The translations under genes were made by a program, and so were the position numbers. Of a stretch of DNA of 35,002 nucleotides, positions 1-35,002 are shown piece by piece. The notes under the pieces are model-generated. The model was not told the origin of the DNA, ran no database searches, and saw nothing but the letters and a program-made list of their open reading frames with translations. Position 1 is the stretch's first letter. The number at the start of each line of letters is the position of its first letter. The stretch lies in the IMG/VR virus record IMGVR_UViG_3300017720_000024, positions 1 to 35,002 of that record. One strand, 5' to 3'. This stretch comes from a virus.

Positions 1-772
1 GTATACTTTGTCTTTCTTCTTCTGTTGTAGCAACCCTCAGTTGCCTGTCAAGATCTGCTATTCTCTCGCCGTACTCTCTAGTTGATTTTTCTTCTACGTC
101 TAAATAACTTTCAAACTCGCTAGAGTTTAATATTTGAGCTCGCTTTTTTTCAAGCTCATCTTCCGTTAAGTTACTTAATTCTAAACCTTTGTCATTAACG
201 TACTTAGAAAAAGCTTTGTTTTGGTTTATTTGGTTTACTTTTTTATGTATATTGCTATCAAAGCCGGGCGCAGCTTCAACTCTCTGCGTTTCATCAGCAG
301 CCGCGAACGAAGCGTTGTTTTGATCTAGCAGCAGTCCGTAATCAAGGCCTCCGCCTTCTAGTATAGGTGATTTATCTCTAACATCCGTGCGGTTAGCTTT
401 GTCGGCTTCAAACTTTTGAAAAGTACTGTAGTCACTATAGTACTGGTTAACAGCAGATATACCACGTTCGTTGGCATCTTCTGTTTCAGATTCATCAAGC
501 CTTGCTTTATTGAAAGACTCTTCTAAATTACTTAAAGCCGTAGGTTGTGCTTCTGCAGGATCTTCAATGGCGCTAGTTTCGACTTGTGACGCCGACGAAC
601 CATCGTCCGAAGCGGATGCCGTATTGTTTTCCGTCACAGGGGCATCCACCTGTGTTTCGACTTCCTTTGATGAAGCTTGTTTTTCTTTATAAGCTTTAAC
701 TACAGCTTTTATTTTGTTTTCAGGCTCACCAGCGTCTATCATCTGTTGAACTACTTCTCTAATATCTGCCAT
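1..772 (-). CDS. Putative virion-associated protein, N-terminal part (runs off left edge)
   Basis: The reading frame opens with ATG at 772 and stays open to the window edge, so about 257 N-terminal residues are present and the C-terminus is missing. The start (MADIREVVQQMIDAGEPENKI) follows the upstream gene's stop as TAG-T-ATG, which supports this start. The first 35 residues look like a short helical motif with a KAVVKAYKEKQ segment. After that comes a low-complexity acidic Ser/Thr/Ala/Glu/Asp linker, then charged helical sequence with many Gln, Lys and Glu. I see no enzymatic motif in the visible part. It sits last in the tail/ejection gene run, where short-tailed phages usually encode large internal virion proteins, and that is my inference for it. 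It could equally be any large virion protein. Confidence 0.6.
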   Translation of the reverse strand, partial: MADIREVVQQMIDAGEPENKIKAVVKAYKEKQASSKEVETQVDAPVTENNTASASDDGSSASQVETSAIEDPAEAQPTALSNLEESFNKARLDESETEDANERGISAVNQYYSDYSTFQKFEADKANRTDVRDKSPILEGGGLDYGLLLDQNNASFAAADETQRVEAAPGFDSNIHKKVNQINQNKAFSKYVNDKGLELSNLTEDELEKKRAQILNSSEFESYLDVEEKSTREYGERIADLDRQLRVATTEEERQSI

Positions 773-773
773 A

Positions 774-1895
774 CTATTCTATTCCTTTTAAATAGTCATC
801 AACGGATTTGTCTGTACCGCTGTTGTCCTGGTTTTTTTTCGTCTGTTCTGCTTGTTGCTTAGCAAATCTAAAAAAATAATTTTCTAAAACAGATCTGCCT
901 ATGTTTTCGTCTTCTTGTATTTTCTTCAGCATAAACTCCTTGTCTTCTGGAGATATATTGTCGTACCAGTTTGTTTCACCTTCATCTGCTTTTATATTAA
1001 ACTTGGCTAAGTCTTCAGGCGCTAGCAACTCTTTGTATTTTAAGTTGTCTATTTCGCCAGATATATCATCTATAACGCTTCTACCAGTAGAGTCTAATCT
1101 ATCTGAAAACAACGACTTAAAGTCTTTAGTATTTAGATTATTACCTATTTGCCTTCTAATATCATCAGCATCGAAAGCCTCACTAGCTTTAGCATTAGCT
1201 TTTACAGAAGTAGCTAGATTACCTATAGCTAGATCAAACTCTGTAGCTTTAGGAACTAGCATGTCGTCTAGCTCTTGCTTTGTTCCTATAAAAAAATCAG
1301 GAGGTCCCATTTGACCTTCTTTTGGCGGAAGCTCTATTTTATACATTTTCTCTCCATCATCATTATCAAAAGGCTCTGCTTTATTGTTGTAGAAAGCTTC
1401 GTTTAGCTCAACAGCTCTTTGATCAGTAGCGCTACTATACAAAGAATTGTTTTTATTTTTATCCATGCTAAAATCTTTAAAGCCTTTAGCTGTAAGCTTG
1501 TCAGACTCAACTTGAGTTTTAACACCAGTAATATATGAGTTAAAATCTCTCATTAGACTAGCTCTCTCTTTATCATCTTTAGTGTTTAGTATTTTTTCTC
1601 TTAAATCCATGACTTTATCGTAGCCATAGTTATATTCGTTTTCACCAGGACCAGCTGCCTCAAAAGCTTCAATACCAGCTTGCAACTTACCCTCTAACTT
1701 TTCAGCCTGCTCTTTCTTTTCTTTTATAGCCTCATTAACAGGTTCCATACCTATTTCCTGAAGCTTGTCAGTAAAGCCTTCAAAACCTTTAGATTCAAAC
1801 TCACCTACACCAGCCGCGGCTTGTGAAGCTCTGTTTAGTCTCTTCATATTAGCCTCGCTAGGGCCTAAACTTATTCCACTTTGTTTTTTTGCCAT
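774..1895 (-). CDS. Hypothetical virion-associated protein, 373 aa
   Basis: A highly charged, soluble protein starting MAKKQSGISLGPSEANMKRL. It is predicted mostly helical by eye, with Lys/Glu-rich stretches (roughly residues 55-75) and an acidic middle. No signal peptide, membrane segment or catalytic motif is visible. It lies between the gp14-like internal protein and the partial left-edge gene, and its stop is coupled to the next start as TAG-T-ATG. By position it is probably an internal-core or ejection protein of the virion, but the sequence itself does not show a function. The short leader before the ATG is A/T-rich without a Shine-Dalgarno sequence, as throughout this module. Confidence 0.65.
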   Translation of the reverse strand: MAKKQSGISLGPSEANMKRLNRASQAAAGVGEFESKGFEGFTDKLQEIGMEPVNEAIKEKKEQAEKLEGKLQAGIEAFEAAGPGENEYNYGYDKVMDLREKILNTKDDKERASLMRDFNSYITGVKTQVESDKLTAKGFKDFSMDKNKNNSLYSSATDQRAVELNEAFYNNKAEPFDNDDGEKMYKIELPPKEGQMGPPDFFIGTKQELDDMLVPKATEFDLAIGNLATSVKANAKASEAFDADDIRRQIGNNLNTKDFKSLFSDRLDSTGRSVIDDISGEIDNLKYKELLAPEDLAKFNIKADEGETNWYDNISPEDKEFMLKKIQEDENIGRSVLENYFFRFAKQQAEQTKKNQDNSGTDKSVDDYLKGIE

Positions 1896-1907
1896 ATCTT
1901 TATTAAT

Positions 1908-2543
1908 TTACCCTAGAAAAGATCCTTCTAAATCTACATCGCCTTTTGCAAGGCTACTACCAACGCCTGCTATATCACCTATACCAGACCACATTTGTTG
2001 ATCTGCAGCCGCCACTGCTTGTTGTTGGTTAGCATAATCATCAGCTGCCATACCCATTAAAGTGTTTGTTTTATCAGCTACCATTTGCCTAGACATAATG
2101 TCACCTTCTCTTTCTAAACCTTGAAGCCTTGAAGCTTCTTTTCTTTCAAGCGCTTGGTTTTTTTGTTCTTGTTTACCTATAGACACGGCTGCTTTACGAG
2201 CGTTATCTGATCCTTGATTAGCTAGCGTTTGTGCTAGCGCTGCAATACCAGATCCACCAGCGGCGCCTCTCATGTCTGCCAATATATTAGCTTGAGACTG
2301 AGCTTGCTTTTCAGCAACAAACTGAGCTTCTTCTTGGTTGACGGTTAAGTCTTCCATAGTGTTTTCCATGTTAGTATATGGATTTGAAGTGTCTAAGTTT
2401 TTGAAAGCCTGCTTTTGGGCTTCAAGCTCTGCTTGCGCGGCCGCTGCAGCTGCTTTAGCTTTTTTCTTTTTTACACCGCCAGATATTGCTTTAGCTCCGC
2501 CGGCAACCGCCGCAATTCCTAGTCCTACTGCTACAAACGACAT
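1908..2543 (-). CDS. Internal virion protein, T7 gp14-like in character
   Basis: This 211-aa protein begins with a hydrophobic Gly/Ala segment (MSFVAVGLGIAAVAGGAKAI), followed by a KKKKAKAAAAAAQAEL helix. The rest is Gln/Ala-rich helical sequence with long amphipathic stretches and a Gly/Ser-rich C-terminus. That layout, an N-terminal Gly/Ala membrane-active segment plus a long Ala/Gln helix, is typical of the small internal core/ejection proteins of short-tailed phages (T7 gp14 class). These leave the capsid and help form the DNA conduit through the envelope. The position downstream of the tail genes fits. The assignment is by composition and context, not by clear sequence identity. Confidence 0.6.
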   Translation of the reverse strand: MSFVAVGLGIAAVAGGAKAISGGVKKKKAKAAAAAAQAELEAQKQAFKNLDTSNPYTNMENTMEDLTVNQEEAQFVAEKQAQSQANILADMRGAAGGSGIAALAQTLANQGSDNARKAAVSIGKQEQKNQALERKEASRLQGLEREGDIMSRQMVADKTNTLMGMAADDYANQQQAVAAADQQMWSGIGDIAGVGSSLAKGDVDLEGSFLG

Positions 2544-2547
2544 ATTA

Positions 2548-3162
2548 TTATTTTTTAGTTAGTTCAACATTTAAACCTAGCTTTTCAGCTAGGCTCTGTA
2601 TTTCATCTAAGCAAATTGCTTCGTCATTAAAGCTTTTTGCTATTACTTCTTCTTCTACTTCTTCTGGAGTTTTCTTGTCTGTAGCGTGAACAGTTACAAA
2701 CGTACAAGGCTCGTGAGTATATATAACTCTTTTAGTTCCGGCCTTAGTTACTCCATGGTGAGGAGCCTCGACATCAACAACACCATCTTCTGTTAGTATT
2801 GACATCTTGCCACTCATTAAAAAGTATGGGTGGTCAACCTTATGTATTTTAGTTACTAGTAGCATATTAGCAGGATTATATATCTCTCTAATATAACATC
2901 CACCAGCAAACGTATGTTTTGTTGGGTTAGCTTTGTAAAGCTCTTCTCCAACCATGCCACCTTCATTCTCTAGTTGCTCGTGCAACTCTGTAATCCTTTG
3001 TCTGTACTCTTGCTTCTTTCTAATCTCTTGAGCTACTTCCCAAGCTTCGTCGAAAGTGAAGGTATGTTTCAGACCTAGTTTTTCTGTTTGTTCTATAAAT
3101 TGTTTCCTTAAATCTTCTTTAGATAAAGGATTATTTATAGCTTGATCGTTAATATGTTCCAT
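2548..3162 (-). CDS. Cupin-like virion-region protein
   Basis: This 204-aa protein has an N-terminal charged helical part (residues 1-75). A beta-rich core of about residues 86-160 follows: the segments AGGCYIREIY, ANMLLVTKIHKVDHPYFLMSG, SILTEDGVVDVEAP and KRVIYTHEPCTFVTVHAT alternate strands and turns as in the cupin/jelly-roll fold. Histidines in the core (HKVDHPYF, APHHGVTKAG, THEP) could bind metal but do not match the classic cupin motif exactly. The C-terminal 40 residues are helical and acidic. It sits inside the tail gene run, 4 bp upstream of the gp14-like gene. Cupin-like proteins in marine phage structural modules are known, but their role is unclear. A tail-assembly role or a sugar/ligand-binding role is possible. 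Confidence 0.6.
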   Translation of the reverse strand: MEHINDQAINNPLSKEDLRKQFIEQTEKLGLKHTFTFDEAWEVAQEIRKKQEYRQRITELHEQLENEGGMVGEELYKANPTKHTFAGGCYIREIYNPANMLLVTKIHKVDHPYFLMSGKMSILTEDGVVDVEAPHHGVTKAGTKRVIYTHEPCTFVTVHATDKKTPEEVEEEVIAKSFNDEAICLDEIQSLAEKLGLNVELTKK

Positions 3163-3192
3163 TAAATTAAATTTACTATAATATAGTTACAC

Positions 3193-3579
3193 TTATTTGC
3201 TGCTTTCAAAAGCATCAACAGTGATATTAAACAACTCTGCAAATTCTGTAGAGTTATTTTTAAACTTAAACTTACCAAAATAGCCTAACATAGATTTGAA
3301 GTCGTGGCAATTATCTTTGCTAAACAAAACAAATAAAACCTCAGGCCTATCAGGATGTGGCTTAGGCGTTGGTATTTGAGCAGCGTACAAAGATGTTTCG
3401 ACTGTTATTGTATTGCTACCTCTATTAATAGACGTTATTATACCTAGCTTGGTTATATCCTGCTGGTTTACATTGAAGCCACTGTTAGCCACAGCAACGA
3501 CAGCATAAGCCATGTCGCCTACAGAGACAGAGTCTTGTATAGTATAATCAAATTGTAGTGTTAAAGTAAATGTCGGCAT
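3193..3579 (-). CDS. Hypothetical tail-region protein, 128 aa
   Basis: A small, beta-rich protein (MPTFTLTLQFDYTIQDSVSVG...) containing a strand-rich half with the run KLGIITSINRGSNTITVETSL, which looks like a small beta-barrel turn. The C-terminal half has FVLFSKDNCHDFKSMLGYFGKFKFKNNS. Its start overlaps the stop of the 421-aa appendage gene as TAATG, so the two are probably translated together. No catalytic motif is visible. Position suggests a small virion or chaperone protein for the appendage; the sequence does not prove this. Confidence 0.65.
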   Translation of the reverse strand: MPTFTLTLQFDYTIQDSVSVGDMAYAVVAVANSGFNVNQQDITKLGIITSINRGSNTITVETSLYAAQIPTPKPHPDRPEVLFVLFSKDNCHDFKSMLGYFGKFKFKNNSTEFAELFNITVDAFESSK

Positions 3580-4844
3580 TATGATAATGTTATTATATCG
3601 TCAATAGCTATTGTGTACGCTTGATTGTAAGATCCAAACTGGTCTACTTTAAACAAACCTTTTACAGTTAAAACATTAGCGGCAAAAGTTGTAGTTAAAT
3701 CGTCTAGTCTAGCGTATGGTAATATTAAGTTGGTTCCGCTAGTTGTAGACGGATTAGATAAGTTTGTGGTTAAAGCATCCGCCGTCTTACTTGCGCTTTT
3801 TGTCGCGGCGCCACCACCTGGGCTAGCTGTGAAAGTGGCGGTTAGCTCAAAGTAGTTATATCCTGGCTGCCCATGCATATCAGCTGACGTTAATTCTGGA
3901 ACTATGTTTAAATCTCTAGGCCACTTAAACTTAGAAGTTGCTTTAGGTTTTTTACCAGGTCTGTCAGTAAAAGTTACAGTACTACTAGGTATAGTCCAAT
4001 AAGCTGAGTTACTAGCACTGGCTAATGCAAGTGTTATAGTGGTGTCTACTCTTCTAAGTAAAACTAATGGATTTTTTTTAGTAGGCACTTTTGCCTCTAG
4101 TTTTGTTTCTACGCCGATTGGTTCTATGTAAAAATGATAAGTGGTATTAGCTGTTATTTTAGGAAAATTAACCGCTAAAGCGTTTTTCTCAATATTAACA
4201 AACTTACCTGCCTTATCAACACGTCTTGCTTTAGTAGAAAAACCGCCGTTAGTAAAGTTGTATTTTTTATTAGAAGTTATATCGTGCAGCGTCACATCGT
4301 AGACAGCCTTGTCTCCAGCTTCTACTTTCAATGGTACATACTTAGGGTCTGTAGAGTCTGGAACTTCAAGAATAGCCTCGTGCACTGTATGAGCGTCGTT
4401 TACGTTTACAAAATTGTTGTGGCCAATAGGATCGTTAACAAAAATACATGAGCCATCATCTTCGTTTGCATTAGCGTTGTAATTAGCAGCCGTAGAGTCT
4501 GTGCAGCCTCGTACTACTTCTTCTACTACAGGTTGAATTTTTCTATCAATATCTATTAGTATATTGCCTGTGTTTTGCGTTAAAGCAAAGGCGCTGTGAT
4601 GTACTGCGGCATTAACAGTTCCATTGTTGTTGCTTGTAAATACAACTTTACTTACAACAGAAGAAACGTTACCCCCAACCCATCCTCCTTGCGAAAAGCC
4701 TGCTCCACCAATTGAAAACTCAGTGGCTACTAAAGAATCTCCAGAGTTATGAGTTATAGTTAAGTTAACTATTCCAGCTGGTATTATGTCACCTATGTCT
4801 CCTAATAAATCAAATTCACTTACGTTACAATCTTGTACTGCCAT
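3579..4844 (-). CDS. Putative tail appendage protein with GCTD...DDGSC motif
   Basis: A 421-aa, Thr/Ser/Asn/Gly-rich, beta-dominated protein. The N-terminal ~105 residues look like a beta-sandwich. Residues 113-133 form a cysteine-bracketed Asn/Asp motif, GCTDSTAANYNANANEDDGSC, of the kind repeated in surface and secreted proteins of marine Bacteroidota. Its Asp/Asn spacing suggests calcium binding. The remaining ~290 residues are beta-rich with Thr-rich strands and no coiled coil. It starts one base after the nozzle gene's stop (TAA-T-ATG) and overlaps the next gene by TAATG. Position after the tail nozzle and the surface-protein motif argue for an adhesin or tail fibre/spike component. No receptor-binding or hydrolase motif is recognisable, so the role is inferred. 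Confidence 0.6.
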   Translation of the reverse strand: MAVQDCNVSEFDLLGDIGDIIPAGIVNLTITHNSGDSLVATEFSIGGAGFSQGGWVGGNVSSVVSKVVFTSNNNGTVNAAVHHSAFALTQNTGNILIDIDRKIQPVVEEVVRGCTDSTAANYNANANEDDGSCIFVNDPIGHNNFVNVNDAHTVHEAILEVPDSTDPKYVPLKVEAGDKAVYDVTLHDITSNKKYNFTNGGFSTKARRVDKAGKFVNIEKNALAVNFPKITANTTYHFYIEPIGVETKLEAKVPTKKNPLVLLRRVDTTITLALASASNSAYWTIPSSTVTFTDRPGKKPKATSKFKWPRDLNIVPELTSADMHGQPGYNYFELTATFTASPGGGAATKSASKTADALTTNLSNPSTTSGTNLILPYARLDDLTTTFAANVLTVKGLFKVDQFGSYNQAYTIAIDDIITLS

Positions 4845-4845
4845 A

Positions 4846-7800
4846 TTAAATCCAGTTTTGTCCTTGGTTACCTACGCTAGAGTCTTTTACAATTACTCTT
4901 TTAGGCTGAGGTGGTTGTACTTCAGGATTACTATGTGTAATAGTAGCTTCACCTATACCTTGCACGGTAAATTCTTTTTCATCTAAGTTATTAAAGTCTG
5001 TACACTCTCCTTTAATATAATTAAACCATTTTCCTTCTCTATTTAAAAACTCAGGAACCTTAGCGTCTTGAAGGTCCGAGTTAGCTTTTTCTACAAACCA
5101 GCCTGCTTTTGAGTTAAGATTATAGTATTGGTCATCATCAACATGCCTTAGTATTCTTGATTGAGTTCCTTCGTACTTAATAGTCTGAAAGTTCTTAACA
5201 GAACTTGGCGCATCGTTAAATATTAATTCTACATAAGAGTGCTCGCTGTCTGTAGGATTTACACCATAAAAACTATTTCTAGTTTCGTTAGTGTGGTGTT
5301 TCCACATTGAGCCGTTTTTAAATGTGTAGTAGTTGTTGTTTACGCCAACGCCAGACTCAGGCAAAAAAGACTTAAAGCTAACCCAACCTTTAACTTGCTC
5401 GTTGTAAGTTATAGTTGCTCCGATTTCAGCTCTACCTCTTTTAGATTTATTTTGTATAGTTAAATTGTAGTTGTCTTTCCTTTGATCAAAAGTACCTATC
5501 AACCTAAGATTACTTGCGTTGCTAAAAGCATCGGTAAAGTAATCTTTCATACCATAATCTGATACAGGCGTCATGCCATCTTTTGATAATCTAATAACGG
5601 CTGCTCTCTGAGTATCTGTAAAATAACATCTATATTTGTCAGCTGCAAATGACTCAGGATTTTTTGATATACCATAGTCTCCAGAAAAAGGAATAGCTTG
5701 ACCAAGAACTCTATTAGCGGCGGTTAGTCTAGCATCTCCGCCAGCTTCGAATATAGCGTCTTTGTCAGAAAGCACCTTTAATACTTTATCTTCACAAAAC
5801 GTTACAATGTCTGTGTCTCTAGTAAACAGCTTTTGTATACTACCATTATCTGGCTCAAGATCCTTTGTTATAGGCTCTGCTTGAATAAATTGATTTAATC
5901 TATTGACACCAGATATACTATTGAATATTCCTGAAAATATAAGGCCTTCTGATCTTCTTTCTTCTTTGTATTGCTCCGCAATAGTAGTAGAAGCTTTAAC
6001 ACCATTAGCTATTTGTGATTGGTTAAAGTCGTCTCTAATTCTATCAGACTCAACTCCGTTTCCAAATGCGTAGCAGTTATTCCAAGGAAGCTTTATGTTT
6101 GTAAAAGAACTATGAAATGCCGTGGAAAACTTAATGCTGCTAATTCCTTCTCCTGATTCTAGTGCAATTAAATTTACTTCACCGCCGTACCCATCATTAA
6201 AAACTAAAGAGTCGCCAGTTAAAACATCAACGCCATCAACTATGCTGATAACTCCTTCTGAGATAGCATCGTTAACCCCTATGTTTTTTACAATAGAAGC
6301 AACTTCTAATTCTACTCCGTTTATAGATATTAAACTTCCGTAACCAGGCAATATAGCTGTTTCGTGATTATTGCTTGTTATCTCTACTGGGTATGCTCTG
6401 CTTATTTCGTAGTATATATCTAAGCCAATATCCTCTTTAGGCTTTGTTTCCCATATAGCTGGATTTTCTGAAGAGAATCCTTGATCATCTTGGTATGGCC
6501 CCATTATTTCTAATACAGTTCCTTTACTACCATCGTGATTAGCATTTCTTCTAGCGTCGTATATAGTTGTGTTAGACTTAATAGTAAACTTTTGTCTTCG
6601 ATTCCACGACCACCAATAGTCTTCGTCACCAAAGTTAAAGTCTGTTTTCTGTGCGTTTATTATGCCCCAGTGTCTGTAGTGATCTACAGTTTCGTGTATT
6701 CTTTTATCAGGATCATCTCTCCACCTCCACTTACAACCAGGTATTAGAAGCAAGCTCATAAACTCGTATAAGTTTTGGTTGTTACCGTTTTCCAGATGTA
6801 TTGGGTCCATAAAATCCATTCGTTTAGGATCATCATTTAATATGTCTTTCCAATCGTCTTCATGTGTGTCTGGAGCTACAAAACCACCTGTTATAGATAT
6901 ATCCATATAGTTTGACCAAATACCTCTTGATCCGTTTTGAGCCCAAGAAGGAGCTTGAGGAGCGCCAGAGGTGTGGTTCACTGTGTTTGGCGAGCTAGCA
7001 TTGTCGTTCCACTCTGTGTATTCTAGATCAAGGCCAAAAGTGTTAGTTACTACTTGACCAGGCGCAGAGTGCCAATCTGTGTTGTCTCCATCTAATCCAC
7101 CTTCTATAGTGTCAGGTAGGTGAGCCCAGCTTAAAGCCCAAGCATCATCTATAAACGCTGTAGCTTGACCTCCTTTAGTAAAGTATCTATTCCAGAAACT
7201 TTCAGCTCTACCATCACTAGCAAAATCAGCAATCGTTAAAGCAACGCCATATTGGATAAGAAGCGCGGGGGTCAATAGCAATAAAGCAGCATTATTATCT
7301 TCAAAACCTTCACTGGCGTTACCAGCCTCCCATGTTCCTTTGTATATTCCCCAGTCGCCTCCATTAGTAGCTAAAAAATTACCCAAAGCACCATTACTTT
7401 CTTCAAGGTTACCGTCGTTGTTTGGCTGGTTTGACACTTCACTTAAATTACCTGGCACCGATTCGTCGTCTGCCCAAGTGTAGCCAGAGTTATATGGGTG
7501 AACATGGTTGAGGCCAGCTATACCTCTAACATAATCGTTTCTAGTATTAGCGCCCGGGAAGTTTCCTAAACCAGAAGTGTCGTTGTCTGTGTTTTTTAAA
7601 CCCGCCGTACCACCGGTATGCATGTCGTAAGTGTGTAGATATTTCATATCATAACCTCTTATCACGACTAAGTCGTTATCGTTAGTTACCATTATAAACT
7701 GCTCTACAGTAGCATCTCTAAATATTTTAACAAAAAACTTACCGTCAAACTCTGGTTTGTCTTCAAATTCATCGTGAGTTATTACTAACTGTAGTCCTGG

Positions 7801-10521
7801 TGTTCTATTAGCAAATGATCCTCCACAAATAGAATCTACCTCGTCGTCAAACTTACCTTCAATAGTTATTCTATATCCGTCACCAGCTCCACCAAACTCG
7901 TTGTTAGGTCCAACTATATCTATTATTTTATAGTACTTAGTTCTGCCACCGGTTATAGTTTGAAACTTTAAACTACACTCTGAAGCTCTAGAAATTACGT
8001 TAGCAGCAGATTCTACATCAAACGTTGAGTTAAATTCATTTGCTCTAACCGTAACAAAATTACCATCTGACACAGGAAATCCTTGACCAGTAGTTCCAAA
8101 GAAAGCGTTTAAAATAGTATCGTAAGTTCCGTTAGTTAAAGTTCCTTGTGTGTCTCTATCTAACTTTATATCTTGTGGAGCTTCGTTTTCTATAGCTAGT
8201 ATTTTATATCTGGCAGGCTCTGTTACTGGTATAGGGCTGTCGTGACCTTTTTTTAATTCTAAAAAAGTTTCTTCGTCTACTTTATTTCTATCAGATGATG
8301 CAAATGAAATCCATATATTACCATCTTCAGCATGATACCAGCGATCCATTGCCATGTTGTAATACTCGTTAGAAGTTTCTTTTATAAAAAACTTAAACGA
8401 CTTAGCCCAAGCTGGAGCATTATTTTTAATAGAAGAAACAAAAGAAGTAGAGTCGTTACAAAACTCTTTAGCTATGGATATTGATCCACCCTCTTTGTCT
8501 GCAAGAACAGGTGTTTCTCTACCAAACTCATCTTTATAAACGACACCTAACTGATATGTTCTTTGGCTTTTTATAGACTTAGTAGGTGTTTCTATTTGAG
8601 TCCCTAAGTCTGCGTAGCTAGACACGTTTAAACTTAACCCAAGTTCAGGCGTTACTATGTTATTACTAACATCTACAACATTGTAGTTTTGTATGTAATT
8701 ACCATATATTAATCTATTAGCAGAAACTTCTTGAGCCAGCGCTTTTCTTGGAACGTTGTCCCAAGGTCTTAGCAATTGATTAGCAGGTACTACAGCGTGT
8801 ATTAACTCTGACTCTATTTTTAAACTACCTCTAAATGGTAGCCCATCGTTAACTGCACTTCCCGCACCAACACTATAACCAGCCAAGCCTAGCTCTAAAG
8901 GCCAAAGAGGTTGTCCGTCAGACTGCTTTATTGTTTTTACTGTATATACAGTTGTAGACTTGTCTTCTTTGTATAATACGTCTATCTCAGTTATATCTTT
9001 AGGTCTCTCACTAGGGTGTGGAGCATAGTTTTCTACTCTAAGACTTCTAAGTCTATTAACCATACCTAAGTTGTAACCTTCTTTAGGATAATGATCAAAC
9101 GGACCTGGTAAAAATGCTATCTCAGAAAATGGAGCAAACGGCGAATATTGACCGTCTACATATTTATATCTATAAGAAAATCTTGGAAACTTAAACTCAA
9201 ACAAAGAATTGCTCTGCTCTAGTATAACAAAGAAGCTAGCAGAGTTACCTAACTCAGGATTTATAGTTGTTATTTGTATAGTGTAAATGCTTGCGTCATT
9301 AGGATCTACAGATAATACTTGAGCTCTAATGTCAAAGTCTGTAAAAGAAAGAGGGTTTTGAGAGGTATCCGAAGTTATCAATATAAAGTCTCCTGCTTCA
9401 AATGAAACTTCTTCTTGTAAAACTATTTCTATAGTAGCTCCAGTTCCAACTACGCTGGTAGGAAACTGCGTTGAACCTTCTCCAAATGGCCCAATTAATT
9501 GTATAAAAGGATTGTTTAAAGTAACACTTCCACCATCTGGACCTCCAGGAGTTTCAGTAACGCTTGTTGGATTATATGGTGAATCAACTCTTAGACTTCT
9601 ATTATCAGAGCTTGCTGACATCCTTAAGGTAGGTGGAGCTAAAGGACTTTTTCTTATTGTAGTATTGTTTTCTAGCTCAGAGTACACTGGAACGTCAGAG
9701 TCTAAAATACTAAAGTTTGTAACTACCTCAAACCCGTCGTCAACAAAGCTACCATCTTTTCTTCTACTAACAAGTCTTGTGTGGTAGTCTCCAGAGTTAT
9801 TAGCACTAATGTTTAAGGCGTCGTTGTCAGATCCAGTACCTAATATAGATCTTTTTATGTTTACGGTCTTAGGCTCATTGACATTGTCCGTATACATTAA
9901 TAAGTCTTCAACTATGTTTATAGCTGTTATGTCTGTGTTTCTATTAAAGCTTAAAACAGATCTTGATGTAAATGTTATTAGCCCTGCTGCAGCTGCGAAA
10001 GATTCGTTATCGTGAAGCAAGCTATTTCCTTCGCCAATATCTACAGCTTGAACTTCAATGCCTGAAGAGCTCATCCCTTTTCTTATACCAAACGAGCTAG
10101 AAACTTTTACTTGAGGAATTCCAAGTCCTTCAAGTAATCCAAAGCTAATTAAATTTGTTGTAACCTTGTAAATATCTACAAAAACAAACGTAAAATTGTT
10201 TTCGTCTATATTGTATTTTATTATATAGTTTTTTTGCAAGACATTTCCATCTGCGTGGTTAAACTCATTTCCTGCTACTAGATAGTATATGCAGTTAACT
10301 TCGTTGTCGACTATTGATCCTACGCAATATCCACCTTCAGGTATAATATTCACGGAAACCTCTGTGTTACCAAGAATATTTTCCAAAGAACCTACATTAC
10401 TACCATCAGAAGTAGAAACCTGTACGTTTAATGCATCTCTATATTGACCCGCAGGAACAAGACGCTCATCAAGATCTTTGTTCATTTTGCCCTTAGCAAA
10501 ATTTCTATTAAATTCTGGCAT
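4846..10521 (-). CDS. Very large tail nozzle/stabilisation protein (T7 gp12 / P22 gp10-like N-terminus)
   Basis: At 1891 aa this is the largest gene in the window. The N-terminus (MPEFNRNFAKGKMNKDLDER, then LVPAGQYRDALNVQVSTSDGSN and GSLENILGN) is the recognisable opening of the tail nozzle/stabilisation proteins of podoviruses and marine phages, whose blades close the tail tube. Beta-rich repeats fill the first ~850 residues. A middle part of roughly residues 990-1400, rich in Trp, Asp, His and Asn, looks unlike the rest (for example PGCKWRWRDDPDKR and EDYWWSWNRRQK). The C-terminal third returns to beta-propeller-like sequence, including DTDIVTFCEDKVLKVLSDKDAIF. Common nozzle proteins are roughly 600-1000 aa, so an insertion or fusion is likely. 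It follows two neck proteins and precedes the appendage gene, which fits a central tail role. Confidence 0.75.
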   Translation of the reverse strand: MPEFNRNFAKGKMNKDLDERLVPAGQYRDALNVQVSTSDGSNVGSLENILGNTEVSVNIIPEGGYCVGSIVDNEVNCIYYLVAGNEFNHADGNVLQKNYIIKYNIDENNFTFVFVDIYKVTTNLISFGLLEGLGIPQVKVSSSFGIRKGMSSSGIEVQAVDIGEGNSLLHDNESFAAAAGLITFTSRSVLSFNRNTDITAINIVEDLLMYTDNVNEPKTVNIKRSILGTGSDNDALNISANNSGDYHTRLVSRRKDGSFVDDGFEVVTNFSILDSDVPVYSELENNTTIRKSPLAPPTLRMSASSDNRSLRVDSPYNPTSVTETPGGPDGGSVTLNNPFIQLIGPFGEGSTQFPTSVVGTGATIEIVLQEEVSFEAGDFILITSDTSQNPLSFTDFDIRAQVLSVDPNDASIYTIQITTINPELGNSASFFVILEQSNSLFEFKFPRFSYRYKYVDGQYSPFAPFSEIAFLPGPFDHYPKEGYNLGMVNRLRSLRVENYAPHPSERPKDITEIDVLYKEDKSTTVYTVKTIKQSDGQPLWPLELGLAGYSVGAGSAVNDGLPFRGSLKIESELIHAVVPANQLLRPWDNVPRKALAQEVSANRLIYGNYIQNYNVVDVSNNIVTPELGLSLNVSSYADLGTQIETPTKSIKSQRTYQLGVVYKDEFGRETPVLADKEGGSISIAKEFCNDSTSFVSSIKNNAPAWAKSFKFFIKETSNEYYNMAMDRWYHAEDGNIWISFASSDRNKVDEETFLELKKGHDSPIPVTEPARYKILAIENEAPQDIKLDRDTQGTLTNGTYDTILNAFFGTTGQGFPVSDGNFVTVRANEFNSTFDVESAANVISRASECSLKFQTITGGRTKYYKIIDIVGPNNEFGGAGDGYRITIEGKFDDEVDSICGGSFANRTPGLQLVITHDEFEDKPEFDGKFFVKIFRDATVEQFIMVTNDNDLVVIRGYDMKYLHTYDMHTGGTAGLKNTDNDTSGLGNFPGANTRNDYVRGIAGLNHVHPYNSGYTWADDESVPGNLSEVSNQPNNDGNLEESNGALGNFLATNGGDWGIYKGTWEAGNASEGFEDNNAALLLLTPALLIQYGVALTIADFASDGRAESFWNRYFTKGGQATAFIDDAWALSWAHLPDTIEGGLDGDNTDWHSAPGQVVTNTFGLDLEYTEWNDNASSPNTVNHTSGAPQAPSWAQNGSRGIWSNYMDISITGGFVAPDTHEDDWKDILNDDPKRMDFMDPIHLENGNNQNLYEFMSLLLIPGCKWRWRDDPDKRIHETVDHYRHWGIINAQKTDFNFGDEDYWWSWNRRQKFTIKSNTTIYDARRNANHDGSKGTVLEIMGPYQDDQGFSSENPAIWETKPKEDIGLDIYYEISRAYPVEITSNNHETAILPGYGSLISINGVELEVASIVKNIGVNDAISEGVISIVDGVDVLTGDSLVFNDGYGGEVNLIALESGEGISSIKFSTAFHSSFTNIKLPWNNCYAFGNGVESDRIRDDFNQSQIANGVKASTTIAEQYKEERRSEGLIFSGIFNSISGVNRLNQFIQAEPITKDLEPDNGSIQKLFTRDTDIVTFCEDKVLKVLSDKDAIFEAGGDARLTAANRVLGQAIPFSGDYGISKNPESFAADKYRCYFTDTQRAAVIRLSKDGMTPVSDYGMKDYFTDAFSNASNLRLIGTFDQRKDNYNLTIQNKSKRGRAEIGATITYNEQVKGWVSFKSFLPESGVGVNNNYYTFKNGSMWKHHTNETRNSFYGVNPTDSEHSYVELIFNDAPSSVKNFQTIKYEGTQSRILRHVDDDQYYNLNSKAGWFVEKANSDLQDAKVPEFLNREGKWFNYIKGECTDFNNLDEKEFTVQGIGEATITHSNPEVQPPQPKRVIVKDSSVGNQGQNWI

Positions 10522-10524
10522 ATT

Positions 10525-11454
10525 TTATTTTATCCATTTAGACTTACCTCTCATAATTTGAGTAAGCTCTTGAGTTTTGTAATTTGATAATCTAAGCTTT
10601 GCTTTTCTTAGCTCTGCAAATCTTTCTTTCTTTAGCATTTGAATTGTAGCTGGACTATAGTTTGATCCTGTAGATACTATACTGTAAGAAACGCATTTGT
10701 AAAAAGCTTCTTCAGCTAGCTTAGGTACTAGTGCATCTCCATCATCAGCTAAGCCGTCTGTTATGTAATCAATAACTATTGTTTTACCAACTAGACCTGG
10801 GCTAAAGTATATGTGACCGTTAGCATAGTCAAAGTAATAACTACCATTTGTTTGAGCATGCTCTGGTTCTATTCCAAATCTTTGCCCTAAAGCAAATTCA
10901 GCGTGCCCGTCATTGTAGTTAAAGTCAGCAACTTGATCTTCGTTGCTAGAAGTATTTTGAAAGTTTTTTGTAGTAACAGAGTCTTCTTGAATTAAGCCTG
11001 TAACAACTACATCTCCTACGGCTGGCTCGTTAACAGTTTCCCACCACTCGTCTGTATCTCTTTCAGTAGCTTTTTCGTTTTGTTTTACTTGAGGTCTAAA
11101 AGTATTTTGAGTATCTCTAGCTGGATACAAAGGATGCTTTATACCAGATCCGTCTACGCAGAAAATATCTGTATGATTAACAAAATCGTGTGGCATTGGT
11201 ATATACATCCTATTATCAAGATCAAACTCCCAAGTCTTTTTAGATCTTAAAACATCGTAGTTCATTTCTTGTAAAGCTCTACGACCAAAAAAGAAAACAT
11301 CTTGCCTGTTAGCTTTTGATATTATTTTGTTTTCACCTACGTATATCATTAAAAACGTGCTTACCAAAGCATCTAAAGTTTGGTATTGATAAGAGCCGTG
11401 ATTAGAAGAAATGTTGTAGTAATTGCTTATCGTTGAGTTGCTGTACTGTCCCAT
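10525..11454 (-). CDS. Neck/tail-tube adaptor protein (tail tubular protein A-like)
   Basis: A 309-aa protein whose N-terminal region (TFLMIYVGENKIISKANRQD, then VFFFGRRALQEMNYDVLRSKK) and the segment MPHDFVNHTDIFCVDGSG match a neck/tubular protein type I recognise from marine phage genomes. It always lies just before the nozzle gene there. It probably forms a ring between the portal/adaptor and the nozzle (T7 gp11 position). Its start overlaps the upstream neck gene as TAATG, and only 3 bp separate it from the nozzle gene. C-terminal Lys/Arg-rich residues end in RGKSKWIK. The family call is from memory and context, not an alignment. Confidence 0.65.
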   Translation of the reverse strand: MGQYSNSTISNYYNISSNHGSYQYQTLDALVSTFLMIYVGENKIISKANRQDVFFFGRRALQEMNYDVLRSKKTWEFDLDNRMYIPMPHDFVNHTDIFCVDGSGIKHPLYPARDTQNTFRPQVKQNEKATERDTDEWWETVNEPAVGDVVVTGLIQEDSVTTKNFQNTSSNEDQVADFNYNDGHAEFALGQRFGIEPEHAQTNGSYYFDYANGHIYFSPGLVGKTIVIDYITDGLADDGDALVPKLAEEAFYKCVSYSIVSTGSNYSPATIQMLKKERFAELRKAKLRLSNYKTQELTQIMRGKSKWIK

Positions 11455-12218
11455 TATGATTTTTCATTATTGCTTTGCTCTGCTACTTCAGCTTTAGCTA
11501 AGGAAGCAAGGCCAGGCTTGTTAATAGTTATACCACTTAACATAAGTATTCTATATACTAGATTAGTTTCTTCAGACGGATGCAAATCAAAATTTGATGC
11601 TCCGTTAGCATTGTATAAGGCTTTTTCATTTACTACAACATAGTCCCAGTTAACCTTGTTAGGCACTCGTATGTACCCTATTGATATAGTGCCTGTAAAT
11701 TGTTGACTAGAATTAATATAAACCTTTATTAGATTTACATTGTCATCAGTGAACGCTGGTCCTCCTGCGCTATCGTTAAACATACGAACATATATAGGCG
11801 AGTTGTCGTGCGCTTGCGCGGCATAGACTGCTCTAGCTTGATTTTTAAAATCTTTAAAAGTAACTTGCTGGGCCGTAGGACTAAGAACATCCGTGCCAGC
11901 ACTAACTCTAGTTAGCCTATACATAAGACTACTGTTTGGCAATATGTGCCCGTTAGTCTTTGCTTCAGTAAAGTTTATTGTATCTGAATCAACTAAAAAC
12001 CTAGATATTTTATCTTGAATGTAGTCAACAGAGTCTGAGTAACTCGAATCGTTACCAGGGTTTCTAAGATATTGATTTAAGTGGTGAAAATACTCTTCGA
12101 ATATTTCCATCTGCGATTGATTCGCTAGAAGGTTAAACTCTTGCGGAGTTATATAACCTCTTTGTTCTTTATTTGCTAACGCCAGTACACGTTGGTATAC
12201 TGTATCTACACTTACCAT
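11454..12218 (-). CDS. Head-tail connector/neck protein
   Basis: A 254-aa protein starting MVSVDTVYQRVLALANKEQR and continuing GYITPQEFNLLANQSQMEIF. This opening recurs in marine phage virion modules directly upstream of the tubular/neck gene. A helical N-terminal third is followed by a beta-rich region (TISIGYIRVPNKVNWDYVVV) and a short helical C-terminus. No enzymatic motif is seen. Its place between the capsid genes and the tail genes, and the TAATG overlap with the next neck gene, support a connector (adaptor ring) role. A hairpin lies in its 5' leader at 12239-12266. Confidence 0.65.
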   Translation of the reverse strand: MVSVDTVYQRVLALANKEQRGYITPQEFNLLANQSQMEIFEEYFHHLNQYLRNPGNDSSYSDSVDYIQDKISRFLVDSDTINFTEAKTNGHILPNSSLMYRLTRVSAGTDVLSPTAQQVTFKDFKNQARAVYAAQAHDNSPIYVRMFNDSAGGPAFTDDNVNLIKVYINSSQQFTGTISIGYIRVPNKVNWDYVVVNEKALYNANGASNFDLHPSEETNLVYRILMLSGITINKPGLASLAKAEVAEQSNNEKS

Positions 12219-12238
12219 ATAATTATCTTTTATAGTTA

Positions 12239-12266
12239 AGTAGCCACCCTATAAAGAGTGGCTACT
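12239..12266 (-). terminator. Intergenic hairpin between capsid-side and neck genes
   Basis: A 9-bp perfect stem (AGTAGCCAC / GTGGCTACT) closes a 10-nt loop in the 62-bp gap between the 273-aa gene and the first neck gene. On the minus strand the bases after the stem (TTAACTATAAAAG) contain no real U-tract, so a factor-independent terminator is doubtful. A processing or mRNA-stabilising hairpin, or a partial attenuator, is as likely. Confidence 0.45.
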
Positions 12267-12280
12267 CTCCTATAAAGTAA

Positions 12281-13102
12281 TTACATACTTAGTTGCTTTT
12301 CTATGTTAGAGTATATATCCATACCTTCGTCTGTTTTAAACCAAGCGGCTAAAGCAGAATATGGGTGCTCGTCAAAAGGAACTGTCATGATTTTTCTATC
12401 ATTTGATCCCCACATAAAGTATCGTTGATCTTTAGATAATTTAATAATTCCAGCTTCAACAGCTTTAATACCAAAGTTTCTAAGCTCTACGTTTTCATCT
12501 TGAACAAGCTCTAAGAATAAAAGAGGATTTCTCTTTGCAAACACTAGACAATCTCGCTTAAGCTCCTTAGAACTCATGTCTGATACCTTAGATCCTAACT
12601 CTACCCTCATTATAGCTTCCATCTTATCTATATCTAAAGTTCTAGCTAATACTAGTGCGTCAGCTTCTAGCTCTAAGTAATCTAATTCTTCAGCAGCTCT
12701 TACTTGAGGCTTGTGTTCGCTGTAAAGCTTGTCTCTCATTGGATGATACAAAGATAATAGCTTTTGCAGAGTTACTTTCTCTCTTGGAACAAACAAAGCT
12801 CCATTTCTAAACATAATATGAGCCAGCCTTTGGTCGCCTTGCATTTCATCAACAAATGAAGTTCTTTGATTTTCACAATACTTTAACTCTCTTTCATAAC
12901 CTTTGTCTTCATCAAAGTAATATATACCTGAAGACTTCATCGAATAAGACAAAGCGCTTCTATTTTGATTTAAGTAATAAATCCTATCCTTAACTTCCCA
13001 AGAAGGTTTTATAGGTTCAACTTTTTTAGGTTTTGGTGTTTCAACAACCGGTGTTTCAACAACAGGTGCCTCCACCTCTTTTTGTGTTTGTTTTTTTGCC
13101 AT
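12281..13102 (-). CDS. Hypothetical capsid-region protein, 273 aa
   Basis: It begins with a low-complexity linker containing a short repeat (APVVETPVVETPKPKK, about residues 12-30). A mostly helical, charged globular part follows. Aromatic-rich segments (DRIYYLNQNRSALSYSMKSSG and MFRNGALFVPREKVTLQKLL) and a C-terminal part with KRNPLLFLELVQDENVELRN are notable, but I cannot assign them to a family. It is transcribed after the major capsid gene but separated from it by the terminator at 13116-13152, so its expression may be lower or come from read-through or its own promoter. Position suggests a head-completion or minor capsid protein. No function is shown by the sequence. Confidence 0.6.
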   Translation of the reverse strand: MAKKQTQKEVEAPVVETPVVETPKPKKVEPIKPSWEVKDRIYYLNQNRSALSYSMKSSGIYYFDEDKGYERELKYCENQRTSFVDEMQGDQRLAHIMFRNGALFVPREKVTLQKLLSLYHPMRDKLYSEHKPQVRAAEELDYLELEADALVLARTLDIDKMEAIMRVELGSKVSDMSSKELKRDCLVFAKRNPLLFLELVQDENVELRNFGIKAVEAGIIKLSKDQRYFMWGSNDRKIMTVPFDEHPYSALAAWFKTDEGMDIYSNIEKQLSM

Positions 13103-13115
13103 GATATAATATAAT

Positions 13116-13152
13116 AAAAAATTAAAAAAAAAGATCGGGGCCGAAGCCCCGA
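13116..13152 (-). terminator. Rho-independent-type terminator after the major capsid gene
   Basis: A 7-bp GC-rich stem (TCGGGGC / GCCCCGA) with a UUCG tetraloop on the transcribed minus strand is followed by a run of nine T with one or two interruptions. It lies 15 bp past the capsid stop codon. In a very AT-rich sequence this is the clearest intrinsic terminator seen. It would let the capsid transcript end separately from the neck and tail genes. Confidence 0.85.
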
Positions 13153-13166
13153 CCTAATAATTATGC

Positions 13167-14663
13167 TTACTTCATTAACATGAAGTTGTTAGCACCTTGA
13201 GTAACCAAACATCTTTCAGATAAATAGTTTACTTGCATTGCATCTAGATCAGATGTGATGTTTCCACCAACAGATCCAGTGATCCAAGTTTTCATTTTTC
13301 TATCGTCCATTTGAGAAGCTCTATAACGTACGTGTAAGAACGGACGCTTTAAGTTTCTACCTAACGTTTGATCGTATACAGTTGATACACCAGCTGGTAT
13401 TACAACACCACGGATACCAAAGCCTACAGCTCTATCGTTGATAGATCCACGAGTAGCTTTATCGTTTAAGTATCTCATGTCAGACTTATAGAAGTCGTAA
13501 GATCCTCTACGGAATCCAGAGAAACCTAAGTTAAGCGCCATGTCTTCGTCGTTGTTGAATACTCCGTAAGAAGTACCACCAGCACCGTAAGAATTCATAG
13601 AAGCTAACATGTCATCAATTGCTAGAGACGTAGCTCTGTTTACAAACATCATGTTTTCTTCAATAGCACCTTGCTTATCAAACTCCGCTAAGATAGCGTC
13701 AAACTCAGCTAAATCAGTAGCAGCGTTAACACCAGTAACACCAGTAGTAATATTACCACGGTTTTCAATAGCAGCGAATAAACCTTCAGTACCGAAGCTA
13801 TCGCCTGATGCAGATAAAAACTCGTCAAGATCAGAGTCAGCAGTACCAGTTGCAGCAGCTGCTCCTGGAACACCTTTAACAGCTTCTAACATAGTCATCT
13901 CTAAATAGTCAGTGAAACGAGAGCGAGTATCGCCTTCAGCTTTCAAGTACCATAAGTAACCATTCTGTCCGTCTTCACCAGCTATTTCTACCCAACCAAT
14001 TTGAGACACGTCAGATCCGTTGATCTCATAGTAGTCTTTCATTATGATTGGCTTGTTGCTGAATGATTTGTGCTGTGGCTTAACAGATTTAGCACCTTCT
14101 GCAGCTGATCCTTGACCTACCGCTCCTTTACCAAATTCAGAACCAACAACTAATACTGTACATGCTACTGTCCCTGTTGAGAACGAAGCTGAGTCATCAA
14201 TTTCGTCATGCTCGTAAGGCTTAACAGTAACTACATCAGCTGTACCAACTAAAGCGTCTGTACATAAACATTTGATTACACCTTCAGAAGTAGCTACTAC
14301 AACTTGGTCGTTTAATCTAATACCGTGCGTAGTAGTTAAAGCGTTTCCGTCAATATCTTTTTGGATAGTTAATTCACCAGTTGCAGTGTTAATTTGGCCC
14401 GTATAAGATAAGTGAAGTCTACCTTGCTCTGTCCAAATTACTTGATCAGAAGTCATAGACTCTTCAGCACCTACTTGAGATAAAAAACCTGCGATAGTTC
14501 TCGGTCCGAAAACTTCAGCTTCAGCCTCAATTAGGTCTGGTAAATATTGCTGTGCCCAGTCATTGCCTGCACCGCTTGTAAAATCGATGTAGTTCGAAGA
14601 TAACGTAGCTCTCACTGGAGCAGCTACACTATTCAGACCTCCACCGGGATTTGAAATTGCCAT
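13167..14663 (-). CDS. Major capsid protein
   Basis: A 498-aa protein starting MAISNPGGGLNSVAAPVRAT, with LSSNYIDFTSGAGNDWAQQYLPDLIEAE following. This opening recurs in marine phage capsid proteins. The length fits an HK97-fold capsid subunit. Recognisable parts are an early segment EVFGPRTIAGFLSQVGAEES, a beta-rich region at about residues 90-175, a region naming ordered strands around GYLWYLKAEGDTRSRFTDY, and a C-terminal part with GIRGVVIPAGVSTVYDQTLG. Codon use is cleaner and less repetitive than in neighbours, as expected for a highly expressed gene. It lies after portal and scaffold and is followed by a strong terminator. The assignment rests on recognition plus gene order. Confidence 0.85.
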   Translation of the reverse strand: MAISNPGGGLNSVAAPVRATLSSNYIDFTSGAGNDWAQQYLPDLIEAEAEVFGPRTIAGFLSQVGAEESMTSDQVIWTEQGRLHLSYTGQINTATGELTIQKDIDGNALTTTHGIRLNDQVVVATSEGVIKCLCTDALVGTADVVTVKPYEHDEIDDSASFSTGTVACTVLVVGSEFGKGAVGQGSAAEGAKSVKPQHKSFSNKPIIMKDYYEINGSDVSQIGWVEIAGEDGQNGYLWYLKAEGDTRSRFTDYLEMTMLEAVKGVPGAAAATGTADSDLDEFLSASGDSFGTEGLFAAIENRGNITTGVTGVNAATDLAEFDAILAEFDKQGAIEENMMFVNRATSLAIDDMLASMNSYGAGGTSYGVFNNDEDMALNLGFSGFRRGSYDFYKSDMRYLNDKATRGSINDRAVGFGIRGVVIPAGVSTVYDQTLGRNLKRPFLHVRYRASQMDDRKMKTWITGSVGGNITSDLDAMQVNYLSERCLVTQGANNFMLMK

Positions 14664-14694
14664 AATAAATATGTTTTTAAGTTATGGAAGAAAA

Positions 14695-15828
14695 CTATTT
14701 CCTTCCTTTTTTTATTCTAACTTTAAAATCTGAAGAAGAATCGCCGCTCAATACTCTGTACTTAGTTCCGCCAACTACAACCTCTTTGTTTGTTTGCCTA
14801 GGATCCATATTAATGTTCTTAGACTTTTCAACAGAAGTTTTTAAAGCATCAGCTTTACCTTGTTCGTAGAAGTGATTAGCTATAGCATCAGCGTTCATAG
14901 CGGTATATAAACCTTTATGATAGCCCGCCGCATCTTCTATTGATCCTTCTTTATTCAAAAACTTTTTGATAAAGTTACCAATATCGCTCTGGGTTTCTTT
15001 AACGCCATTAACATCTTTAACATTAAACCTATATTTCTTTTCTCCAACGTTATATTCAAAACCTTTGAACTTATCAGAAAATAATTTTTCAGTTTTACTG
15101 TTAAACGCGCTTTGAATCTTTTCGTTCTTTTGCTTGCTTACTTCAGATTCTTTGTTATATCGATTAAAAAAATCCATAGCTTTCTTCGCCTCTGGCGGAA
15201 GCTTTGAACCAGCTTTAATCTCATCGTAATATTTAGACTTTTGCCCGTCTAAGTAGGCTTTCGCTTCGGCAACTTGCTCTTTTAAAGCGATTTTCTTTTT
15301 TCTTATTTCTTTGTCATCGTCAACATCTTCGTCAAAGCTAAAAGTTTCGTCCATTAAAAACTTTCTTTCTTCAGCGTCAAGATGAGGTTTTGTTACTTTA
15401 TAGTACTCTTCTAAAGCAGTTAGATTGTCCATCTCGCTATAGTCTTTGTTTAGCTTGACATAATCCTCAACAGTACCACCTGTTTCTTTCATGAAGTCTA
15501 CTAGCTTCTCTACGTTCTCAGGAAGATTTGTTTCAGGCGCTTCTTCAGCTATTATTTCTTCGACAGCTTCTTCAGCTTGCCCCTGCTCTTCTTCGGTAAT
15601 TTCTTCTAGTACTGGCTGCTCTTGTGCTTCGTTTTCCGCTTGTACTTCTTCTTGTTTCGGTGCGGAGTCGGTAGCTTCATCGCTTCCAGCCACTCCTGCC
15701 TCGTCAACTCTACTTTCTTCAACATCTTCTTTTTTGCTTAAGTCCACCTTGTGAACTGTTTCTTCTGGTTTCTTTTTCAAGCTTACCTTAGTTACGTTTT
15801 CTTCTTGTACTTCTTTTGTTTCTTCCAT
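14695..15828 (-). CDS. Putative capsid scaffolding protein
   Basis: A 377-aa protein with a very acidic, low-complexity N-terminal third (about residues 10-105, dominated by Glu, Val and Ala). A charged helical middle is likely coiled coil (KKKIALKEQVAEAKAYLDGQ), and the C-terminus is basic, ending KVRIKKGRK. Acidic, helical proteins with a basic tail encoded between portal and major capsid protein are typically scaffolds that shape the procapsid and bind capsid subunits through the basic tail. No protease motif is visible, so a head protease fusion is not supported. The leader is A/T-only before the ATG. Confidence 0.7.
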   Translation of the reverse strand: MEETKEVQEENVTKVSLKKKPEETVHKVDLSKKEDVEESRVDEAGVAGSDEATDSAPKQEEVQAENEAQEQPVLEEITEEEQGQAEEAVEEIIAEEAPETNLPENVEKLVDFMKETGGTVEDYVKLNKDYSEMDNLTALEEYYKVTKPHLDAEERKFLMDETFSFDEDVDDDKEIRKKKIALKEQVAEAKAYLDGQKSKYYDEIKAGSKLPPEAKKAMDFFNRYNKESEVSKQKNEKIQSAFNSKTEKLFSDKFKGFEYNVGEKKYRFNVKDVNGVKETQSDIGNFIKKFLNKEGSIEDAAGYHKGLYTAMNADAIANHFYEQGKADALKTSVEKSKNINMDPRQTNKEVVVGGTKYRVLSGDSSSDFKVRIKKGRK

Positions 15829-15845
15829 AATATAAAATATAATAA

Positions 15846-18200
15846 TTAAAACTGATTCATATTCAAGCCAGTCCCTAATTCATCATTACCTGCTGACTCA
15901 AACTTTTTACTCGCTGCTTGATTTTGCTTTTTATCTTCAACCATACCCTTGCCTTCTGCCTCTAACGCTCTTAGTTTCATATTGTACTGAAACTCTGCTT
16001 CCATTAAGTCTTTCTTTATTTGAGCTTCTTGCTGTAGCGTCTTTGCTCTAAACTCTGCTTTAGCTTGCTCTAACTGTATTTGCGACTGAGTCAATGCTTG
16101 TTGCTTTTGTGTTTCAGCCTGCGCTTGAGCCTGTGCGGTTTGTTGCTGAGCTTGTTGCTGCGCTTGAATATTTTGCTGTTGCATTGCTTGATCTTCTTTT
16201 ACTTTTTTCTTTTCTTTTATTTTAAGAAGTTCATTAGCAAGCTTTACATTTTTAGTATTTCTTATGTCAATAGCATCTGATAACTTTATTATCTTTTGAG
16301 CTAAAGCCATTTGAATATTGTTTTCTAGTAGTTGTCTTTCTTCTTCATCAGGAGCTAGTTCAATGAATATACCAAAGTCGTAAAGATGTAGCTCTGACAT
16401 TTCTTCTAATGTAGCCACGTTGTGAACGCCGATCTGTTGTAAAAAAGCATCTCTTGTTGGCGAGTACTCTAGTACATCAGATATTCTTAGTGATAATTGT
16501 TCTGCTATATCAGCAGTTAAAAATAAACCAGCTTGTAGTATATGTCTTGTTGCGGTGTTACTATTAGCTGCTGCTAGTTTCTGTACGCCAACTAAAGCGT
16601 TTCTATCAGGAGTACTACCATCTCTAGCTTCGTTCAAACCGGTTACGTCACGGATCATTTGCATGTAGTAGTTGTAGTTTGCAATAAGAGTTTGCATCTT
16701 ACCACCAGCACCTTTACCGTTTGATATTTCTTGTATAGGTACCTTACCTGGGTTTGGATCACCATCTGCAGTAAATGATCTACCAATAACAGAACCTGTT
16801 TGGAAGAACATGTTTAAAGCTTCTTGAGGATTATAGTTTGTACCATTACCTAAATCTATTTCAGCTAAACCATCAGCATCTAAATATACACCATCAGGGA
16901 CCATACGAGCCATAACTTGTTGTAGCTTCAAATGTGTAAGCTGTATCATATCAGCAAAGCCAGTAATACGACTTACTATGCTTTCTATTCTACCTTGGTA
17001 CATACGCGGAGCAACAATACTATAGTTCATTTTAACTTTAGTCATATCGCTTTTAGATCGCATCATGTTCTCTGCCATCTCCCACTTAAGTAGTTTGTCA
17101 GAGCCAATTATTGTAGCTCCTTCATACAATACTTCAACCTGTCTTGATAGCTTAGCAAAGCCACCTTGCATATCTGTAGGTGGATCAAACTGATCGTCTT
17201 TTTCTATAGCTTTTTCTCCACCGCTACCAGTTTCTTTAAGCTTGTAAACTTCGTTCATGTAAGTCTTCCAGTTAAAGTATAAAACCTCAACTTGGTTTAT
17301 ATCTTGATCTCTTCTACCTTTATTGTATTCGTAAGTTCTACTATTGTTGTATTGTTGTATTTCTTCTAAATCTTCGTTTGATAAATGAGGAAACTCTTTT
17401 ACAAGCTCATTTATAGGTACTGTTTTAACTTCTCCAATATAATAGACATCGTCAAAATAAGGAGACTCTGTGTAAGAATGTACCATCCTATCAGGATCAA
17501 CGTACTCTACTTTAACACCTTCAGATGTACTAAACGTTGTTTTTACAGAGGCCATACCTAAAACAGCTAGATCATAATAAAGTCTTTTTCTAGTTAGTTC
17601 GTAGTTATTTCCTTGTAGTAATACACTTATAGCTTGCTCTTCTGCTAACTCAGTAGCTTGCTTATATGTAAGTTGCATGTGAAGTTCTAGCTCTTGCTCT
17701 GTCTCTGGTAAAGTTTCAGGATCGTTTTCTGCTAGATCCATATTGAGTTGAGCTTTAGCCACGGCGTCAAACTCTTTCATTTTCATGTCTCTAAGTACAC
17801 TTTCCATATACTCAGTTCTTTTTGCCACGCCGTATGGATCTTGAGAAAATACTTTTATGTCGTAGTTTCTTTCTGTCATACCGTTAACTACAATGTCTAC
17901 AAACTTAGGTATAACAGGAACTGGTTTCCAGTCTAAGTTCAAATAGCTCAAGTCACCATTTATAGAAAGCTCGTTTTTATATTTTTGCACAGACTGTTCG
18001 CCTCTAGCGTAAAGTCTTAGGTTATGAAAGTTGTTTTTATTGCTATAAAATCTTCCGTTACCTCTTATGTTTCCGTCTTCGTTTCTATCAAACCATTCAC
18101 CTTCAATAGCAAGCGCAACTTTTAAACCATAATCGTAGCTTATTTTTTCTACATCAGGTACTACCTGACTTGGAAAATTGTTTGTGTTTCTGTAAGCCAT
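15846..18200 (-). CDS. Portal protein
   Basis: A 784-aa protein immediately downstream of the large terminase (2 bp apart). The middle (residues ~250-560) has portal-like features: an acidic/aromatic wing region (VEYVDPDRMVHSYTESPYFD), segments for the long stem helices (MQMIRDVTGLNEARDGSTPD and VGVQKLAAANSNTATRHIL), and ADIAEQLSLRISDVLEY. The C-terminal ~130 residues are a Gln/Ala/Lys-rich predicted coiled coil (QQQAQQQTAQAQAQAETQKQ), as in the barrel of podoviral portals, which projects into the head. It forms the dodecameric channel for DNA packaging and ejection. Length is in the usual range for large podoviral portals. Confidence 0.85.
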   Translation of the reverse strand: MAYRNTNNFPSQVVPDVEKISYDYGLKVALAIEGEWFDRNEDGNIRGNGRFYSNKNNFHNLRLYARGEQSVQKYKNELSINGDLSYLNLDWKPVPVIPKFVDIVVNGMTERNYDIKVFSQDPYGVAKRTEYMESVLRDMKMKEFDAVAKAQLNMDLAENDPETLPETEQELELHMQLTYKQATELAEEQAISVLLQGNNYELTRKRLYYDLAVLGMASVKTTFSTSEGVKVEYVDPDRMVHSYTESPYFDDVYYIGEVKTVPINELVKEFPHLSNEDLEEIQQYNNSRTYEYNKGRRDQDINQVEVLYFNWKTYMNEVYKLKETGSGGEKAIEKDDQFDPPTDMQGGFAKLSRQVEVLYEGATIIGSDKLLKWEMAENMMRSKSDMTKVKMNYSIVAPRMYQGRIESIVSRITGFADMIQLTHLKLQQVMARMVPDGVYLDADGLAEIDLGNGTNYNPQEALNMFFQTGSVIGRSFTADGDPNPGKVPIQEISNGKGAGGKMQTLIANYNYYMQMIRDVTGLNEARDGSTPDRNALVGVQKLAAANSNTATRHILQAGLFLTADIAEQLSLRISDVLEYSPTRDAFLQQIGVHNVATLEEMSELHLYDFGIFIELAPDEEERQLLENNIQMALAQKIIKLSDAIDIRNTKNVKLANELLKIKEKKKVKEDQAMQQQNIQAQQQAQQQTAQAQAQAETQKQQALTQSQIQLEQAKAEFRAKTLQQEAQIKKDLMEAEFQYNMKLRALEAEGKGMVEDKKQNQAASKKFESAGNDELGTGLNMNQF

Positions 18201-18202
18201 AT

Positions 18203-20422
18203 TTAATTTTTAATTATTTTAGAGGTTACACCATCGTTACTATATTTAGATAGCGAAAAGTTTAGTGGTTTTTTTTCTTTTACGTTAACAGGTCTATACA
18301 AATGTCTATTGCAAGCCATTATTGCTAATCCAGAACTTATAGCAGCATCAAACTTAGTTCTTTTGTTTATATCAAACTTAGCCCAGTCGTTTAGCGTCTC
18401 GTTAAAATACATTGTACCAAAGCTACCATCACTCATCAAACCAACGTGATCGTTGATATACATCTCAATAGCGGCGGCGTGAGCTTGCTTAATGTCTTCA
18501 CTAGAGTTTGGAATACCACCAACTTCTTTTTCCGCTACAGAAAGCTTGTTCCAAATTTTGTCTGGCCTATTCATACTAAATCCTCTATAGCCTCTTCGCT
18601 TGAGATGATAAAGTAATCTTGGTTTATTGTTCTCTGCTAATAACGGCATGCCATAAAAAACCAATGCCATTAGTATGTCTTCAAAAAATATTTCAGCGGT
18701 TTGTGGTCTTGCAATATATTCTAAAAAAAATGTATTAGCAGGAGCTGACTCCATGCTAAATTTAGTTAATCCATGAAGAGATCCGTTGGATCCTCTGCCA
18801 TCCACTGTACCACTAATATCATAGCTATCGCAGCCAAAGGCGCCCATGTGTTCATTACCTGGATGCTTAACTCCATTTTTTATTATTACATTGTTTTGTA
18901 AATTAAAATCTGGAACCCAACTAAGTTTAAATCTACCGTTAGGATCTGGATTAAAAGTTACTACTGTATCTTTAACTCCATTGGCCCATTGAAAGTTTCC
19001 TGTGTTCAACACAGCAGAGCTACCTAAGCCATCATTGTAATCTATTTGTTCGTACAGTTTAACTAAGTTAAATATACTATTTTTTGTTTCATCTCTAAAT
19101 GCATGCTCTTCAGTTCTTGGAAACTGACGATAAAATTCGTTCAAAGCATCTTGATCTCCTTTTAAACCTTCAACCTCATTTTCCCAATGCGAGACAACAC
19201 CTACGTCTATTAGTTCGCCTTGTGGCCCTCGTACATCATGACTTGGGCTATCAAAAACAGGTTGTCCGTATTCGTCAATAAATCCTTCAAAGTTCCATTC
19301 CATTGGGATAAACAAAGAATATAAACCAGACTTTGTCTGTCCATTACGGTTTCTGCTTGTAGCATCTGAATCATTGTAAAGCTTTTTAAAATTATCACCA
19401 CCTTTGTCTAACGAATTAGACGTTGACCCCATCATGCATTTACCAACTATACGAGCACCTAGCCTTAAACAAGTTTTAGTTACTCGCCAGTTGTTTAGAA
19501 TATTATCAGGCCTTTCCCACTTGCCACTTTCATCGTGTACTAGTAGATTAAGTTTTTCTCCATCATAGCTGTTATCGCCTGTGTTTTTCCAATCAATAGT
19601 AGTATCAAGTCCAACCAGCTCTTCCTGCTTTTCGTTTGCAGTAATTTTTTTACGCGTAAACTTACTTGCAGGAACCCTATAAGCAAGTTCACTCTTAGGC
19701 CTGTCCATACCGTCTTGTATCGGTTTAAAGAAAAACGGATAGTTGACAGATATTGGTACAACTTTATCGGTAAACATTTTTTTAGCATCAGCACCACTTT
19801 TTGATAGTATTCCATATCTAGCATCACTCGATATAGTGGCTAAGTTAACAGTCTCAGCTGAGCTCATGAAAGAAAAACCACTACGTCTATTCTTTAGGTA
19901 GCACATGCCATAACACCTGCTGTCAGCTTTGCAAGCTTCCCAGAATATAAAGAATAGTCTGTTAGCCTCTCTAAAATCTGGAGCTCCAACGTCTATCTTG
20001 CTCCATTGAAGATACATGTAGTGGCTACCTGTTATATACGTAGATACACCGTTATTACTAAACCAAAAGCCTTGTTCACGATTTTTAAATTCATCATCAA
20101 TAAAATCGTACCACTTTTCTTTTGATTCTTCAGGGTAACTTCTCCAGTCAAATATACTTTTTAATTTACCTAACTCTTTAGGGTACTCAAGCCTTTTCCA
20201 TTTGTTTAATTCATTGGAGTGCACTTGCACTGGTTCCAACGGCAAAGCAACTTGCAACCCTTGTATTTCAATGATCTCACCGATTTTACCAGTTTTTGAT
20301 ATAACAATGATGTCATTTTCTTTATTGTATCCATATTCCCATTTACGTTTCTTGTTAAGTCGACTTATAGTAGTTCTCTTAACTGGTTCAATAATTTTAT
20401 ATAGTGTTTGATTGTAACTCAT
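18203..20422 (-). CDS. terL: Terminase large subunit (packaging ATPase/nuclease)
   Basis: A 739-aa protein with the two-domain terminase layout. The ATPase domain has a deviant Walker A at residues 178-184 (NRRSGFS; the usual Lys is replaced and the preceding Arg pair may substitute), Walker B at about 293-298 (LLVHDE) and a coupling motif just downstream (MGSTSN). The C-terminal RNase H-fold nuclease domain shows GCDSYDIS with the first catalytic Asp, a conserved AENNKPRLL segment, and a late Asp in TKFDAAISSG. It translocates DNA into the procapsid and cuts the concatemer. Its start overlaps the stop of the upstream putative small terminase by ATGA, and the portal follows 2 bp later. Confidence 0.93.
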   Translation of the reverse strand: MSYNQTLYKIIEPVKRTTISRLNKKRKWEYGYNKENDIIVISKTGKIGEIIEIQGLQVALPLEPVQVHSNELNKWKRLEYPKELGKLKSIFDWRSYPEESKEKWYDFIDDEFKNREQGFWFSNNGVSTYITGSHYMYLQWSKIDVGAPDFREANRLFFIFWEACKADSRCYGMCYLKNRRSGFSFMSSAETVNLATISSDARYGILSKSGADAKKMFTDKVVPISVNYPFFFKPIQDGMDRPKSELAYRVPASKFTRKKITANEKQEELVGLDTTIDWKNTGDNSYDGEKLNLLVHDESGKWERPDNILNNWRVTKTCLRLGARIVGKCMMGSTSNSLDKGGDNFKKLYNDSDATSRNRNGQTKSGLYSLFIPMEWNFEGFIDEYGQPVFDSPSHDVRGPQGELIDVGVVSHWENEVEGLKGDQDALNEFYRQFPRTEEHAFRDETKNSIFNLVKLYEQIDYNDGLGSSAVLNTGNFQWANGVKDTVVTFNPDPNGRFKLSWVPDFNLQNNVIIKNGVKHPGNEHMGAFGCDSYDISGTVDGRGSNGSLHGLTKFSMESAPANTFFLEYIARPQTAEIFFEDILMALVFYGMPLLAENNKPRLLYHLKRRGYRGFSMNRPDKIWNKLSVAEKEVGGIPNSSEDIKQAHAAAIEMYINDHVGLMSDGSFGTMYFNETLNDWAKFDINKRTKFDAAISSGLAIMACNRHLYRPVNVKEKKPLNFSLSKYSNDGVTSKIIKN

Positions 20423-20697
20423 TTCGATCTGCCTTCCGCGAAGCCTTTGAATGCTCTGTTTTCTTTTTCTTCTTGTGTCTTTCCTTCCAGAATATTCTCT
20501 TCCTCTTGTATGCGGTTGAGTATTTCGAATGCATCAAATATAGCTAACTTTTTAGTAGCAGCAGCGTTCTTCAATCGATCAGTAGACACATCGTCCTCTG
20601 TGTTAGTTATAATTTGCTCTTGAGCAACTTTTATTAACTCATCAACAGCTTTACGCCCAGCTAGGATTATACGTTTCTTCGTTTCCTTTATGCTCAT
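20419..20697 (-). CDS. Putative terminase small subunit
   Basis: A 92-aa, mainly helical protein. Its N-terminus (MSIKETKKRIILAGRKAVDE) and centre (AATKKLAIFDAFEILNRIQE) are Lys/Glu-rich amphipathic helices, and the C-terminus is basic (AFKGFAEGRSK). It ends in an ATGA overlap with the large terminase start, the usual place for the DNA-recognising small subunit. I see no clear helix-turn-helix, so the call rests on size, helicity and position. It overlaps the upstream gene by 47 bp in another frame. Confidence 0.55.
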   Translation of the reverse strand: MSIKETKKRIILAGRKAVDELIKVAQEQIITNTEDDVSTDRLKNAAATKKLAIFDAFEILNRIQEEENILEGKTQEEKENRAFKGFAEGRSK

Positions 20698-21220
20698 ATT
20701 TAATTGTAATAAATTTATTCATGACCCTATAAAGCCTTTTACCTTCTACTATAAATTCGTATTGAGAAAAAGGAGTGTATCCTACTACTTCTCCAGGTTT
20801 ATAAGTACCATCACTATATACTATCACACCTTTTGATTGGTGTTCTTTGCTTTCGTCGTAATTATCTTCACTAGTCAAAGGCTGGACAAACGAGTACCCA
20901 GGCATAGCCTTGTCTTTACATAAGAATACTTGATCAGGTGAAACTATATATTTTCCTTCTTTGAAGTAGGCTCTGCTGTTTTTTTCTTCTCCGTGCACGT
21001 TGTGCCATCTTCTGAATACGTTGTGGTGGACGATGACTTCGTCTCCAGGTGATATATCGTAATCCCCAACAATAGGGCAAGAGATAATAGTAGCTCTACG
21101 GTTAACATACTCATGGTTATACACTTCAGTGTTTAGTATTAGCTTTTTATCACCTAAAGATTTAGAGTTGTTGTATCTTTCTCCCGCTGGAGACACTACA
21201 AAACAATAAGGACTTTTCAT
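20651..21220 (-). CDS. Protein with GroES-like core, 189 aa
   Basis: Residues ~40-105 read like the co-chaperonin beta-barrel: RATIISCPIVGDYDISPGDE followed by VIVHHNVFRRW parallels the GroES core (change of turnover position, then VGD-hydrophobic-VIF). IVSPDQVFLCKDK parallels the terminal strand pattern. The rest (residues 110-189) holds GVIVYSDGTYKPGEVVGY and EFIVEGKRLYRV, more beta strands. A short insertion (WHNVHGEEKNSRAYFKEG) sits where a barrel loop would be. The gene is coupled to the upstream one by TAATG and lies just before the terminase genes, far from the groES/groEL pair. It may be a second co-chaperonin or an unrelated barrel protein; the fold call is my inference. Confidence 0.5.
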   Translation of the reverse strand: MKSPYCFVVSPAGERYNNSKSLGDKKLILNTEVYNHEYVNRRATIISCPIVGDYDISPGDEVIVHHNVFRRWHNVHGEEKNSRAYFKEGKYIVSPDQVFLCKDKAMPGYSFVQPLTSEDNYDESKEHQSKGVIVYSDGTYKPGEVVGYTPFSQYEFIVEGKRLYRVMNKFITIKYEHKGNEETYNPSWA

Positions 21221-21450
21221 TAATACTCTAGATTATATTCAATAGATATAGCCATATTCTTGTTGAAGTCTTTCCAAGGTAAAACTGTTTTACCTTTTCT
21301 AATGTATATAGAATACTTTTCGTCTTCTTCTAGAATATCGCAGATAGTATGCCCTCCATAGACCTCTTGGCCTACGGAGTAATGCATAGCGTCTATTTTG
21401 TAGTCTTTACCTATCGTTATTTTTCTTATCAGCTTCGTTGTTATCATCAT
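21220..21450 (-). CDS. Small hypothetical protein, 76 aa
   Basis: The ATG at 21450 gives MMITTKLIRKITIGKDYKID followed by AMHYSVGQEVYGGHTICDIL. The beta-rich sequence, with a Gly turn and the strand YSIYIRKGKTVLPW, suggests a small SH3-like or barrel protein. The frame overlaps the end of the upstream gene by 44 bp. An alternative Met at 21387 would remove the overlap but delete the KITIGKDYKID strand, so I prefer 21450; the choice is uncertain. The stop overlaps the next start as TAATG. Function is not recognisable. Confidence 0.5.
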   Translation of the reverse strand: MMITTKLIRKITIGKDYKIDAMHYSVGQEVYGGHTICDILEEDEKYSIYIRKGKTVLPWKDFNKNMAISIEYNLEY

Positions 21451-21721
21451 TGTATTTAATTGTACCGTCAGCAATATTTACATCGTCTGTACCGTATTGT
21501 TTTTTAAATTCTTTTTGAAGTTCTTGAATAACTTGCTGCATTTGGATTATAGCATGAAGAGCCTCGTGCTTTCGAGTTTCTATTGCACCTATATCCATTT
21601 GAGCTTTGTTTATTGAAGTGACTACCTCTCTCATCCTAGAGAGTTGTTCGTCTGTAATTTTATCTGCCTTAGGTTTAAGGTCAACGATATTATCTCCTTT
21701 TGGAGTTTTTCTTTTTGCCAT
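21407..21721 (-). CDS. Small coiled-coil protein, 104 aa
   Basis: A basic N-terminus (MAKRKTPKGDNIVDLKPK) is followed by a heptad-like helix from residue ~20 to 75 (QLSRMREVVTSINKAQMD, then MQQVIQELQKEFKKQYG). The C-terminus is Asp/Asn-rich. The helix has hydrophobic residues at regular spacing, so a coiled-coil dimer is likely. Small coiled-coil proteins of this kind are common upstream of terminase genes in marine phages, but the role is unknown. Confidence 0.6.
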   Translation of the reverse strand: MAKRKTPKGDNIVDLKPKADKITDEQLSRMREVVTSINKAQMDIGAIETRKHEALHAIIQMQQVIQELQKEFKKQYGTDDVNIADGTIKYNDDNNEADKKNNDR

Positions 21722-21753
21722 GATTTAATTTAATTTAAGTTAATTGTTAATCT

Positions 21754-22518
21754 TTAGTATTCGAAACCAAATCTTAATGAAATTGGATTTTTAGGTACAA
21801 CTTCAAAGTCATCAGTTATAGCTGGAGCAGATGAAACAGTTATTAGTTCTTCAGCTACAGCAGTTATAGTCATATCCGCAGTTGCGTCAGCACCACTTGA
21901 AGCGTTCGCAGCGTATATAACATCACCAACGGCAAACACTTCGTCTGCGTCATTACCGTCTACAACTACAGTCAAGTCGTCAGCGGAGTGAGTTCCAGCT
22001 ATTAACACGCCTGTCCCAAAGTTCAATGAGGATTCAGCTACGCCAGCTACATATATAGTTTGGTATCCAGCCCTAGTAGCCCCAGCAGGTTCACCTTCTA
22101 AAACTAAACCTTGAAAGTTAGGGTTAGTACCTGTAGAGAAGTTACTTCCAAAAACATTATAAGAGATCATAGAGTCTAAAACAGCGTCAGCTTGCTCTCC
22201 GAAATCTACACTGTAATAGCCTATGATATTGTTTCTACACAACATTGTGTTAACAGAATCTACAGCAGAGTTTATTGTTCCTAAGCTAGTTGGGGCAGCA
22301 CCGTTTATAGATTTAGCAAATATTAAATTAAATAGCTCTCCTTGTTGCGAAGCAGTATCAGTACCCATAATATAGCCTGAAACATCTTTTAACTCTACTG
22401 TTCCTAACGGAATCTCGAATGCTGTCCAATCAAACAATACGTCGCCAGCGCTGAATACCAAGTTGCCAAGCGCTATATCAGGGCTTATCGCATTAGTCTT
22501 GTAATTTTTTGAAATCAT
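21754..22518 (-). CDS. Hypothetical Ala/Thr/Ser-rich protein, possible virion decoration
   Basis: A 254-aa protein rich in Ala, Ser, Thr, Asp and Gly with few Lys or Arg, a composition typical of exposed virion proteins. Strand-turn segments such as LTVVVDGNDADEVFAVGDVI and a C-terminus SLRFGFEY (aromatic Phe/Tyr end) suggest a beta structure. No membrane segment or signal peptide is apparent. It lies between the holin-like gene and the small coiled-coil protein. A capsid decoration or appendage role is possible; nothing proves it. Confidence 0.55.
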   Translation of the reverse strand: MISKNYKTNAISPDIALGNLVFSAGDVLFDWTAFEIPLGTVELKDVSGYIMGTDTASQQGELFNLIFAKSINGAAPTSLGTINSAVDSVNTMLCRNNIIGYYSVDFGEQADAVLDSMISYNVFGSNFSTGTNPNFQGLVLEGEPAGATRAGYQTIYVAGVAESSLNFGTGVLIAGTHSADDLTVVVDGNDADEVFAVGDVIYAANASSGADATADMTITAVAEELITVSSAPAITDDFEVVPKNPISLRFGFEY

Positions 22519-22519
22519 T

Positions 22520-22942
22520 TTATTTTTCTTTTATTTGTTCGTTTTTCTTTGAGCTTCCACCGAAGAAGAAGTCTATTATTGTATTGACTTTAGCACTCAT
22601 GGCGCCAAAGATTGTTGATATAAAGCTTATTTCAAATTCACCTAAGTCTATTGACTTTGTAACAAAGTAATTAAACATTACAAATGTAATACCAAAGTAT
22701 GCTACAGTAAATAGTGTTGCTAATACTTTTTGAATAATAGCATCGTCTTTATACATGTCACGCGCAGACTTGCGATCTTCAACTTCTTTTGCAAAAGCCT
22801 CACGCTCTGCTTCAAGCATTATTGATTTTAACGCTAGCTTAGCTTCATCTCTTTCTTTGTCAGTCGTGATTACTTTGTCAAGTATACCTTCTGCGTTATC
22901 TAAGACTTTACCGAATAAACCTCCTATTAAGTTATTTATCAT
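22520..22942 (-). CDS. Holin-like protein (3-TM holin of phage/GTA type)
   Basis: This 140-aa protein begins with an amphipathic helix (MINNLIGGLFGKVLDNAEGI). A charged helix ends in DRKSARDMYKDDAIIQK, and there are two or three hydrophobic segments (about residues 70-95 VLATLFTVAYFGITFVMFNY; 103-128 FISTIFGAMSAKVNTIIDFF). The SARDM-type motif and the FFFGGSSKK ending are what I know from the 3-TM holin family of gene transfer agents and marine phages. Such proteins open the inner membrane at the end of infection. It overlaps the upstream basic protein by ATGA. No endolysin of known type lies next to it in the window. Confidence 0.75.
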   Translation of the reverse strand: MINNLIGGLFGKVLDNAEGILDKVITTDKERDEAKLALKSIMLEAEREAFAKEVEDRKSARDMYKDDAIIQKVLATLFTVAYFGITFVMFNYFVTKSIDLGEFEISFISTIFGAMSAKVNTIIDFFFGGSSKKNEQIKEK

Positions 22943-23385
22943 GATTTTCTAACTTTTTGTTTCGGCCTCAATTTTCTACGAATAGCTTGGCCTAGCTTAG
23001 TTCCGTCAGTAGCTCTATCTTCTAACTTACTTATTTTATCTAACTTCCTTTGAGCTTTTTCGCTTTTACCTTCTCTATTTGCTTTTTCAGCCTTATCTTC
23101 AAGTTTAGATATTCTATTGTAAATTCTATTTTGTCTTCTCTCGTCTTTCACAGTTTTAAAACCAGGCTCGTTAAAATGATCTTTAGCAGCATCAACGTCT
23201 GTGTAACCTTTTATTTCTTTTTTAGCTTCTTTAAAATCTTTTCTAGTTATATCACCAGACTTAAATTCTTTTTTCTTATCCGCTATAAGACGTTTGTTAG
23301 ATTCTTTAAGGATTTTTTTGTCGTTGTTTTTTTTCAACACTGGAGCAACTGTATCGTTCCCCGGTCTTTCCATTTTAAATGCCAT
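22939..23385 (-). CDS. Basic protein with MAFK N-terminus, 148 aa
   Basis: The ATG at 23385 gives MAFKMERPGNDTVAPVLKKN and lies 4 bp after the upstream stop; a TTG at 23400 would overlap and is less likely. The protein is very Lys/Arg-rich with repeated KLEDKAEKANREGK / KLEDRATDG segments (about residues 95-130), suggesting helices and a possible nucleic-acid or membrane-surface role. Its N-terminal MAFK(M/L) is shared with the adjacent metallopeptidase-like protein and resembles MTYKM in the 28239-28427 gene. Its stop overlaps the holin start as ATGA. Confidence 0.55.
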   Translation of the reverse strand: MAFKMERPGNDTVAPVLKKNNDKKILKESNKRLIADKKKEFKSGDITRKDFKEAKKEIKGYTDVDAAKDHFNEPGFKTVKDERRQNRIYNRISKLEDKAEKANREGKSEKAQRKLDKISKLEDRATDGTKLGQAIRRKLRPKQKVRKS

Positions 23386-23389
23386 AGTT

Positions 23390-23758
23390 TTAGTCTTCAA
23401 ATTCCCAAGGTAATTCTATATCCCCTTCTGGATACATCTCGCCTTCGTAGTTAATATAACCGTCTTTTCTTTCGTACTTACCACCATCCCAATAAACATA
23501 ATCATCGTCATAATCTACTCTACCGAGCTTCATGTGGACTATGTGTTTCATTTCATGTTGTAGTACTCTGTTGTATTGCTCACTATCTTTTTCTATATCA
23601 CTGCTGATATATATAAGACCTTCTTTGTGAGCTTCACCCATAACTCCTTCGTCTAAGTCTTTGAACTCAACTCTAATACCACCAACCATATTTTTGTTAC
23701 CACCTATGGTTAGCTTGTTATCAGTATTACCTCTTCTACTACCTAGTTTAAAAGCCAT
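23390..23758 (-). CDS. Putative small zinc metallopeptidase (HExxH)
   Basis: A 122-aa protein with HEMKH at residues 68-72 inside the helix YNRVLQHEMKHIVHMKLG, matching the zincin HExxH signature (two His zinc ligands and a catalytic Glu). It is preceded by a strand EGLIYISSDIEKD typical of such domains. Downstream acidic/aromatic residues (GRVDYDDDYVYWDGGKYERK) could supply a third ligand. The start MAFKLGSRRGN resembles the adjacent gene. Position next to the holin-like gene could mean lysis, but a role in virion maturation or in antagonising a host protein is as likely. The upstream gene's stop overlaps its start (TAATG). Confidence 0.6.
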   Translation of the reverse strand: MAFKLGSRRGNTDNKLTIGGNKNMVGGIRVEFKDLDEGVMGEAHKEGLIYISSDIEKDSEQYNRVLQHEMKHIVHMKLGRVDYDDDYVYWDGGKYERKDGYINYEGEMYPEGDIELPWEFED

Positions 23759-24198
23759 TATCTGTTTGGGTCTTTTATCATATCGTCAATTGCTTTATTG
23801 TAAACCTTATCAGTATATGATTTGTTATTATAGAATACGCTTCGATCTGATACTGGTAAATCTTCTTCTCCTAGTAAGATGCGATATATTCTACTTATAA
23901 GTTGGCTGCATTTAAAAGAGGTTTTGAAGACGCTGTATTTAATCGTTGTTCGATTTCGATGACGCCAGACCTCTATCCAGCCTAGTTTTCTTAGTTTGTC
24001 CCACCGAGTTTTATCCCAGCTCATGGTATAAGTACCATCAATAAATTCTTGTCTTGTAAACCGTTTTTGACAATCTAAAAATATTAGAAGTTCAAGATCG
24101 GCATCTGTTAACCCGTAAGTCTTACAAGCCCACTTTCTAGTGAGCCTGTAATACTTCAGGATTTGTAATTCACGTAAATCGTGACTAGTTAGTCGCAC
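23758..24198 (-). CDS. Winged-helix DNA-binding protein (MarR-like layout)
   Basis: This 146-aa protein has a helix pair (LTDADLELLIFLDCQKRFTR), then a recognition-like helix (WDKTRWDKLRKLGWIEVWRHR) and a short wing (NRTTIKYSVFK). A helical C-terminal half (SQLISRIYRILLGEEDLP) could mediate dimerisation. The order helix-helix-recognition helix-wing is that of MarR/winged-helix proteins. It lies within the late operon, coupled to the metallopeptidase gene by TAATG. It could regulate late transcription or act structurally. The target is unknown. Confidence 0.6.
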   Translation of the reverse strand: MRLTSHDLRELQILKYYRLTRKWACKTYGLTDADLELLIFLDCQKRFTRQEFIDGTYTMSWDKTRWDKLRKLGWIEVWRHRNRTTIKYSVFKTSFKCSQLISRIYRILLGEEDLPVSDRSVFYNNKSYTDKVYNKAIDDMIKDPNR

Positions 24199-24201
24199 TT
24201 A

Positions 24202-24561
24202 TTACGATGCGTCAACTACTGCAATTGAAGCACAAGCTTCGATGTTAGCGTGTAAAAACTTAGAGTTTTCACTATCAGCTACAGTAATCATAGGAACGTT
24301 GATAGCGTTAGCGCTAGCAATAGCTCCAGTAATAGCCTCGATAACTTCTTTATGCTTACCAGAAGTAATAGTAAGTACAGCATGAGCTGCATCTATACCT
24401 GAATCAGCGTCATTTTCTTGACTAGACTCAAAGTAAACTCTTAGTTGCGTTGCTGTTGCCATCTCAAGGTGAGACAATTGGTCAGCAGGAAAGCAAGCTA
24501 CTTGTTCAGTTCCAGTTGTTCCATCGGGAGCAGAAACTGCAAAATACAAAAATTTTTTCAT
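24202..24561 (-). CDS. Hypothetical protein, 119 aa
   Basis: Compact alpha/beta-looking protein (MKKFLYFAVSAPDGTTGTEQ) with a Gln/Asp-rich middle (ESSQENDADSGIDAAHAVLT) and a helix-rich end (KEVIEAITGAIASANAINVP). Small, acidic proteins of this kind occur in marine phage late operons, with no known function. A 76-bp A/T-only gap upstream may contain its own promoter. No membrane segment or catalytic motif is apparent. Confidence 0.6.
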   Translation of the reverse strand: MKKFLYFAVSAPDGTTGTEQVACFPADQLSHLEMATATQLRVYFESSQENDADSGIDAAHAVLTITSGKHKEVIEAITGAIASANAINVPMITVADSENSKFLHANIEACASIAVVDAS

Positions 24562-24637
24562 TTTTAAATTTTTTTAATGATTAATAATTAATTTGTTTTA
24601 GATTTTTTGTTTGTGGTTTTTGGTTTATAGTTTATGT

Positions 24638-24895
24638 TTAATCTACTAGTACAATATCACTTGACTTTATAACAAAATAAAACTTATCTTCAAATTCTAT
24701 TCCGTGGCCAGCGTGACGATCATACCATACAATATCGTTTTCTTTTATTACTTCAACTAAACTACCTGCAGATATGATCTTACCTTTAAAGTATCTTATC
24801 TCTTCGTCTTTAGCTTCGTCTAATATTAAACCGCTTTTTGTTTTCTTGTTTTCTTTTATTCTATCTACTACTACGTAGTGGTTAACTGCTTTCAT
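24638..24895 (-). CDS. groES: GroES-like co-chaperonin
   Basis: An 85-aa protein with the GroES layout: [18 protein letters not shown] matches the N-terminal strands (compare the usual PLHDRVIV). KTKSGLILDEAKDEE matches the mobile loop with its hydrophobic GLIL docking tripeptide, and FKGKIISAG matches the RGEVLAVG segment. NDIVWYDRHAGHGIEF corresponds to the VGDIVIFNDGYG region, and IKSSDIVLVD is the terminal strand. It is about 10 residues shorter than bacterial GroES, mainly in the roof loop. The start overlaps the end of the groEL-like gene by 14 bp, so both are translated from one mRNA. The lid protein for the phage chaperonin is the obvious role. Confidence 0.88.
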   Translation of the reverse strand: MKAVNHYVVVDRIKENKKTKSGLILDEAKDEEIRYFKGKIISAGSLVEVIKENDIVWYDRHAGHGIEFEDKFYFVIKSSDIVLVD

Positions 24896-26447
24896 TTACA
24901 CGTATATTTGAGATTACACAATCAGCTGATATAATAGTTGATACTACACTAACAGCATTTTTCAGCGCCGATTTTGTAACCAAAACCGGATCTATAATTC
25001 CTGACTCAACCATATTAACTTCTTCGCCAGTAACTACGTTCACGCCCACGCCAGTATCTTCAGGGTAGCCTAAGGTTTCAAACCCAGCGTTAGACATTAT
25101 AGTAATGAAAGGAGACTTAATAGCGTTAAGCATTATCTCTTCACCCACGTTAGTGGGTTCGATTTTTTGAGAAGCGTTAAGTAATGCTATACCTCCACCT
25201 GGCACTATACCTTCTTTGAGGGCAGCTTTTGTAGCGTATATCGCATCTTCGACCCTGTCTTTCTTTTCTTTAAGCTCAACCTTAGAGTTTGCCCCAACAC
25301 GGATAATTCCAACACTACCAGATAACATAGACAATCTTTGTTCCAACTTCTTTTTAAGGAAAGCATTTTTTTCATCTGCAACTAATTTAGCAACTTGATC
25401 TATTCTTTCACCTACAGCCTCTGTGTCTGACTCTAGAGTTATAACAGTGTTCTTATCGTCAGTCTCAGCGTACTCTGCTTCACCTAAATCTTCAGGCGTC
25501 ATGACATCTAAGTCATCTCCTAACTCTTCATTAAATAGTGTAGCGCCTGTTAGTATAGCTAAGTCTTCACAAGAGTCTAGCTTAGTAGGTCCAAAGCCAG
25601 GTAAGTCTACAATGTTTATTTTTATATTGCCTTTAACCTTGTTCATTAACAACGCAGACCTTACTTGTTGAGATACTGGAGCTACTATAAGTAAAGATCT
25701 GTTTTGCTTTATAACATGTTCTAGTATGCCTTGTATTTTTCTTACGTTAGGTATTTCAGATGTGCATATCAATACTAAAGGATTATCAAGTTCTGCTTTT
25801 TGTTTATCAGTGTTAGTAACAAAGTGAGGTGAAGTTAGTCCACAATCAAATTGTATACCATCCACAGTCTCAACATAAGTCTCGTCTGTCTCTGATCCTT
25901 CCATAAGTACAACCCCGTCCTTACCTACTACAGTGTAAGCTTCAGATATAATAGATCCTAAGGATTTATCGTTGTTACAACTTATAGAAGCTACGTGAGA
26001 AAGCATGTCGTCACTAACGTCTATCTTTATAGATTCTAAATAATCTACAACTTTGTCAAGACCTGACTGTAAACCTTGCTTAAGTTCTCTTATAGTAGCT
26101 TTGTCCATAGAATTATAGACATGTGTAAGTAATGATTCAGCTAAAACAGTAGCTGTTGTAGTACCATCACCTGCTTCTCGCACCGTATTGCTTGCAGCCT
26201 CTTTGATAAGTGTAGCTCCAATGTTTTCTACAGGGTCGAATAATACTACAGACTGCGCTACAGTAACGCCATCCTTAGTAATAACAGGGTTTCCTCGTGC
26301 ATCTTCGTAAATTACACATTTACCAGAGGCACCAAGGGTAGATTTTACTGCTTTTGCTAGTTTGTTCACGCCAGATATGACGCGATTTTTTGCTTCATCG
26401 CCAAAATTAAGGTCTTTGACGATCTCGCTAGGGAGATTGTATTCCAT
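24882..26447 (-). CDS. groEL: GroEL-like chaperonin
   Basis: A 521-aa group I chaperonin. Nucleotide-binding residues are kept: the P-loop-like STLGASGKC (37-44), ITKDG with D59 (E. coli D52), GDGTTTAT at 93-100 with D94 (E. coli D87), RVEDA with D401 (E. coli D398), PGGGIAL at 416-422, and IIDP with D486 (E. coli D495). The usual Pro after TLG is Ala here. The C-terminal Gly-Gly-Met tail is absent; the protein ends soon after [10 protein letters not shown], about 25 residues short of bacterial homologues. It folds phage (probably capsid/tail) proteins in the cytoplasm with the adjacent GroES-like lid. It precedes groES here, the reverse of the normal bacterial groES-groEL order. Confidence 0.95.
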
Positions 26448-26473
26448 TATAGTAAATTAAATTAAATTATTGC

Positions 26474-26770
26474 TTATTTGTCGAAAGTTTTTACAACTGT
26501 AGGGCCTTTCGTTGCCTCTAACTTCTTAGTAAAGTGCTCAACGCTGCCGTCAACGGCTTGCTCTGCACCTTCTAAAGTTTCTCTACGCGTAACGTCAGAC
26601 CATTTTTCTGCGTCATCAGGGTTATTAACCTCTGTTTGGTAGTAACCGTTAGGTAATTGGGTTATTCGCCAGTTTCTTTTGTCTGCAAGGTGTTCCCATT
26701 GGCCCTTGGTTTTTTCGTTTACTTGTGGATCGTTGGTCCACGTGCTTGTTTTGTAATACAAATACGTCAT
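26474..26770 (-). CDS. Hypothetical protein, 98 aa
   Basis: The sequence begins MTYLYYKTSTWTNDPQVNEK and continues with WEHLADKRNWRITQLPNGYY, then an acidic, Glu/Asp-rich part with TRRETLEGAEQAVDGSVEHF. The Trp/Tyr-rich beginning and helical end give no family. It lies 26 bp upstream of the groEL-like gene and may be part of the same transcript. The leader upstream is A/T-rich. No transmembrane helix or signal peptide is seen. Confidence 0.6.
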   Translation of the reverse strand: MTYLYYKTSTWTNDPQVNEKTKGQWEHLADKRNWRITQLPNGYYQTEVNNPDDAEKWSDVTRRETLEGAEQAVDGSVEHFTKKLEATKGPTVVKTFDK

Positions 26771-26818
26771 TTTGGTTTATGTATTGGTTAGTAATTAGTT
26801 TATGGTAGTATAGTCACC

Positions 26819-27007
26819 TTACATTCCCATGAATTTACCAAGCATACCGCCAAGTTTAGTGTTTTTCATCTTATCTACCGCTCCAGGAGCTATAGCTTGT
26901 GCTGCTTTACCTACTAATCCCATGCCTGGCAAAAATTTAGTTGGCGTTTTACCGTGATCTACTCCAGGTAGTGTGCTGTATCTTTTCTTAATGTTCTTTA
27001 ATCCCAT
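26819..27007 (-). CDS. Small hypothetical protein, 62 aa
   Basis: A basic, Gly-rich small protein: MGLKNIKKRYSTLPGVDHGK, then FLPGMGLVGKAAQAIAPGAV and a C-terminal Lys/Gly/Met end, GGMLGKFMGM. The Gly/Ala helix pattern could associate with membranes. It directly follows the 71-aa gene (3-bp gap). Function is unknown; it may be a small virion component, judging only by position in the late operon. Confidence 0.5.
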   Translation of the reverse strand: MGLKNIKKRYSTLPGVDHGKTPTKFLPGMGLVGKAAQAIAPGAVDKMKNTKLGGMLGKFMGM

Positions 27008-27010
27008 AAT

Positions 27011-27226
27011 TTATTGTTTATCTCGTTCTATATTCATGTCTTTATCTTCTAATCGATTAGCTGCTTGCTCCATTGGATTATATTTTTCACTTTCCGTAGG
27101 GGCATAGTTTTGTGTTTCTGCAGATTTTATATCTCCACCAAAATAACCATCAATTACTTGCCTTGTTTTTTTCAAACAGCTAGAGCGCTTACGCCTTTTG
27201 CCATGCATTGTTCTTCTACTTTTCAT
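27011..27226 (-). CDS. Small basic protein, 71 aa
   Basis: Strongly basic N-terminus (MKSRRTMHGKRRKRSSCLKK) followed by an acidic/polar half with SAETQNYAPTESEKYNPMEQ. The charged start could bind DNA or RNA. The start overlaps the stop of the 336-aa gene by TAATG, showing they are a unit. No zinc ligands or known fold are visible; function unknown. Confidence 0.5.
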   Translation of the reverse strand: MKSRRTMHGKRRKRSSCLKKTRQVIDGYFGGDIKSAETQNYAPTESEKYNPMEQAANRLEDKDMNIERDKQ

Positions 27227-28236
27227 TATCTATTTTTTCTAAATGACATTGGCTTACCAAAGTTCTTTATCATTTTAGATTGTCCTCTTGAAGACTTAAA
27301 CTGAGTGGTTGTCTCTGGACTTTCTTCTTGACTAGTCTCACGCTTTTGCTGTTCTTTATATCGCTCAAAAGGATTACTTGGTTGACGTTGTGACATAGCA
27401 ACGTCTTTTGCACTGGCTATCTCTCTATCCATAGCATCTGTTCCGTCAGGTAGCTTAAATTGAGAATTATCCGTGTCACCAGGGTTGTCACCCTCCCATA
27501 TTTTTGCTTGTTGATGAAGGCTCATGTTTGAACCTTTAGGCTTATATAATTTCATAGCCCATTTCTCAAACGGCATGTTATTACCATGTCTTGACGGTTT
27601 TGCATTAGCGTAACGAGTTTTACCATACTCTTTTCTAGCCTTTCGCATCCACTTGGGATCTTTCAAAACGTCTAATGTAGGATTGTCAGTACTATAAGAT
27701 GTATCAAAAAAGCCTTTAGCGTTTTCTGAAAGACCACCACCTGTTTCTGGATTTACATTGAAAAGCTCCATTATATTTTGTTGACCCGCTGGAGTTTGAA
27801 GATACGAAGGCTTTTGTTCTTCTTGTCGCTCTACAGGATCTATCTTGTCAACAGCTCTTGGTTCGATGGCATCTGGAACAGCCTCTAAGAACCTCAATCT
27901 TTCTTCTTCAATCTCACGGGGTGCTGTATTTTTTGTATACTCTATACCTTTAGGCGTTTCTAAAAAAGCCAACCACTCGTCATCTGGAGCATAACCACCT
28001 GATCCATCGTAATTATCACCAGGTATTTTACCTGTTCTAGCTTCAGTAATTTCAGTTCTACCGTCCTCTAGCGTTCTTCTACTTTTCTCAGCAAAGTCTC
28101 CCCACACGGGATTAGTGTCACCTTGTCCTTCTGTAGCTTTTAGAGCTGACATGTGTAAAGCTACTGCATCGTCTATCATCTTGTTAAGCGGTCCACTGTA
28201 CATAGACATGCTTCTATTCTTTAGTCTTTTTGCCAT
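27226..28236 (-). CDS. Hypothetical polar protein, 336 aa
   Basis: A strongly polar, apparently disordered protein starting MAKRLKNRSMSMYSGPLNKM. It is rich in Glu, Asp, Asn, Pro, Lys and Gln, with acidic segments (REIEEERLRFLEAVPDAIEP), a basic segment (DPKWMRKARKEYGKTRYANA) and a Gln/Arg-rich C-terminus (RQPSNPFERYKEQQKRETSQ). No hydrophobic core, membrane segment or enzymatic motif stands out. In the first part of the late operon it may be a scaffold-like or internal protein, but this is guesswork. The downstream 71-aa gene overlaps it by TAATG, and the upstream 62-aa gene ends 2 bp before its start. Confidence 0.55.
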   Translation of the reverse strand: MAKRLKNRSMSMYSGPLNKMIDDAVALHMSALKATEGQGDTNPVWGDFAEKSRRTLEDGRTEITEARTGKIPGDNYDGSGGYAPDDEWLAFLETPKGIEYTKNTAPREIEEERLRFLEAVPDAIEPRAVDKIDPVERQEEQKPSYLQTPAGQQNIMELFNVNPETGGGLSENAKGFFDTSYSTDNPTLDVLKDPKWMRKARKEYGKTRYANAKPSRHGNNMPFEKWAMKLYKPKGSNMSLHQQAKIWEGDNPGDTDNSQFKLPDGTDAMDREIASAKDVAMSQRQPSNPFERYKEQQKRETSQEESPETTTQFKSSRGQSKMIKNFGKPMSFRKNR

Positions 28237-28238
28237 AT

Positions 28239-28427
28239 TTATTTTTCGTTAGGAAAAGGATTGTAAACTTTTTCTTTTAGCTTACCGTATCTTTTAGTAT
28301 TAGTCTTACCTTTAGCCTCAAGCCTTCTTAAACGCTTTAGCTTTTTCATTTGTTTTTTCTCTCTACGTTCTTCTTTCTTGTTATCAGGTTCGTTGAAGAA
28401 CAGAGGACCATTCATTTTATATGTCAT
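28239..28427 (-). CDS. Small basic protein, 62 aa, first gene of the leftward operon
   Basis: Starts MTYKMNGPLFFNEPDNKKEE and continues with a run of Lys/Arg/Glu (RREKKQMKKLKRLRRLEAKG). The N-terminal M(A/T)(F/Y)K(M/L) motif resembles those of the 22939-23385 and 23390-23758 proteins. As the first gene after the divergent region it should be at the start of the late transcript. The Lys/Arg density suggests nucleic-acid binding, but no known motif is present. Confidence 0.5.
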   Translation of the reverse strand: MTYKMNGPLFFNEPDNKKEERREKKQMKKLKRLRRLEAKGKTNTKRYGKLKEKVYNPFPNEK

Positions 28428-28466
28428 GACTATAGTATCACTTAAAAAAGTACATTATAAATATAG

Positions 28467-28530
28467 GGGTAAAGTGTTGCCCCCCTACCCCCCTCCCCCA
28501 CCTCCCACACAAAAGCCAAATCGTTTACCC
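28467..28530. promoter_or_regulatory. Divergent intergenic C-tract/G-quadruplex motif inside an inverted repeat
   Basis: Between the divergent late (minus) and early (plus) modules lies a pyrimidine tract at 28480-28506 with C runs of 6, 6, 5, 2 and 3. The minus strand therefore carries four G runs of at least 3, enough for a G-quadruplex. The plus strand could form an i-motif. A 7-bp inverted repeat (GGGTAAA at 28467-28473, TTTACCC at 28524-28530) flanks it. Such a tract is striking in AT-rich DNA. It could control divergent transcription, act in replication or packaging, or be neutral. Function not shown. Confidence 0.6.
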
Positions 28531-28567
28531 GGCCCCACCTTCATATTTCCATTTCGTTTCATTTACG

Positions 28568-28598
28568 AAGCGAATACGAGACGTTTTAGATAATATAT
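28568..28598 (+). promoter_or_regulatory. Repeated early promoter-like element, copy 1
   Basis: Bipartite element (AAGCGAATAC - 11 nt - GATAATATAT), a diverged copy of the module's consensus AAATAAATAC - 11 nt - GATAATATAA. It lies 31 nt before the first early ORF (25 codons) and just downstream of the C-tract. Confidence 0.7.
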
Positions 28599-28629
28599 TT
28601 GTAATCAATAACAAATTAAAATTAATCTT

Positions 28630-28707
28630 ATGAAACAATTCTTCAATCATCTTCTACAAAACGTAATCATAATCGGTACTGAACTCGCTAAGAATCAACG
28701 TAGATAA
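28630..28707 (+). CDS. Micro-ORF, 25 aa
   Basis: ATG at 28630 encodes MKQFFNHLLQNVIIIGTELA followed by KNQRR and a stop at 28707. It falls exactly between promoter-like copies 1 and 2, with an A/T-rich leader (ATTAATCTT-ATG) that recurs before the next gene. The centre (VIIIG) is hydrophobic and the C-terminus basic, as in membrane-surface micropeptides. The dedicated promoter copy is the main reason to accept such a short gene. Function unknown. Confidence 0.45.
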   Translation: MKQFFNHLLQNVIIIGTELAKNQRR

Positions 28708-28709
28708 CG

Positions 28710-28740
28710 AAGCAAATACTACTGTCAATCGATAATAATA
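28710..28740 (+). promoter_or_regulatory. Repeated early promoter-like element, copy 2
   Basis: AAGCAAATAC - 11 nt - GATAATAATA, 32 nt before the 37-aa gene at 28773. It starts 2 bp past the previous stop codon. Confidence 0.8.
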
Positions 28741-28772
28741 ATATATAAAATAAATAATTAATAAATAATCTT

Positions 28773-28886
28773 ATGCAAATAATAAATAAAAAAACAGGCA
28801 AAGACGTAACAAAGTACGCAATACAATTTCTTGAAAACAAAATAACTCTTGAACAATACAAGAAACTAATTGGAGTTACAAAATAA
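28773..28886 (+). CDS. Small protein, 37 aa, paralogue of 30436-30549
   Basis: ATG at 28773 encodes MQIINKKTGKDVTKYAIQFL followed by ENKITLEQYKKLIGVTK. It shares the pattern M-x-I-x-NK-x-TG-x-D-x-TKY...LE...IT with the 37-aa protein at 30436-30549 over its whole length, which confirms it is a real gene. Its last codons (ACA AAA TAA) are part of promoter copy 3, so gene end and the next promoter overlap. The N-terminal beta-turn-helix pattern resembles a very small DNA/RNA-binding or toxin-like helix peptide, but no function is known. Confidence 0.7.
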   Translation: MQIINKKTGKDVTKYAIQFLENKITLEQYKKLIGVTK

Positions 28887-28911
28887 ATACAACTAATAAC
28901 AGATAATATAA
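28881..28911 (+). promoter_or_regulatory. Repeated early promoter-like element, copy 3
   Basis: AAATAAATAC - 11 nt - GATAATATAA, an exact match to the consensus. It overlaps the stop codon of the upstream 37-aa gene and lies 28 nt before the 74-aa gene. Confidence 0.85.
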
Positions 28912-28939
28912 CTATAAATAACAATTAAATAAATCAATT

Positions 28940-29164
28940 ATGCAATTAACTAAAAACAGATTTACAATAGCTAAATCACTAATCGGAAAGAATGCTATCA
29001 TTACATTCACAAACAAAAAAGGTGTTACATATACTTATGATCACGATGCAGTTTACTCTGCTAATCAAGAAAAGTTTGAAACTATGCAATGCTTCCAACA
29101 ATATGGTAATTACACTAATAGTAACAATTTACCAACGTTCGCAAGAGAGTTTACTGTTGAATAA
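28940..29164 (+). CDS. Small protein, 74 aa, paralogue of 30093-30326
   Basis: Begins MQLTKNRFTIAKSLIGKNAI and includes the segment ITFTNKKGVTYTYDHDAVYS, then NQEKFETMQCFQQYGNYTNS. The 77-aa protein at 30093-30326 matches it along its length (FTNKKG, YDHD.VY..NQEK.ETM.CFQ.YGNYT.SNN.P), giving two paralogues in one early module. It reads as a small beta-rich domain with a conserved acidic/aromatic core. No catalytic or metal-binding motif is evident. Each copy has its own promoter-like element. Function unknown; possibly a host-takeover protein. Confidence 0.75.
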   Translation: MQLTKNRFTIAKSLIGKNAIITFTNKKGVTYTYDHDAVYSANQEKFETMQCFQQYGNYTNSNNLPTFAREFTVE

Positions 29165-29233
29165 ACAGTGACACTTGCCTACTACTATTCTCTACTTAAT
29201 AACCTATTGTCACACTTTTAAAATCAACTAATT

Positions 29234-29308
29234 ATGAAAACTAGAACATTACTATGTCTGATTGCCGATTTACTAATTATCACAATACTAATACTAATCT
29301 TTTACTAA
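29234..29308 (+). CDS. Small membrane protein, 24 aa
   Basis: ATG at 29234 encodes MKTRTLLCLIADLLIITILI followed by LIFY. It is a single hydrophobic helix after a short basic start, as in membrane micropeptides. No promoter copy precedes it directly. Its TAA stop is followed by T-ATG of the next small membrane gene, the junction used by many genes of this phage, which supports reality. Function unknown; envelope perturbation or superinfection exclusion is possible. Confidence 0.5.
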   Translation: MKTRTLLCLIADLLIITILILIFY

Positions 29309-29309
29309 T

Positions 29310-29399
29310 ATGGAAATTATACACGATATTACTATACTAATTACACTCGGAATTATATTACAATTTATTGAGAAATGTATTATACACTCGAACAAGTGA
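29310..29399 (+). CDS. Small membrane protein, 29 aa
   Basis: ATG at 29310 (TAA-T-ATG junction with the previous gene) encodes MEIIHDITILITLGIILQFI followed by EKCIIHSNK. It has one hydrophobic helix and a short Cys/Lys tail. Two coupled one-helix proteins in a row suggest a small membrane pair. No signal peptidase site is apparent. Function unknown. Confidence 0.5.
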   Translation: MEIIHDITILITLGIILQFIEKCIIHSNK

Positions 29400-29455
29400 T
29401 GGTATACCTCACAAGTAAAATTATTCACTAAACAATTATACTACTTTTACAAACA

Positions 29456-29486
29456 AAATAAATACGACTTACGTTAGATAATAATT
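29456..29486 (+). promoter_or_regulatory. Repeated early promoter-like element, copy 4
   Basis: AAATAAATAC - 11 nt - GATAATAATT, 42 nt before the 78-aa gene at 29529; the first half matches the consensus exactly. Confidence 0.8.
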
Positions 29487-29528
29487 ATATATAAAAAATA
29501 AATATAAACTTTAAAAAATAATTAAATT

Positions 29529-29765
29529 ATGTCAAATACTATTAAAAATTCTCAAATCAAAATTATTAAAATAAATAATAAAACTTATCTTCCATATCAA
29601 TTACACCAACTACCAAAGTTCTTTGATAAATATACAACTGACTTCTTCAACTTAAAAGGTTACTGTTATATAAACTTAAATGACCATTCTGATAATTTTA
29701 ATTTACAAAACTTTAAAAATAGACTAACATTTCACAAAAACTTATCAGGTAGTTTATCTAGATAA
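29529..29765 (+). CDS. Hypothetical protein, 78 aa
   Basis: Asn/Lys/Ile-rich protein: MSNTIKNSQIKIIKINNKTY, then QLHQLPKFFDKYTTDFFNLK and a C-terminal NFKNRLTFHKNLSGSLSR. A KIIKINNKTYLPYQL strand pair and amphipathic helix suggest a small alpha/beta fold, but no family. Promoter copy 4 precedes it by 42 nt and copy 5 begins 3 nt after its stop, so it is a single-gene unit. Confidence 0.6.
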   Translation: MSNTIKNSQIKIIKINNKTYLPYQLHQLPKFFDKYTTDFFNLKGYCYINLNDHSDNFNLQNFKNRLTFHKNLSGSLSR

Positions 29766-29767
29766 CG

Positions 29768-29798
29768 AACTAAATACGAACAAGTATGGATAATATAA
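29768..29798 (+). promoter_or_regulatory. Repeated early promoter-like element, copy 5
   Basis: AACTAAATAC - 11 nt - GATAATATAA. An ATG follows immediately at 29799, in frame with the ATG at 29823 that I chose as the start. Confidence 0.85.
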
Positions 29799-29822
29799 AT
29801 GAATCTAATAAATATAAATAAT

Positions 29823-30014
29823 ATGACTCAAGAAACAGTAGAAAGAATAATAGATGAAACAGTAGATACTATAATAGATAGTATAGATGAGAAAACAGTA
29901 GATTACATGTTTGAATATGGTAACTATGAAGAAACAGATGATAAATTTGTAGAAGACTTGATAGTATTTAAACAACAAGTAATAGAAGAATTATACAACA
30001 GAATAAAAAAGTAA
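29823..30014 (+). CDS. Small acidic protein, 63 aa
   Basis: ATG at 29823 gives MTQETVERIIDETVDTIIDS, a helical acidic start, then KTVDYMFEYGNYEETDDKFV and a short basic tail. An in-frame ATG at 29799 abuts promoter copy 5 and would put the start before any transcript from it, so the internal ATG (24 nt downstream) is preferred. Acidic, helical small proteins may mimic DNA or bind a host factor, but no target is known. Confidence 0.6.
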   Translation: MTQETVERIIDETVDTIIDSIDEKTVDYMFEYGNYEETDDKFVEDLIVFKQQVIEELYNRIKK

Positions 30015-30018
30015 TACA

Positions 30019-30049
30019 AAATAAATACTGCACTCAACAGATAATATAA
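30019..30049 (+). promoter_or_regulatory. Repeated early promoter-like element, copy 6
   Basis: AAATAAATAC - 11 nt - GATAATATAA, matching both halves of the consensus, 43 nt before the 77-aa gene. Confidence 0.85.
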
Positions 30050-30092
30050 ATGAATACCAAATTAAATTAATAACCAATAAAAATTAGAAATT

Positions 30093-30326
30093 ATGTCAAA
30101 CATAGTAGAAAAAAAGAGATTTGTAGTCTCAAAAGGATTAGTAGGTAAAGAAGTAGTAATACAATTTACAAATAAAAAAGGTGATGTCATCAAGTATGAC
30201 CACGATGGTGTCTACGCTCTCAATCAAGAGAAACTAGAAACTATGGAGTGTTTCCAAAAGTATGGTAACTATACTTCATCAAACAATATTCCTTCATGGG
30301 CGAAAGGTGCTCAAATTGAAGAGTAA
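30093..30326 (+). CDS. Small protein, 77 aa, paralogue of 28940-29164
   Basis: MSNIVEKKRFVVSKGLVGKE at the start is followed by FTNKKGDVIKYDHDGVYALN, then QEKLETMECFQKYGNYTSSN. This is the second copy of the 74-aa family, with the conserved segments kept and several conservative changes elsewhere, indicating an old duplication. Its codon use differs between copies, so the duplication is not recent. The downstream neighbour, after the first tRNA-like element, is the second 37-aa paralogue. Function unknown. Confidence 0.75.
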   Translation: MSNIVEKKRFVVSKGLVGKEVVIQFTNKKGDVIKYDHDGVYALNQEKLETMECFQKYGNYTSSNNIPSWAKGAQIEE

Positions 30327-30380
30327 TATACAAAGTCCAGTTAGTTTAGTGTTTACTGGTAAATCAAATATGAACACATA

Positions 30381-30420
30381 AGTATAAATGGTTAATAGTG
30401 GTTCGATTCCACTCTATACT
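30381..30420 (+). ncRNA. tRNA-like acceptor/T-arm element 1
   Basis: A T-arm with 5-bp stem AGTGG/CCACT and 7-nt loop TTCGATT (30397-30413) is closed by a 6-bp acceptor-like stem, AGTATA (30381-30386) with TATACT (30415-30420). Only a 10-nt connector (containing GGTTA) replaces the D and anticodon arms, so this looks like the upper half of a tRNA. I could not build a full cloverleaf from upstream sequence. It may be a degraded tRNA, the 3' half of an unusual tRNA, or a tRNA mimic. Confidence 0.45.
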
Positions 30421-30435
30421 ACTAAAATAAATAAT

Positions 30436-30549
30436 ATGAAAATAACAAATAAAATTACAGGTGAAGACATAACTAAGTATGTTATTGCTCTACTAGAAGG
30501 TTTAATTACTCAAGACGAGTTTGAAGAACTAACTATGTTAACAAAATAA
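30436..30549 (+). CDS. Small protein, 37 aa, paralogue of 28773-28886
   Basis: ATG at 30436 encodes MKITNKITGEDITKYVIALL followed by EGLITQDEFEELTMLTK, clearly related to the 37-aa protein at 28773-28886 along its length. Ends with the same ACA AAA TAA codons, which again form the 5' half of a promoter copy (copy 7). No promoter copy lies between it and the tRNA-like element upstream, so it may be transcribed with the 77-aa gene and the tRNA-like RNA. Function unknown. Confidence 0.7.
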   Translation: MKITNKITGEDITKYVIALLEGLITQDEFEELTMLTK

Positions 30550-30574
30550 TTACGAATAAGTATAGATAATATAA
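30544..30574 (+). promoter_or_regulatory. Repeated early promoter-like element, copy 7
   Basis: AAATAATTAC - 11 nt - GATAATATAA. It overlaps the upstream stop, and the next start ATG (30577) is only 2 nt past it. Confidence 0.85.
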
Positions 30575-30576
30575 AT

Positions 30577-30780
30577 ATGAAAAATGAAAACATTAAACTT
30601 TTGGTTCAACTCGAGGAGTTACTAAAACAACACGACTGGTACTACGCAATGAGTGATGATCACTATTACTACACCAAAGGTCGCGAGCAATCTGAAAAGA
30701 TACAACAAACAATAGAAAAGTTAAACAACAAAAACTGTAGTGTGATGGCACGAGAGTTATATGATAAATACTATAAATAA
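30577..30780 (+). CDS. Small hypothetical protein, 67 aa
   Basis: MKNENIKLLVQLEELLKQHD, then WYYAMSDDHYYYTKGREQSE, a helix pair joined by an aromatic/acidic loop with four Tyr. There is no other in-frame Met near the start, so the ATG at 30577, 2 nt past promoter copy 7, is very likely the start, implying an almost leaderless message. The stop is followed by T-ATG of the next gene. Function unknown; the Tyr/His-rich loop could bind a ligand. Confidence 0.6.
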   Translation: MKNENIKLLVQLEELLKQHDWYYAMSDDHYYYTKGREQSEKIQQTIEKLNNKNCSVMARELYDKYYK

Positions 30781-30781
30781 T

Positions 30782-30985
30782 ATGAAGATAACAATACAAC
30801 AAACAGGTAAAACCTACGTCGATCAAGGTGACGAGGTAAAAGTAATACACAACCACGACTCGATAATAAAGATCGCAGGTGAGTATTACAAGAACGTAAA
30901 AACAAACGAGTGGATCAGTGAAGACGAATACTACGAATCACTATGTCTTAAGTTTGAAGAAGACCAATCAAATAAATACTACTAA
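30782..30985 (+). CDS. Small hypothetical protein, 67 aa
   Basis: ATG at 30782 (TAA-T-ATG junction) gives MKITIQQTGKTYVDQGDEVK, then VIHNHDSIIKIAGEYYKNVK and SEDEYYESLCLKFEEDQSNK. The first half is beta-rich and the second acidic/aromatic. The junction argues for this start over an upstream ATG at 30761. No known family. It lies in a chain of five coupled small genes running to 31391. Confidence 0.6.
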   Translation: MKITIQQTGKTYVDQGDEVKVIHNHDSIIKIAGEYYKNVKTNEWISEDEYYESLCLKFEEDQSNKYY

Positions 30986-30986
30986 T

Positions 30987-31049
30987 ATGGAAGAGTTTGA
31001 TAAATGGTTAGAAAAATTAATTACCAAAAATGGTACAACACAATACTAA
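30987..31049 (+). CDS. Micro-ORF, 20 aa
   Basis: ATG at 30987 in a TAA-T-ATG junction encodes MEEFDKWLEKLITKNGTTQY, an amphipathic helix. Its own stop is again followed by T-ATG of the next gene. The double junction is the main support; the gene is too short for other evidence. It may be a coupling peptide or a real micropeptide. Confidence 0.4.
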   Translation: MEEFDKWLEKLITKNGTTQY

Positions 31050-31050
31050 T

Positions 31051-31317
31051 ATGAAGAAAATTAAATTAACAATAGCAACCATACTACTAGGTAGTGCGGT
31101 ATTTGCTCAAACACAGTGCGTCGCACTTACAAAATCTAATAATCAGTGCAAAAACACTGTAAAACAAGGTGAATTATGTCACCTACATGACCCAAACTAC
31201 GTAAAACCAAGCGAAACTACTACTGTAATTTGCTCTGGAACTACTAAATCTAACACTCCTTGCAAGAAGAAAACTAAAAATGCAAGTGGTTTATGTTACT
31301 TACACAAGCAAGACTAA
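31051..31317 (+). CDS. Exported Cys-rich small protein with two CxxxT..C...C..H repeats (DUF5763-like)
   Basis: ATG at 31051 gives a signal peptide MKKIKLTIATILLGSAVFAQ, with predicted cleavage before or at AQ. Two repeats follow: CVALTKSNNQCKNTVKQG with ELCHLHD, and CSGTTKSNTPCKKKTKNA with GLCYLHK. Each has the Cys...TKxxxxC...C..H pattern of small zinc-binding-like domains such as DUF5763. In the periplasm the Cys may instead form disulphides. The export signal is of flavobacterial type. Function is unknown; an envelope-modifying or superinfection-exclusion role is possible. Confidence 0.7.
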   Translation: MKKIKLTIATILLGSAVFAQTQCVALTKSNNQCKNTVKQGELCHLHDPNYVKPSETTTVICSGTTKSNTPCKKKTKNASGLCYLHKQD

Positions 31318-31391
31318 TGTTTAGTTGGTGCTGGGTGCTCGCTGCGGTTTGGTATTTATCTGTAGCAATATACAGAGCAGATACAAACTAA
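31317..31391 (+). CDS. Small membrane-type micro-ORF, 24 aa
   Basis: ATG at 31317 overlaps the previous stop as TAATG and encodes MFSWCWVLAAVWYLSVAIYR followed by ADTN. This is one hydrophobic Trp/Tyr-rich helix, probably inserted in the membrane. Its last codons and stop (ACA AAC TAA) form part of promoter copy 8. Function unknown. Confidence 0.45.
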   Translation: MFSWCWVLAAVWYLSVAIYRADTN

Positions 31392-31416
31392 ATACGATTA
31401 CTAATAGATAATATAA
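31386..31416 (+). promoter_or_regulatory. Repeated early promoter-like element, copy 8
   Basis: AACTAAATAC - 11 nt - GATAATATAA, overlapping the end of the previous micro-ORF; only 6 nt separate it from the lipoprotein ATG at 31423. Confidence 0.85.
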
Positions 31417-31422
31417 TTGAAT

Positions 31423-31908
31423 ATGAAAACAAATAACTTTATAGCAGCGGCGGTAGCAGCTACTCTCGCGCTAACCTCTTGCGAAAGCAGACAAGAGCAA
31501 TACGAACAAGACTTGCTTGATGCTTGTAATGTCAAAATTATGAGCGATAACTACGTTAAAACTACCGCAATATCAAGTTGTACTGGCCTCGACACTAGTT
31601 GGACAGTTGACTTTGGCGTTGCTTATGCAGTAAATATTGCTAATTTACCAGGTATTGACGACGTTCGCTATGACGACTACGAGTTCTATGCAATGCTAGA
31701 CGGTAGAAAAGTAAAAGGCTTTCAAAATCTAAAAGACCAAGTAAACGACAGAGTACAAGGTCTAATCGACGGAAATATTAATGTACAACTTTCAGGTCAC
31801 ACCGACCTAGCGGTATACTTGTTACACGAAAACATGTACAAAGCTCAGTTCTTCGTAGAAAATAGCGATGGTCAATTGTTCGAGTTGCAACTAAAAGAGG
31901 TATACTAA
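31423..31908 (+). CDS. Putative lipoprotein, 161 aa
   Basis: ATG at 31423 opens a lipoprotein signal, MKTNNFIAAAVAATLALTSC, with lipobox LTSC at residues 17-20, so Cys20 should be acylated. The mature part is mixed alpha/beta: DLLDACNVKIMSDNYVKTTA, DVRYDDYEFYAMLDGRKVKG and a C-terminal FFVENSDGQLFELQLKEVY. An upstream TTG codon in frame is not needed. It is followed by a second exported protein with a TAATG overlap, suggesting a co-acting envelope pair. Typical of superinfection-exclusion or host-surface proteins, but that role is inferred from location only. Confidence 0.7.
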   Translation: MKTNNFIAAAVAATLALTSCESRQEQYEQDLLDACNVKIMSDNYVKTTAISSCTGLDTSWTVDFGVAYAVNIANLPGIDDVRYDDYEFYAMLDGRKVKGFQNLKDQVNDRVQGLIDGNINVQLSGHTDLAVYLLHENMYKAQFFVENSDGQLFELQLKEVY

Positions 31909-32309
31909 TGAGAAAAATGACAATAAGCGTTGCATTATTACTAGGTAGTTATGTAACAAAAGCACAAACAGAGTATATTGATATTGCTAAAATAGGCATG
32001 TTAGGCACATCTACTATGGCTGTATACAACGACGATAAGCATCTAAATGACTTACAAGTATTAAAACTAAACGTATTCGATGCTAAAGACCAATGCCACT
32101 ATGTCAAATACACGAACTTAGGCAAAGATAAAGTCGTGCTAACGCTTAGCGACGACCCAGGTGACAAACGAAGAATATGTATAAAAGAAAATGGTGTGCT
32201 ACAACCGTGTTACACAGTAGACTCTTTTGCAACTTATTACGAGTTTACCTCAGACGCTAAAGTATTTAAAATATATGTATGTAAACCAAATTATAACACA
32301 AATGAATAG
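31908..32309 (+). CDS. Putative periplasmic/secreted protein, 133 aa
   Basis: Signal peptide MRKMTISVALLLGSYVTKAQ with likely cleavage at KA|Q, followed by TEYIDIAKIGMLGTSTMAVY. The mature part is beta-rich with Cys residues (DAKDQCHYVKYTNLGKDKVV; RRICIKENGVLQPCYTVDSF), suggesting a disulphide-stabilised domain. Coupled by TAATG to the lipoprotein gene upstream and overlapping the next micro-ORF. Possible partner of the lipoprotein. No enzymatic motif. Confidence 0.65.
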   Translation: MRKMTISVALLLGSYVTKAQTEYIDIAKIGMLGTSTMAVYNDDKHLNDLQVLKLNVFDAKDQCHYVKYTNLGKDKVVLTLSDDPGDKRRICIKENGVLQPCYTVDSFATYYEFTSDAKVFKIYVCKPNYNTNE

Positions 32310-32400
32310 AAAATTTAATCACGAGCAAATAGCAATGGTCGGAGGACTGGTTGCTATAATAGGAGTAATAACATTTAACTTGTTAACAAACGGAATATGA
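32302..32400 (+). CDS. Small membrane protein, 32 aa
   Basis: ATG at 32302 (overlapping the previous gene by 8 nt) encodes MNRKFNHEQIAMVGGLVAII followed by GVITFNLLTNGI. It has a basic start and one transmembrane helix. Its stop overlaps the next start as ATGA. With its exported neighbours it may act in the envelope; function unknown. Confidence 0.5.
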   Translation: MNRKFNHEQIAMVGGLVAIIGVITFNLLTNGI

Positions 32401-32561
32401 AGAAAAAAACAATAACAGTATTAGATTACGAAGTAGGTAGAGTATTTCAATATAGAGTAAAAATTAACGTTCACTCTGAAGACTTTATAACATTCAAAGG
32501 TCATAGACTAAAGGATGTAGAGTGGATGGAACACCAAATAGGTAATATTATTACAAAATAA
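32397..32561 (+). CDS. Small hypothetical protein, 54 aa
   Basis: ATG at 32397 encodes MKKKTITVLDYEVGRVFQYR, then VKINVHSEDFITFKGHRLKD and WMEHQIGNIITK. Beta-rich with a helical end. Ends in ACA AAA TAA, again forming the first half of a promoter copy (copy 9). The ATGA overlap with the upstream membrane gene supports the start. No family recognised. Confidence 0.6.
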   Translation: MKKKTITVLDYEVGRVFQYRVKINVHSEDFITFKGHRLKDVEWMEHQIGNIITK

Positions 32562-32586
32562 ATACGATTACCTCTAGATAATATAA
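32556..32586 (+). promoter_or_regulatory. Repeated early promoter-like element, copy 9
   Basis: AAATAAATAC - 11 nt - GATAATATAA (exact consensus), overlapping the upstream stop and 31 nt before the zinc-finger-like gene. Confidence 0.9.
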
Positions 32587-32617
32587 TTGAATTTAATATG
32601 ACAAAAGACTATTAACT

Positions 32618-32833
32618 ATGGCAAATTATTGTAAATGTGGTGAGCCCGTACACCCAGTAAGACAAAAATACGGGTACAAAACATGTATGCCTTGCAGTGG
32701 TGTTGAGCGTGTAGCTTCGGCTCCAATCACTAACCACAAAACAGGTAACACAATACAAATTGTATCACAAGCGGTAGCAGATGCAGTTGCTAAGGCAGGT
32801 AGACGTAAAGGTTACGGCACTTGTCTTAGATAA
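32618..32833 (+). CDS. DksA/TraR-type zinc-finger-like protein, 71 aa
   Basis: MANYCKCGEPVHPVRQKYGY followed by KTCMPCSGVERVAS has a Cys pair (C5-x-C7 region) and a second pair CMPC about 17 residues later, near to the DksA/TraR zinc finger (CxxCGxxIpxxR...CxxC), though the first pair is CxC. The middle NHKTGNTIQIVSQAVADAVA and the end AGRRKGYGTCLR occur in a family of small phage proteins I recall from marine phages, of unknown function. DksA-type proteins act on RNA polymerase, so an effect on host transcription is possible but unproven. Its stop codon overlaps the 5' arm of the structured RNA that follows. Confidence 0.65.
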   Translation: MANYCKCGEPVHPVRQKYGYKTCMPCSGVERVASAPITNHKTGNTIQIVSQAVADAVAKAGRRKGYGTCLR

Positions 32834-32890
32834 TATACGAAGAGGTAAACACTATAATTTGTCTATCTAAGACCATTGAGTGTTTCCCTT
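32823..32890 (+). terminator. Structured RNA downstream of the zinc-finger gene: interlocking stems, possible pseudoknot/terminator
   Basis: Two perfect inverted repeats interlock: GTCTTAGATA (32823-32832) with TATCTAAGAC (32864-32873), and AAACACT (32847-32853) with AGTGTTT (32879-32885). The second 5' arm lies in the loop of the first, so both can form only as an H-type pseudoknot; otherwise they are alternatives. Further pairing (GG/CC) extends the second stem, and GTTTT follows at 32891-32896. Transcription termination after the gene is the simplest role. Confidence 0.5.
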
Positions 32891-32901
32891 CGTTTTATAA
32901 C

Positions 32902-33008
32902 AAGCTAGGTATGGTACGCAGCGCGCTTGAATCAGTAAACGTTTTCACGAGCTGGTTAGCGAGGTCGTTACTACTGACGAGTATGAGGTTCGATTCCTCA
33001 CTAGCTAC
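32902..33008 (+). ncRNA. tRNA-like element 2 with T-arm and acceptor-like stem
   Basis: T-arm: stem TGAGG/CCTCA, loop TTCGATT (32984-33000). The following CTAGCT can pair with AGCTAG at 32903-32908 (a 106-nt body) or AGCTGG at 32950-32955 (a ~57-nt body lacking a D-arm, with a TCGT...ACGA hairpin in the middle). Neither gives a normal cloverleaf with a 7-nt anticodon loop. Its 3' end flows directly into promoter copy 10. It is probably a divergent, armless or degraded tRNA, or a tRNA mimic. The acceptor partner is uncertain. Confidence 0.4.
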
Positions 33009-33009
33009 A

Positions 33010-33040
33010 AAATAAATACGACGCGAGTCGGATAATATAA
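33010..33040 (+). promoter_or_regulatory. Repeated early promoter-like element, copy 10
   Basis: AAATAAATAC - 11 nt - GATAATATAA (exact consensus), directly after tRNA-like element 2 and 16 nt before the 105-aa gene. Confidence 0.9.
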
Positions 33041-33056
33041 TTAAATAAATAACTAT

Positions 33057-33374
33057 ATGAAAAACACTAATGAAATAGAAAAACAACTAAAGCGCAAAGC
33101 TGATGCTTACATTGAGAAAAAAGCAAACGAGATATATGCTATTCATCAAGAAATATCTGACTTTGTAGGTACAAGTACTAACTTCATTGACTACATTACT
33201 CACTTTAATAGTTACGATTCAGCAGCACCTGAAAATAAAAGTAACCATACAGCTTACTGTGATGCACATCAGACGAAGAAAAAGTACAGGTTAGAACTAG
33301 AGATGAACTACAAAAAAAGACTTGTAGCTAAATACACAAAAGAATTATTAACTAAACTAGATATATTTGAATAA
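33057..33374 (+). CDS. Hypothetical helical protein, 105 aa
   Basis: MKNTNEIEKQLKRKADAYIE and KKANEIYAIHQEISDFVGTS are charged helices; a middle part has ITHFNSYDSAAPENKSNHTA, and the end is KKRLVAKYTKELLTKLDIFE, again helical. Probably a coiled-coil or helical bundle. The stop is followed by T-ATG of the next gene. No family; no membrane segment. Confidence 0.65.
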   Translation: MKNTNEIEKQLKRKADAYIEKKANEIYAIHQEISDFVGTSTNFIDYITHFNSYDSAAPENKSNHTAYCDAHQTKKKYRLELEMNYKKRLVAKYTKELLTKLDIFE

Positions 33375-33375
33375 T

Positions 33376-33897
33376 ATGGAATACATGTCAACAGAAATCA
33401 GGTCAGCTAGAGAAGCTATGACTATCTTCAAGATACTAGGTATTAAAGAAGTAACAACAATGCGCCAACGTAAAAACGGTACACAAGTGTTTGAGCTACC
33501 AATACAGCAAATGTGGCAAACGCTTAATCCAATACCTATACGTTTTGCTTGTTATAAATCAGGCTACGTGCGTAACGTAAGTCCTTCTAATTCAAGTGCT
33601 TACCAAATAAATCAAACTAAAATTGTACCTTCAGGCTACAAAGACTGGACTCGTACAGAGCGTAAACTAATACCAAGTTGGGAAGAGCGATTGATATACT
33701 TAGCCAAGTTCATTATCAAGAACTACTATCAAAAACCTACATACTTAATTAGCGATTATGCTATTAAGTGTTTGAAAGAGGCTTATTATGAGCAGAACAA
33801 AACAGGTTTACCATTTAATGAGGTTCCTTGGAACACAGTGTCGCCAGCAGACGACGTACAAGTAATTATTAACGGACATAGATACAATTTATCATGA
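33376..33897 (+). CDS. Hypothetical protein, 173 aa
   Basis: ATG at 33376 (TAA-T-ATG junction) gives MEYMSTEIRSAREAMTIFKI, preferred over a TTG 9 nt upstream. A basic/aromatic middle (PIPIRFACYKSGYVRNVSPS, DWTRTERKLIPSWEERLIYL) and a helical part (AIKCLKEAYYEQNKTGLPFN) are followed by a strand-rich end (DDVQVIINGHRYNLS). It may be an alpha/beta protein with nucleic-acid-binding charge, but no family is evident. Its stop overlaps the next start as ATGA. Confidence 0.65.
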   Translation: MEYMSTEIRSAREAMTIFKILGIKEVTTMRQRKNGTQVFELPIQQMWQTLNPIPIRFACYKSGYVRNVSPSNSSAYQINQTKIVPSGYKDWTRTERKLIPSWEERLIYLAKFIIKNYYQKPTYLISDYAIKCLKEAYYEQNKTGLPFNEVPWNTVSPADDVQVIINGHRYNLS

Positions 33898-34106
33898 GCA
33901 CATTTTACAAAGACACAAGATATAACGGTAAACTAGTTAGACTAGAAGACGTTATAGATGAAGTATATAATAGAGCATTAAAAACTATAGACGATAGTCT
34001 GTATGAGCTTCTAAACGACAAAGATGATGACGAATTTTACGAAGATTACAAGGAAGCCTTTGGACATATAGTAGAAGATTTGCGTAAGTTTCACGACTTA
34101 GAGTAA
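33894..34106 (+). CDS. Small acidic protein, 70 aa
   Basis: MSTFYKDTRYNGKLVRLEDV followed by IDEVYNRALKTIDDSLYELL and an Asp/Glu-rich segment DKDDDEFYEDYKEAFGHIVE. Helical and strongly acidic, resembling DNA-mimic or protein-inhibitor proteins in composition. The ATG overlaps the previous stop (ATGA). Function unknown. Confidence 0.6.
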   Translation: MSTFYKDTRYNGKLVRLEDVIDEVYNRALKTIDDSLYELLNDKDDDEFYEDYKEAFGHIVEDLRKFHDLE

Positions 34107-34110
34107 TACA

Positions 34111-34141
34111 AAACAAATACGAATACTAACGGATAATAATA
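34111..34141 (+). promoter_or_regulatory. Repeated early promoter-like element, copy 11
   Basis: AAACAAATAC - 11 nt - GATAATAATA, 23 nt before the coiled-coil gene at 34165. Confidence 0.8.
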
Positions 34142-34164
34142 TAAACCAATTAAATTAAACCATT

Positions 34165-34536
34165 ATGACTAAACAAGAATTAGAATTAAAGTTAGAAACT
34201 TTACAAAAACTATTAGATGAGCAAAACGCTTCGGCTAACTCTTATAGAGATCAAATACAAGAGCTTCAAAAACAACTAAAAGATATAAACAAGCCAAAGC
34301 TTACGCCATTACAGTTCGACGAGCTAACCGAGTCTGTTGAAGAAGCTGTTGAAAGCTTTGACTTTGACGACACTGATAACTACAGCCTTGACTTTCACAT
34401 TGATTACGACAACAGAATAGCTGTTGAAAGCTTAACGTTTGATAATGCTGACGAACTCGTAAGAATTGTATGTGATCAGGTATACAAAATGTTCGCCGAA
34501 GCTAAAGAAGATGCTAACGAAGAAAACCAAGACTAA
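34165..34536 (+). CDS. Acidic coiled-coil protein, 123 aa
   Basis: Residues 1-45 form a clear heptad coiled coil (MTKQELELKLETLQKLLDEQ, then RDQIQELQKQLKDINKPK). Residues 55-110 are strongly acidic (EEAVESFDFDDTDNYSLDFH), with repeats of SFD/FDNADE type. Composition suggests a dimeric protein with an acidic, perhaps DNA-mimicking, C-terminal domain. It begins the last transcription unit in the window. Function unknown. Confidence 0.65.
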   Translation: MTKQELELKLETLQKLLDEQNASANSYRDQIQELQKQLKDINKPKLTPLQFDELTESVEEAVESFDFDDTDNYSLDFHIDYDNRIAVESLTFDNADELVRIVCDQVYKMFAEAKEDANEENQD

Positions 34537-34537
34537 C

Positions 34538-34774
34538 ATGAAGACACTGTATCAACAACTCAAACCAGAGATTAAACAATCACTAAGCGAGCAAGAAGAA
34601 ATATATCCTACGCTAGTCAAAGACATTAAATGTGCGTTAAAAGAAAATTATTTATGGTCACACTTATCAATTGGCCAAGCAAGAGATCTTGTAGGTTTTT
34701 CAGACATATCTCTAGGTAGCATGTCTAGCTACGACTGGTCTTTTGGCGAAAAATTTCTTATAGCAGATGAATAG
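34538..34774 (+). CDS. Small hypothetical protein, 78 aa
   Basis: ATG at 34538, 1 nt past the previous stop, gives MKTLYQQLKPEIKQSLSEQE followed by EIYPTLVKDIKCALKENYLW, a helical protein; an upstream in-frame ATG at 34466 lies inside the previous gene. Ends DWSFGEKFLIADE. The start of the next gene overlaps it by 8 nt. No known family. Confidence 0.6.
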   Translation: MKTLYQQLKPEIKQSLSEQEEIYPTLVKDIKCALKENYLWSHLSIGQARDLVGFSDISLGSMSSYDWSFGEKFLIADE

Positions 34775-34877
34775 TCCATGGGAAATTATGAGGCCTAAGC
34801 TCAAGGAGCTTGGGTACTCAGACGAGCAGATAGATGATATGACACTAGCAGAATTATTCGAGCTATGCGAAGACTAA
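34767..34877 (+). CDS. Small acidic micro-ORF, 36 aa
   Basis: ATG at 34767 encodes MNSPWEIMRPKLKELGYSDE followed by QIDDMTLAELFELCED. Acidic, helical, possibly a helix-turn-helix mini-domain. Overlaps both neighbours, as expected in this compact region. Function unknown. Confidence 0.5.
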   Translation: MNSPWEIMRPKLKELGYSDEQIDDMTLAELFELCED

Positions 34878-34972
34878 TATACGACATGTACTACGCGGAT
34901 GAGATCACTCAAGATGTAGCAGCTAAACTATTAAATAAACTAGAACAAATAAGTAATAAAAAGAAAAGATGA
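34865..34972 (+). CDS. Micro-ORF, 35 aa
   Basis: ATG at 34865 (overlapping the previous gene by 13 nt) gives MRRLIYDMYYADEITQDVAA followed by KLLNKLEQISNKKKR; a second in-frame ATG at 34886 is a possible alternative. Helical with a basic tail. The stop overlaps the next start as ATGA. Confidence 0.45.
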   Translation: MRRLIYDMYYADEITQDVAAKLLNKLEQISNKKKR

Positions 34973-35002
34973 ATTTACTAACCCAAAACAGTAAGATTAA
35001 AA
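34969..35002 (+). CDS. Start of next early gene (truncated at window edge)
   Basis: ATG at 34969 overlaps the previous stop (ATGA) and encodes MNLLTQNSKIK before the window ends. Only the N-terminus is visible, so nothing can be said about function; the coupling pattern of the module supports a real gene. Confidence 0.4.
   Translation, partial: MNLLTQNSKIK

Follow-up and report, generated by a model that had tools for sequence, protein, structure and literature searches.

A candidate late promoter with a variable G-rich segment at the early/late divergence of a marine Bacteroidetes phage group

The closest described systems to the locus reported here are phages whose late genes are served by a sigma factor of their own. 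In Salmonella phage 7-11, late promoters are used by host RNA polymerase together with the phage sigma SaPh711_gp47, and the gp36-dependent middle and late promoters of phiEco32 consist of a single element, tAATGTAtA, both as described in one account (PMC8948821). Among late promoters read by phage sigma factors, those compared here whose starts have been mapped belong to enterobacterial phages. Flavobacterium sigma-A promoters pair a TAnnTTTG −7 box with an upstream −33 TTG (PMC9723704). G-quadruplexes (G4s) in herpesvirus promoters have been reported as conserved and regulatory (PMC6651000); a limited literature search turned up nothing on G-quadruplexes in the late promoters of bacteriophages.

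Here we analyze a 35,002-nt stretch of viral DNA (the window). It represents part of a podovirus genome, and the terminase of this virus has its relatives among phages of Flavobacterium, Cellulophaga and Tenacibaculum. At the point where its early and late genes diverge lies a C/G-rich tract, which we followed through related contigs.

The C/G tract and its genomic setting

A first-pass annotation had singled out 27 bases with C runs of 6, 6, 5, 2 and 3, and the tract does stand out. On the + strand (28480–28506) it reads CCCCCCTACCCCCCTCCCCCACCTCCC, and a C-tract pattern with three mismatches allowed matches the window only there and none of 100 dinucleotide shuffles. Its described position between the late side and the first early promoter copy is also borne out: the tract occupies the gap between the first late ORF (− strand, from 28427) and the first early promoter repeat (+ strand, from 28563). 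The complementary strand is G4-capable by motif, as annotated. With a strict G4 motif defined as four runs of at least three Gs and loops of 1–7, the tract (28506–28480, late-gene − strand) is the sole example in the 35-kb window, with a G4Hunter score of 3.0. Ordinary base-pair folding programs returned nothing unusual at the tract (z = 0.09), no Rfam family matched near it, and BLAST of the tract region against phages gave no meaningful match. A poly-G sequencing artefact is unlikely, given the interruptions in the tract and the presence of equivalent G-rich tracts in many metagenomes.

Relatives were gathered by searching IMG/VR with the terminase and GroEL, which gave 160 loci, and with a DNA pattern for the conserved core described below, which gave 41 stretches, mostly new. 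Apart from the window, 83 loci (more than 80 related contigs) carry an element containing the tract position at the divergence point, with place and orientation unchanged, and the core pattern is single per genome in all 12 genomes matched. Conservation by column was computed from 58 non-redundant elements in an ungapped alignment, with the core as the only anchor. Some of the sampled loci had been retrieved with a pattern demanding GGGGC plus the core; the share of strict G4 motifs is unchanged in loci found via GroEL or terminase alone (12/38). A degenerate pattern missed its positive controls and was used solely for one contig found with it.

The near-full-length genomes of the group are organized as two divergent operons. 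In the closest of them, G001 (66,881 bp), late genes run leftwards from the element and early genes rightwards over 18 kb, at 35–53 kb; late genes also occupy this strand at the other end of the contig. The early operon, as seen in a near-full-length relative, encodes a DNA ligase, a helix-turn-helix (HTH) protein, a sigma factor, ERF, a PD-DExK protein, a TOPRIM-helicase, thymidylate synthase and ribonucleotide reductase, with no DNA polymerase gene recognised. In the window, a promoter-like motif, ACAAAATAAATACGA-N8-AGATAATATAA, stands at 28563–28610 and in about ten further copies to 34141, before early genes. The first copy (+ strand) was recognised through direct-repeat family D4, with related copies across the early region, and through a TAnnTTTG scan, and contains TATATTTG at 28594–28601. 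For the early gene adjoining the divergence, a 74-aa ORF (28940–29164, + strand), the 66.9-kb relative has a homologue in the corresponding position. The product of the window gene and a second short early protein (30093–30326, 77 aa) are paralogues with a common TNKKG...YDHD.VYA.NQEK.ETM stretch.

The late operon includes GroEL (24882–26447, 521 aa, Pfam Cpn60), which is common to the whole group, and a GroES-like 85-aa ORF (24638–24895). A giant late gene is present in two parts at the G001 contig ends, one of 2,393 aa (1–7182, equal to L205:1-7182) and one of 1,513 aa (62228–66769, equal to L208:6228-10769), which perhaps make up one protein of ~3,900 aa. This protein matched nothing in PHROGs, and its only Pfam hit (DUF5763) fell below threshold; as for an N4-type virion polymerase, neither half matched a polymerase family in PHROGs or Pfam. 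Giant proteins are encoded at the matching place in elemo and MW202828.

An imperfect 46-nt inverted repeat, GTGACAnnAGCCTATTAAG-N6-TAGTAACAGGCTAnTGTCACACTTTT, is likewise conserved, in few copies per genome (29168–29213 in the window). Copies follow the first early gene, immediately precede the HTH–sigma genes and lie just downstream of the candidate late promoter, where the window's copy is degenerate. Other copies lie at L086:7363 and L207:1548, and in about 30 relatives the repeat lies ~40–47 nt after the core start (for example L097:1558, L102:1373 and L116:6821). The repeat shows no covariation, which makes a DNA-binding site more likely than an RNA hairpin; it is perhaps a candidate binding site of the HTH protein.

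Parts and spacing of the late-strand element

The element spans ~90 bp, is present in single copy on the late strand at the early/late divergence, and points into the late operon. Its parts follow one another in a constant order: a G-rich A box, a TTTT box, a G-rich segment of fixed length, the bipartite core GGGGCWACRC-N8-TATATTTATAAT and, ~30 nt further on, the first late gene. We number positions relative to C1 of the core; all window coordinates in this section refer to the − strand unless stated otherwise.

The A box (GGTGGGGCCGG, 28529–28539) is a G-rich block at −60 to −50 whose columns carry 0.5–1.5 bits in the 58 elements, and its offset stays within ±1 in 76 of 79 loci. The TTTT of GGCTTTTG (T4 box, 28511–28514, −35 to −32) is 84–93% T at three columns across the same elements, and in 73 of 76 loci its position shifts by no more than ±1. 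The G-rich segment (28484–28510), fixed in length and variable in sequence, separates the T4 box from the core; together with the next four bases it contains the G4-capable tract. The −35-like half of the core, GGGGCAACAC (28474–28483), opens with GGGG (−4 to −1), which is the promoter-proximal end of the tract and is complete in 50 of the 58 elements. The conserved columns C1 W2 A3 C4 R5 C6 follow, and conservation reaches 86–98% at GGGG, C1, A3, C4 and C6. The −10-like half, TATATTTATAAT (28454–28465), resembles TAnnTTTG and is conserved at 53–98% per column.

Spacing within the core is invariant, with exactly 8 nt between the halves in 84/84 loci. A few lineages carry an altered middle or −10 half (L089, L093, L118, L120, L142, L160 and G015). 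The exact −35/−10 register within the core is uncertain. Downstream, the first late gene (a 62-aa ORF, 28239–28427) has its start codon at 28427, ~30 nt from the −10-like box, and its order after the element is kept in relatives.

The tract had also been described as enclosed by an inverted repeat, GGGTAAA/TTTACCC. The repeat is there in the window, with 7-bp arms at 28467–28473 and 28524–28530 (+ strand), but it is not a property of the group: arms of at least 6 bp occur in 3 of the 58 elements, and complementarity is no higher than between arms swapped from one element to another. We therefore rejected a conserved inverted repeat. The arms look like a chance match of the A box with the core-promoter spacer.

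Variation of the G-rich segment

From the aligned sequences, a strand-biased G-rich segment is favoured in the element. Between the T4 box and the core, base composition is 45% G against 11% C; 56 of 58 elements have more G than C there, and none of the 58 has a G4 motif on the opposite strand. Strict G4 motifs are found in 18/58 elements against 10.9 expected from shuffled spacers (1.65 times more). The elements hold 27 such motifs, all on the late strand; outside the elements, the same loci have 3.3 per Mb of strand. In the 66.9-kb relative, too, the sole strict motif is the one in the element. The remaining 40 elements lack a strict G4, and several have no G runs at all (L092, L095, L131 and L133); the core and its spacing persist in elements without a strict motif.

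At the level of sequence, the tract shows little conservation beyond composition, which counts against the annotation's reading. Among relatives at 75–85% GroEL identity, tracts are 36% identical, against 31% for shuffled tracts, whereas the −35-like half is 81% and the −10-like half 79% identical; core identity thus stays near 0.8 where that of the tract has dropped to 0.36. Mapped on the GroEL tree, G4 capability needs 14 changes, compared with a mean of 14.55 for shuffled labels, and 136 of 300 shuffles gave a count as low. The refuting observation that the annotation had named, free variation in length or absence from close relatives, is borne out only in part: length does not vary freely among relatives but is fixed; the full set of G runs, on the other hand, is missing even at 87–96% GroEL identity (L084 compared with the window, and L042 compared with L043). 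Taken together, the elements retain tract length and strand bias but neither tract sequence nor G4 capability. On the same evidence, G4 folding is not required.

Candidate regulators and readings of the element

Near-full-length relatives encode a sigma factor in the early operon, "early" being meant by operon position. Pfam recognises Sigma70_r4 in 17/17 and Sigma70_r2 in 15/17 members, and the protein matches PHROG 351 (sigma). Its best PDB profile match is FliA (1rp3), over residues 29–243, nearly the whole length, at E 2.5e-13. A predicted model (mean pLDDT 73, pTM 0.43) has sigma factors as its fold matches in the PDB. All near-full-length genomes with the element have the gene (14/14), and so does a fifteenth, G015, for which the sigma was seen first and a variant element was then found at the divergence. 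Element and sigma co-occur in 15/15 near-full-length genomes known to carry the element; as all lie within a single clade, common ancestry by itself could account for the association. The sigma was not detected in the isolated phages elemo, MW202828 and phi38:1, and the element was not found in those of their regions that were compared. The window ends before the sigma region, and the sigma gene of its own phage is therefore one that we infer. Distances between cores and between sigmas are uncorrelated (partial Mantel r = −0.04, p 0.62, n = 15 genomes), which leaves the sigma–core part of the mechanism as a step that we likewise infer.

Adjoining or close to the sigma gene is that of a 212-aa HTH protein (L207:1585-2223; G001 43584–44222), which matched no known family and gave no significant match in a fold search. 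The upstream boxes covary with it in an exploratory comparison (partial Mantel r 0.39, p 0.008), an association that is weak after correction for the ten partial tests of which it is one. Mantel tests of the tract against the proteins gave no signal.

We favour, with moderate confidence, a reading in which the tract forms the upstream portion of the group's only late promoter, and RNA polymerase bearing the phage sigma probably recognises this promoter. Host RNA polymerase carrying this sigma would recognise the core GGGGCWACRC-N8-TATATTTATAAT, to which the last four Gs of the tract would belong, and late transcription would start at about 28440–28455 (− strand), roughly 15–30 nt upstream of the first late gene. 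The A and TTTT boxes would be bound by an activator, perhaps the HTH protein whose gene adjoins that of the sigma, and the G-rich segment would act as a spacer of fixed length in which a G bias helps while neither exact runs nor G4 folding would be needed. Against this reading, the phage sigma could act on other promoters. A reiterated promoter for a phage polymerase was considered and rejected, since the core is single copy. Of the role in transcription that the first-pass annotation had suggested, what survives is a tract at the junction of the two units that is part of a conserved late promoter-like element; G4 or i-motif folding is not a conserved feature of it.

The −10-like half bears on a serious rival, in which host sigma-A polymerase and a phage activator read the late promoter while the phage sigma acts elsewhere. 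TATATTTA, in the core, is one mismatch from the Bacteroidetes TAnnTTTG box (PMC9723704), the upstream boxes resemble activator sites, and the weak association of these boxes with the HTH protein points the same way. However, the −33 TTG is absent, the long and strongly conserved GGGGCWACRC stands in its place, and G occupies the eighth −7 position in 19% only; we regard this reading as possible but doubtful. If instead the G-runs themselves were functional, a G-quadruplex on the non-template strand would regulate the late promoter, for example by gating polymerase binding or easing DNA opening. The lone strict motifs of the window and the 66.9-kb relative, the density and strand of the motifs in the elements and their excess over composition-shuffled spacers all speak for such a role, yet most elements do without the motif, G4 capability does not follow descent on the GroEL tree, and the core and its spacing outlast it, which makes this account unlikely. 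Equally unlikely is a viral late promoter in which a fixed-length, G-strand-biased, fast-turnover module, in some lineages a true G-quadruplex, stands between an activator site and a phage-sigma core and forms an evolvable dial of the early-to-late switch that needs no conserved sequence.

Two further readings place the element outside gene regulation. As a replication origin it would combine initiator boxes with a G-rich strand, and transcription from the core would provide a primer or be secondary. The element is single copy and sits at the sign change of GC skew, AAACG-like repeats lie upstream, and the relative's early region, in which no DNA polymerase gene was recognised, does encode the TOPRIM-helicase. 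The skew is nevertheless fully confounded with gene direction, the core has the shape of a bipartite promoter directly before late genes, and the initiator is only putative, so that we consider an origin quite improbable. A packaging site or genome end, also raised in the annotation, is very improbable. Some shorter contigs of different metagenomes do end within ~20 nt of the core (L002:1, L083:1, L158:1, L161:1 and L226:1), but these ends fit assembly breaks at a variable G-rich tract, the terminase gene is ~8 kb away, and 12 contigs of 59–70 kb run through the site and carry the core internally at varied positions, which argues against a fixed end.

Read as a late promoter, the element would give an uncultured marine Bacteroidetes phage group, seen in many metagenomes, a concrete late-gene switch made of one element, a candidate sigma and a candidate activator. 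Its G-rich segment is a natural series that runs from near-pure G runs to none at constant length and suits tests of G-quadruplexes in a bacterial-type promoter. It also carries a caution: a striking G4 motif seen in one genome may prove to be the variable portion of an element whose conservation lies in its other parts.

Compared with the systems described at the outset, the group shares with phage 7-11 a podovirus identity, host-type early promoters, a phage-encoded sigma and a bipartite late promoter (PMC8948821). The host of 7-11 is not a Bacteroidetes bacterium, and the promoter here is a candidate one. The core sequence differs from the 7-11 late promoter, GTAAtg-(16)-aCTA, which occurs eight times in that genome as opposed to the single copy here, and the available part of the 7-11 description gives no upstream boxes or G-rich segment, both of which the present element has (PMC8948821). 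With phiEco32 the common point would be that a phage sigma switches on late genes; as far as the available text describes it, phiEco32 uses a one-element promoter and a sigma without region 4, in contrast to the two-half core and the sigma with regions 2 and 4 found here (PMC8948821). The likeness to Flavobacterium sigma-A promoters lies in the −7 box, represented by TATATTTA in the core and TATATTTG in the first early promoter of the phage (PMC9723704). Unlike those promoters, the element has Gs and CWACRC upstream instead of a −33 TTG, and fixed upstream boxes besides. Finally, herpesviruses and this phage group both place a G4-capable run in a viral promoter region; in herpesviruses the G-quadruplexes are reported as conserved and regulatory, whereas here G4 capability comes and goes between relatives (PMC6651000).
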